Assembly: GCF_011397635.1 (NCBI RefSeq) | Contig: NC_064767.1 | Location: 535,001 to 599,000, forward strand | Source of the DNA: Epinephelus fuscoguttatus | Lineage: Eukaryota; Chordata; Actinopteri; Perciformes; Serranidae | Length of the DNA stretch: 64,000 nt | Direction: 5' to 3' | In this document: in pieces, positions 1-64,000 of the stretch | Layout of the letters: every line of letters begins with the position of its first letter | Numbering within the stretch: position 1 is the first letter of the stretch | The notes under the pieces: generated by a model | Databases searched by the model: none | Told to the model about the DNA's origin: nothing | What the model saw: only the letters and a program-made list of their open reading frames with translations | Translations under genes and position numbers: made by a program

Positions 1-140
1 TCTGTCTCTCTGTCTATCTCTGTCTCTGTCTGTCTGTGTGTGTGTCTGTCTGTCTGTCTGCCTCTGTGTGTGTCTGTGTCTGTCTCTCTGTCTGTCTGTC
101 TGTCTGTCTGTCTGACTCTGTGTGTGTCTGTGTCTGTCTC

Positions 141-171
<31 letters not shown>

Positions 172-310
172 GACTCTGTGTGTCTCTGTGTCTGTGTCTG
201 TCTCTGTCTGTCTCTGTCTCTGTGTGTCTGTGTGTCTGTCTGCCTCTGTGTGTCTCTGTGTCTGTGTCTGTCTCTGTCTCTGTCTTTGTCTGTCTGTCTG
301 TGTCTCTGTT
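1..310. repeat. TCTG/TGTG microsatellite
   Basis: Uninterrupted mixture of TCTG, TGTC and TGTG words. It lies in the intron just upstream of the first visible ACSS1 exon and passes into a C/T-rich tract (311-366) that serves as that exon's polypyrimidine tract. Open frames through it are low-complexity (C/L/S/V) and are not genes. Confidence 0.9.
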
Positions 311-369
311 TCTAACCCTTTCCCTGTCCCTGTCTCTCTCTCTGTCCCTGTCTCTGTCCCTGTTTACAG

Positions 370-885
370 TGGGAGAGCCCATCAACCACGAGGCCTGGCA
401 CTGGTTCCACAGTGTGGTCGGAGACGAACGCTGTCCTCTGGTAGACACCTGGTGGCAGACAGGTGAGACACACTGACATCTGTGATGCATGTCTCATGTT
501 GTCCTCATTCCGGTGTGTCTCATGTTGTCCTCATTCCGGTGTGTCTCATGTTGTCCTCACTGTTTGAGGCCTGTGAGGACGGACAGAGACACTGAGTCTG
601 TTCACTGTTTCATTCTAAGTACTTTATCTCAAATTATTTCAAGTGAATTACTTAAATCTTACTCTGAAATGTTGCTCTTAAAATGTTGCTCTTGAACTGC
701 ATAAAAGTTGCTCTGCAGTTACACAGAATTACAGAGGCCACTGATCCATTTAACCTGCAGCTGCAATGATAAACGTCACAGCGCCACCTGTTGATAGATG
801 TGTGCCTAACACTGGGTGTTGTGTCTGGAGCGAGATCAGGACGGGACGTTTGTAGAGACACAGTGATTTATAAACAGGAAGTGAG

Positions 886-921
<36 letters not shown>

Positions 922-1220
922 CACACACACACACACACACACACAGACGTCTGGTGAAGAGTAGGTTCAGTTGGATGTTGGAGATAATTCAGGTCATTAA
1001 ACACAGCTCTCAGCTCTGTCTCCTTCTCTTCTTCTGTGGTTGTTGATCAGGCTGTTTGTGTCCGTCCGTCCGTCCTCGTCTCTCTTTACTGAAGCTTTAA
1101 CCCTAATTTCACCGATTAGCAGTAACAACATCTGCAGCTCCACAGAATTAAGATCAAATCCTCCTCACACACTTACACCAGCTCCAACCCCCCAGGAACA
1201 AGACAGTCGAGGATCACTGA

Positions 1221-1254
<34 letters not shown>

Positions 1255-4200
1255 CCTAATTCCTGGACAATCAGTGAGTGTGTGTTGTTTTTCAGTGGGA
1301 CTTTAAACTCTCTGCCAGCTGCTTCCTTCCCTTCAAAGGAAAACAAAATCCTCAATAAATTAAGAAATTAAAGGAAATTAAAGCTGCGACATGTGACGCC
1401 CCCTGGTGGCCGCTGCACCTCACTGCTGACTCACTGGAAGAGAAGAAACTCATGTATATGTTTATTCACAGAGGTCACCGCTGACATGTTAAATACATGT
1501 TTTAATATTTTCGTCAGTGAGTTTAAAACAGGAAACACTATTCTGCTGAATCTTCCTCAGTGGTCTTCTTCACAGTGACACATGAACACCTCACAGACAG
1601 ACATGTGGCTGCCTCCAGGGGCGCTAACAGGAACAGTAAATCCTCCATGATGTGACCTCAGAGCTAAGACACGTCTCTGTCAGCAGGTGTGTCAACACCT
1701 GGTTCAGTATTTATCATCAAATATTTAATGAACAAACCCAGCCACACTCGAACGCCACATCAGAGAGTTGAACCCTGCGTCTCTCTGCCGGGGTTAAAGT
1801 CTGTCCTTTACTGTGAAACAATGATAAGAACATAACAGCCTTTCATATGTTCACACCAGAGGAGGAAGTGTCAGTTGTGCTGGGTGAAGGGACAGCAGCT
1901 CCTCTGGCAGCGAAACATGTATCTGCCTGCCACAACCTGAGGGACTCTCTCACTATAACATCCTAACATGCATGGATTTATATCCAGTTGTATAAATTAT
2001 ATTATATTGTATTGAATTGTATTATTGTAAGTTTGTATGTAAATATTCTGTAAAATGCTTTGGCAACAACATATTTCTGTTCATGCCAATAAAGCTGTTT
2101 GAATTGAATTGAAAATTGAATTGAATTGAAATTGAATTGATTGATTTCTGTCCCTCTGTGCCTCCTGTAGAGACGGGTGGAGTCTGTATCGCCCCTCGAC
2201 CTGCAGACGAAGGAGCTCCCATCATCCCCGCCATGGCCATGAGGCCATTCTTTGGCATCCAGCCTGACCTGATGGGAGAGAAGGTGGCGTTAAATCAGAG
2301 AAACACCGCCACAGTTTACAGCTCCCTGTGCTCATGCTGCATCTTTGTGGTCGTTTTATGTCTCATTGTAGTCGTTTCATGTCTCTGTGTGGTCGTGTTA
2401 TGTCTCTTTGTGGTCGTTTCATGTCTTTTTGTGGCTGTTTCATGTCTTTTTGTGGTCGTGTTAGGTCTCTTTGTGGTCACTTCATGTCTTTTTGTGGCTG
2501 TTTCATGTCTTTTTGTGGTCGTGTTATGTCTCTTTGTGGTCACTTCATGTCTTTTTGTGGCTGTTTCATGTCTCTTTGTGGTCGTTTCATGTCTTTTTGT
2601 GGTCGTTTTATGTCTCTGTGGTCGTTTCATGTCTTTTTGTGGTCGTTTTATGTCTTTTTGTGGTCATTTCATGTCTTTTTGTGGCTGTTTCATGTCTTTG
2701 TCGTCATTTTATGTCTCTTTGTGGCTGTTTCATGTCTTTTTGTGGCTGTTTCATGTCTCTGTGGTCGTTTTATGTCTCTTTGTGGCAGTTTCATGTCTCT
2801 TTGTGGTCGTTTCATGTCTTTTTGTGGTCGTTTTATGTCTTTTTGTGGTCATTTCATGTCTTTTTGTGGCAGTTTCATGTCTATTTGCGGTCGTTTCATG
2901 TCTTTTTGTGGTCGTTTTATGTCTCTTTGTGGCTGTTTCATGTCTATTTGCGGTCGTTTCATGTCTTTTTGTGGCTGTTTCATGTCTCTTTGTGGTCGTT
3001 TTATGTCTTTTTGTGGCTGTTTCATGTCTTTTTGTGGCTGTTTCATGTCTTTGTCGTCATTTTATGTCTCTTTGTGGCTGTTTCATGTCTTTTTGTGGCT
3101 GTTTCATGTCTCTCTGTGGTCGTTTTATGTCTCTTTGTGGCTGTTTCATGTCTCTTTGTGGTCGTTTCATGTCTTTTTGTGGTCATTTCATGTCTTTTGT
3201 GGCTGTTTCATGTCTCTTTGTGGTCGTTTCATGTCTTTTTGTGGCTGTTTCATGTCTCTTTGTGGTCGTTTCATGTCTTTTTGTGGTCATTTCATGTCTT
3301 TTGTGGCTGTTTCATGTCTCTTTGTGGTCGTTTCATGTCTTTTTGTGGCTGTTTCATGTCTCTTTGTGGTCGTTTCATGTCTTTTTGTGGTCATTTCATG
3401 TCTTTTTGTGGCTGTTTCATGTCTCTTTGTGGTCGTTTCATGTCTTTTTGTGGTCGTTTCATGTCTTTTTGTGGTCGTTTTATGTCTCTTTGTGGCTGTT
3501 TCATGTCTCTTTGTGGTCGTTTCATGTCTTTTTGTGGCTGTTTCATGTCTTTTTGTGGCTGTTTCATGTCTTTTTGTGGTCACTTCATGTCTTTTTGTGG
3601 CTGTTTCATGTCTTTGTCGTCATTTTATGTCTCTTTGTGACTGTTTCATGTCTTTTTGTGGCTGTTTCATGTCTCTCTGTGGTCGTTTTATGTCTCTTTG
3701 TGGCTGTTTCATGTCTCTTTGTGGTCGTTTCATGTCTTTTTGTGGTCATTTCATGTCTTTTTGTGGCTGTTTCATGTCTCTTTGTGGTCGTTTCATGTCT
3801 TTTTGTGGTCGTTTTATGTCTCTTTGTGGCTGTTTCATGTCTTTTTGTGGTCGTTTTATGTCTTTTTGTGGTCATTTTATGTCTCTTTGTGGCTGTTTCA
3901 TGTCTCTGTGTGATCGTTTCATGTCTCTTTGTGGTCGTTTCATGTCTTTTTGTGGCAGTTTCATGTCTCTTTGTGGCTGTTTCATGTCTCTCTGTGGTCC
4001 TTTCATGTCTCTTTGTGGTCGTTTCATGTCTTTTTGTGGTCGTTTTATGTCTCTTTGTGGCTGACACACAGGAGCACATGAGCACATGAACACATGAGCA
4101 CATGAACACATGAGCACATGAACACAGGAACACATGAGCACAGGAACACATGACCACATGAACACATGAGCACAGGAACACATGAACACAGGAACACATG

Positions 4201-7200
4201 AACACATGAGCACAGGAACACAGGAACACATGAGCACATGAACACATGAGCACAGGAACACATGAGCACAGGAACACATGAGCACATGAACACATGAGCA
4301 CAGGAACACATGAACACAGGAACACATGAGCACATGAACACATGAGCACAGGAGCACATGAGCACAGGAACACATGAGCACAGGAACACATGAGCACAGG
4401 AACACATGAACACATGCACACATGAGCACAGGAACACATGAACACATGAGCACAGGAACACATGAACACATGATCACAGGAACACATGAGCACAGGAACA
4501 CATGAACACATGAGCACAGGAACACATGAACACATGATCACATGAGCACAGGAACACATGAACACATGATCACATGAACACAGGAACACATGAACACATG
4601 ATCACAGGAACGCATGAGCACATGAACACAGGAACACATGAGCACAGGAACACATGAACACGGGAACACATGAGCACATGAACACGGGAACACATGAGCA
4701 CATGAACGTGATGTGTTCAGGTCCAATGTTGTGACGCTGGACGACCAGATGAAACTCGTCAGAAACCTGGAGGGAAATACAACTCTGATTAAAGTGAGCT
4801 TAAAGACGTTAAAGACTCGGAGGATCTGAGGTTTCCAGTTAGCTCTCGTCCAATCAGCTTCAGATGTGATCTGCCACCAATCTCAGGGTCTCGTTAACCC
4901 CACTTGACCTTGAGACGTAAGAGGTCAAACAAGCCTTTGAATGACACGGTGTCTCTGTCTCAGTTTAATCTTTCTATTAAAGCAGCAGCAGCATCTGTTT
5001 GCTTTGATTAACAGACTTTCCCCCAAATTAATTATCCGCTGGTTTCCCCTCTCCGCTCTGTTCCCGGCCTGTAATCTGCCGCCAGCGCTCGAGGGTTTCT
5101 AATCATGTAGATTAGATTAGATTAGATTAGGCCTCCTTCAGTTTCACTCTTCATCCTCACAGGAGGTCGAGGTCACTGTGACTTCAATCCTCTCAATACT
5201 GAACACAAACTGTGCTGATGAAGACCACAGGGTTTCATTTGTACCACTTAACACTGGCCTTCATCTCACAGAGGAGGAGGAGGAGAGCTGCAGGATGAAG
5301 ATACAGGGACATGTGAAAAAACAAGTCAGCTGCTTGATCAGAGCCACTGTCAATGTTCTCTGTAGTGGAGAAATACGACGATGGAAAAGTGTTCAGTTAG
5401 ATGTGCGTTCAGATCGTACCACAGTTATCTCTGAGGGTGTGACTGGGTGATTGTTACTGGACAGAGAGAGTCGAGATGACCACAAAGACACAAACAACAA
5501 CCACAAAGACACAAACAATAACCACAAAGACACAAACAACAACCACAAAGACACAAACAATAACCACAAAGACACAACAACCTCAAAGATGCAAACAACA
5601 ACCACAAAGACACAAACAATAACCACAAAGACACAACAACCTCAAAGATGCAAACAACAACCACAAAGACACAAACAATAACCACAAAGACACAAACAAC
5701 AACCACAAAGACACAACAACCTCAAAGACGCAAACAACAACCACAAAGACACAAACAATAACCACAAAGACACAAACAACAACCACAAAGACACAAACAA
5801 TAACCACAAAGACACAAACAACAACCACAAAGACACAACAACCTCAAAGATGCAAACAACAACCTCAAAGATGCAAACAACAACCACAAAGACACAAACA
5901 ATAACCACAAAGACACAACAACCTCAAAGATGCAAACAACAACCACAAAGACACAAACAATAACCACAAAGACACAAACAACAACCACAAAGACACAACA
6001 ACCTCAAAGACGCAAACAACAACCACAAAGACACAAACAATAACCACAAAGACACAACAACCTCAAAGACGCAAACAACAACCACAAAGACACAAACAAC
6101 AACCACAAAGACACAAACAATAACCACAAAGACACAACAACCTCAAAGATGCAAACAACAACCACAAAGACACAAACAATAACCACAAAGACACAAACAA
6201 CAACCACAAAGACACAACAACCTCAAAGACGCAAACAACAACCACAAAGACACAAACAACAACCACAAAGACACAAACAATAACCACAAAGACACAAACA
6301 ACAACCACAAAGACACAACAACCTCAAAGATGCAAACAACAACCACAAAGACACAAACAATAACCACAAAGACACAAACAACAACCACAAAGACACAACA
6401 ACCTCAAAGACGCAAACAATAACCACAAAGACACAAACAATAACCACAAAGACACAAACAACCTCAAAGATGCAAACAACAACCACAAAGACACAAACAA
6501 TAACCACAAAGACACAAACAACAACCACAAAGACACAACAACCTCAAAGACGCAAACAACAACCACAAAGACACAAACAATAACCACAAAGACACAAACA
6601 ACAACCACAAAGACACAAACAATAACCACAAAGACACAAACAACAACCACAAAGACACAACAACCTCAAAGACGCAAACAATAACCACAAAGACACAAAC
6701 AACAACCACAAAGACACAACACCCTCAAAGACACAAACAGCAGCCACAAAGACACAAACAACAACCACAAAGACACAAACAACAGCCACAAAGACACAAC
6801 ACCTCAAAGACACAAACAACAACCACAAAGACACAACAACCACAAAGACACAAACAACAACCACAAAGACACAAACAACCACAAAGACACAACAACCTCA
6901 AAGACACAAACAACAACCTCAAAGACACAAACAACCTCAAAGACACAGCAACCTCAAAGACACAAACAACAACCACAAAGACACAAACAACAACCACAAA
7001 GACACAAACAATAACCACAAAGACACAGCAACCTCAAAGACACAAACAACAACCACAAAGACACAAACAGCAACCACAAAGACACAACAACCACAAAGAC
7101 ACAAACAATATCCACAAAGACACAACAACCTCAAAGACACAAACAACCACAAAGACACAACAACCTCAAAGACACAAACAACAACCACAAAGACACAAAC

Positions 7201-9464
7201 AATAACCACAAAGACACAAACAACCTCAAAGACACAAACAACAACCACAAAGACACAAACAATAACCACAACGACACAAACAATAACCACAAAGACACAA
7301 ACTGACTAAAGTAGGCTTTTAATCTGTTGTCCACAGAGTCTCCACACAGTGGACTTAGCATATGCTATGCTAACAGACTAACAGGTCCCATTTCAAGTCG
7401 TCATCTTCACCAGCTGTATAATGATTGATGTAGCAGGCTAATGAAAGCTAATGCTAACTGTTAGCCTTGGAAGTGAAACATTGCTGCTGCTGCTGCTGGA
7501 AAGAAGCTAGTTAGTCTGACATGCTAACGCATTTTCTGTGTTGACAGGGTGAACGTCTGACGGGTAACGGTGTGAGTGGAGCTCTGTGTATCAGCCAGCC
7601 GTGGCCCGGCATGGCTCGCAGTATCTACGGAGACCACCAGAGATTCATCGAGGCCTACTTCAAACCATATCCTGGTATCATCATCATCATCATCATCATC
7701 GTTATTGTTATTGTTATTATGTCTTTGTGAGTATATTTCATAAAGGTCAGTGTGAGAGCTGATGTACTGATTCATCCTGTCAGGTTATTATTTCACCGGT
7801 GACGGAGCGTACCGCTCTGAGGACGGTTACTACCAGATAACTGGACGCATGGATGATGTCATCAATGTCAGCGGTCACCGTCTTGGTACGGCGGAGATCG
7901 AGGACGCTCTGGTGAGACACCTCATGCACAGGACACATCTTATATGATGGAATAGATATGAAAGTAAACAAATAAATAAACAGGAGCTCCTCATTAACAC
8001 ACAGGCACAGAAACACAACAATAATAAATATAACAGAAATAAATTCTATTTATTTATTTATTTATACTTGAGTCATTCTTTGTCCCCAGTGTGTGAGATA
8101 CGATGATGAGACATGAGACAAAGTGTGTTTGAAGACGAGAATAACAAAGGTGTGAGATGATGTTTACAGACTCTGTGAAGATAATTGTTTGTTTGTTTAC
8201 AGGATGAACATCCAGCTGTTCCAGAGACAGCTGTGATCGGGATCCCACACGATATCAAAGGAGAAGGTGAGACTGAAAACACACCTGAGCTCCCATCATG
8301 CTCTGCTGCTCTGTGTGGTGTTTACATGTAAACATGTCAGATGATGTCAGCTGTTTAGTCGTCACATCAACAGGAAGTGAAAAATACTGCCAGACCTTTT
8401 CTGTCCCTTTCAGAATAAAAGTCCAGAGCTGAGCTGTGAAACAAAACATTCAGATTGAAAAACAACTTTTAATGAAGAAAAGATTCATTTTAAAATTAAT
8501 ATGTTAAAGTAACGATGAGTCAGTTTATTCAGAACGCTTCATGACTATTGAATCTGTATTTTGTTTTTATTTGACCTTATATTTTTATTATTATTTACTC
8601 TTCATGTATCAGTTCTTTATTTATTTGAATTGAAATTTATTGGATTATTAACTGTTATTCATTTTCAGTATGTTTAAATGAATATATAGATTAGTAATTA
8701 TAATCAGAATGTTAATGACTTATTTGTTTATTTGTTTAAATTAATATTATTTCATGTTTTAATTATTGAATTGATTCATAGATTATTTGATTCAATCACA
8801 ACAAAAATTACTGTTTAAATTTTATTTATTCCTTTGAATTTTAATTTCTATTATTTTTTACTGTTGATACTTAATTTTTTATTGATTTTTATCAATTTGA
8901 ATTTAATTTTTCATTATATTTACCAATAATAATTCTCAATTTTTTAAATAATAGATTAATATATACATTAATATATACATTAGTAAATAGGATCAGAATG
9001 AGTTTGGATTTTTTCATTTATTTATTTTAATTAAAATGTTTCTTGTTATTTACTGTTGTTATTTATTAATATTATTTTTCAGTTTTATCTTTTTTTATTC
9101 TTATTTTACATTAATCAAAGAAGAATGACTTAAAAATATAAATAAATAAAAACCTGCAGTGACGTCAAAATGTTGTGTATTGTTTAGTTTTAAATCTCAG
9201 CAGCAGGTTGACATCAGTGTGTTGGATTATTGATTACTGATTATAGATTATTGCAGTAAAAATCAGATGAGGTGAAACATGATGAGTTTAAACTGTGACC
9301 CTCTGCTGCCTCCTGCTGGTTGCTCACTGAACCTGCTCATTAATGATACTGATGAACCAATCACAGAGCAGAATACTGACCATCATCATCACATTATTTA
9401 TTTATTTTCAGGAGAAGATCTTCTACATCATTTTGGCTTTAACCTCTTAGTGTCTGTGAAGTTA

Positions 9465-9500
<36 letters not shown>

Positions 9501-9945
9501 TCAGTGCCGTTCGCCTTCGTGGTGTTGAAGGAGGAGTCTGGTGTCGACTCTGCCGTCGTCCTCCGGCAGCTCCGAGAGCTCGTCTCCACAAAGATCGCCA
9601 AGTACGCCATCCCCGAGCACTTCCTAGTGAGTCTCCTGGTTACCATGGCAACAACATCATCCACACACCAATCAGGAGTCAGTATTTGTGTCTATCATGA
9701 AGCAGCCAATCAGGAGTCAGTATTTGTATCGATCATGAAGCAGCCAATCAGGAGTCAGTATTTGTGTCCCTCAGGTGGTGAAGCGTCTGCCGAAGACTCG
9801 CTCCGGGAAGATCATGAGGCGGATCCTCAGGAAGGTCGCCATGGAGACATCAGCTGATCTCGGCGACGTGTCGACTCTGGATGACCCATCTGTCGTCAAG
9901 GAGATCGTGGAAGCCCACGAGCAGTACAGGAAGCAGAGAGGATGA
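370..9945 (+). CDS. acss1: Acetyl-CoA synthetase, ACSS1-type (3' seven exons, partial)
   Basis: Makes acetyl-CoA from acetate, ATP and CoA; ACSS1 is the mitochondrial-matrix enzyme. Exons with consistent phases: 370-462, 2171-2283, 7548-7674, 7784-7911, 8203-8266, 9505-9626, 9775-9945 (TGA), giving 271 visible codons. The 5' exons are outside the window. Visible motifs of the AMP-forming family: DTWWQTETGG at the first exon junction (adenylate binding), [10 protein letters not shown], the hinge region [20 protein letters not shown], and KTRSGK near the end, whose last lysine is the catalytic, reversibly acetylated residue. The C-terminal tail ([13 protein letters not shown]) and the neighbour APMAP favour ACSS1 over the cytosolic paralogue ACSS2. 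Most intron sequence is tandem repeat. The family call is very secure; the paralogue call rests partly on remembered synteny. Confidence 0.93.
1397..1409 (-). promoter_or_regulatory. CTCF-like motif
   Basis: On the minus strand the core reads CCACCAGGGGGCG, matching the established vertebrate CTCF core at every informative position. It is in an ACSS1 intron. Occupancy cannot be judged from sequence, and such motifs also occur by chance or inside repeats. Confidence 0.4.
1925..2145 (+). mobile_element. LINE-type 3' end with (TTGAA)n tail
   Basis: The segment has the low-complexity TGTATTGAATTGTA region, TGTAAAATGCTTTGGCAACA, then ATGCCAATAAAGC and a (GAATT)n tail ending about 25 bases before the next ACSS1 exon. 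From memory this is the usual 3' terminus of an abundant fish LINE family (L1/Tx1-like). Only the 3' end is present, as expected of 5'-truncated insertion. The class is moderately secure; the 5' limit is approximate. Confidence 0.6.
2341..4062. repeat. 21-bp minisatellite, about 80 copies
   Basis: Tandem units of about 21 bp (typical unit TTTGTGGTCGTTTCATGTC plus TT) with GTCG/GCTG/GTCA and TTCATG/TTTATG variants. The unit length is a multiple of three and few stops arise, so very long open frames appear on both strands (one of 650 codons). They repeat a 7-residue peptide and are artefacts. The array lies wholly inside an ACSS1 intron. Confidence 0.95.
4066..4706. repeat. 8-bp minisatellite CACATGAR/CACAGGAA, about 80 copies
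   Basis: It directly abuts the 21-bp array. Octamers CACATGAA, CACATGAG, CACAGGAA and rarer CACATGAT alternate irregularly. The long minus-strand cysteine-rich frames here are artefacts of the repeat. Confidence 0.93.
4707..5478 (+). other. Unique intronic spacer
   Basis: Non-repetitive spacer between two minisatellite blocks in the same ACSS1 intron, apart from a short (ATTAG)n run at about 5108-5130. I see no exon, RNA gene or recognisable element. Confidence 0.5.
5479..7300. repeat. Second 21-bp minisatellite, inverted relative to the first
   Basis: Units such as CCACAAAGACACAAACAACA plus A, with a frequent shortened variant (ACAACAACCTCAAAGAYG). Roughly 85-95 units. Read against the minus strand of the 2341-4062 array (CCACAAAGAGACATGAAACG plus A), about 15 of 21 positions agree, so the two arrays may be related inverted copies. 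The open frames are repeat artefacts. Confidence 0.93.
8267..9504 (+). other. ACSS1 intron, AT-rich, ending in (GT)n
   Basis: About 700 bases (8450-9150) are very AT-rich with no recognisable element. A (TG)n run at about 9466-9498 ends six bases before the TCAG acceptor, so the usual pyrimidine tract is replaced by GT repeats. No exon is supported inside. Confidence 0.6.
9670..9774 (+). repeat. 38-bp tandem repeat reaching the last ACSS1 acceptor
   Basis: Three units, each beginning AATCAGGAGTCAGTATTTGT. The third runs directly into the CCCTCAG acceptor of the last exon. The two upstream units carry ATCATG where the acceptor should be, so only the last can splice. Confidence 0.8.
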
Positions 9946-11045
9946 GAGAAGAAGAAGTAGGAGGGACTTCCTGTCACCGTCACCTTAAAGCACAGGCAGG
10001 AAGTGGAAGGGGCCCAGCAGGCCTCAGGTACAGGTGTTATGTTGTTCCTCAGGTACAGGCAATATGTTGTCCACCCACAGCAAGATTCAAGGGAGCACCG
10101 ACTCACTGTCAACCAAGTGGAAGATGAAATTTCCCAGAACACCTTGTGAAGTCAGCAGTTTGTTACTGTCTGATGGTAATGTAGGCGATACAGACAACAG
10201 GCGGAGGGACGGGTGTGAACTGGTCAGCAACACAGCGTCAACATATTTAAACAAAATGGATCAGAACTAGAAGATGTCGTAGGCGCCTCCTGTTTTCTGC
10301 ATTTCTTCTCTGTTGATTCATCAGACGAGAGAATAATCAGAGCTCACGCCACAACACAAGCGCTGCAGACAGCATTGTCATTGCATCGCTACTACACCTG
10401 ACGTATGTCTGCACATCGGCCACGCCCATATGCATGAAGTCTGTCCCATTTCTCAGGAAAAGATCTCTCCCCTAATATCTCTCACTTCCCTCATCAAGGC
10501 TCATCTCACAGACGACGACACTCAACACCAAGAGGAAGACTGAAATGGGATCGGGCCTTAGTCCAGGTGAAACAGAGCAGCTGTCACCTGTCGGTCGGTG
10601 GGCGGAGCTTCAGGGGAGATCCAGATAACGAAGACATTAACTTCTTTTAGTGTTGGTGTTCCTGGGGTAAAATCTGTTTTAATATTAGATGATCGTGTTT
10701 CAGACAGTTTGATTAAAATAATAATCATCATATTTTAATGTTTGAATCTGAGTTTAAAAAACACTGCTCACTTTAATTTAATTCACATATATTTTTGGAT
10801 GAAGCTAAGAAACATCAGAATCAACCTCAGCTGCTTTTTATTCAACAGATATTTATTTTGTGACCACGAGCATATCCATATAGATCCATATAGATCCGTT
10901 TAGATCCATATAGATCCGTATAGATCCATATAGATCCATATAGATGTGTGTAGACTTGTAGTTTGCAGCTGAGGTCATTTATTGACAGTTGATTGATCGA
11001 TGTGACGCTGTGTGTATCACAAATAAAGATTCACTAACAATCTGT
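9946..11045 (+). other. acss1: ACSS1 3' UTR (probable)
   Basis: Non-coding sequence from the stop codon to a canonical AATAAA at 11022-11027. It includes a decamer-like repeat (TAGATCCATA and variants) at about 10875-10945. I see no other gene here. The UTR end is inferred from the signal only. Confidence 0.5.
11022..11027 (+). terminator. acss1: Polyadenylation signal, ACSS1
   Basis: AATAAA about 1.08 kb after the stop codon, followed by sequence containing TGTGTCTGTTT, a plausible GU-rich downstream element. No closer canonical AATAAA was noticed. Confidence 0.5.
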
Positions 11046-11815
11046 GTCTGTTTCACATCTTGATTTTTCTGAAAATAAAATCAATTGATTTTAATGTCAC
11101 TTTGACCGATTTTATGAATTTGGATGAAATATTTTGTTTGTTTGAGTTTCTGCTTCTTTTAAAACTTATTGATTGATTTGTTGTTTATTCACAGTTTTAC
11201 TGCATATTTTACAGTTAAACATAATTTATATATTTTATGTGACAAAGCTTAAAAATGACAAAACAATAATTTGATATTTTATTCAGTTCCTTATTTTTTT
11301 TCTTTTATAGGCCCTTTTTTCGTTTATTTTTTCTTCTATGTATCATCATAAATATATAAATATTAATGTGTTAGATATTTTACATTTAAATGAAAGTAAC
11401 AATTTAATAACATTAAAATCATGAAATTTTAATTTACCATATTGTGTTAACTCTTTAAACTTATTTTTTTTTTTTAATTCTTTTTGTTTTCATATTTAAC
11501 ATATTTTTTCTTTTTGGTATAATTACAATATGTACAAACATAAATATCTCACAGATATTTTAAATTTAAATGGATGTAATTATTTATTTAAATAAAAATG
11601 ATAAAATTGTTATTTTTTTAAGTTTATTTTTAAGCATTTTTGTTAATTGTTTTTCTTTTCATGGTTCAGATATTTTTAGTTTTTATTGTCATTATAAATA
11701 CACAAAATTATCTTATCACAGATTTATGAGAATAATTTAAATGGCATGGTAGTTATTTATTTAAATAAAATGATAAAATTGTTCGATTTTTAAGTGGAGT
11801 TATTTTTGCAGTGTT
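11046..11815. other. AT-rich intergenic stretch
   Basis: Very AT-rich sequence with repeated TTTAAATAAAATGATAAAAT-like phrases. No gene, RNA or recognisable mobile element is seen. Confidence 0.5.
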
Positions 11816-13150
11816 TTCCTCCAGGTGCTCTGACATGTTTTCTTTTCAGCGTGGTTCAGGTGCTCTGATATGTTTTAGTTTTTAGGTGTCCCACATGTAT
11901 AAATACACAAAATTATCCTCCAGGTGCTCTGACATGTTCTCCCTGAGAATAATTTCTTTCCAGGTGCTCTGACATGTTCTCCCCGTGTCAGCGTGGGTTT
12001 CCTCCAGGTGCTCTGACATGTTCTCCCCGTGTCAGCGTGGGTTTCCTCCAGGTGCTCTGACATGTTCTCCCTGTGTCAGCGTGGGTTTCCTCCAGGTGCT
12101 CTGACATGTTCTCCCTGTGTCAGCATGGGTTTCCTCCAGGTGCTCTGACATGTTCTCCCTGTGTCAGCGTGGGTTTCCTCCAGGTGCTCTGACATGTTCT
12201 CCCTGTGTCAGCGTGGGTTTCCTCCAGGTGCTCTGACATGTTCTCCCTGTGTCAGCGTGGGTTTCCTCCAGGTGCTCCCACATGTTCTTCTCGTGTCAGT
12301 GTGGGTTTCCTCCAGGTGCTCCCACATGTTCTCCTGTGTCAGCGTGGGTTTCCTCAGGTGCTCTGACATGTTCTCCTGTGTCAGCATGGGTTTCCTCCAG
12401 GTGCTCTGACATGTTCTCCCTGTGTCAGCGTGGGTTTCCTCCAGGTGCTCTGACATGTTCTCCCTGTGTCAGCGTGGGTTTCCTCCAGGTGCTCTGACAT
12501 GTTCTCCCTGTGTCACTGTGGGTTTCCTCCAGGTGCTCTGACATGTTCTCCCTGTGTCAGCGTGGGTTTCCTCCAGGTGCTCTGACATGTTCTCCCTGTG
12601 TCAGCGTGGGTTTCCTCCAGGTGCTATGACATGGTCTCCCTGTGTCAGCATGGGTTTCCTCCAGGTGCTCTGACATGTTCTCCCTGTGTCAGCGTGGGTT
12701 TCCTCCAGGTGCTCACATGTTCTCCTGTGTCAGCGTGGGTTTCTCCCAGGTGCTCTGACATGTTCTCCCTGTGTCAGCGTGGGTTTCCTCCAGGTGCTCT
12801 GACATGTTCTCCCGTGTCAGTGTGGTTTCCTCCAGGTGCTCTGACATGTTCTCCTGTGTCAGCGTGGGTTTCCTCCAGGTGCTCTGACATGTTCTCCCTG
12901 TGTCAGCGTGGGTTTCCTCCAGGTGCTCTGCATGTTCTCCCTGTGTCAGCGTGGGTTTCCTCCAGGTGCTCCCACATGTTCTCCCTGTGTCAGCGTGGGT
13001 TTCCTCCAGGTGCTCTGACATGTTCTCCCTGTGTCAGCGTGGGTTTCCTCCAGGTGCTCTGACATGTTCTCCCTGTGTCAGCGTGGGTTTCCTCCAGGTG
13101 CTCTGACATGTTCTCCCTGTGTCAGCGTGGGTTTCCTCCAGGTGCTCCAG
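11816..13150. repeat. 44-bp minisatellite derived from LINE 3' sequence
   Basis: About 30 tandem units built on CATGTTCTCCCTGTGTCAGC then GTGGGTTTCCTCCAGGTGCT and CTGA. The first units are degenerate and interrupted by AT-rich sequence; the centre is nearly homogeneous. The last unit continues without a break into LINE-like 3' sequence at 13128, which shows where the unit came from. Confidence 0.9.
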
Positions 13151-13392
13151 CTTCCTCCCACAGTCCAAGGACATGCAGGTTAATTGGTGACTCTAAATTG
13201 TCCGTAGGTGTGAATGTGAGTGTGAATGGTTGTCTGTCTCTATGTGTCAGCCCTGTGATAGTCTGGTGACCTGTCCAGGGTGAACCCTGCCTCTCACCCA
13301 GTGTCAGCTGGGATCGGCGCCCCCCCCCCCCCCCCCCCCCGCAACCCTCAAGAGGATGAAGTGGTTAGAAGATGAATGAATGAATGAATGTT
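13128..13392 (+). mobile_element. LINE (L2-like) 3' terminus with GAATG tail
   Basis: It contains TTCCTCCCACAGTCCAAGGA, GACTCTAAATTGTCCGTAGG, TGTGAATGGTTGTCTGTCTC and AAGAGGATGAAGTGGTTAGA, ending in a short (TGAA)n tail. From memory this is one of the commonest teleost dispersed 3' ends, attributed to L2/CR1-type LINEs or SINEs sharing that tail. A 20-base C run (13321-13340) replaces part of the usual sequence. Confidence 0.65.
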
Positions 13393-13895
13393 TAATAAGA
13401 TATTTTTCCCTTAAAAGATATTTCATCAGTTGGTTTTATTTATTTACTTTTTGTATTAAAGATATATTTTTGTTTGATTCATAACAAGTAAACAAAGATT
13501 AACATATTTTAAATTTAAACTAATTTTATAAAAATAAAAAATAAAAATAAATAAATAAATAAAACAGTAAAATATTATTTGACTAAAGTTGTTTGTTCTC
13601 TCCAAACATTTGTATTTGTTTAATCGTTGTGTTTATATTTGTTCATCAATATATTTATTGTGTTTTATTCATTTCTTTATTTATTTTTTAGTTTATTTTT
13701 AGTTGTTTTTGTTTGTTTTGTATTTGTTGTATTTGTGACCTCCGTCCAGCAGGAGGCGCCCTGCGGAGCTCCCTTCACTGCTGCTGTCGTAAAATCTGCC
13801 GCAAAGCAGTGAGCCGTCAGTGAGAACATCACGAGCTGCTCTGTGAGTGTGTGATGATCAATAATCATCAAAGAGTTGATCATAATCGATCGATA
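13393..13895 (+). promoter_or_regulatory. Upstream region of the zinc-finger gene
   Basis: AT-rich to about 13735, then GC-richer around GGCGCCCTGCGGAGCTCC up to the start codon at 13896. A CTCF-like motif lies at 13746-13760. No TATA box in a convincing position was seen. The promoter is inferred only from position and base composition. Confidence 0.3.
13746..13760 (+). promoter_or_regulatory. CTCF-like motif
   Basis: CCAGCAGGAGGCGCC departs from the CTCF core consensus at one informative position. It lies 136 bases before the first codon of the zinc-finger gene, so it could be a promoter-proximal CTCF site. Confidence 0.35.
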
Positions 13896-14002
13896 ATGTG
13901 GTCGAGTGTGGAGCAGCTGGTGCTGGAGGAGTTCATGGTGACGGCGGTGACTGAAATCTGTCAGAGACTCAAAGAGACACGCGAAGAAGAAAAGACTGAG
14001 GT

Positions 14003-14041
<39 letters not shown>

Positions 14042-15792
14042 GAGGGGTATTCCAGAAAGCAGGTTATGTGAAAACTCAGAGTAAGTTAACCCTGAGATGA
14101 GGGAAACTCTGAGTCAGTCACCATGGTAACAGACTCTGTGAACATAACCTGCTCGCTGACAGGTTTTCTTCAATAAACCCTGAGTTTCTCTCTGTCTCCT
14201 CCCTCTTACACGCTGTTTCATTTCCTCATTCATTCAGTCCGTGTCAAAGCTTGTATCGAAGCGCATTCATTAGCGGAGATTTACCGTCTGTCACAGTCTA
14301 AATCCTGCTGGATATTAGTTTGTTACTCAGGACTGTCTGAAGTTACTGAATTTATGCACATCAGTCATTTCTTTGGACATCAGCTTTTGTCTTTACATTC
14401 AAATATTACACAGCGAGAATTCACCCTCAGCTCAGAATCAAACCTCTGTCCTTTTTATATTTATTATTTTTATAACACTGTGCACAAGGATCAGACTGTC
14501 AGTCTGTCAGAGCAGCTCCACATGTTTATTGCACATAATGTGTAGGTCTAATTATTTAAATGTTAAAATGGGTATGAAGCTTTAGACACGTAGTATCAGT
14601 GACTAATGATCTCTATCACTGATGTCACTGGTCGCACTGATGGAACATAACTCCTATAGCCTAATATTGGGGATTATATGTTCATATTTCTGAGTGAGCA
14701 ATGGTGCAGCATTTCACTGTCTTTACATTTACTACATTTGTAGCTGAAATAAAGTCACTGAATGCTGTTGAGTCAAGATACAAATAGATGTGCAACATTT
14801 TCAAATCTACTGTATTTTAACCTCAACGTCTTTTCAGGTGCAAATCACCAAACATATTATTACTGGGTCAGACTGTGAGTTTACAGTCATGTCTTTATGT
14901 CTTTGATCTATAGCCTAGCCTATATGTTTGAAATCTTCTGCCTCCTGTGTTTTCCCCATCAGATTAAACCTGAACAAATATATTATGATATATTATTAAT
15001 ATAATGTAATGTATCTACAGCCTGATACACAGTCAGATTCCACCACTTTATCTTCATTAAGGAAATGTAAGTCTGATAAATGATGAATAAACTTTTTTAT
15101 TAACTTTATGGTTAACTTATTGACACTTTCCTCGCTCTGACTCAGGCTCTTCTTTTAAAGATAAACGTGCACCGTCTGCTACACATGCATTAATATCTCT
15201 ACATCCACTGGATTAAAATGGAGGCGCTGTCTTTTATTTACCTGTTGCCATGGTGAATCGTGGAGTCGTAGCTCCATTGATGATGGCTTTTTATTGTCGG
15301 CTTAACTCAGAGTGAACATACTCAGAGTTGACTGAACTAACTCAGATCAGCTGTTCTGGAACCGGTAACTCAGAGTTTCCCATCTCAGGGTAAATCAGCT
15401 CAGAGTTCAGGGTTAGACTCAGAGTTTGTTGAACCTCCTGCCTGGAATACCCCTCAGATCATTCGTTTAATGATAAAGTGTTAGAACTGACCCGCTGCAG
15501 CTGCACTCTGATCGATTAATCGCTCATTATAAATTATTTATTAACTTCAGTCATTATTATTATTATTTATTTATTTTTCTCCCTTTTTAAATGAATAAAT
15601 TAAATATTTTGTTGATCCTGAAGGGAAGCTGTGATTGGTTACAGTCGCTGTGATGTAAACAAGAAAGAATAATAATAAATAAATACATGTCGTCACATGT
15701 TTGTCCACAATAAAGTCATCTTGATTGATTAGTGTGACGTCACTGGTCCGGACGTGTTTCTATAGCCGCCGCCGCTGAGCGCCGCGTGGCTT

Positions 15793-15840
<48 letters not shown>

Positions 15841-17680
15841 GTAGGAGGAGCTGCTGGCGGTGATGAAGAGGCTCTGTGAGGCGCTCCTGCAGGAGCTGAG
15901 GAGGCTGCTGGAGGAGCAGCAGGAGCTCAGACAACGTGAGGACTGATCGTCAGCATCATGTGATCATGTCATCATGTGATCACGTGTTTACCTCTGTCAT
16001 CTCTCTGTCTCTGCAGACGCCGCCATCGAGCCTCAGCGGGACTCCGCCCCCCCTGCAGCTGAAGGAGACCCTCAGGTGGAGGTCAGCCACCAGTCAGACG
16101 CTCCCGAAGCTGAGAGCAGCCAATCAGAGCAGACGACTACGGCGGGCAGCAGGCGGAGCTTCAGCTGCAGCGTCTGCAGCAGCAGCTTCTCCAGACGGAC
16201 CAACCTGAGCGCTCACCTGCGTGTCCACAGCCGCGAGCGTCCTTTCACCTGCTCCACCTGCGGGAAGACTTTCTCCGCCCGCAGCAGCGTCAGAGTCCAC
16301 CAGCTCACCGTGCACGGCGAGCAGCGGCCCCACAGGTGTCCTCACTGCGGCAAGGTGTTCGGCACCCGCAGCCACCTCAGGACGCACCTGACGTCCAGCT
16401 GGGGACGCCACGGACAGACGCTCACCTGTTCGTCCTGCGGCGAGACGCTGGTGGCGAGGTGCCGCCTCCGAGAGCACAGGCTCACCTGTCAGAAGACAGA
16501 CGACAGGTTCAGGTGTGCAGAGTGCGGGAAGGAGTTCTCCAAACACAGTTACCTGTCTGCGCACCGCAGAGTCCACCTGAAGGACAAACCCTTCAAATGT
16601 CCCACCTGTCAGAAAGGTTTCACCACACGCCGCAGCGTCCACGTCCACCAGCTGACCGTCCACAGAGGACTGAAGCCGTTCACCTGCAGCGTCTGCAGGA
16701 AGACCTTCAGCCAGCGCAGCGGCCTCACGGCTCACCTGAGGACGCACACGGGTGAGCGGCCGCACGCTTGCGAGCAGTGCGGGAACTCTTTCTCCAGCAG
16801 GAGCAGCCTGTCGGTGCACCGCCGCGTCCACACCGGAGAGAAGGCGTTCAGCTGCGACACCTGCGGGAAGAGCTTCAACGTGTCTGCCAACCTGCGGCGC
16901 CACCAGCTCGTCCACTCAGGCCGCCGGGCGTTCACCTGCACCGTGTGTGGCCGCAGCTTCACGCAGGCCGGACACCTGAAGGTGCACCGCACCGTGCACA
17001 GCAGCGAATGGGCGTTCATCTGCAACGCCTGCGGGAAGGGCTTCAGACAGCGCAGCGCCCTGCTGGTGCACGAGCGCGGCCACGCCGGCATCAAACCGCA
17101 CAGCTGCAGCGAGTGCGGAAAACGCTTTTCCTCGTCCACGTCGCTAAGACGCCACCAGCTGGCTCACAGCGGGCAGAGAGCTCACACCTGTGACGAGTGC
17201 GGGAAGAGCTTCACCAGCGCCCACATCCTGAAGACTCACTTGCAGCTGCACGGCGCCAGCAAAGCGTTCTCCTGCGACGTGTGCGGCCGCGGCTACAGCT
17301 CACTGAGCTACCTGAAGACGCACCGCCGCAGCCACTCGGAGGGGAAACTGTTCAGCTGCGCTCAGTGTCAGAAAAGCTTCTCCACGCAGGCCAGCATGAA
17401 GCTGCACGAGCGCACGCACAGTGGAGAGAAACCGTACGTCTGCGAGGTCTGCGGGAAGAGCTTCAGCGTGTCGCAGAACCTCGTCAGACACAAGCGCGTC
17501 CACAGTGGAGAGAAGCCATTTGAGTGCGGCGTCTGCGGAAAGAGATTCAGTCAGAACAACAACCTGAAGTCTCACCAACTGGTTCACACGGGACAGAAAC
17601 CTTTCAGCTGCTCCGCCTGCGCCCGCGGCTTCACCTCCATGAGGAGCCTCCGAGAGCACAAGTGTGTCGCTGCTGAGTGA
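13896..17680 (+). CDS. C2H2 zinc-finger protein with 18 fingers
   Basis: Probable sequence-specific nuclear DNA-binding regulator. Exons: 13896-14000, 15845-15935, 16017-17680 (619 codons plus stop, phases consistent). Exons 1-2 encode a leucine/glutamate-rich, coiled-coil-like N-terminus starting MWSSVEQLVLEE, as in many fish polyzinc-finger proteins, with no KRAB or BTB domain seen. Exon 3 has an acidic linker, then 18 tandem fingers of 28-30 residues from FSCSVC to the end, with TGEKP-type linkers (HTGERP, HTGEKA, HSGEKP). Finger 3 has extra residues between its histidines, finger 4 ends in cysteine in place of the last histidine, and finger 18 is cut short by the stop (HKC). The intron 1 donor is GAG/GTCTCA and its acceptor has no pyrimidine tract. 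The start was chosen because it gives the leader and the correct phase. I cannot name an orthologue. Confidence 0.85.
14005..14039 (+). repeat. (CA)n at zinc-finger intron 1 donor
   Basis: About 17 CA units beginning four bases into the intron whose donor GT is 14001-14002. The partner (TG)n lies at the other end of the same intron. Confidence 0.95.
14042..15454. mobile_element. TIR element (non-autonomous DNA transposon) in intron 1
   Basis: Inverted ends AGGGGTATTCCAGAAAGCAGG on the left and CCTCCTGCCTGGAATACCCCT on the right. Sub-terminal repeats rich in ACTCAGAGTT/AACTCTGAG occur at both ends, and the interior has no transposase frame. Size 1.4 kb. The superfamily is not certain (Harbinger-like by general appearance). 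Confidence 0.7.
15795..15839 (+). repeat. (TG)n at zinc-finger intron 1 acceptor
   Basis: About 22 TG units ending four bases before the GTAG acceptor (15841-15844), so they occupy the normal pyrimidine-tract position. Complementary to the (CA)n tract at the donor. Confidence 0.95.
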
Positions 17681-18221
17681 GTGGCGAGTCAGACAGGAAG
17701 CTGAGGAGCAACCACCTGTCCTGAGAGCGTACGGTCAAGAGCCTCAAACATGAGGTCATGACGACCGTCAGTCCTGGAAACGTTCCCTGAGAGCGGCTGT
17801 CAGGGGTCTCAGGGGGTGGAGCCTATCCCTGCTGTCATTGGGTGAGGGGCGGGGCTCTGTGCCTTGCTGTGAGGCGATGGTGCGAACACCACTGCACCAC
17901 CCAACACTGAAGTTTTGGTTTGAGAGACTCTAAAGAGACAGTTATGACTCATGTTGAAGCTGAATGTCCAGAGAAGAAGAGAAAACATTTAAACGTATAT
18001 TTTGTTTTGTTGTTAAAGCTGCAGCAGACGTTTGTCAGAGAAACAGACTGCACGACTCAAGCTGCTGTTCAGATGTGTCACTTTACAGAAATATTAAAGT
18101 GTGACGTCTCAGATGTTTTTATTCCTCCAGGCTGCATTTATGATCTGAATCTTTCTCCTCCTGAACGTGACCGACTTCCTTCAGTCCGAATCATCCTGGA
18201 AAAGTTTCACTTTAATACTTT

Positions 18222-18227
18222 AATAAA
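18222..18227 (+). terminator. Polyadenylation signal, zinc-finger gene
   Basis: AATAAA about 540 bases after the stop codon. A 105-codon open frame in the intervening 3' UTR (17920-18237) has no recognisable domain and is not called. Another AATAAA-like word lies near 18399. Confidence 0.45.
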
Positions 18228-18608
18228 CTTTAAATAATCTGAACATTTATTTTACAGCAGAGGAAACATTTGGAAGGACAGAGATCAGATCTGAGTCCAC
18301 GATGAGACACGTCCTGTTTCACACCTTCTTTATTTACAGTTTAACGTCATCCATGAGGTCACGTGTCCGTTTGTTGCTTTCAGACTCTGACAGGAAAAAT
18401 AAATCATCAGAGTCGTGTTCAAACTCTGAACCTCCTGGTTTCATACTGCAGGAGGAGAATAAAGATGGAAACTGACATCATCATCATCATCATCATCGCT
18501 CACACTGAAACATGTTTGTAATGTGACTTAAAACCTGAAATTAAAAACACGTTCAATGTTTAAAGTCTCTTTTTTTTATCTTGTCCTTAATCTTGTTCAG
18601 CAGTTGAG

Positions 18609-18722
18609 GCGCCCAGAGGCTCAGTGGGCGGGGCAGCGACCCGTGTACAGAGGCCACAGTGGCTGCAGGTTGCTGACTGTCAGCCCGTCTGTCACACATA
18701 AAAAGCCTAAAAATAATCAGTC
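18609..18722 (+). mobile_element. Degenerate tRNA-derived SINE copy
   Basis: It shares GTGTACAGAGGC, the CAGTGGCTGCAGGTT block and an AAAAAGCC..AAAAATAAT tail with the better copies at 23167 and 48797. The tRNA-like A-box part is eroded. Confidence 0.5.
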
Positions 18723-18743
18723 ATCAGTCCATTCTGTGTGTAA

Positions 18744-19520
18744 AAGACTGGCCACTTTATTAGGAACACTTTGCAAGTACCGGGTTGGACCCCCTTTGCC
18801 TTCAGCACTGCCTTACTTCTTCATGGTGCGTTATCCTGCTGGAAGTAGCCATCAGAAGATGGGTACACTGTGGTCATAAAGGGATGGACACGCTCAGCAA
18901 CAATACTCAGGTAGGCTGTGGTGTTTAAACCATGCTCAGTTGGTACTAAGAAAATCTCCCCCACACCATTACACCACCAGCAGCAGCAGCAGCCTGAAGC
19001 GTTGATACAAGGCAGGATGGATCCATGCTTCCATCTGAATGTGGTTTTTCCAATCTTCTATTGTCCAGTTTTGGTGAGAAAACCCGTGTGAATTGTAGCC
19101 TCAGTTTCCTGTTGTTAGCTGACAGGAGTGGCACCTGGTGTGGTCTTCTGCTGCTGTAGCCCATCTGCTTCAAGGTTGGACAAGGTGTTGTTGCTTCAGA
19201 GATGCTCTTCTGCACACCTTGGTTGGAACCAGTGCTTATTTGACTTCCTGTTGCCTTTCTATCATCTTGAACCAGTCTGGCCATTCTCCTCTGACCTCTG
19301 GCATCAACAAGGCATTTTGGCTCACTGGATATTTGCTCTTTTTGGGACCATCCTCTGTAAACCCTAGAGATGGTTGTGCTGAAAATCCCAGTAAATACTC
19401 AGACCAGCCCGTCTGGCACCAACAACCATGCCACGTTCAAAGTCACTTCAATCACCTTTCTTCATCATTGTGATGCTGCGTTTGAACTTCAGCAGCTCGT
19501 CTTCATCATGTCTACATGAC
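18744..19520 (-). mobile_element. Decayed Tc1-like transposon
   Basis: Minus-strand reading gives eroded Tc1/mariner transposase with recognisable blocks (MARLVQDDRKATGSQI, MGYSSRRPHQVPLLSAN, NRKLRLQF, SMDPSCLVST, GGVMVWG). The segment between VMVWG and the GGTCATAAAGGGATGGACAC end is deleted, so the region carrying the last two catalytic acidic residues is missing. The left end has CCACTTTATTAGGAACA, the TIR of a common fish family; the matching right TIR is lost. Not functional. Confidence 0.8.
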
Positions 19521-19805
19521 TAAATGTTAATGAGCTTTGGAGCCTTTTGTAATATTTCTTCCATTTTTATTTTGTTTAATATTTTGTATTACTTTTTAAA
19601 ACTTTTTTCCACATTATATTTTTTTCTTATATCTTAATCTTTTGATTTATTGTTAAATTTGATATATATAGTATTTGCCGAATTTTTAAACTAAATTTTA
19701 AATCTTTTTTTCTGTGTTTTTATTGTATATCTATATTTATTATATTTTATTTTTTGTTATTTTGATTGTTTTCTCTCTCTCTCTCTCTTTTTTTTTTCTT
19801 GGCTG

Positions 19806-20020
19806 ATGCGTGTGACCGGGGTCTTTTATTTTGAAGTCCCACACCGGAAGCTGTCAGTGGCTCGGTGTAAACACCCCCGGTGGGATGGTGACTGGGTTCT
19901 GTCCGGGTTTAGTCCCTCTGTACCCGGGTTAAACGTCAGCACGGTGACCCGCTCCAGCTCCAGACCAACACCTGATCCGATCCGAGCCGAGTTGAGCCGA
20001 GTGAACCGTCCGAGAGCAGC
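19806..20020 (+). promoter_or_regulatory. apmap: APMAP CpG-rich promoter / 5' UTR region
   Basis: An abrupt switch from T-rich sequence to CpG-rich sequence that continues through exon 1 into intron 1, as at a CpG-type promoter. It contains ACCGGAAG (19843-19850), a consensus ETS/GABP core element common at such promoters. The start codon follows at 20021. The transcription start is not determined. Confidence 0.45.
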
Positions 20021-23000
20021 ATGAATGAGACGGAGGGGCTCCGGTTCCGGCGGGTGCACAGACCGCAGGTCATCACCGACGAGCTGCCGGAGCACCGCTA
20101 CAAGGGATCCGGGTAAGAAACGGAACCGGGACCCGGGGCGGACAGTAACACACGATCACCGAGCGGAACAGGACCGTTACCGTCTCCGGTTCCGCCTCAG
20201 CAGCACCGTGAGGCAGCAGCCGGATGTTTCAGGCTCATTGATTATTGATCAGACAACCGGAAGTGATTCTGTGTGCTTTATTGGTCACAACGTGCTGATT
20301 GCAAACAGGAAATAAAACCGATCTGATTCAGAAACAGACTTCCGGTGTTGAAATTCGTTACCTGCCGAGTATCTGAGCTGACGACGTCACTTAAAGTTAT
20401 TACTCCTTGAAGGCTGATTAAAAATTAAATTAAATAAAGCAGCAGCTGAAGTAATCGAGTACATACTTACTCACTTACTGAATTAAAGTACAGAGTTGGA
20501 GTTCTTGTACTTGAGTATTTTTATTATTCTGCTCTCTCCTCATCTTCACTACATTTATCTGACACTTTAGTTACTTTACAGATTCAGATTACTAATACTA
20601 ATAATAATTGATATAATTAATAATAAATAATGTTTATAAAGTAGATGAAGACATTAAAATCAGAAAAGGGAAATCCAAGGCACTCTTCTTTAAATGTATA
20701 GAAAGCCTTTATTTAAAAAAAATGGCTGTTTCATTTAGAAAAGGTTAAAACATGATGGAAGTGGGTTACAGCCCACGCGTTTCGGCACAAAAGCCTTCTT
20801 CGGGGTGTAACCCTCAGCATAGTTACAGTTACACCCTGAAGAAGGCTAACCCTAACCCTCAGCACAGTTACAGTTACACCCTGAAGAAGGCTAACCCTAA
20901 CCCTCAGCATAGTTACAGTTACACCCTGAAGAAGGCTAACCCTAACCCTCAGCACAGTTACAGTTACACCCTGAAGAAGGCTAACCCTAACCCTCAGCAC
21001 AGTTACAGTTACACCCTGAAGAAGGCTAACCCTAACCCTCAGCACAGTTACAGTTACACCCTGAAGAAGGCTAACCCTAACCCTCAGCACAGTTAATGAA
21101 GAGTGCCTTGGATTTCCCTTTTTTGATGTCAACATTCCCACCAGAGAGCACCTTCGTCACATGATTAGATGAACCTTCTGAGCACTCTGAACTTTCTTTT
21201 TGACATTAAAATCAGCTCCACCTTCACCAGCTACAATATTAAATTCATCAACACATTAGTGCCTCAGTGATTACAGATTACAGATTACTCTGCACACGTT
21301 GGTACTTCATAAGTATTTTAATAATAATACTTTTGTAATTAAGTGCATTTCTGAACGTGGTATTGTTTTATTGCTGCTTTTACTGAAGTACATGATCTGA
21401 GTACTTTTCTCAACACTGGCTAAATCTTTTCACAATGGAGGAGAAGCTAACTAGCTTAGCATAAAACTAAATAGCTTTGCAGATCTCAGCAGCTACCAGC
21501 TCATTAGTTATTTTTAAATTGATATATTGATATCAGTACCGTTATTGATCATAATACTCTGACTGAGAGAAACTCAGCCAAACACTCGACTCCTTTCAGA
21601 TACTCTCTGTAAATAAAGTAAAGTTCAAAGAGTAGAGGACTGAGGATTGATCCCTGAGGAGTAGGGGTGGGACTCTCTAGGCAGCTCACGATTTGATTCA
21701 ATTCCAATTCCAAGGGCAACAATTTCGATTATAAAACGATTCTCAATTCTAAAACGAGCCAGTAAGAAAATTTACACTGGATATTGAAAATCATTATTGT
21801 AATAAAGCTGGGAATACATATCCAGTGCATACAAACTGTATTACTTACTGTGGTTGAGATGACTACACCGGTCTCCACCGGTCCATCCTCCTCATCCACA
21901 AATCTCAACGGGACTCTCCTGTCCCTCGTCGACCTTCTCGACATTTCTCCTCCAGTATTTACAAAACTATAACTGCCTATGACTGTCTATGAACTGTAAA
22001 AACACGAACGTTTGCAAAAAAGATGAACGATGGCAAAACTACGAACCATGGTGAAAACACTCAAAAACATGTCAAAAAACACTCAACAGCTCTAAAAAAA
22101 CCTCAAATACTATTATTTACAACCCTAAATGTCATTTACAAAATAAACACCACCAAAACATCGCTAAATCACTCCAACTTGCTCCTCGTCAGCTGTTACT
22201 CTCCTCCTGCTGTGCTCACTTCCCTCCCCTCCTTCACAGGTAATGACCCTGAGGAGCCCCAGAGTTTAAATAGTAGAGGACCAAGGATTGATCCCTGAGG
22301 AGCCCCAGAGAAAAAAGTGTTCAGTATTCAGAGTGTCAAGTGTTTCCTTGTTTCTCTCCTCTCTCAGCACCTACAGTGGGAAGGTGTTCCAGGTGACTCT
22401 GCTCTCTCTGGGTGGCTTCCTGCTTCTTCCTCTCCTGTTCATCATCCTCATCCTGGAGTCTCCCATCCAGCCTGACGTGTTCAGGTGAGTCAGTCTGCTC
22501 ACAGCAGAACATCTGATTTGTTTGAACACTGCAGCATTAGTAACCTCCATCTGCACATGACCTGACATGTTTGGTCACGTGATCAGTTTAAACCCGACAG
22601 ATTAACTATCTGCTGCCTGCTGCGTGAAATTCTTCTCTTTTAAAATGTTTTACATTTTTCCGATGTTAGCGGATGTGTTTTTATTTCAGGTGAAGCAGCT
22701 GTCAGTAAACTTTGGTTCAGCTTCTTTTTACTCACAAAAACATCAAGTGAACCAAAATATTCCAGCAAAGTCAGGACAGCATTCTCTCCTGTCATTCGTC
22801 AGATGTGTCAGCGGGACGGGGTCACAAAATAAACACCAGATATTAAGTGAATGAAAATTGAGATAAGAAATAAGTCGAGTCGATGTGTGGCTTTCTGCAC
22901 GTCACATGAACTTCAACATCCACAATTAAGGGCAGTTTTTCAACTTGGACTCTTTTCTCCTGTGTTTTGTGTCTCTGACTGATGGGAACAGCAGTTTTTG

Positions 23001-23281
23001 AAATTGCTCCAGTACTGAGAGAGAAATAGGTTATTTTTTTAACCAGAAACAGCACCGAAATCACCATCACCAAACCCACCAGACTGCATTTAAATAATCA
23101 TTTTATCATCATTAAACACACTTTATGCACAGACGACAGAAACAAAATAAAACTCACAGAAACCATCTCAGGGGGCGTCGGTAGCGTAGTGGATAGTGTT
23201 GGCGCCCCATGTACAGAGGCATTGCCTCGCTGCAGTGGTTGCGGGTTTGAGTCTGGCCTGCGACCCTTTGCTGCGTGTCAG

Positions 23282-23319
<38 letters not shown>

Positions 23320-26300
23320 CCCTCACTCACTGTCCTGTCCATTAAAGGCAAAAAGCCCACAAAAATAATCTTTAAAACAAAAAGAAGAAACCATCTCAGT
23401 TCATCTCTCCACTGTTCCAACAGTCACCAGCTCTGGTTTGGTTTAAATTACCCTTAATTCACCAGTTAGATGTGACAACGTGCCGCCTCAGTACACACTA
23501 ACATGACTGGTTATTTAAATGGAGTCTGGTGGGTTTGGTGATTTCAGGACTTTCTGTTCAAATAAAAAGGATCTTCCTCTTTATCCAAACAGTCTCAGAT
23601 TGTTCAGCTGTTGGTAAAGTTGTGAGCCTTAAAGGATCTGAAGTCAGTGAGGTTCGAAATATAACAATAACGTCATAGCACATCGTTAGAATATAGGTTA
23701 CAGGCGTTGAGTAACGTTAGTGCTGCTTTTTCATTTCATTAACATTTTTGGACATTTAAAAATATTTTTCACACATTTAATTGACTTTTTTGTTCTCAGA
23801 CATTTTATAAAAACAATTTTGGACATCTTAATAATATTTTTTGGATATGTGGGCTACAGCAACACTAAACCCCTGAGCTTGCCTGAGAAGGACTAAATGC
23901 ACAAAGCTGCTATTTTGAAATATCCCATGGAGAGAGACTCTCACTGCAGCCTGTTCTATTTTGTTGTGAAAATGTGGGCGTGCAGCCTCGTTCTGTGGAC
24001 GATAAACCAGGTGCAGACTTCCATCTGTGTCACCGCTGATGAGGAAATACAGCGAGTGCTGGACGGAGCAGTGAGTGACAACAACCCCGCCCACATTTAA
24101 GAGGACTGTCTGAACACACCGAGGGTCTAGGTACCATGTCTGAAGGCTTACTGCTGGTTCCAAACTCAAACTAAAACATGATGGCAGTCGATGACATCAT
24201 AGCATTAATGACTGAAGAGTTGTGATATTATGGTGAGTTGGATTAATAATATCTAAAGTAAATGTGATAGTGACTCTCCTGTCAGTTTAAAAACTTTACT
24301 CTACAGCAGGAGACGACTGTTTCCCCCTCGCTGACCCCGCCCCCTAATTGTGACCTCACAACAACAGAACAAATCAAGCTGATGTTTTAAATGTAGAGTT
24401 TTATGTGGTTCAGATGATCCTGGAGGCTGTAACCACTATAACGTCTGAACATGTCCATATTCAATATGTTTATTAATGATTGTTCTATAAATAATAATCC
24501 ATCAGGTGGTTCATCCTGCAGAATTATCATGGAAACCATGTCTGTGATGTAAACTTGACTTCCTCTTACATCATCCTGCTGAAATGTTGAGACATGGAGT
24601 CCCAGATGTGTTTGTGGTAATAATTTCACATCAGATGAATCTTTGTCGACATGACTGTAACGTCTCTGTGGTTCTTCAGTCGGTCGTCTGTCGGAGCGAG
24701 CTCACTCTGATGAGTCTCTGATGGCTGACTGTGAACATTTCAACTCTCTGCTGCAGATATCTGAACATCTGCTGACTCTCCTGGTTAATGATTTATCAGA
24801 GGAAGTTCTAACAAACGTCTGAGAGTCAGTTTGGACACACAACTTCATCATTTCACAATACAGTTATTACACAGCAAAGACAAATCATCCTGTGTCAGGA
24901 ATGATCAGGCGACAGGTGCCAGTATCAGTAAAGAAAACTCGAGTCACTTTGTGTCAAACAGGATGAAACACGTCAAGATTTCAAGTGTCAGCTCTTGACT
25001 GAGATATCAGACAGAGACCACGATTGGGAGGAGAATCATTTTATGATTAAGGTTTTATTTATTTAAACATAAAGTTGTAATATTTTAAGGACTAATGTAC
25101 CTCTAAAAAAGTTATATTTTCAAAACAGGTTGTAATAGGCAAGGCAAGAGTAATATTTAAATTATGTCTTATTTTCAGAATAAAATCACATTATTTCCAA
25201 AAAAAAAAAAAAAAGTTTTGAAAATTTTAAAATTTTTAGAGGAATGCAATATGTAGAGAAAAAAGTTGTAATATTTCAATGTAAAAGTATTTAGAAAAAA
25301 ATATTAAATTTGAGAGAAAAGTTGTTTATTTGTAACAAAAAATAATAATATTTTAAGAATAAACGCACATAAGTTTTAATATTATGAGAGTACTATTTGG
25401 ATGATGAAATATCACAGTACTTTTTTAAAAAGTTGTGTTTTGGTATAATGCAGTGTGTGTTTTTTAGAAAATATTCAAAGAAAATATAGTAATATTTAAA
25501 AAAGTGTTTAGAATCATGTTTTTAACTTGAAAGAAAATTCATTAATTTGGAAATAAAATTGCATTATTTATAGAAAAATGTTTTTAAAAAATACAATATA
25601 TATGTATAAAATATAAACATATTTTGAAAATAATATTTAATATTTTAAGAATTAACATACATAAGTTTTAGTATTATATTATTTAAAATATGTAATATTT
25701 AAAAAATAAAATCACATTATTTCTAAAACTTTTTTGTAAAATGTTATATTTTAAGAAGAATACAATATTAGGGGAAAAAAGTTGTTTTTTAACAATAAAG
25801 TTGTAATAGTAACATTTGACAATAAAGTTGCATATATATATATATGTAAAATCATAATATTTTGAAAATAAAGTTGCATTATTTTATAGAGAAAGTATTT
25901 TAAAAAAATTTGTGTGTAATATTTCCAGAAACAATATTAAGTTGTTATTTAGAATGTAGCTGTAAATTTGATAAAAAGATTTTCCATAATAAAGTTCTGA
26001 TATTTTGATTATTTTTTTTTTTTTTTACAGAAACTTCTCATCATATTCAGTGAATAAAGACAAAAAATTTGGACTTGTTTCTCATAGGATTAAAAATGAA
26101 TGAATTCATATTTTTGTATCTCTAACAGCGGTGCTAACACCTTAAAGTCGTAAAGTGGTGTATATATTGAAACGCCTCCTGCTGGTTGTTTTGTGTTGCT
26201 GCAGTCTGAAGGAGCCTCCACTGATGAAGGGCTGCTGGGAGCCGAACCTGAAGCTCAGAGAGGCCCAGAGACTGTTCGAGGACCAGATCATCGGACCTGA

Positions 26301-28330
26301 GTCCATCGCCAACATCGGAGGTCAGCGTAGTTTAGTTTGACCTCCTGTCACAGCTGGACGATGAAGACGATGAAGAAGACTGAGAGCTGACACGTGTTTG
26401 TCTCTTCTGTCCGCAGACGTTTTGTTCGCTGGAACAGCTGATGGGAAAATCGTGAAGCTGGTCGGTCGAAGAATTCACACGGTGACGAGACTCGGAAAAC
26501 TTCCCTGTGGTGAGATAAATGTTGAGTCTAAATAAGTTAATTTAGTTATTAAGTTAAATTAGTTTAATCTAGTTAATCTTAATCTTTTTGTTTTAGTTCA
26601 GGTTCTAGTTTAGTTTAGTTTAGTCCAGGTTCTAGTTTAGTGTAGTTTAGTCCAGGTTCTAGTTTAGTGTAGTTTAGTTCAGGTTCTAGTTTAGTGTAGT
26701 TTAGTTTAGTTTAGTTTAGTTTAGTTTAGTTTAGTTTAGTTTAGTTCAGGTTCAAGTTTAGTTTGGTTCAGGTTCTAGTTTAGTTTGGTTTAGTTTAGTT
26801 CATTTCAGGTTCTTGTTTAGTTTAGTTTAGTTTAGTTTAGTTTAGTTTAGTTTAGTTCATTTCAGGTTCTTGTTTAGTTTAGTTTAGTTTAGTTTAGTTC
26901 ATTTCAGGTTCTAGTTTAGTTTGGTTTAGTTTAGTTTAGTTCAGGTTCTAGTTTAGTTTAGTTTAGTTTAGTTTAGTTTAGTTTAGTTCAGTTTAGTTCC
27001 GGTTCTAGTTTAGTTTAGTTCATTTCAGGTTCTTGTTTAGTTTAGTTTAGTTTAGTTCATTTCAGGTTCTAGTTTAGTTTGGTTTAGTTTAGTTCATTTC
27101 AGGTTCTTGTTTAGTTTGGTTTAGTTTAGTTTAGTTCAGGTTCTAGTTTAGTTTAGTTTAGTTTAGTTCAGTTTAGTTCCGGTTCTAGTTTAGTTTAGTT
27201 CAGGTTCAGGTTCAAGTTTAGTTTAGTTCAGGTTCTAGTTTAGTTTGGTTTAGTTTAGTTCAGGTTCTCGTTTAGTTTAGTTTAGTTTAGTTTAGTTTAG
27301 TTTAGTTCAGGTTCAAGTTTAGTTTAGTTTAGTTTTATGTTTAGTTTTTGGTTCAATTCAATTTAATTTAGTTTGACTGGGTTAATTTTGTTTAGTTTTT
27401 ATTGTAATTTTCAATTTAGTTTAGTGTTGTTTTTTCAATTTATCTTTAGCTGAAGATAAAATGTCCCTCAGTGACCTTTGACCTCATCTCATGTGGACAC
27501 TGTGAGAAATCAATCTGTGACACGATGACGCTGCTCCAACCGTCTACTTCCTGTTCACTGTTTCAACACTAAACACACAGACTGAGAACACCACGTCCTG
27601 TAAACACACACTGTCTCACCTCAGTCTGGCTGTCTCACCTCAGTCTGGCTGTCTCACCCCAACAGTCCGTCCGTTTCATTTCAAATCACAGAACACTACA
27701 ACACAGGTTCTTTTATTGTGAAACAGGAAGTGAGTGCAGTGTTTGCTCTGTGTGCAGCTGTGTCACATTAACAACTCAACGGTCAGTTAGACGATTAGGA
27801 GGAACTTATTTTGGCGGTTCTTCAAACAGGAAGCTGACTGATAACGACTAACTGTTGGTCTGGGACAGTTTAACCCCAGAAATCCTTCGTTCGGTTTCAG
27901 ATTCACTGCGTCGTCAGGTTTCAGCATTAAAACATAAGAAATGTAAAAACTGACAGTTTGAAGATCTTTTTTGTTTTTCAATGAGAATATGTGTGAAAAT
28001 ACACTTGAACATGAATCTGACAAATTATTAGCAAAAACATTTCACTGACACATGACTTCAGTGATTCAACATTAAAATCTGCCAGTAATTATTATTATTT
28101 CAATATCTCAGTATTAAATAAACAGAGTTTGGTTATTGTCTCAGGATGATACTGTCTGTCTGTCTGTGTGTCTGTGTGTCTGTCTGTGTGTCTGTCTGTC
28201 TGTGTGTGTGTCTGTGTGTCTGTCTGTGTGTCTGTCTGTCTGTCTGTGTGTCTGTGTGTGTGTGTGTGTCTGTCTGTCTGTGTGTCTGTGTGTGTGTCTG
28301 TGTGTCTGTCTGTCTGTGTGTCTGTCTGTG

Positions 28331-28361
<31 letters not shown>

Positions 28362-31300
28362 GTGTGTCTGTCTGTGTGTTTGTCTGTCTGTCTGTCTGTG
28401 TGTCTGTCTGTCTGTCTGTCTGTCTGTGTGTCTGTCTGTGTGTCTGTCTGTCTGTGTGTGTGTGTCTGTCTGTGTGTCTGTCTGTGTGTCTGTCTGTCTG
28501 TCTGTCTGTGTGTCTGTCTGTGTGTGTGTCTGTCTGTCTGTGTGTCTGTGTGTCTGTGTGTGTGTCTGTCTGTGTGTCTGTCTGTCTGTCTGTGTGTCTG
28601 TCTGTGTGTCTGTGTGTCTGTGTGTGTGTCTGTCTGTCTGTGTGTCTGTGTGTGTGTCTGTCTGTGTGTCCGTCTGGTTCTCAGCCTGACAATAGAGGAT
28701 CTAATGTACATTTAATTTTTCATATGAAGCTCTTACAGTTTCCTGCTGTGTGAGCATGAAGTTTGAGATGAATGTATGAGGACTCTTGGTGAACGTGTGA
28801 GTCAGACATGGTGATGATGACTCCATTACAGGCTCCAGAGAGGATGAGCCCACCTGTGGGAGGCCACTGGGGATCAAGGTGGGACCCAACGGGACTCTGA
28901 TTGTGGCCGACGCCTACCTGGGAGTGTTTGAGGTCAACCCCACCACAGGTCAGAGACCACACACACACACACACACAAGTAATAAAACAAGACGAATATA
29001 AAGGTCAGAAAATAAACGTCAGGACTCGACGTATGAAAAGATAAAATATTATAATGAAAACAATATCAACAGCAACAAAAATCAAATTAAACATTTCAGA
29101 ACAGCAAAAATTTAAGTTACGTCCACGTGAGAGTCAACGATAAACTGATTAGATTTTAATGGTTAAAGGTCACTGTGATCTTGCTTGGGTCTCATTTACA
29201 TGAATGAAATATGTCAAGAAGGTTGTGGCCAGAGGTCACTGTGACCTTGCGTCCATCTCATTTTGTGAATGCAATATCCCAAGAGCACCTTGGGGGCATC
29301 TCTTAAAATTTGGCACAAACGTCCATTTTGGTGGTTAGAAGTCACTGTGACCTTGTGTCTATCTCATTGATGTGAACACAACATTTTACAAAAGTCTTAA
29401 CGGAAGTTCCTCAAATTTGGCACAAACGGCCACTTGGACTCAAGAAGGAAGGATTAGAATTTGTTGGTCAGAGGTCACTGTGACCTTGCACCCATCTCAT
29501 TTTGTGAACACAATATCCCAATAGCACCTTGGGGGCATCTCTTAAAATTTGGCACAAACGTCCATTTGGACTCAGTGATGAACTGATTAAAATTTGGTGT
29601 CAGACATGGCTGTAAACTGTAACTGTGCTGGTTCGTAGAGGCATCCAGCAGCGAGGCAGTGATTCTAGTTTGGATATTGTTTTTCTGGGCTTGTTTGTTT
29701 GTTTGTGTGTTTGTTTGTGTGTGTGTGTACATGTAATCAGATCCTACCTCTGGATGTTTGTGACACGTGTGCCCTCTCTGTGGTGGTTTCCTGTGTAGGT
29801 GAAGCGACTCGGTTGGTGACGGGTGGTCAGGTGGTTGCCGGCAGGAAGCTGTCATTCATCAACGACGTGGCGGTGACGCAGGACGGGAAGAAGGTGTACT
29901 TCACCGACTCCAGCAGCAGGTGGCAGCGCAGAGACTACCTGAACCTCATCATGGAGGCCACGGCCGACGGACGGTACGATTAACGCCATGACTCACCGTA
30001 ACCTCTCCGACAGGCGGGGCCTTTGTTAGAGACACCAGAGGCTTTGCTTTAGATCCAATCATATTTCACTGAGTACTTCCTGTTTTAATTTGTTGATGGT
30101 AGAAACACTTCCTGCATGTTTACCTGCTGTCTCCATTAATTTATTATAATATCTGTTTCCACACCCATATATGGAAGAAAATGTAGAATAATCGAAGACA
30201 GAAATAAAATACGTAAATATTTATTTTAGTTTTATTCTCAAAGTATGTAATGAGTATTATTATTCATTATATATATTTAGTATTTTGAAAAATCTTTGGT
30301 CTTTATAGCCAAAAGGTACAAAATGATAAATTCATTTTAATTTTATTTTGCAGTAGTTGAATTCAAATATAATTTATCAAATAAATTACACTGATATTTA
30401 GAAAAATCATGGACAGATCAATTGATGATATTCAAACAAAAGTAAAAAAAGAATAATTTTGGAATCCACCGTGTTGTTTTTCACTTTTTTATTTATTTAT
30501 TTTCATGATATTATTTATTTATTTTAAAAAAAGCTTTTACATATATTTTTTTCTTATTCTGTTTTTGTTATTATGACTGAGAGATACAAATGATAAATTA
30601 AGAAGTAATTATATTTTATTATTCATTAGTTGAATTTAAATTTAATTATTCAAGTTCTAATCATGTTTAAATTAAATCAACGGATTCACTGATTTAATTT
30701 AAACATGATAAAAGTCCAGAATCCACTGTGGGTTTGTTTTTTTAAATATCACATTTTTTTCATAATGAATCAATAATAGCATTAATGAACAGTTTAAATC
30801 CGGACACAGTTTGTGAATCGCTGCTGAAGAACTTGACCACTTCCTGTAGGTGTTTCACAATAAAAGCCTTGCTGAGTTGTTGTGTGTTGTTTCCTGTCAG
30901 AGTGTTGGAGTACGACACGGAGAGCCGGGAGCTGACGGTGGTGATGGAGAACCTTCGATTCCCAAACGGGCTCCACCTACTGCCTGACGAGGAGTCGGTG
31001 CTGGTGGCCGAGACCACCATGGCTCGGATACGCAGGTAAACACACCTGATCCTGATCCACCTGGACCTGACTGAACCACCTGTCTGCACATGGCTCCAAG
31101 TTTTATTATTCTGTTAATTCAACAGTCGGCAGAATAAACACATGTATTCTTCTAAATTCAGATGAAACAAAACCAGCTTATTGTAAGCATGTGACCTGGA
31201 GTCAGCAGGTGTCAGCTCAGGTGTGACAGCTCAGGTGTGACAGCTCAGGTGTAACAGCTTAGTTGTAACAGCTCAGGTGTGTCAGCTCAGGTGTGATAGC

Positions 31301-33138
31301 TCAGGTGTAACAGCTCAGGTGTGACAGCTTAGTTGTAACAGCTCAGGTGTGACAGCTCAGGTGTGACAGCTTAGTTGTAACAGCTCAGGTGTGACAGCTC
31401 AGGTGTGACAGCTCAGGTGTGACAGCTCAGGTGTGACAGCTCAGGTGTGACAGCTCAGGTGTGACAGCTCAGGTGTAACAGCTTAGTTGTAACAGCTCAG
31501 GTGTGACAGCTCAGGTGTGACAGCTTAGTTGTAACAGCTCAGGTGTGACAGCTCAGGTGTGACAGCTCAGGTGTGTCAGCTCAGGTGTGTCAGCTCAGGT
31601 GTGACAGCTCAGGTATAACAGCTCAGGTGTGACAGCTCAGGTGTGACAGCTCAAGTTACAGCCTGATTCAAACTGCTTCACATGATGAAATAAAAATAGA
31701 AATTATAATTACTATATGTGTAGATAAGGATCTCGTAATTACGAGATAAGGTGTCTAATTTTTTTATCCAGTGAATGCAATGCGCTTCCGTAGTATCTGA
31801 CAAAGGGTTATTTAAATCTATCTGATCTATATTGATCTATCTATATGTATGTGTGTGTGTGTGTGTGTATGTGTGTATATATATTTAGCCTGGTCAAATT
31901 TAAAATAACCCAGGACACAAACTAATTTACGGGATCTTTATTTCTCCGAATACTCTTTAAAAAAAAAAGAGAGTAGTATTAAATTATCTTGGAAAGTTCA
32001 ATTTGGTTTAGGGTTAACAAAGATTTCATTCACAAACAAAAATGGACATCTTCAGGCATGAAGAGCCTCACTTCAAGTAATATCTTACTCTTCAAAACTC
32101 AAAGGATTTCACCTATCTCGGTACACAACGTTTCTGACTCAAAGTGCATTAATGCCAGTGCATTAACAACTCATGAACAACTTTATGTAAATACACGAAA
32201 ATACATGAGAATGCATGAAAATGCATGAACAACTGTAGCGGTAGCTCTTCTGCTAAACAAAATAAAAGAAATAAACAAAATTCACATACAGTTATTTCCA
32301 CAGAATATGAAACATTAGTACATTAATATGAAATGAAATCATACAGCCCATTAATATACTTACAACACTTTATCTCTGTACTAACTCAGATCCACATCAT
32401 GTGGCGACAGGCCGTCAAACTCATGCAGCTCTACACACGAAAATAAACATCATTTTCAGTAAAAGTGCACAACTAGTGAAAGTTTTCCAGCATGAACAAT
32501 AGCAAAATGTAACTCTGTAAACTGAATTAACAATACTTTCAGCATGTGTTAACCTGACATCTTAATTACTTACTCCGCGACCAAGCACATGTACTCAAAA
32601 TCTGTAAACATCCGAATGACTACGTCGCTATCTGCGGTAAACATTACATGTTACACTTCTATACGATCTCAAAAGTGATCATCTGTCAAGCGTTTCATAC
32701 AGAAAGTAACATTCTAAACATATTTACCCACTCGAAAAACAACAAATATCCCTTCTGGTGAACAGGTGAGTCTCTCTCTCCAAGCGGATGCTGCTCATCA
32801 CTTCCTGTTTCTGGTCCGCGATTCTCACTCTCTCACGCGATCTCCTATAGAACACCTCACAGTCTGGGGCACAGTGCCATCTAGTGGCTTTAGTGTGAAC
32901 TCTTATTTCCACTTGGCTACATATATATCTGTATATACAGATGATGAAAATGATGTGGTCCTGTGCTAAAGGTCACATGATGTTATATATATTACAAATG
33001 TCAATCAACAGTATATATGATGAAAGTTATGTAACGATCTCTGTGATAGATGAAGATGTCGGCTCTCTTTGTTGCCACAGAAACGAGCTGCCGGCCTGGT
33101 TCTACCCACATGAAGTGTGTGTGTGTGTGTGTGTGTGT

Positions 33139-33174
<36 letters not shown>

Positions 33175-34765
33175 TTCAGTGGGAGGTGTAGTGGACTCGT
33201 CAGCTTATTTTCATCCTGCCTGCTGTGACAGAGACAGTTTGAACTGTTTGACTGTATAAATATGTTTTAATATTTAACCCCGACCTGTCCAGGCTCTGTG
33301 TTCACTATATATACCTGGTTTATATAAAACACATCAGCGTAGGTGTAAACAGATATGAGGACATTCTTACAGCTGTTTAACTGTGTTGTTTTTATTATCT
33401 GTTTATACAGAAAAATAAATCAACAAATAAGATAAAATAACAACATTTAAGAAAATAGTAAAAATACAAACAAAAGAAGATGAAAGGTGATTTGTTAAAT
33501 ACAATATAAATAAAATTAGACAAAGTAAAGAGTTGGTTGATAAATACGCTCAATATAAAATAAACAGTTCCACCATGAAGCACTTTTAAACTGCTGATGA
33601 CATATTTTATATTATTTAATATTATTTCTGGTCACCAGTCAGACTGTGTGAGGACAGACTGGAGCTGTTGTGTCCTCACTGTTCGTCTCAGAGGACACGT
33701 CTTTGTGTTTCTGTATCAGAGTCCACGTTGCCGGTCTGAACAAAGGTGGGATGGACACGTTCATCGACAACCTGCCTGGTTTCCCTGACAACATCCGCCC
33801 GAGCTCGACCGGAGGTTACTGGGTGGCCATGTCGGCGGTGCGGCCCAACCCCGGCTTCTCCATGCTGGACTTCCTGTCCCAGAGACCCTGGATCAAGAAA
33901 CTCATCTTCAAGGTGAAAAGACACAGCGACAGAGACAGAGACAGAGACAGACCAGGTCCAGGTCCAGCTGCTCCTGGACCTTCAGGGAAACTTTCAGGAC
34001 CCAGAAAGTTTTTATGTCTTTGTTCAGGAGACGCTGGTCTCCAGATCAGCCAGTCAGTGTGAAGCACCGATCAGTGTAGATGAGCTATGTTCAAAGAGAC
34101 AATAACAACCTGTAGGTGTCCTCGTAGAGACAATAACAACCTGTAGGTGTCCTCGTAGAGATGATAACAACCTGTAGGTGTCCTCTTAGTGACATTAAAA
34201 ATTCTCAGGTGCCCTGTTAAAAACAATAGTGACCCGCAGGTGTCATAACCTGCATGTGTCCTTGGAGAGACGATAACTGTGTTCATCATAAGAAACAACA
34301 GTCTTGAATGTCCTGTCGTCTGATTGGCTGTCTGTCGTCTCGTGGAGGCGGCGCTTTGAGAGGCTGTAAATGTTTTCCAGGAGTCCTGCAGTTTTTACAT
34401 CCGACACTTTTCAGACCAGGAAATCTGAACAAACCAAGAAGGTTCTGCAGAGTTTGATTTTCAGATCCTGTGATGTAATAACCTTCTTTCCGTCTTTGTA
34501 ACCTTCATCCTGCCTTCCTATCTCCTTCCTCCCTTCCCTCCTCCCTCCTCTGCAGCTCTTCAGTCAGGACGTCCTGGTGAAGTTCGTCCCTCGGTACAGC
34601 CTGGTGGCGGAGCTCCATGAAGGTGGCGTCTGCACACGGAGCTTCCACGACCCCAACGGCCTGGTGGCGGCTTATGTCAGTGAAGTCCACGAACATGATG
34701 GGAGCCTGTACATCGGCTCCTTCCGCTCGCCGTACATTGCCAAACTTGACCTGCGCAAGGTTTAA
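20021..34765 (+). CDS. apmap: Adipocyte plasma membrane-associated protein (APMAP)
   Basis: Single-pass type II membrane protein with an extracytoplasmic strictosidine-synthase-like six-bladed beta-propeller; arylesterase activity is reported for mammalian APMAP. Exons: 20021-20112, 22368-22484, 26205-26320, 26417-26509, 28832-28948, 29799-29973, 30901-31035, 33720-33912, 34556-34765, all phases consistent, 415 codons plus TAA; the human protein is about 416. Residues 1-35 are cytosolic, about 40-60 form a leucine-rich membrane segment, and ESPIQPDVF begins the outer part. Signature blocks: [29 protein letters not shown] (NGT glycosylation sequon), [95 protein letters not shown]. Intron 5 has CA repeats after its donor and GT repeats before its acceptor. 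It lies tail-to-tail with cystatin F. Very secure. Confidence 0.96.
20763..20813 (-). other. Hammerhead-ribozyme-like fold-back
   Basis: Read on the minus strand, GGGTTACA pairs with TGTAACCC (outer stem). CCC can pair with GGG, and GGC..GCC forms a second stem between CGAAGA and GAAA. This resembles hammerhead topology (CUGANGA, stem II, GAAA), but the first core has C in place of U and there is an extra A before stem II. It is therefore hammerhead-like at best and may be only a palindromic fold-back. Confidence 0.35.
20822..21093 (+). repeat. 45-bp tandem repeat, about 6 copies
   Basis: Each unit contains GTTACAGTTACACCCTGAAG, AAGGCTAACCC and TAACCCTCAGCAC. Two adjacent TAACCC words look telomere-like but do not extend. 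The unit repeats the fold-back's GTTACACCC-GAAGAAGGC arm in the opposite orientation. The open frames through it are artefacts. Confidence 0.9.
21123..22367 (+). other. Remainder of APMAP intron 1
   Basis: No exon or recognisable element was identified. The phrase AGGACYRAGGATTGATCCCT occurs twice (near 21638 and 22278), suggesting a local duplication. Confidence 0.4.
23167..23378 (+). mobile_element. tRNA-derived SINE in APMAP intron 2
   Basis: It starts GGGGGCGTCGGTAGCGTAGT (A-box-like), with a B-box-like GCGGGTTTGAGTC about 50 bases later. A (CT)n expansion and a tail ATTAAAGGCAAAAAGCCCAC follow, then an A-rich end. The same layout is seen at 48797 and, eroded, at 18609, so this is a multicopy family. 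Confidence 0.7.
23379..26204 (+). other. APMAP intron 2, AT-rich remainder
   Basis: About 25020-26130 is a strongly A/T-rich, diverged repeat-like block of AATATTT/AAAGTTGTAATATTT phrases. No coding exon or identifiable transposon is seen. Confidence 0.5.
26585..27345. repeat. (TTTAG)n pentamer array
   Basis: About 760 bases of TTTAG/TTTGG repeats punctuated by GTTCAGGTTCTAGTTTAG-like phrases, in APMAP intron 4. Higher-order units of roughly 50-100 bases are visible but irregular. Confidence 0.9.
27346..28149 (+). other. APMAP intron 4, unique part
   Basis: Includes a short tandem GTCTCACCTCAGTCTGGCT at about 27613-27650. I see no exon or mobile element. Confidence 0.4.
28150..28672. repeat. 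TCTG/TGTG microsatellite
   Basis: About 520 bases of mixed TGTC and TGTG words in APMAP intron 4, composed like the array at the window start. The open frames on both strands are artefacts. Confidence 0.95.
28958..28977 (+). repeat. (CA)n near APMAP intron 5 donor
   Basis: Ten CA-type units starting nine bases into the intron. A GT-rich tract (about 29704-29728) lies about 70 bases before the acceptor of the same intron. Confidence 0.9.
29150..29610 (+). repeat. Diverged tandem dispersed repeat
   Basis: Three to four diverged units carrying GGTCACTGTGACCTTG, CATCTCATTTTGTGAA, CAATATCCCAAGAGCACCTT and AAATTTGGCACAAACG. From memory this GTGACCTTG/TTGGCACAAACG block is a widespread teleost repeat that occurs in tandem. 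No coding potential. Confidence 0.7.
29974..30900 (+). other. APMAP intron 6, AT-rich
   Basis: Mostly AT-rich sequence with no recognisable element; the acceptor CTGTCAG ends at 30900. Confidence 0.4.
31205..31660. repeat. 14-bp minisatellite, about 32 copies
   Basis: Units of ACAGCTCAGGTGTG with TTAGTTGTA variants that recur at intervals, giving a partial higher-order pattern. In APMAP intron 7. Confidence 0.93.
31661..33719 (+). other. Remainder of APMAP intron 7
   Basis: Holds an 18-bp perfect palindrome ATCTCGTAATTACGAGAT at 31729-31746, short (TG)n tracts near 31852 and 33117-33168, and a CTCF-like motif at 32874-32887. No exon was recognised between exons 7 and 8. Confidence 0.4.
32874..32887 (-). 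promoter_or_regulatory. CTCF-like motif
   Basis: On the minus strand CCACTAGATGGCAC satisfies the degenerate CTCF core consensus at all positions. It is intronic. It could be a repeat-borne chance match. Confidence 0.35.
34098..34240 (+). repeat. About 31-bp tandem repeat in APMAP intron 8
   Basis: Three clear units of AGACAATAACAACCTGTAGG plus TGTCCTCGTAG, with two weaker ones to the right. The unit is short and non-coding. Confidence 0.75.
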
Positions 34766-37025
34766 AGACAATAAAGACCAATTGACTGATGGATGTACAG
34801 ACGGACATGTGTGACTTAGTAAGAAGTCTGAAACTGCGACGTGGTGTTCTTCTTTAACAGTGATGTCATGATGCACCAGGAGGTAAATGAAAACCTGTCA
34901 CAGGTGTGTTGTCAGACTCGGGCGGCGGTCAGTCTGGTTAAAGTTCTCGACACACATGAGAAATTACCCTGAAATTCAAACACTGTGTCTCCAGAAGGTG
35001 AACCCAAGGGACGCTGCCGATAGGACGGCCTGGTAACCATAGTGACAGTCTGACATCATGTTTGTGTTAGACTTTTGCGGACATCATGGAGCGTGATCAG
35101 GCTGGGTATGGAAATTTTATATCTTCTTTGGTACTAAATGTGTCTGTAGCTCAGAGTTTAAAATCAGGTTCTGATAACTGACATCAAATTTCCGAAACGT
35201 GATTTTGTTGACTTCCTAATTTAAATCTTAATTTATCCAGTTTTGGTTTTCGCTTGGCGTCTCCTCAGACATTTAACAGCTGATTTGGTCATAAACCTGC
35301 AGGCAGACGGGATGAACTTCCAACATCAGCGTTTGTTTACCTGTTAATGTTTTGGGCTCCCAGTCTGCGCTAACCTACAGAGCTAACTGGCTTGGATAGC
35401 ACTGTTACTGCTACTAGCTGCCATTTCTCACCGTAGTATGTTAGCTAGCCTGTGCCAACAGATAGCATCAAAGTTTGTGCCTGTAGTAAAAGAAATAATT
35501 TTACCATTATTTCAAATCAGTAAAAACTGTCAGGCTGTCATAACATCGTGCTGCGTGTTCACCCTCGACTGTTTGTAAAGCAGCGACAGAAATATTAAGC
35601 CTGAGTTTTATTACTTTGAATGACACTTTTGGTTGACGTAAAGCGTCCATGTTTGTTCGGTTTTCCTGAAATTTCTTTATTAATGAACACCAAGTCAAAG
35701 ATAGATTCTCAGTTGTAAAAACAACTTGGATGTAAAAGCTAATTACGAGTCAGAAGGTGTTATGTATAAATTTTAGCATGTTGGAAAGTTAGCATGGTGA
35801 TAGAGCCCTGCAGGAATGAGTTAGCATGTTAGCACTTCCTGTTTCCTTGTCTCAAAGTCAGTGTGTTTTTGGAGATGTGTGAAATAAGGACTGTGGTTAA
35901 CACCAGTTGAGACCCCACTGTCAGTTTACAGCTTAATGTGTTTTTAACCGGTGTCTAAATGAGACTACAGAACGTCATCACGCCCAACACGACTTTACCA
36001 ACATCGTCCCCCTGCAGAGTTCCAGAGCCACTGTATGAGACATGCACATGCGCAAGCTCGAGAAGACGGGGTATCTGTCAGTCACAGTCTCCTGTCAGTC
36101 AAACCCTTACCAGTTTTTAATTCAGCCAATCACTTAACAGCAGTGCGAGGAGTCAACATTTCAACTAGCTAGCATCCGCGTATCAACTCCCCAATCATAA
36201 TAAAATAGTGCAACTTCAACCACTGCTCATTTTAGAAGGACCACGGCAGGATAACGTGTCCTCTGTTTAAATTATCGGACAGTTAACGGACAATAAATCA
36301 TAGCTGTTTGTTTCTGGCTGCTAGCGTTAGCTAACACAGCTAGCAGAGCTCGCTGATGATTCAGCTGCTTTACTTTGAGAAACGAATTTTTCTGATCGTG
36401 TTTGTTGTTTTGACATTTTCTTTGTTTTTGAAATGAGGTGCCAAATGTTCAAATTTAAATCTGTGACCAGGATCTTTATTTGCACGAAGATGTTTAATTC
36501 TGTTTTAAACATTTAAAACGTGACGGCAGAAACACGTTTCTTTCACAGTAGTTTTGATGTGTATTTTTAGCTTCCTGGCTCGTCGCTGACGACGGACTGA
36601 TTTCTCTCTGTCAACTCTTTTCCTTCAGTTGTGTTTGAACCTGTTCTGCAGCTTTTCAGCTTCCTTTCAATAAAAACAAATCATGAAATCTGTTCATTTG
36701 TTCTCTAAATATTCCTTTAACCTTCGTAACACCTGTTTGTTTTCCTTTTTACCTCAGTGACGTCAGAGTTCATCTGTAGGTTAAAGTCAAAGTTCTTGTG
36801 ATGATCTCACATGTTATGAGCTGTTAGCTCTTTCCTAATAAACATTTCTGTGACAGTTTGAACACACGAGACACGTGGCTGCTGTTCATGACTGTGACCA
36901 GCAGGTGGCGTCTGCACTCAACACAACCACAGATTAAAGAGGACGCAGTTTCTTCTTCACTGCGTCACTGAGTGTTTTTGTACAGGAAATAAATCTGCAG
37001 GAAAAGTTCAGTTAAAAATGTTGGT
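34766..37025 (+). other. APMAP 3' UTR and APMAP-CST7 intergenic region
   Basis: No gene is supported. An AATAAA occurs only five bases after the APMAP stop (34770), probably too close to act. Better candidates are AATAAA at 36669-36674 (about 1.9 kb downstream) and 36988-36993. A CTCF-like motif is at 36898-36911. Confidence 0.4.
36898..36911 (+). promoter_or_regulatory. CTCF-like motif between convergent genes
   Basis: CCAGCAGGTGGCGT fits the CTCF core at all but the last position. It lies between the convergent 3' ends of APMAP and CST7. Confidence 0.35.
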
Positions 37026-37031
37026 TTTATT
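37026..37031 (-). terminator. cst7: Polyadenylation signal, CST7
   Basis: AATAAA on the minus strand, about 93 bases beyond the CST7 stop codon, giving a short, normal 3' UTR. Confidence 0.6.
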
Positions 37032-37123
37032 TTTCAGTGCAGAGTTGAGTTTGACAGGTGAGCGGAGACGGAGAGCAGCAGGTGAGGATGATGGAGGATG
37101 AAGGTGGGACGCAGCCGGTGGTT

Positions 37124-39697
37124 TCAGGATGAACAGGTGAATTGTCTGACCATGGTCTTGTTCTCCCAGGGAATCACCCAGACCTCTGTGTGACACTGAA
37201 ACGTCTGAAAGACACAACAGGAAGTAGAATTTTAACCACAAACCCTCTGAACACAGCGTCACAGACGTGTTGTGGTTTAACAAGACTCCAGGAAGTAGTC
37301 CAGCACATGATGTCATCTAACTGAGAAGCAAAGAGTCAAACTGTCCCCGCCCGTCCTGCTGAGTCACCTGGTGCAGGTCGTCACCTTCAGGCTGAACGTC
37401 ACAGTTGGACAGATCTCTGTTGTTGTCTCGTTTACGGCAGACGGTTCGGGTCATGTCCAAATCCACGGCGTACAGAGCTCCCTCAACGACCTGAAACACA
37501 GTGTTTTTGTCTCCTGTAAATCCTTCACATCTCCTCATGTCAGATTCAGCCTGTGACATCATGTAAGAGTATTTTAGGTTGACCTGCCTTTGACCTTTGA
37601 CCCCACAGAAATGATGCGTTTCCTGTGTCGTACCTTCATCTGTGCTCTGGTGATGCTGAGGGGTTTGAAGATGAAGATGTCATTTGACATGTTGTTGTAG
37701 AAGGAGACGGCGCTGTCCACGGCCTGCAGAGGGCCCGGGTCCATCTTGCTGATATCCCGCCATGTTCCAACCATGGGGCCGCCATCTTGGCTGCCCTCTG
37801 CTGACGTCACAGCTGCAGAGGAAGAGGAGGACAGACACAGATGGACAGAGACCTGAACAAGGTGCCAACATGTGTACAGTCTGTGGCTGTGTTTGTTTAT
37901 TTCCTTTATTAATCCCCCTGAGGGGAAATTCAATGTTTTCACTCTTGCTTGTCAGTTACACACAGGTCTGAAAGACACACACATGCACAAACAGGACCTA
38001 TACATGCACAAAGTGGAGAGATGTCAGAGTGAGGGGGCTGCCCTTTGGTCAGGCGCCCCGAGCAGTTGGGGGGTTCGGTGCCTTGCTCAAGGGCACCTCG
38101 GCAGTGCCCAAGAGGTGAACTGGCACCTCTCCAGCCACCAGTCCACGCTCCATATTTTGGTCCGGACGGGGACTCGAACAGGCGACCCTCCGGTTCCCAA
38201 CCCAAGTCCCTATGGACTGAGCTACTGCCGCCCCAAGAGAGAGGGTGGTGTCTGTGTGTGTGTCTGTGTGTGTGTGTGTCTCTGTGTGTGTCTCTGTGTC
38301 TCTGTGTGTCTGTGTGTGTCTGTGTCTCTGTGTGTCTCAGTGTGTCTGTGTGTCTGTGTGTCTCAGTGTGTCTGTGTGTCTGTGTCTCTGTGTGTCTCAG
38401 TGTGTCTGTGTGTCTGTGTCTCTGTGTGTCTGTGTGTCTCTGTGTCTCTGTGTGTCTGTGTCTCTGTGTGTCTCAGTGTGTCTGTGTGTCTCTGTGTCTC
38501 TGTGTGTCTGTGTGTGTGTGTGTGTGTGTCTGTGTCTCTGTGTGTCTGTGTGTCTGTGTCTCTGTGTGTCTGTGTCTCTGTGTGTCTGTGTCTCTGTGTG
38601 TCTCTGTGTCTGTGTCTCTGTGTGTCTGTGTCTCTGTGTGTCTGTGTCTCTGTGTGTCTCTGTGTGTGTGTGTGTGTGTCTGTGTCTCTGTGTGTCTCTG
38701 TGTCTGTGTCTCTGTGTGTCTGTGTCTGTGTGTGTCTGTGTGTCTCTGTCTCTGTGTGTCTGTGTCTCTGTGTCTGTATCTCTGTGTCTCTGTGTGTCTG
38801 TGTGTGTCTCTGTGTCTCTGTGTATCTCTGTGTGTGTGTGTCTCTGTGTCTCTGTGTGTCTGTGTGTCTGTGTGTGTGTGTGTGTCTCTGTGTGTGTGTG
38901 TCTCTGTGTCTCTGTGTGTCTGTGTGTGTGTGTGTCTCTGTCTGTGTCTCTGTGTCTCTGTGTGTCTCTGTGTGTCTCTGTGTCTCTCTGTGTGTCTGTG
39001 TGTCTCTGTGTGTCTGTGTCTCTCTGTGTGTCTGTGTGTCTCTGTGTGTCTCTGTGTCTCTCTGTGTGTCTGTGTGTCTCTGTGTGTCTGTGTGTCTCTG
39101 TGTCTCTGTGTGTCTCTGTGTCTCAGTGTGTCTGTGTCTGTGTGTGTGTGTGTCTCTGTGTGTGTGTGTGTCTCTGTGTGTGTGTGTCTCTGTCTGTGTC
39201 TCTGTGTGTGTCTGTGTGTGTCTGTGTGTGTCTGTGTGTCTGTGTCTGTGTGTCTGTGTCTGTGTGTCTGTGTGTCTCTGTGTGTCTCTGTGTCTCTGTG
39301 TGTCTCTGTGTCTCTGTGTGTCTCTGTGTGTCTTTGTCTCTTTGTCTCTGGGACGGAGGAGTTTGACTCAGCAGAATTTTCTTTTCATCATGAACAAAGT
39401 TTTTCTTCAGAAACTAAAACAGCTGTTTTTAATAAATTCACCTTAAACTGAAATATGGAGATAAAAATACTAAAAATCAGTTTTATTTAAACAAATAAAC
39501 GTTGTGTCTCAGTCTAAAAACTGTCCCCGTCTTTGTCCACTATGTCTCTGAGATGGACAGAAGCTGATTAAAAACCTGACCAGGTGAGAAACGAGAATCT
39601 TCTAAACTTCTCTTTAAACCCTGAGAAAGGAAACAGGAAGTCTTTTACCCAGGACGGTGAGCAGAGAGACGAGCAGCAGTGTCTTCGGTCCCATCAT
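37124..39697 (-). CDS. cst7: Cystatin F (secreted/lysosomal cysteine-protease inhibitor)
   Basis: Type 2 cystatin that inhibits papain-like cathepsins; mammalian cystatin F works in immune-cell lysosomes. Minus-strand exons: 39697-39649, 37812-37634, 37490-37368, 37204-37124, 143 codons plus TGA, phases consistent. Exon 1 encodes a signal peptide ([16 protein letters not shown]). The mature part keeps [20 protein letters not shown], strongly like mammalian cystatin F (NND-F-FK--ITRA), four cysteines (TVCRK, LSNC, TFQC, FTC) for the two standard disulfides, and the second-loop PW (VIPWEN). The first loop reads KVVEG where the family has QxVxG, so glutamine is replaced by lysine. An N-M-S sequon sits where human cystatin F has N-C-T. 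The two dimer-forming cysteines of human cystatin F are absent. Intron 1 contains a SINE and 1.1 kb of microsatellite. Position beside APMAP, on the opposite strand, supports CST7. Confidence 0.9.
37890..38236 (-). mobile_element. tRNA-derived SINE in CST7 intron 1
   Basis: Minus strand begins GGCGGCAGTAGCTCAGTCCA (A box), followed by TGTTCGAGTCCC (B box) at tRNA-like spacing. A body including GGTGCCTTGCTCAAGGGCAC (seen on the plus strand) follows, ending near CCCTCAGGGGGATTAAT. The head is clearly tRNA-like; the family is very common in spiny-rayed fish from memory. It lacks a cloverleaf-length isolated tRNA, so it is not a functional tRNA gene. Confidence 0.75.
38244..39352. repeat. TGTG/TCTC microsatellite, 1.1 kb
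   Basis: Unbroken TGTG, TGTC and TCTC words. It starts a few bases from the 5' end of the neighbouring SINE and lies in CST7 intron 1 (CA/GA-rich in the transcript). All three plus-strand frames are open over hundreds of codons; these are artefacts. Confidence 0.95.
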
Positions 39698-40160
39698 GTC
39701 CTCTGTTTGTGTCTCTGTAAGGACACGTCTGTGTTTCCTGTGAGGCGGCGACACTCTGACCTCAGATCAGTGTGAACTACCTGTCATGTTTGCTGCAGGA
39801 CCGGTTTGTTTAACTTCTTTTGCAGGTCACTTCCTGTTGGTGTGAACACTTCCTGTAGCTGCTGAGTCATGTTCACTGAGTCAGGCTCCAAACCTCAGAA
39901 GAACTGTGTTTCCCAGCATGCACTGCAGCTGAGCTCCGTCCCAGCTGACAGCCATCAGCACTCACACAGGTGTGGACAGGTGAACCAGTCCGTCCAGTCT
40001 GTTTGTCTCACAGTGGAGTGAAATACAAAACATTTTAAGTCAACAAAAAATCAAAATGTTTTAAGTCAGTGAAAACGAAAAACATTTGCATTGATAAAGA
40101 TTCAAAAAGTTTTAGTTGAAGAAATTAAAAAAAAATTAAGTCAATTAAAATTAATTATGT
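39698..40160 (-). promoter_or_regulatory. cst7: Region upstream of CST7
   Basis: Non-coding sequence immediately 5' of the CST7 start, containing repeated CACTTCCTGT words (ETS-like GGAA cores on the minus strand at about 39829, 39850). A myeloid-type ETS promoter would be reasonable but is inference only. Confidence 0.3.
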
Positions 40161-43100
40161 ATGACGATAACATGTTTATTGACTCGTCTGTGTGTGACCC
40201 GTCCAGCATGACATGAATATAACACGTTTATTGACTCGTCTGTGTGTGACCCGTCCAGCATGACGTGAATATAACACGTTTATTGACTCGTCTGTGTGTG
40301 ACCCGTCCAGCATGACATCAATATAACATGTTTATTAACTCGTCTGTGTGTGACCCGTCCAGCATGACGTGAATATAACATGTTTACTGACTCGTCTGTG
40401 TGTGACCCGTCCAGCATGACATCAATATAACATGTTTATTGACTTGTCTGTGTGTGACCCATCTAACATGACATCAATATAACATGTTTATTGACTTGTC
40501 TGTGTGTGACCCGTCCAGCATGACATCAATATAACATGTTTATTGACTCGTCTGTGTGTGACCCGTCCAGCATGACATCAATATAATACGTTTATTGACT
40601 CGTCTGTGTGTGACCCGTCCAGCATGACATCAATATAACATGTTTATTGACCTGTCTGTGTGTGACCCGTCCAGCATGACATCAATATAATACGTTTATT
40701 GACTTGTCTGTGTGTGACCCGTCCAGCATGACATCAATATAACACGTTTATTGACTCGTCTGTGTGTGACCCGTCCAGCATGACGTGAATATAACACGTT
40801 TATTGACTCGTCTGTGTGTGACCCGTCCTGCATGACGTGAATATAACACGTTCATTGACTCGTCTGTGTGTGACCCGTCCTGCATGACGTGAATATAACA
40901 CGTTTATTGACTCGTCTGTGTGTGACCCGTCCAGCATGACATCAATATAACACGTTTATTGACTTGTCTGTGTGTGACCCGTCCAGCATGACATCAATAT
41001 AACATGTTTATTGACTTGTCTGTGTGTGACCCGTCCAGCATGACATCAATATAACATGTTCATTGACTCGTCTGTGTGTGACCCGTCCAGCATGACGTGA
41101 ATATAACACGTTTATTGACTCGTCTGTGTGTGACCCGTCCAGCATGACGTGAATATAACACGTTTATTGACTCGTCTGTGTGTGACCCGTCCAGCATGAC
41201 ATCAATATAACATGTTTACTGACTCGTCTGTGTGTGACCCGTCCAGCATGACGTGAATATAACATGTTTATTGACCTGTCTGTGTGTGACCCGTCCAGCA
41301 TGACGTGAATATAACACGTTTATTGATTTGTCTGTGTGTGACCCGTCCAGCATGACATCAATATAACATGTTTATTGACTTGTCTGTGTGTGACCCGTCC
41401 AGCATGACATCAATATAACATGTTTATTGACCTGTCTGTGTGTGACCCGTCCAGCATGACGTGAATATAACACGTTTATTAACTCGTCTGTGTGTGACCC
41501 ATCTAACATGACATCAATATAACATGTTTATTGACTCGTCTGTGTGTGACCCGTCCAGCATGACATCAATATAACATGTTTATTGACTTGTCTGTGTGTG
41601 ACCCGTCCAGCATGACATCAATATAATACGTTTATTGACTTGTCTGTGTGTGACCCGTCCAGCATGACATCAATATAACATGTTTATTGACTTGTCTGTG
41701 TGTGACCCGTCCAGCATGACATCAATATAACATGTTTATTGACTTGTCTGTGTGTGACCCATCTAACATGACATCAATATAACATGTTTATTGACTTGTC
41801 TGTGTGTGACCCGTCCAGCATGACATCAATATAACATGTTTATTGACTCGTCTGTGTGTGACCCGTCCAGCATGACATCAATATAACATGTTTATTGACT
41901 TGTCTGTGTGTGACCCGTCCAGCATGACATCAATATAACATGTTTATTGACTTGTCTGTGTGTGACCCGTCCAGCATGACATCAATATAACATGTTTATT
42001 GACTTGTCTGTGTGTGACCCGTCCAGCATGACATCAATATAATACGTTTATTGACTTGTCTGTGTGTGACCCGTCCAGCATGACATCAATATAATACGTT
42101 TATTGACTTGTCTGTGTGTGACCCGTCCAGCATGACATCAATATAACATGTTTATTGACTTGTCTGTGTGTGACCCGTCCAGCATGACATCAATATAACA
42201 CGTTTATTGACTTGTCTGTGTGTGACCCGTCCAGCATGACATCAATATAACATGTTTATTGACTCGTCTGTGTGTGACCCGTCCAGCATGACATCAATAT
42301 AACATGTTTATTGACTTGTCTGTGTGTGACCCGTCAGCATGACATCAATATAACACGCTTATTGACTTGTCTGTCCAGCATGACGTGAATATAACACGTT
42401 TATTGACTCGTCTGTGTGTGACCCGTCCAGCATGACATGAATATAACATGTTTATTGACCTGTCTGTGTGTGACCCGTCCAGCATGACATCAATATAACA
42501 TGTTTATTGACTCGTCTGTGTGTGACCCGTCCAGCATGACATCAATATAACATGTTTATTGACTCGTCTGTGTGTGACCCGTCCAGCATGACATCAATAT
42601 AATACGTTTATTGACTTGTCTGTGTGTGACCCGTCCAGCATGACATCAATATAATACGTTTATTGACTTGTCTGTGTGTGACCCGTCCAGCATGACATCA
42701 ATATAACATGTTTATTGACTTGTCTGTGTGTGACCCGTCCAGCATGACATCAATATAACATGTTTATTGACTCGTCTGTGTGTGACCCGTCCAGCATGAC
42801 ATCAATATAATACGTTTATTGACTTGTCTGTGTGTGACCCGTCCAGCATGACATCAATATAATACGTTTATTGACTCGTCTGTGTGTGACCCGTCCAGCA
42901 TGACATCAATATAACATGTTTACTGACTCGTCTATGTGTGACCCGTCCAGCATGACGTGAATATAACATGTTTATTGACCTGTCTGTGTGTGACCCGTCC
43001 AGCATGACGTGAATATAACACGTTTATTGACTCGTCTGTGTGTGACCCGTCCAGCATGACATCAATATAACATGTTTATTGACTTGTCTGTGTGTGACCC

Positions 43101-44375
43101 GTCCAGCATGACATCAATATAACATGTTTATTGACTTGTCTGTGTGTGACCCGTCCAGCATGACGTGAATATAACACGTTTATTGACTTGTCTGTGTGTG
43201 ACCCGTCCAGCATGACATCAATATAACATGTTTATTGACTCGTCTGTGTGTGACCCGTCCAGCATGACATCAATATAACATGTTTATTGACTCGTCTGTG
43301 TGTGACCCGTCCAGCATGACATCAATATAACATGTTTATTGACTCGTCTGTGTGTGACCCGTCCAGCATGACATCAATATAACATGTTTATTGACTGGTC
43401 TGTGTGTGACCCGTCCAGCATGACATCAATATAACAGGTTTATTGACTTGTCTGTGTGTGACCCGTCCAGCATGACATCAATATAACATGTTTATTGACT
43501 CGTCTGTGTGTGACCCGTCCAGCATGACATCAATATAACATGTTTATTGACTTGTCTGTGTGTGACCCGTCCAGCATGACATCAATATAACACGTTTATT
43601 GACTTGTCTGTGTGTGACCCGTCCAGCATGACATGAATATAACATGTTTATTAACTCGTCTGTGTGTGACCCGTCCAGCATGACGTGAATATAACATGTT
43701 TATTGACCTGTCTGTGTGTGACCCGTCCAGCATGACGTGAATATAACACGTTTATTGATTTGTCTGTGTGTGACCCGTCCAGCATGACATGAATATAACA
43801 TGTTTATTGACCCATCTGTGTGTGACCCGTCCAGCATGACGTGAATATAACACGTTTATTAACTCGTCTGTGTGTGACCCATCTAACATGACGTGAATAT
43901 AACATGTTTATTGACCTGTCTGTGTGTGACCCGTCCAGCATGACGTGAATATAACACGTTTATTGATTTGTCTGTGTGTGACCCGTCCAGCATGACGTGA
44001 ATATAACATGTTTATTGACCCATCTGTGTGTGACCCGTCCAGCATGACGTGAATATAACACGTTTATTGATTTGTCTGTGTGTGACCCGTCCAGCATGAC
44101 GTGAATATAACATGTTTATTGACCCATCTGTGTGTGACCCGTCCAGCATGACATGAATATAACATGTTTATTGACCCATCTGTGTGTGACCCGTCCAGCA
44201 TGACGTGAATATAACACGTTTATTAACTCGTCTGTGTGTGACCCATCTAACATGACATGAATATAACATGTTTATTGACCCATCTGTGTGTGACCCGTCC
44301 AGCATGACGTGAATATAACACGTTTATTTGTCTGTGTGTGCATGTTTATTGACCCATCTGTGTGTACCCATCTGT
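40161..44375. repeat. 52-bp satellite-like array, about 81 copies
   Basis: Unit: TTGACTCGTCTGTGTGTGAC, CCGTCCAGCATGAC, then a variable part and TGTTTA. Two linked variants dominate, ATCAATATAACATG and GTGAATATAACACG, plus rarer ATCTAACATG and AATACG forms. The GTGA type is commoner near both ends and the ATCA type fills the middle. Every frame has stops. A few truncated units occur near 42330-42380 and at the right edge. Confidence 0.96.
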
Positions 44376-45212
44376 GTGTGACATATGGGCCAGAGCTGAT
44401 CCATCACAGTCTGTGGTGAGTCTGACTTTATTTCTATTTATTTACCATATTTATTTATGTGTTTATTTATTCTGAAATAAAGAGGAGGATAGTGGGAGAA
44501 CAGTACAGGAGGAGGACGACAGAGACAGATGTCCTGGTCGTCCCCGCCGGTGTAGCTGAGACATGGAGGACTGAAGCTGCTCATATTCTTATCAATAATT
44601 AATAATAAAATACATGATGAAATAAAAACATCAATTATTTAATAAATGTTTAAATTATTTTAAAAATGAAACACATGCACAGAAACAGAAAAATAAATTA
44701 AATGTATTTATATATGTATTTATTTTCATGTTATTACCCAAATTATTAACCTTAACTTTACATTTAGTACGCATCTCTACTTTCACAAACCTGACCTACG
44801 TAACTTTACGTTAGGTACATAACTTTAATTTTCAAAACTAACTGTTGTAACTTTATGTGAAGTATGTGACTTTACTTTCTGAAACATATCCTACGTAACT
44901 TTGCCTTAGGTACATAACTTTACATACGTCACATGAAGATAACTCAACCTAAAGAACTTTACGTTAAGTCATGTTTGTTTATGAGATTATAAACACTTAA
45001 ATCTTTCCCTGTATTGTGTGTTTGTGAGTCTGTGTATAGATGTGTATTAAGATGCAGCTCAGAGACAAACGGACAAACATTTATTTTATCACTGCCTTTA
45101 AATACAAACATGTTCATATGTGAAAAGTAACATTAGAACTTAAATGTTTATTTCTTATGATTTCTAGAACCTTCCCTTCAGTCTGACTCTGAATCAGTCC
45201 CAGCTGAGAGAC
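44376..45212 (+). other. Upstream region of GIMAP gene
   Basis: AT-rich sequence with repeated TACGTAACTTTAC/GGTACATAACTTT phrases (44760-44970), suggesting a small degenerate repeat. No exon was recognised; the GIMAP promoter is presumably here or further left. Confidence 0.4.
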
Positions 45213-47045
45213 ATGGCGTCCACGCATGAAGCACAGAGCCTTAGGCGTCCAAATCCATGCACTGCATCTCCTCCAGCTGCCAGACGCAGCAGACTAACAG
45301 GTAACATGTTTCTGTACCAACACGTGCCGTCTGAGCTGAAGCATGTTCACCATACATCTGAAAATAATCCCAGCAAAACATCAGCTCAGGATTTAAAGCA
45401 TCTGAGGCTGCTGTCAGCCCCAGAGTCGTCTCCTTTGGTCTGAATCAGGGACTCATGTTGTTCCAAAGTTGTATAATTGCCAAGCTGTGTGTTGCGACCT
45501 GGATGTGAAGCAACTGCAGTCACATGACACATTGTTTGGGTTAAACATGAGCATGTTACAGTCCTGGAGGATTATTAATGTGCACCTCCTCCTGTACTGC
45601 CTTAATATGCACATTCAGCACATCCAATGCATCAAAACATTGTTTTCTAGTTGGAGCCGCGTTTGCCTCGTTTTCAAACTGTATGCTTTGACTAAAATGA
45701 ACAATGACAGCAATATAGTCCACGATGAGCAGCGCTAAAATCAACCTGCGTAGTTGTCCCTCCATTGTGACATTAGAAAGTGTCACATTTATCTTGCAAG
45801 TGTACTCTTCTTCAACGTTTGCTTTACTTCCTGGATTTTTCCCACATGGAAATTCTGACCAATCAAGAGCAGCTTTCTCACACAAGGCATTTGATCTGGT
45901 CCTCTTGTAAATGCTGCCGTGAGAACACCAACCAACTCTAGGCAATTATACAACTTTGGAACAACATGAGTCCCTGATTCAGACCAGAGGAGACCACTCT
46001 AGGGCTGACAGCAGCCTTAGCTTCACTCAAACAGCGGACGAACACCAGCGTTGGGACTGACGGGTTAATGTCAGACCGAGGTTCACAGGAGCCACACCTA
46101 AATACACAGCAGACATGTCAGACTACAGTAACCACAGCAGCACAGCCATGAATCGAACCTCTCTTCAGCCAACATGTAACCATGACATCTGTGTCTGTTC
46201 TTCGTCCTGTGTCTCTCTGTCCGACAGATTCCGATGAGCTCAGGCTCGTCCTGATTGGCAAGACAGGAGCAGGGAAAAGTTCAGCAGGAAACACCATCTT
46301 GAGCAGACAAGCTTTTGAGTCCGACCTATCTGCAACGTCTGTGACAACCGATTGTATGAAAGAAAGAGGAGAGGTCGGAGGGAAAAAGGTTGCTGTCGTC
46401 GACACCCCAGGACTGTTTGACACCGAATTAACCAATGAGGAAGTGTTGCCAAGGATCAAGGTGTGCATCGGCATGTCCTCTCCTGGTCCTCATGCCTTCC
46501 TGGTGGTCGTTCAGCTGGGCAGGTTCACAGAAGAGGAGAAAGAAACAGTCCGAATGATTCAAGAGCATTTCGGTGAAGATGCCGCCAAATACACGATGGT
46601 GTTGTTCACTTGTGGGGACAAGCTGAAGAAACAAACCATCGAAGAGTTTGTCTCAAAGAGCAAAGACCTCCAAGACATCATCCAGAAATGTTACGGCCGT
46701 TATCACGTCTTCAACAATGAGGTGGAAAACCCATCTCAAGTCACTGAGCTTCTGGAGAAGATCGACAAGATGGTAAGCGACAACAACGGGTCGCACTACA
46801 CCACAGATATGTACCTGAAGGCAGAGAGAGCCATCGAGGAGAGGAAACAACAACTCCTCAAAGAGTCTGAGGAGAAGAGGAAGAGGGAGGTCGAGGAGCT
46901 GAAGGCCAAATACGAAGGAGAGAAGTTGGAGCTAGAATTAAAAATGATGAAAGAAAAATACGAGGCTGAAGCCAGAGCTCGAGCTGAAAGAGAGAATAAT
47001 GTTCACCATACATACACGCTGAAGGTTGAGTGTGTGATCAGCTGA
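45213..47045 (+). CDS. GIMAP/AIG1-family GTPase with CaaX-like C-terminus
   Basis: Immune-associated nucleotide-binding GTPase; such proteins oligomerise on membranes and influence lymphocyte survival. Exons 45213-45300 and 46228-47045, 301 codons plus TGA; the phase-1 junction joins RLT to DSDELRLVLIGKTG. Motifs: G1 P-loop GKTGAGKSS (about residues 40-48), G3 DTPG (88-91), the AIG1 conserved box around LGRFTEEEKETV (about 126-137), G4 TCGDKL (about 157). After residue 210 comes a long charged, probably coiled-coil tail. The last four residues, CVIS, form a CaaX prenylation-type signal; no transmembrane segment is seen. Intron 1 holds a 618-bp inverted-repeat element. A decayed relative lies at 56318. 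Family very secure; which GIMAP member is not decidable. Start chosen because exon 1 gives the correct phase; it is less certain than exon 2. Confidence 0.88.
45403..46020. mobile_element. 618-bp TIR element in GIMAP intron
   Basis: Imperfect inverted arms of about 80 bases: 45403-45481 (TGAGGCTGCTGTCAGCCCC to TTGTATAATTGCC) and 45941-46020 (GGCAATTATACAACTTTGGA to AGGGCTGACAGCAGCCTTA). The interior is one minus-strand frame of 129 codons with no recognised domain, possibly residual transposase or chance. No clear target duplication was found. A non-autonomous DNA transposon. Confidence 0.75.
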
Positions 47046-49676
47046 GCAGCCGAAGCTCTGATCTGTTTAACGGCAACAGTTTAGAGAAACTTCTCAAATC
47101 ATTTCTGAGCGTAACATAAAATAACCTCCTTTACTGTGTTAATTAGGACAAGTACTGTGATATCTAATATTCATACTTCAAATGCTTCCCAAATATTCCA
47201 CGTTGAAATGTTCCACATCTCTCATATTCCTCTAATTCCATTTCAGCTTTTTAAATATTCAACCCTTTTTGAAGCTCAGTGAAACTGTCCGTCTCAGATT
47301 TTTACATTAATGTGTACAGGACAGAAAGAGTGGGTGACGTCACAGTTAGAGTGGAGAGGAGCTGCATTTGTTTTAATTCTCTTAAACTTGCTGTTTTTCA
47401 CACAATCTTGGCTCTTTATACTGTACATCACGTTTAGTTTAAAAATAGGAAAAAAAATCGATGCTATTTCATACACTGTAGCTGTGGAAGCAAACTGACG
47501 GAGCTCACATCTTTCAGACATTAAATCCAGCAGTTCAGTTTAGCATCAGCTTTACAACAGACCTTAAACCCGATATTTCACATCTTTCATACACCATGAG
47601 TGTTACTGAACTTTTAGAGATCGTCATCTAGTTTAGCGTTAGCTTTTTAAAAATGTTAATATGTTCCATATTATTCAAACATTATTGCTCTTTGTCAACT
47701 TTTAAAACCATGAATCAGTTTAGCAGCAGTTTAACAAACCTTTCAATGGTACACATCTTTATTACATTATGTGTATTTCTTTTACTTTTAAAGCCGACAA
47801 TGAGTTTAGCATCAGCTTTTCAACAAACCTTAATATGTTCTACGTTTTTCATACATTATGCATATTTTATTTTTCAGCTTTTATAACCATCAGTTCAGTT
47901 CAGCAGCAGCTTTTTAACAAACCTTATAATATGTGAGGACACACAGGAGCCCAGAGTGCATTCAAGTACCTAAACCAGCCACCACAAAACACACACTCTC
48001 AAGTCAGAGAGTGTTTTATGATGCCAGCACATGTTGCTCGTGTGGACTCTTACTAATGCAACAGAAGAACACTGAGTGCATCTGTGTTTGAGGAGCCTCA
48101 GGTTATCTCTGAATCCGTTAACGTCTCCACTTCCCCTTTTTCATCCTGTGTGTTCACTTGAACTCTTGACCTGTTCACACTGTGTGAAACCATGTCTGTA
48201 AGCTCCGCCTTTAGTGCTGTAGTCATGTGACGCCTCTGAGTTTAACCAGTCGGCAGTTAATTATTTTGCATGCTGTGCTCATGTGCGCTCTTTGACCATA
48301 TATGAAGATGTTTCACCTGCAGTTCAGTTTTTTGGAAACCACCCCTCAGCTGTGGTGCATGAGACGACAGAGGAAGTGGTTAGTGATGTTACACTGAGAT
48401 AGACACGGCTCCTCTTCTCACACAGAGGTTTTATTCTTTCTACTTTGGTTTGTGATTGCTTGTATTTCGTCTCGTCGCAGACGTTAGTCGCAGAAGTTTA
48501 GCTTTTTCATTTTATCATGTTTGTCCTTTTTAATTATCTGTAACTGTTTATCGTTGTCACTGAATAAAAACAAGTGGTGGTCCGCTGAAAGACTGCAGTT
48601 TCTTCTGAGGTTTGTGCATCTACCAGATGATGATGATGATGATGATGATGTATTGCTCGATTGCTTGTGTTTTGAGAATACTGCTGATTGCATTGTTGTG
48701 GTTTTTGTTATTCAGTATCCAGTGATTAGAGACACAGGTAAAGACATTTAATCCCGCTCACACCAGGTGTGTGACTGCTTCCTAAACAATCCTAAAGTAG
48801 GGGCGTTGGTAGTGTAGTGGTTAGTGCCGGTGCCCCATGTACAGAGGCACCTTCCTCGCTGCAGCAGCCGCAGGTTTGATTCCGGCCTGCGGCCCTTTGT
48901 TGCATGTCACTCCCCACTCTCTTGCTCTCTCCGTGACACACTGTCCTTTCCATTAAAGGAGAAAAAAGCCCTTTGTCACTCCTGCAGGTAGAAAGTATTT
49001 CAGAGATTTCAGAGACTTCTCTTCTTATTCATACTTTCAGCTACAAGCTCCATTCAAGCCTTACAGTGTTCCACATCTTTTATACATTATTCAACTTCTA
49101 CAGTCAGCAGTTTAGTTTATCCACCAAATATTCCATGTTGAAATGTTCCATATCTCTGATTTATTTCTGATTCACCTAAACTTTTTAGATATTCATGCTT
49201 TTTTGAAGCTCAGTAAAAGTGTCCTTCTTGGATTTTTCCATTAGTGGGTACTGGACAGAAAGTTCAGAGCTAGAGTGGATGACATCACAGTTAGAGTGGA
49301 GAGGAGCTTTAAAATTATAATTTTTAATCTAAAACATCGATGCTATTTCATACAGTGTAGCTGTGGAAGCAAACTGATGGAGCTCAAATCTTTCATACAT
49401 TAAATCCAGCAGTTCAGTTTAACATCAGCTTTACAACAAACCTTAAACTCGATATTTCACATCTTTCATACACCATGAGTGTTATTCAACTTTTAGAGCT
49501 AGTACTTGTAAAGTTCTTCTAAACGTGCTCTTATTCACACAATTCTCACTCTTTATTTGGTAAAGAGACACATTTTACAGTACATTTTAGGTCAAACTGT
49601 AGGAAAATCTTTGTTATTTCATTAAATGTAGCTGCAGAAGCAAACTGACAGATTTGACATCTTTCTTACATCATGG
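47046..49676 (+). other. GIMAP 3' flank with duplicated segment
   Basis: Holds two related copies of one segment, about 47160-47620 and 49115-49500, sharing AATATTCCA(C/T)GTTGAAATGT, CACAGTTAGAGTGGAGAGGA, CATACACCATGAGTGTTA and others, with a SINE at 48797 in between. A (GAT)n run is at 48627-48650. No coding exon is supported; several short frames are open by chance. Confidence 0.5.
48797..48975 (+). mobile_element. tRNA-derived SINE
   Basis: Starts GGGGCGTTGGTAGTGTAGTG (A-box part) with B box GCAGGTTTGATTCCGG, then CATGTCACTCCCCACTCTCT and tail CATTAAAGGAGAAAAAAGCC. Same family as the copies at 23167 and 18609; this copy has the best B box. Confidence 0.7.
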
Positions 49677-50022
49677 GCCGAATCTACTAAAGGTGTGTGT
49701 GCATAAAAACGGGTGCAAACTCATTGCACACACAAAAAAATGTACAAACTGATTTACTAACAGCGCGCACTAAGGGTTGCGTCTTTCAAAGGTGCAAAAT
49801 AGCGCGTCTGCATTCAGTTAGTACGTTTGCTGCAATGAATATGCAATATGGGACGTTTACACGCAATTGTGTGAGTGCTGGGAGGAGAACATGTAAATAT
49901 ATTAATTTAGCACACGCAAAGTGATTTATCAAACCTGAAAGCAGCTTTGCTCATAGAAACTGAGTCTATATTTAACATGTGTCAAAGGGAGGTGCAAACG
50001 GTTTGCATGCGTAATTGCACAC

Positions 50023-50643
50023 ACATGGCTGCTGTTATTGTTGCACGAAGGAGACATCGAAATAATGAAAGAAGACGCAGAGAACACAGTTTTCACCCCC
50101 GTGTGAACATTTTTGGAATGAATGAGAAAACAATCATTAAAACATATCGCCTATCCAGCATTACCATCTTGGAACTGACCCGGGTCAGTACTATTCTTTT
50201 ATTCTGAGAAACAGTTTTCTGTTTTCCAAGTTGCGAGATGGCGAGTTTTTAGATGGCTGGCTTGTAGGTGAGTCACTTTGTAAAATCCTTTGTAAAATAA
50301 TTACATTAAAAGTAAGAGTGTGTTTCATATTGATTGATATGTTTTTAAGGTGATAGTGCATACCTCCTACACCCCTTCCTACCTGACACCTGTTCTCAAC
50401 CCGACCACTGCCGGAGAGATAAGGTACAACGAGGCCCATATCCGCACACGGAATATTGTGGAGCGCACCTCTGGAATCCTGCAGAGCGGATTCTGTTGTT
50501 TGGACCGCACTGGAGGAGCACTGCTGTACAGGCCAGAAAAAGTGGCCCAGATTGTAGTGACCTGCTGCATGCCACATAACATCGCCAAGCAACACGGGCT
50601 GGAGCATAACGCCATGCCGGAGGAGAACACCGACATTTATTGA
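50023..50643 (+). pseudogene. HARBI1-like transposase fragments
   Basis: The 5' part (50023-50207) has an arginine-rich MAAVIVARRRHRNNERRRRE start, then EKTIIKTYRLSSITILELTR, like the HARBI1 N-terminus. The 3' part (about 50378-50643) reads TTAGEIRYNEAHIRTRNIVE, RTSGILQSGFCCLDRTGGAL and ACCMPHNIA-like blocks typical of the HARBI1 C-terminus. The central DDE-nuclease region with the catalytic acids is gone. A relic. Confidence 0.7.
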
Positions 50644-50986
50644 AAAAAAGATGATTGAAATCACTTTCTAGATTCCAAACATTGTTATCAAACGAAACAC
50701 TCAGTCTCATTAACGTCTAATTATGTTAAGCCATGCAACATCATATTAAAGACACATTGTTTCAGTCACAAAATATATCAGGCTATAGCGCTAACATTTA
50801 TTGTGGCAGAAAACTAAACTGAACAGTTCTTTATCGTATAGCCTATTTTACACAAAATGAATATTCACAGCCAATATAAGAAAACTCAAACGTGACAGTT
50901 GAGTGTATTATTTGTGTTTCCTTTTACACAGGTGGAACTCACCCGCCATGCGCACCTCTCCCCCCTCTCCGGTCTCTGGCTGTTGG

Positions 50987-51169
50987 TCACAGGTTTCTTT
51001 GCTGTAGCTCATTTAAGTATTTATTGGCCTCATCTACCAACACCTCTAATTCCATAGGGTCGAATTTCACTTTGTGCTTTCTCTCCAAACTCGCTGTGCT
51101 GCAAACCATAAAACCCGCAAAACCTTCATTAAAATAGGGTGTCTCCAACACGTTTGCACTTCTTGTCAT
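50987..51169 (-). pseudogene. Myb/SANT-like Harbinger protein fragment
   Basis: A 60-codon minus-strand frame with KVKFDPMELEVLVDEANKYL, resembling the start of the Myb/SANT (NAIF1/MSANT-like) domain of the second Harbinger-encoded protein, which helps transposase reach the nucleus and the element ends. The rest is absent. The call is by resemblance and by location inside a Harbinger element. Confidence 0.5.
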
Positions 51170-51649
51170 TTACGCAATCACTCTTAGTAAATCACCCGCA
51201 AACCGCTGTTCAGCCCCACACGCAAAAGTCTAGATTGTGCAGGCAAATTAGTACACGCAAACTGGGATCTTAGTAGATCCGGCCTTACGGGGATTTTTTC
51301 AACTTCTGTTTTTTCCTGTGAAAACAGAAGTGTATTTTGAAAACAGACAATGCATGTAACAGGCTGAAGTTGACACGGCGTCCCAGAACGTCAACAACCA
51401 ACACACCCAGGGTACCTTGGACGTCGTATGTGGACGTGGAAAGTCCATGACCAAACGTGGACATGTGACAAGGTCACAGTGAGGATGATGATGGGTTATT
51501 AAGATAAGGTAAGATAAGATAAATGCATCTTGGGCAGTATAGTGCAAACAGCTGCAATATTCACATACATAGAATCAACACAGACAAGTTGCCAACATAG
51601 TGCAATGAGTGTGTTATTGATATGCTAAACACAAACTGGTCCTGACCTG

Positions 51650-53018
51650 GGTCCTGTATCACGAAGCGGGATTAATGTCTTAGCGAGGTAACTTCAGGGT
51701 TAACCCTGGGTTTTCGGTCTCACGAAGCCGGTTCAGTTCTTATCGGGGTAGATCACCATGGTAACTTACTCTGAACGGCTATCCTGCTCCGGAGCAGGGT
51801 AAGTTCAGGGTTGAATCTGATCCTATAAAAAGCACCACCCACTGGCCAATCAGCTGTTGATGGCTGACAGAAATGCAGCCCAGTCATGACGGGAAGTTTA
51901 ATTCATTTGATTGATTTTGATTTGAAAGTTTATTTTGAACATTAAAAAGAAAAGAAAGCAACAACAACAGACAATGAAAAGATTGTTCAAAAAGGAGTGG
52001 AAAGAAGTGGAACTTTCATCCCAGCCCTTCATAAGAAAGAAACTGATCATTAGCGGACACTTAATAGCACCATTAATTAGTGCCAACATTTTGTTTTGTT
52101 GGAGGAAATGATCCCTGTTAAAGATAATGGGCCTAACTGACAGCTTTGCTGCTGGAAATGTGGAAAGTAGCCTATCATGTCTACACTTCATGGTGTTTGA
52201 GGATTTTCCTTTTGTTTCTTAAAGAGGGACACTAGGTATATTTCTGCACAGCTGTTAATTTCTAACACAGCTCAATATCAGGATGATTTTATTCAGACTA
52301 TCAGTTTGGTGTTGATATGATTTAACTGTGGCGTCAGCTTTAAGCTTTATTGTAGCATATATAACGTTATGACAAAGAAGACCAGTTTATCAGACGCAGT
52401 GATGTTAGACGATAATTGTAATACACGCAATTCATCTGCGCAGCATTGATTTCATGGGATTCAAGGGTGTGATCAGTGTCAGATGTACAGGTACAGGTAC
52501 TGTAGCTACTTGAACCAGTGATGAGTCATTTAACCTACACATCATTTTATTTGCTGCCTTGTGTTGTCTTGATTTTTCCTCTCTCTCCTCTATTTCTTCT
52601 TTCCTCACCCGTTTCTTTTTCTTCTCTATTATGTGATTTCATTGATGTTTTGACAGAATTTCTTTGATAAGCTTTTAGTGGCTTCTATGCCACGGTGTTG
52701 GCCTTTTCTCTAATGTTGCTTTTCTCCTCCTCATATTTTAGTAGAATTAATCTCTGATCCTCACATGAGAAATACTTTTTCCCCTCACATACGGCGCTCT
52801 GTGAGGACGCTCAGTGATGCTGCGCTTCTCTCATGATTGTGATTGGTCCGCTGCGTGCGCGTTCACGGCTCTTGATAAAGCAACTCTGGGTTGAGTTACC
52901 GAGTTGATATCCAGCGTCGTGATACCAATTATCCTGATTGCCATTGTTAGGGTTAGTCAACCCAGGATAGGTCTGGGTAACCCAGGAAAGCTTGATCTCG
53001 CTTCATGATACAGGCCCC
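51650..53018. mobile_element. 1.37-kb TIR element
   Basis: Left end GGTCCTGTATCACGAAGCGG; the reverse complement of the right end gives GGGCCTGTATCATGAAGCGA. Sub-terminal repeats of GGGTTAACCCTGGGTT/AACCCAGGATAG type recur. There is no transposase; interior frames are short. Non-autonomous DNA transposon, superfamily undecided. Confidence 0.65.
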
Positions 53019-53240
53019 TGGACCGCAGCATCAGTTACCACAGCAATGTAACCAGGTGAAAAGGGAGCCGCCTTTGTGAAGCTGAAAATGTGAATTTGAA
53101 GTTGAATGCCATTATTGTCATGGCATTTGAAATACAATGAAATTGAACGGCTACTCCATTAAGGTGCATACATTAAACACATATCTCACCCTCACCATTC
53201 ATACAGCACACATGTACATATATATATATCTCACTATATA

Positions 53241-53322
53241 ATGAGGAAAACTCTGTGTGTATGTGTGTATGTGTGTGTGTGTGTGTGTGTGTCTGTGTGT
53301 GTGTGTGTGTCTGTGTGTGTGT
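53241..53322. repeat. (TG)n microsatellite
   Basis: TG-rich tract with TATG and TCTG interruptions just left of a dispersed repeat. Confidence 0.85.
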
Positions 53323-53329
53323 TCCATGT

Positions 53330-54130
53330 TTTTCTCCTCACTGATTTGGTCAATCCATGTGAAATTTGGCACAGTGGTAGAGGGTCATGGGAGGATGCCA
53401 ATGAAGCAATATTACATCAATTGGCCAAAGGGGGGCGCTATAGCAACCCATTGAAATGTCAAACTTTGAATGGGCATATCTCATGCCCCGTATGTCGTAG
53501 AGACATGAAACTTTGCACAGAGATGCCTCTCCTCATGAGGAACACATTTGCCTCAAGAACCCATAACTTCCGCTTATATAGATTTTCCACCATTTTGAAT
53601 TTTTTGAAAAACACTTCAAATGGATCTCTTCCTAGGAAGTTTGAGCGATCTGCATGAAACTGGGTGAACATAATCTAGGGACCAATATCTAAAGTTCCCT
53701 CTTGGCAAAAGTTGGAAAACTTCCTAAAACTGAGCTTCTATAAGGCAATGAATATTGCGGAGGGCGTGGCTCATCACATAAAGGTGTATAACATCTCAAG
53801 GGTTTCACCCATCACCACGCAACTTTGTAGGCATATGACCACACATAATCTGAGGGGACCCATCCATTATTGACCCAATCAAACATAATGAGGGCACTAG
53901 AGAGCTCATTTCTTATCTAGGCCTAACCGCCATATGGATTTTTACTAAACTTGGTAGATATGTAGAACAGGACGCCTCAAGGTGACTGGAGAAATTTAAC
54001 TCTAATTGGCAACTGGGTGGCGCTATAACAACAGAAAAATGCTTCAAAATGGCTAAAATGCGACCGATCGCTGTGGCTCCCCCTGTGGACCAATGTTGGT
54101 GTTGTTTCTAATGTTTGGTATGACTAAGTC
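53330..54130 (+). repeat. Unclassified dispersed repeat
   Basis: Contains GTGAAATTTGGCACAGTGGT, GGGGGGCGCTATAGCAACCC, AGAGACATGAAACTTTGCAC, GGCGTGGCTCATCACATAAA and GGGTGGCGCTATAACAACAG. From memory such GGCGCTATA/GAAACTTGG phrases are high-copy in many fish genomes, but I cannot assign a class. No coding potential beyond chance frames. Confidence 0.5.
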
Positions 54131-54564
54131 ATGGTATGGTATGCTGCTGCAACAAGGGCTAGCTGCACCTTTCCCATGTGAACTACCAGTGCGCCCCACT
54201 TTTAAGTCAATACAACATATAAACACTTTAACTATCTGCCTTTCAACGTGCTACCTCAACTACTAATGTACAGTTTTAGCCCACTAACTATCCCACTATT
54301 GGCAATGGTGCTACTGTACTTTCAATAAAGCAATTGTACTATCAACAAACACTCTGTCTGAATACATTGCTCTTCTTAATGGGTTCAGCTGACCATTTAA
54401 TCTGCAGTTTCCTATGACCTGTGTCCCAAACACACACCATGTGAAACTGTACGTGGGCAACTGTGCACTCAATGGGTATGGACTAGTATTATATATATAT
54501 GTATATATTCCTTCAGATTCTCCGTCAGTTTCTCAGTCAGCTTGTTGGCCAGCTCAGTCCCTGC

Positions 54565-54566
<2 letters not shown>

Positions 54567-54606
<40 letters not shown>
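54567..54606. repeat. (TA)n microsatellite
   Basis: About 20 TA units, preceded by a shorter TATATA run at 54490-54510. Confidence 0.95.
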
Positions 54607-54611
<5 letters not shown>

Positions 54612-55397
54612 GGGAGATGCACATCTGGACTTTATTCTGCTGCCCAGACCAGAGTCAGAGGATGGAGGGATGTTCATACTTAATGAATGAATGAATAAAT
54701 AATTGTTATTTCGGTTACATAAATCTGGAGAAACAAATATTATTCCACACAAATTTTCTCACAGTCAATAACTAAAAAAGGCAACTCATCCTCACTGTGA
54801 CCTCGAGAAAAGTCATGTGCGCTTTCGTAGAAAACAGCCTGACTCTCCTCTGATTTAATTTTCTGTCTTTTTAGAATGTACCTTTCGCTCTGACTCCCTA
54901 AACTGAGTTAAAGCGTGTCAACGTGTTTTATGTCACGTTCACCTGAAAATTATCAGAACAAAATATCAACTAATGATTGAAAGGATCTCAGATCATCTAG
55001 AGATTCATGAAACGCTACAAATCACTGCTCGTCTCACCTGACTGTTTCACCGCCAGGACGGAAATCGTTTTAACACAAAACCAGTGTTTTAAAAATTTAG
55101 ATGGCACCATGATGACGTTGTCTCAGTCAGACCAGTAACACATGAACAAAATCTGAACATTGCTGTTGCTTGAACTTCTGCCCTTCAATTTTTAAATACT
55201 CAAAACATGCATTCACATTTAGGGCTCAACTTCCAGCACAGAAAGACTCTCCATCACTTTCAAAACACAACTACAACTTCTCTGAGGCTGAGTTCAGCCG
55301 CCTAACAGGGGAAACTCATTTTGGCTGCTTGTATCAGCGTCTGAGTCTTTTGGTAACTGCCGGAGGTTACAACCACAGCTAAGGGCTGCAACATAGA
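54607..55397. other. Non-coding spacer
   Basis: No gene, RNA or recognisable mobile element seen; a 70-codon plus-strand frame at 55170 has no known features. Confidence 0.4.
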
Positions 55398-55714
55398 TTA
55401 ACTGGTAACTAAAAAGCTCAGCTCAGCTTCTTCTTCACCATGACTGTCCAGTACAACGGCTGCATCACTGCTGACAGCCCACCGATCTGCCTGTCGACCT
55501 CTATTTGACTGTTCCTTATGAACAAGACCCTGAGATACTTGAACTCCTTCACTTGAGGCAGTAACTCTGTCCCAACCCAGAGGGAACAATCCACCGTTCT
55601 CCAGCAGAGAACCATGACCTCAAACTGGGAGGGTCTGACTCTTGTTTTTAAATATGGGAAGCACCACCCTGGTCTGCCACTCAACAGGCACTGTACCCGA
55701 CCTCCGAGTGACAC
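55398..55714 (-). pseudogene. LINE reverse-transcriptase C-terminal remnant
   Basis: Minus-strand reading gives SQFEVMVLCWRTVDCSLWVG, LLPQVKEFKYLRVLFIRNSQ, IGGLSAVMQPLYWTVMVKKK, matching the C-terminal part of fish non-LTR reverse transcriptases (EAMVL..V.C.L.VG..LLPQ..EFKYLGVLF). The catalytic fingers/palm region is absent. The sequence to the right (to about 56290) is probably further degenerate LINE, so the 237-codon plus-strand frame there (55614-56327) is antisense. Confidence 0.65.
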
Positions 55715-56317
55715 TGGAAAGGTGTGTCAGCAAAGACAGCCCAACACAGTCCAAATCCACACCTGGTGCTTTGACGCTAAGGAGCCTCAGCGACATCTGC
55801 CGGGGATGTTAGTGAGGCTTCCCTTTAGTCTTCAGACTCTTCTTCCTCCACAGAGGACATCACGGCTGGACTTAGGGGTTCCTCAAAGTGCTCTTTCCCC
55901 CGCTCAACAATATTCCCCGTTCAGGTTAGCATTCCTCCTCAGCCTGAGACAAGTCCTGCTTTCTCCTCCTGAGGCATCTAATAGTTTGCCAGAACTTCCT
56001 TCAGGTCGACAAAAAGTCCTTCTCCATAGCTTCTCCTTCTCGCCATTCTATACCCATCTGTTGCTTCAGCAGACCCCTGGAACAACCAGCTCACAATGCA
56101 GCCGGCCCCAGTGCTCATCCCTGGTGTGCCGACAGGGTGGCTGCTCTATTAGGTTCTGTCAGCCTGTGGCCTCCACCGTGATACAGTGCGATTCTTGGAG
56201 TTTCTGGATTTCTTCTTATTATATGTGTGTTTTTTCTACCTGTCAGTGTGGACATTCTGAACAACTACTAAACACAATATGTCGTACAGTAAAGTCCTGT
56301 GTCTCTCTGTCCAACAG

Positions 56318-56600
56318 GTTCTGGTGAGCTGAGGCTCGTCCTAATTGGGAAGACAGGGGCACGGAAGAGTTCAGCAGGAAACACCATCTTAAGCAGAGGA
56401 GCTTTTGAGTCTGATCTATCTGCAACGTCTGTGACATCGAAATGCAACAAAGCAAGAGGAGAGGTCGGAGGGAAAAAGGTTGTTGTCATCGACACTCCAG
56501 GGCTGTTTGACACCAGTTTAGCCAATGACCATGTGTGGAAGAGATCAAGATGTGCATCAATCTGTCATCTCCAGGTGATAGTTCAGCTCCAGCTTTATAA
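56318..56600 (+). pseudogene. Decayed GIMAP copy
   Basis: Homologous to exon 2 of the gene at 45213, including the upstream acceptor (GTGTCTCTCTGTCCAACAG). It keeps ELRLVLIGKTG, SSAGNTILSRGAFESDLSAT and DTPGLFDTSLAN. The P-loop reads GKTGARKSS (glycine to arginine). There is a one-base deletion near 56536, then a roughly 18-20-base deletion, after which homology fades by about 56600. A Tc1-like element inserted at 56679, just downstream. No first exon was found. Not functional. Confidence 0.8.
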
Positions 56601-56678
56601 AGATGCACCAACTGATCTGCTGGTGACCAGACTCGGCCGGTCAGTCTCACATATGACTTCCTGTGCCGATCACATTTA

Positions 56679-58301
56679 CAGTACAGGCCAAAAGTTTGGA
56701 CACACCTTCTCATTCAATGCGTTTTCTTTATTTTCATGACTATTTACATTGTAGATTCTCACTGAAGGCATCAAAACTATGAATGAACACATGTGGAGTT
56801 ATGTACTTAACAAAAAAAGGTGAAATAACTGAAAACATGTTTTATATTCTAGTTTCTTCAAAATAGCCACCCTTTGCTCTGATTACTGCTTTGCACACTC
56901 TTGGCATTCTCTCCATGAGCTTCAAGAGGTAGTCACCTGAAATGGTTTCCACTTCACAGGTGTGCCTTATCAGGGTTAATTAGTGGAATTTCTTGCTTTA
57001 TCAATGGGGTTGGGACCATCAGTTGTGTTGTGCAGAAGTCAGGTTAATACACAGCCGACAGCCCTATTGGACAACTGTTAAAATTCATATTATGGCAAGA
57101 ACCAATCAGCTAACTAAAGAAAAACCAGTGGCCATCATTACTTTAAGAAATGAAGGTCAGTCAGTCCGGAAAATTGCAAAAACTTTAAATGTGTCCCCAA
57201 GTGGAGTCGCAAAAACCATCAAGCGCTACAACGAAACTGGCACACATGAGGACCGACCCAGGAAAGGAAGACCAAGAGTCACCTCTGCTTCTGAGGATAA
57301 GTTCATCCGAGTCACCAGCCTCAGAAATCGCAAATTAACAGCAGCTCAGATCAGAGACCAGATGAATGCCACACAGAGTTCTAGCAGCAGACCCATCTCT
57401 AGAACAACTGTTAAGAGGAGACTGCGCGAATCAGGCCTTCATGGTCAAATAGCTGCTAGGAAACCACTGCTAAGGAGAGGCAACAAGCAGAAGAGATTTG
57501 TTTGGGCCAAGAAACACAAGGAATGGACATTAGACCAGTGGAAATCTGTGCTTTGGTCTGATGAGTCCAAATTTGAGATCTTTGGTTCCAACCGTGTCTT
57601 TGTGAGGCAGAAAAGGTGAGCGGATGGATTCCACATGCCTGGTTCCACTGTGAAGCATGGAGGAGGAGGTGTGATGGTGTGGGGGTGTTTTGCTGGTGAC
57701 ACTGTTGGGGATTTATTCAAAATTGAAGGCACACTGAACCAGCATGGCTACCACAGCATCCTGCAGCGACATGCCATCCCATCCGGTTTGCGTTTAGCTG
57801 GACGATCATTTATTTTTCAACAGGACAATGACCCCAAACACACCTCCAGGCTGTGTAAGGGCTATTTGACCAAGAAGGAGAGTGATGGAGTGCTGCGGCA
57901 GATGACCTGGCCTCCACAGTCACCGGACCTGAACCCAATGGAGATGGTTTGGGGTGAGCTGGACCGCAGAGTGAAGGCAAAGGGGCCAACAAGTGCTAAA
58001 CACCTCTGGGAACTCCTTCAAGACTGTTGGAAAACCATTTCAGGTGACTACCTCTTGAAGCTCATGGAGAGAATGCCAAGAGTGTGCAAAGCAGTAATCA
58101 GAGCAAAGGGTGGCTATTTTGAAGAAACTAGAATATAAAACATGTTTTCAGTTATTTCACCTTTTTTTGTTAAGTACATAACTCCACATGTGTTCATTCA
58201 TAGTTTTGATGCCTTCAGTGAGAATCTACAATGTAAATAGTCATGAAAATAAAGAAAACGCATTGAATGAGAAGGTGTGTCCAAACTTTTGGCCTGTACT
58301 G
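56679..58301 (+). mobile_element. Tc1-like transposon with about 272-bp TIRs
   Basis: Ends CAGTACAGGCCAAAAGTTTG and its reverse complement, flanked by TA on both sides (56677-56678 and 58302-58303), the Tc1/mariner target duplication. Near-identical inverted arms of about 272 bases (56679-56950, 58029-58301). The right arm contains the 3' end of the transposase reading frame. Confidence 0.93.
57092..58138 (+). pseudogene. Tc1-type transposase, single frame disturbed in the middle
   Basis: DDE transposase for cut-and-paste movement. Residues from MARTNQLTKEKPVAIITLRN include the paired helix-turn-helix (SVRKIAKTLNVSPSGVAKTI) and a GRPR-like hook (RKGRPRV). Catalytic acids are present in WSDESKF, QQDNDPKHTS and SPDLNPMEMVW. 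The frame stops at TGA (57617-57619). The same frame resumes and continues to TAA at 58136-58138 from about 57640. Between, about a dozen codons are out of frame, consistent with two small deletions summing to a multiple of three. It probably makes no full protein as read. Confidence 0.85.
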
Positions 58302-58579
58302 TACATGCGTACATCGCAAACAGCAGCACCCTGTTTTCAACTGTATTAAATCCCGCAGGCCGCGCTTGGTTTGAAAACCACTGTGTTAAGCTAAGTAGCC
58401 GACTGGGGTATACCACCCAAATCAGTATTAGTCACTGATGGCAGAGCTAATGCTAACTCTTTCATGTAAGTGAATGGAAGATGCTAAAACACGTAGCTTC
58501 TTAGTCAATGTATACCGCAATAAAAACCCTAGTACGGGTGATCCACAGAGAGTTCAGTGGTTTAATCTAGCAATCTAAC

Positions 58580-60008
58580 AAACACAGTAAACACACATTA
58601 AACACACACACATTAAACACACAGTAAACACACATATTAAACACACAGTAAACACACATTAAACACACATTAAACAAACACACATTAAACACACAGTTAA
58701 CAAACATACACTAAACACACAGTAAACAAACACACATTAAACAAACACACATTAAACACACAGTAAACAAACATACACTAAATACACAGTAAACAAACAC
58801 ACATTAAACACACAGTAAACAAACATACACTAAACACACAGTAAACAAACACACATTAAACACACAGTAAACACAAAGTAAACAAACACACATTAAACAC
58901 ACAGTAAACAAACATACACTAAACACACAGTAAACAAACACACATTAAACACACAGTAAACAAACATACACTAAACACACAGTAAACAAACACACATTAA
59001 ACACACAGTAAACACAAAGTAAACAAACACACATTAAACACACAGTAAACAAACATACACTAAACACACAGTAAACAAACACACATTAAACACACAGTAA
59101 ACACAAAGTAAACAAACACACATTAAACACAGATTAAACACACAGTAAACAAACACACAGTAAACACACATTAAACACACAGTAAACACACATCAAACAC
59201 ACATTAAAGACAGATTAAACACACAGTAAACACACATCAAACACACAGTAAACAAACACACATTAAACACACAGTAAACAAACACACATTAAACGCACAG
59301 TAAACAAACACACATTAAACACACATTAAACACACAGTAAACAAACATACATTAAACACACATCAAACACACATTAAACACACATCAAACACACATCAAA
59401 CACACAGTAAACAAACACACATTAAACACACAGTAAACAAACACACATTAAACACACATTAAACACACAGTAAACAAACACACATTAAACGCACATTAAA
59501 CACACAGTAAACAAACACACATTAAACGCACATTAAACACACAGTAAACAAACATACATTAAACACACATCAAACACACATTAAACACACATCAAACACA
59601 CAGTAAACACACATCAAACACACAGTAAACACACATTAAACACACAGTAAACACACATCAAACACACAGTAAACACACATCAAACACACAGTAAACACAC
59701 ATTAAACACACAGTAAACAAACATACATTAAACACACATCAAACACACATTAAACACACATCAAACACACAGTAAACACACATCAAACACACAGTAAACA
59801 CACATTAAACACACAGTAAACACACATCAAACACACATTAAACACACATCAAACACACAGTAAACAAACATCAAACACACATTAAACACACATCAAACAC
59901 ACAGTAAACACACATTAAACACACATCAAACACACAGTAAACAAACATCAAACACACATCAAACACACATTAAACACACATTAAACACATAGTAAACACA
60001 CATTAAAC
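58580..60008. repeat. CA-rich 11/15-bp minisatellite, 1.4 kb
   Basis: Mixed units AAACACACATT, AAACACACAGT, AAACACACATC and AAACAAACACACATT. A local higher-order unit (including AAACAAACATACACT) repeats in the left half and ATC-type units dominate the right. Confidence 0.93.
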
Positions 60009-61157
60009 ATGGCTTCACAGAGACAGTTTCCAACACAAATCAGCAATTTTGAGCCATGTTGTCAAAGTGTGTCCGTTCGCAGTGAGCTGAATGATGTCAT
60101 CAGCAGCTCCTGGACATACAAAGAAGTTTCACTGGATTACTTTGATCGACTTTATAAAAACGTCCTCAGTCTGAAGGGTATGATTCAGGTCCCCACAATG
60201 ACGTGTAGACAAACACACACTGTTCAGATAAATGTTCCCTCCCATCTGATCAACAACAACCATAATGCATCAGGTTAATTACCCATCAGCCCCCACCAGC
60301 TCTGCCTCTGTAACAGCTGCTGTTTATCATATCGATCTTTATCTCCAAACTGAGCACGCTCAGTGCAACGATGACTCAGAGCTGAGTGACCCTGAGTAAC
60401 ATCGAACTATCCTCAGAGACAAACCTCTGTCTGTCTGCTCTGTTTCATCTGATGTTAAAGTTCAGATGAGTTACAGGCTTTTATTCTGGCGAGATCCTTC
60501 GTGTCAAGAAAAACAAGGACTCACATGACAGGAAGTAAACATTAAAAATCACAATTAACAGTAAAATACACGTTAAAAATAGTTGAAATAATTAACGGTA
60601 TGCTTCGATTAATAAGACATGTTTTTGGAGGGATGAAACGTAAACACACAGATGATGCTAAATTCTCACAAATAATCAAAACTAAACATGAATTAATGTA
60701 AAATCATCAAATCATTTAAAAACACTTAACTCAATAAACTGTGTTTGTTAATAAACCAATGATTGAAAAAAAAGTACAGTTAATAAAAAATACTCAAAGA
60801 CTAACTCATTAGTGACCTGACCTGACGGAGAATGTATGAGTTTAATGTCCATGTCTTTGTGTCTGTGTTTATGAATGTATGAATCTGGTGTTCAGAATAA
60901 AAGCATGGGTAATGTTTAATTAAATTGAGGCACCAGTGAATCTGTCGTGATGCCGTTGTTTGTCTCTTGTTACCATGGTGACGGGTGGGGGTTGTGATGG
61001 AGAGCAGCTGAACAAACATCCTGATGATCTGCTGGAAACTATTTTAATATTCAAACACTTTTTTATGAGCAGATCTTCATTAATAAAACCTGCAGAGCTG
61101 CTCTGAAAGGACCTGCATACAGGGCTACAGTACCCAGGTGATACTGAAACATAGATG
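60009..61157. other. Spacer with no assured gene
   Basis: An 89-codon frame starts at 60009, right at the end of the minisatellite; its first about 57 codons look non-repetitive (QISNFEPCCQSVSVRSELND) and could be an exon ending at a GTATGA donor near 60178, but no partner exon is visible. Nothing else recognised. Confidence 0.3.
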
Positions 61158-61247
61158 CCTCATTGGCCGCTGGATTGTATGACAATGGCACTGCCATACT
61201 GTCCAGTATGGCAGTGCCATTGTCATACAATCCAGCGGCCAATGAGG
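61158..61247. repeat. Perfect 44-bp palindrome, 2-base spacer
   Basis: Arms 61158-61201 and 61204-61247 are exact reverse complements, separated only by TC. The arm includes CATTGGCCGCTGGATTGTAT and GACAATGGCACTGCCATACT. A tandem AGAGAACAAGACG pair follows directly. Transcribed from either strand it would form a 44-bp perfect hairpin. Confidence 0.95.
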
Positions 61248-62830
61248 AGAGAACAAGACGAGAGAACAAGACGACAGTAACCCAGTGAACGTTTAGCTAA
61301 CGAGCTAAAAATAGATGTTGATGATAAAAACGAGACGTGATGTAAATGTTGGCGGTGGACTGATGATCAGTCACTCTGAAAACTACTCGTTCAACCTGTT
61401 CTCACGTCACACGTCACATAGTGACACACCTTTAGCTGCAGAGTGAGACGAGCCAGTGGCAGTATTTGTTGAGGCTCCTAATAACTACCATAGCACAGAC
61501 CCTTTAGGGCTGACGTCATGACGATCCAGCCTCTTTTTTAGGGTCTCATGTACCCACACAGATCTCTGTTTATCTGCTGACAGCCTCTCACCCTCAACCA
61601 GAGCTACAGACAGCACCCTCTGCCTCAACATGGCAGCAGCTACACACTGATTACTGGAGGATAGACTGATCACACCGGGAGGTTGAGGTGAGGGGGTGAT
61701 GGGGTGGTTGCCTGGCAACAGTAGAAAGGAGCAGCAGGTGTTTTGTTTTTGTTTTTTTCACTTGTGGCATTCAGTTTTTCTTTTAAAAGGCAACCTGCAA
61801 ACCTGTGTGATGGAGGCCTGAGGCAGCAGTGCACCTGAGTAACACAACAGCTCCTCTGTCTGTGTTTGAAGAAAGGTTTGTCGGTGCTGAACACAGCCTT
61901 GATCAGCTGTCCTGCTGACTGACAGCTGCTCCCAACCAATCAGAGTCCTGTAGGAGCGTCAGCTTCCTGTTCCACAGGATGTCCAAATGTCCTGGATGAG
62001 GTGTTTGCAGCTGCACGGTGAGTTCAGGTCAATTAAATATAGAATTTAAAGTGACTACAGTTAAAGTTCATGTTGACTGAGTGAGGTGAAGCTCTGAGAG
62101 CGGGTCAGGTGAGTCTGGACTCTGTGTGTCATTTAACACGTGTGTGGTCGACAGACTGCAGCGTCTGTGAAGGTAACGTTCAGATGATCCTGTCGGACAG
62201 AGGACGAACAGTGTGAGTGTTTCAGGAGCCGCAGTGAAACAGAAGCTGGTGAGTTCATGTTCATGCGTTCATGTGTTCATGTTCATGTTCATGATGTTTT
62301 TAAATCTGCAGATAAAAACTTAAGTGCAAAGTTTGGAGCTTTTTTATTGTTTTGAAGAATTTCATTAAAAAACAACACAAGAAATCAGTTTGTGAGTTTC
62401 TGATAAAGATCATTGAGACAGAAATTAGTCATGGTGATGTTAAACAGCTGCTCTGTGGTATATGTGTATTAATATTCATGGTAATGACAGGAAACAGGTC
62501 ACTGTCACTTCCTGTCTGTTCACTGTTTTATGCTGGATGATAAAGAGGCAACAGACAGCATCTTTTCCTAAATATATCATGATGAAAATAATGTGGGTTG
62601 CACAGGGTAGTGTCCACAGTAAAATCAGACTATCAGCGTTTACATAGGTTACTTAGTGGCTTTGCAATCTTTGCAATAAGCTGCTGCCACCGGTGCCGAA
62701 ATTTCGTGGAATAAATCTGCTTTACGGCAGGAAACGCGTCATGTATTGTGAAACTGGTCGGTCAGCCAATCAGGGACTGGAGCTGGTCCGTATGAGGAGT
62801 TGGGCATGAGATGGTTGAGTCACGAGCACA
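61248..62830. other. Spacer, no gene recognised
   Basis: Several short open frames without known domains. Short GTTCATGTTCATG repeats occur at about 62251-62292. No RNA gene or transposon end was identified. Confidence 0.35.
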
Positions 62831-63048
62831 ATGGCAGATGGACAAAGTTTGGAGACAAGTGAAAAACGGCCTAGCAAAAGAAAAGGAGCTCCTCTGTGTG
62901 AGGAGGCAAAGAAGAGCAAAAAGGAGAGTGATAAAAGAAGAGGAAAAACAAGAGTAAACCTCAGTCAGGCGTTCAAGAGATGGAGGGAGCTCCGTGACCA
63001 AAGAGGCTTCAAAACCCATGTCCAGCTAGCTTTCTTTCTAATGGATCA
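62831..63048 (+). CDS. First exon of uncharacterised fish multicopy protein (partial)
   Basis: Begins MADGQSLETSEKRPSKRKGA, very lysine/arginine-rich, then RGKTRVNLSQAFKRWRELRD and FKTHVQLAFFLMD. It ends at a strong GTAAGT donor (63049), and the in-frame TAA would come immediately after, as expected for an exon edge. From memory, fish genomes carry many uncharacterised proteins with a basic leader followed by RGKTRVNIG.AF.RWR.L and AELA.FLL; these may be transposon-linked. No downstream exon is visible before the window end. Function unknown. Confidence 0.45.
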
Positions 63049-63401
63049 GTAAGTAACACGGCTAAATGTTAGCTAGACCAGAGAGGACTGGACTGTACTG
63101 GCTGCTAGTTCATTCCTAGCTGGCCAGCATCGCAAATCGCCGCAACCAGGAGCTGGTAGCGAGTGTTGGTCGGCTGACATCCTGGTTGCCATTCCCACGG
63201 CAGCCCTCGGACAGTGATACCCCCCTCCCTTCCTTCTGTTCTCTTCTCACGGAGGCAGCTATCCACGGACATCGCCCAGCTAAGTTACGCCCAGCTAAGT
63301 GAACACTGGACTTTGTTTCCCATTCAATTTGAGCTCCAACCGGCCGCATGGTTTCCATACGGTAGCATTTATTCTAGAATGGGGACTGTTTACATGTGCA
63401 T

Positions 63402-64000
63402 ATTGGTATAATTCCACTGTGTCTACTGTTGTTTGTACTGGTACTGTACATATTGGTGTCATTCACTGTGAGCTGTTTGTACTGGTACTGTACATATTGG
63501 TATCATTTACTGTGAGCTGTTTGTACTGGTACTGTACATATTGGTGTCATTTACTGTGAGCTGTTTGTACTGGTACTGTACATATTGGTATCATTCACTG
63601 TGAGCTGTTTGTACTGGTACTGTACATATTGGTGTCATTTACTGTGAGCTGTTTGTACTGGTACTGTACATATTGGTATCATTTACTGTGAGCTGTTTGT
63701 ACTGGTACTGTACATATTGGTGTCATTCACTGTGAGCTGTTTGTACTGGTACTGTACATATTGGTATCATTTACTGTGAGCTGTTTGTACTGGTACTGTA
63801 CATATTGGTGTCATTTACTGTGAGCTGTTTGTACTGGTACTGTACATATTGGTGTCATTTACTGTGAGCTGTTTGTACTGGTACTGTACATATTGGTATC
63901 ATTTACTGTGAGCTGTTTGTACTGGTACTGTACATATTGGTGTCATTTACTGTGAGCTGTTTGTACTGGTACTGTACATATTGGTATCATTTACTGTGAG
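63402..64000. repeat. 44-bp minisatellite, about 13 copies, runs off window
   Basis: Unit: TTTGTACTGGTACTGTACAT, ATTGGTRTCATTYACTGTGA, GCTG. Two variants (GTGTC and GTATC) tend to alternate, suggesting an 88-bp higher-order unit. Confidence 0.95.

Follow-up and report, generated by a model that had tools for sequence, protein, structure and literature searches.

The first intron of a C2H2 zinc-finger gene in Epinephelus fuscoguttatus starts with a CA array and ends with a TG array, and the two arrays were predicted to pair across the intron. We regard this intron, from its sequence and its modeled folding, as a candidate (AC)m-(GT)n bridged intron, with about even chances that this is what it is. 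The layout and the predicted pairing fit the definition of a class already reported in zebrafish, and intron 1 was therefore graded as a probable further member of that class, not a demonstrated one. The window, i.e. the whole stretch of DNA analyzed, was 64,000 nt long (NC_064767.1, positions 535,001-599,000, forward strand), and all positions given here are those of the window.

The gene lies on the plus strand, and joining of its exons by translation produced a protein of 619 aa with 16 zf-C2H2 stretches (Table 1). Both borders of the predicted intron 1 were in phase 0 (exon 1 to exon 2). The codon directly 5' of exon 2, in the frame of exon 2, was TAG. This indicated that exon 2 is either entered by splicing or contains the start of translation. 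The ATG that starts exon 1 has an A at -3, and the codon score of the first 42 nt of this exon was highest in frame 0 (10.6 vs 1.2 and 0.1). The remainder (13938-14000) gave 4.8, 8.1 and -4.9 in the three frames, which resolved no frame. A search of viral_contigs with the N-terminal 85 aa gave 121 pattern matches and no confirmed relative, and a search of solved structures gave six matches with E values of 10 or less (lowest 0.35), none of them convincing. Exon 1 may resemble the helices at the N-terminus of other zinc-finger proteins of fish, a likeness to which we attach no evidential weight. A literature search for a fish zinc-finger motif and for the terminal inverted repeat string of the element in intron 1 gave no useful match.

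Table 1. Features of the zinc-finger gene and of the neighboring acss2-like intron. Donor scores were computed with a donor matrix.
Feature	Position	Strand	Basis
acss2-like intron, (TG)16.5 then CCTCAG; donor AAG/GTGAGA, score 10.71	8267..9504		donor matrix (score)
Coding part of exon 1 (35 aa, from ATG to GAG, ending in phase 0)	13896..14000	+	translation, exon joining
Rival frame-keeping donors ATG/GTGACG (13938, score 5.06) and GCG/GTGACT (13947, score 5.18)	13938..13952	+	donor matrix
Predicted intron 1, 1,844 nt, GT-AG, phase 0	14001..15844	+	frame on either side
Candidate donor GTCTCA, none of the usual bases at +3 to +6, score -0.97	14001..14006	+	
(CA)17.5 array, 35 nt, 100% matches; 5' arm of predicted bridging helix	14005..14039	+	
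Transposon-like element, 1,418 bp, starting at the base after the CA array	14040..15457	+	
Decoy donor AGA/GTAAGT in the left end of the element, score 6.79, frame-breaking	14081..14086	+	donor matrix
Upstream AGs to be skipped, CTATAG ending at 15765 and CTGAG ending at 15779	15764..15779	+	
A-free stretch, 64 nt, containing the TG array	15779..15842	+	
(TG)22.5 array, 45 nt, 100% matches; 3' arm of predicted bridging helix	15795..15839	+	
Exon 2, 91 nt	15845..15935	+	exon joining
Intron 2, 81 nt; donor AAC/GTGAGG; pyrimidine-rich acceptor ending CTGCAG	15936..16016	+	
Exon 3, C2H2 zinc-finger array to stop	16017..17680	+	exon joining

Intron 1 starts with GTCT(CA)17.5 and finishes with (TG)22.5TGTAG. 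Counted from the donor GT (14001-14002), the CA array began at intron base 5; at the other end, the three bases TGT separated the TG array from the acceptor AG (15843-15844). From -24 to -5, the acceptor was 55% pyrimidine, all of it U and nearly all alternating with G, and thus had no pyrimidine tract. The original prediction had placed about 17 CA units four bases past the donor and about 22 TG units just before an acceptor lacking a pyrimidine tract, and both descriptions were borne out by the exact counts.

Ten exact CA or TG runs of at least 20 nt were present in the 64-kb window (3 CA and 7 TG). At this density, the joint occurrence of a CA run no more than about 6 nt from a given donor and a TG run equally close to its acceptor is expected about 2e-7 times per intron, and the estimate ranged from 1e-7 to 5e-7 for run cut-offs of 24 to 16 nt. 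These estimates assume independent and even placement of the runs; they are also post hoc, the GT nearest to the array having been picked as the donor. A scan of both strands for GT-N0-6-(CA)6+ and (TG)6+-N0-6-AG at distances of 80-10,000 nt recovered only the pair of intron 1 in the window.

Other repeats were seen next to splice-site-like sequences. At 920-1253, a (CA)13 run was followed by (TG)15 278 nt later. On the minus strand of this pair the CA run starts right after AGGT, resembling half of the bridged layout; no AG followed the TG run within 6 nt. At 7675-7783, a short intron of the acss2-like gene has a donor, CTG/GTATCA, that runs straight into (ATC)n, so that a microsatellite adjoins a donor there too.

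Folding of the intron RNA, which had been proposed as a check, predicted 34.9 of the 35 bases of the CA array to be paired with the TG array. The result was the same whether the intron was folded alone or with its flanking exons (13780-16020), and in this prediction the whole CA array is thus taken up by the pairing. The helix was about 35 bp long, with a duplex energy of -69.6 kcal/mol. The number of pairs expected between the two ends was 35.5 in intron 1, compared with 4.6-12.4 in the other five of the six introns defined in the window (the compared ends were 60 nt long in three of the six; in the three short introns they measured 26, 36 and 49 nt).

The folding energy of the whole intron, -0.301 kcal/mol per nt, was about 22% below the mean of 24 GC-matched plus-strand segments of the window, which are not introns (-0.247, sd 0.043), and one of the 24 was as low. 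In a passage of PMC9024468, introns of the class are described as having folding energies 50-100% below those of ordinary introns of equal length. The element alone gave -0.286 kcal/mol per nt and accounted for a large share of the low energy of intron 1, which makes this a weak test.

The effect of the arrays on the accessibility of the splice sites was estimated by replacing each array in silico with one random draw and predicting openness by folding. Openness of the donor at -3 to +4 was 0.45 in the native sequence, 0.37 without the CA array and 0.27 without the TG array, and at -3 to +6 it was 0.35, 0.32 and 0.41, respectively. The acceptor gave 0.36, 0.28 and 0.44, and the decoy donor at 14081 stayed at 0.35 in all three. 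The randomized CA tract still formed 15.4 of 35 pairs and was therefore an imperfect control. The shifts were small and went in both directions, and a role of the arrays in exposing the splice sites or hiding the decoy donor was not clearly supported. The predicted folding supports the intron ends being drawn together, and not clearly their exposure.

The bulk of the intron is occupied by a sequence resembling a transposable element. Its imperfect terminal inverted repeats (14040-14065 and 15432-15457, 26 nt) are 88% complementary, with a further 27 nt at 78%, and it carries five ACTCAGAGT motifs. Its longest listed open reading frame (14177-14545) had no Pfam match at E up to 0.01. No second copy was found in the 64-kb window, and no convincing target-site duplication was found at its ends. 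Twelve viral contigs shared a 17-base pattern of its terminal repeats; they were rejected as relatives, since blastn with the element gave no match of more than 24 bases in them and the shared pattern was taken as chance.

The minimum-energy structure pairs 14039 with 15796 and 14040 with 15457; on the 5' strand, the stem of the element thus follows the CA array without an intervening base. When the element was removed in silico, the resulting 426-nt intron kept the same CA-TG helix. A transposon-like element looped out by the pairing had also been foreseen; the element was confirmed by its inverted repeats, and the looping out is what the folding predicts.

Repeated sequence was found elsewhere in the window as well. 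A 44-bp minisatellite (11916-13147; 28 copies, 94%) appeared by eye to have expanded within an interspersed repeat, its unit being part of the sequence immediately following the array. A very long tandem array of a 52-bp unit lies at 40167-44328 (80 copies, 92%). Open reading frames of AIG1-family GTPases were seen at 46152-47045 and 56293-56739, and just after the second of these were Tc1/mariner-like transposase pieces (HTH_Tnp_Tc3_2 at 56984-57619 and DDE_3 at 57620-58138). Judged by eye, the genes (the C2H2 array, the acss2-like gene and the AIG1-type GTPases) and the repeats have a teleost appearance.

With the donor matrix, GAG/GTCTCA at 14001 ranked 2396th among the 5099 GTs of the plus strand, i.e. 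like a random GT, and the donors of the other five introns scored 2.1 to 10.7. Five GTs in exon 1 or at its border keep the frame with exon 2 (13908, 13920, 13938, 13947 and 14001). Those at 13938 and 13947 lie 63 and 54 bases upstream of 14001. From 13948 up to the in-frame stop at 14082-14084, 14001 is the only GT that keeps the frame. The decoy GTAAGT at 14081 was the top-scoring GT between 13780 and 14139. From the low score at 14001 and the better ones at 13938, 13947 and 14081, a conventional predictor would be expected to pass over 14001.

Use of 13938 or 13947 would remove 18-21 residues of a charged stretch that runs into exon 2. This stretch looked helix-like by eye, and the residues on the two sides of the exon border are MWSSVEQLVLEEFMVTAVTEICQRLKETREEEKTE and EELLAVMKRLCEALLQELRRLLEEQ. 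The position of the array and the retention of this stretch are in favor of 14001 as the candidate donor. With a donor at 13938 or 13947 the CA tract would lie 58-67 nt inside the intron, and bridging would still be possible.

At the acceptor side, two AGs precede the predicted acceptor within 80 nt. Of the A residues that could serve as branch point, the closest to the acceptor is 15778 (in CTGAG), at 66 nt from the intron end; TTGAT motifs come no closer than 116-120 nt, at 15728 and 15724. Because 15779-15842 contains no A, the branch point must sit beyond the helix, if the acceptor is right. With the rise of A-form RNA, a helix of 35 bp is nearly 100 angstroms long. A branch point past its distal end, with both splice sites at the proximal end, would mean that the helix must open, slip or be bypassed first. 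A passage of PMC9024468 describes a zebrafish example whose hairpin masks the branch point, and by analogy this tension between branch point and helix would not be foreign to the class.

We interpreted these features by the following mechanism. The (CA)17.5 and (TG)22.5 arrays would pair as a helix of about 35 bp, placing the splice sites side by side. The helix would substitute for the absent pyrimidine tract, and the distant and very weak donor would thus be matched with the acceptor. The inverted ends of the element would stack a second stem, by which 1.4 kb of foreign sequence and the stronger decoy donor would be looped away. The branch point would most likely lie between the element and the TG tract (15458-15794, 337 nt), at the distal end of the helix, which would have to open or slip ahead of the first splicing step. 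We infer from the sequence splicing at 14001/15844, a requirement for the pairing and the dispensability of U2AF2. A bolder extension, which we put forward tentatively and consider rather unlikely, is that the helix replaces both the pyrimidine tract and the donor consensus. A GT mismatched to U1 would then beat a GTAAGT 80 nt downstream by being presented beside the acceptor, and the pairing would make the intron robust to transposon insertion, the second stem keeping the effective intron at about 430 nt.

Intron 1 could instead be an ordinary intron with a U/UG-rich acceptor, in which (UG)22 is bound by U2AF2 or by another U/UG-binding factor such as PUF60, the donor is 13947 or 13938, and the CA array is a neutral microsatellite. 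We consider this doubtful, though a serious possibility. The two upstream donors keep the frame and far outscore 14001, but they would cost the protein 18-21 residues of the charged, helix-like stretch (judged by eye) that continues past exon 1, and a length-matched CA array 4 nt from a frame-perfect GT would become a coincidence. The AG-free zone of intron 1, 63 nt, may point the same way, as a passage of PMC6093180 links PUF60 to branch sites far from the acceptor and to longer AG-free zones, and by analogy this factor could be a rival helper here; intron 2, however, has a zone of 61 nt and an A at -17. Further evidence came from the gene next upstream, an acetyl-CoA synthetase (acss2-like by look), of which the last exons, joined over three of the four introns read, matched solved acetyl-CoA synthetases at E 6e-46. 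One of its introns (8267-9504), the exon join of which is backed by this alignment, has a TG-tract acceptor like that of intron 1, but its donor matches the consensus and it lacks a CA array. The TG tract there was predicted to pair chiefly with bases a short way upstream and to form 7.0 expected pairs with the first 60 nt, a short ACACAC at intron bases 13-18 being all that is offered near the donor. A TG acceptor alone is thus no mark of a bridged intron in this genome. On the other hand, this neighbor has the CCTCAG acceptor and an A at -39, and intron 1 has neither. The two-sided arrangement is what distinguishes intron 1 of the zinc-finger gene.

An improbable alternative is that transcription starts downstream, driven by a small promoter around 15640-15794; the TG tract would then belong to the 5' UTR, translation would begin at the ATG at 15863, and the main product would have no intron 1 to splice. 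The CpG observed/expected ratio is 1.43 at 15640-15794 and 1.33 at 15730-15794, compared with 0.81 at 13730-14004 and 0.36 in the element, and the ATG is in frame with a G at -3. A CRE palindrome, TGACGTCA, is present at 15735, but the same string occurred six times in the window and was discounted as weak evidence. The open reading and coding-like start of exon 1, the context of its own ATG and its in-phase join to exon 2 all argue against such a start. It is more improbable still that the arrays act as protein sites, with hnRNP L on the donor CA tract and UG binders such as TDP-43 or CELF at the acceptor modulating an exon that is weak and subject to alternative use. A passage of PMC9456152 names CA repeats at 3' splice sites as targets of hnRNP L/LL, and one of PMC10165737 describes TG repeats at the acceptor of a human CFTR exon as altering its splicing. 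Such binding is putative here, and it does not predict complementary tracts at the opposite ends of one intron.

The original prediction that intron 1 is of the repeat-bridged type was supported in part, by the layout, the predicted helix and the fit to the passages of PMC9024468 and PMC9198270; the weak donor, the neighboring intron with TG only and the small effects on openness speak against a simple reading of this kind. If spliced as drawn, intron 1 would be a natural case in which a random-like donor and an acceptor with no pyrimidine tract are combined, with RNA pairing as the main mark of the intron. It is well suited to minigene work, having two tracts, a built-in decoy donor at 14081 and a TG-only control intron in the neighboring gene. 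It also raises the question of how the helix opens before the first splicing step, as the branch point would have to lie beyond it.

Two other systems offer partial likenesses. In the FiNZ zinc-finger genes of cyprinid fish, a 28-aa N-terminal FiNZ domain is contained in one exon, according to a passage of PMC10547256. The present exon 1 is likewise short and rich in Glu (9 of 35), whereas there a single finger exon comes after the FiNZ exon. The CFTR exon acceptor shares with intron 1 a long TG tract directly before the acceptor; in contrast, a poly-T tract is also present there, and the passage concerned in PMC10165737 mentions no complementary CA tract at the donor.

The closest parallel is with the (AC)m-(GT)n introns of teleosts, reported in zebrafish (Lin et al. 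2016, as described in passages of PMC9024468, PMC9198270 and PMC9508853). These introns have AC near the donor and GT near the acceptor, they form a hairpin across the intron with the end bases unpaired and near each other, and the definition of the class includes splicing without need for U2AF2. Compared with the class as described in these passages, intron 1 may differ in holding a 1.4-kb transposon-like element with ends that stack a second stem, in having a candidate donor without the +3 to +6 consensus, and in a predicted branch point no closer than 66 nt to the end of the intron. It agrees with the zebrafish introns in the AC repeat near its candidate donor, the matching GT repeat near its acceptor and the predicted hairpin across the intron that joins its two ends.
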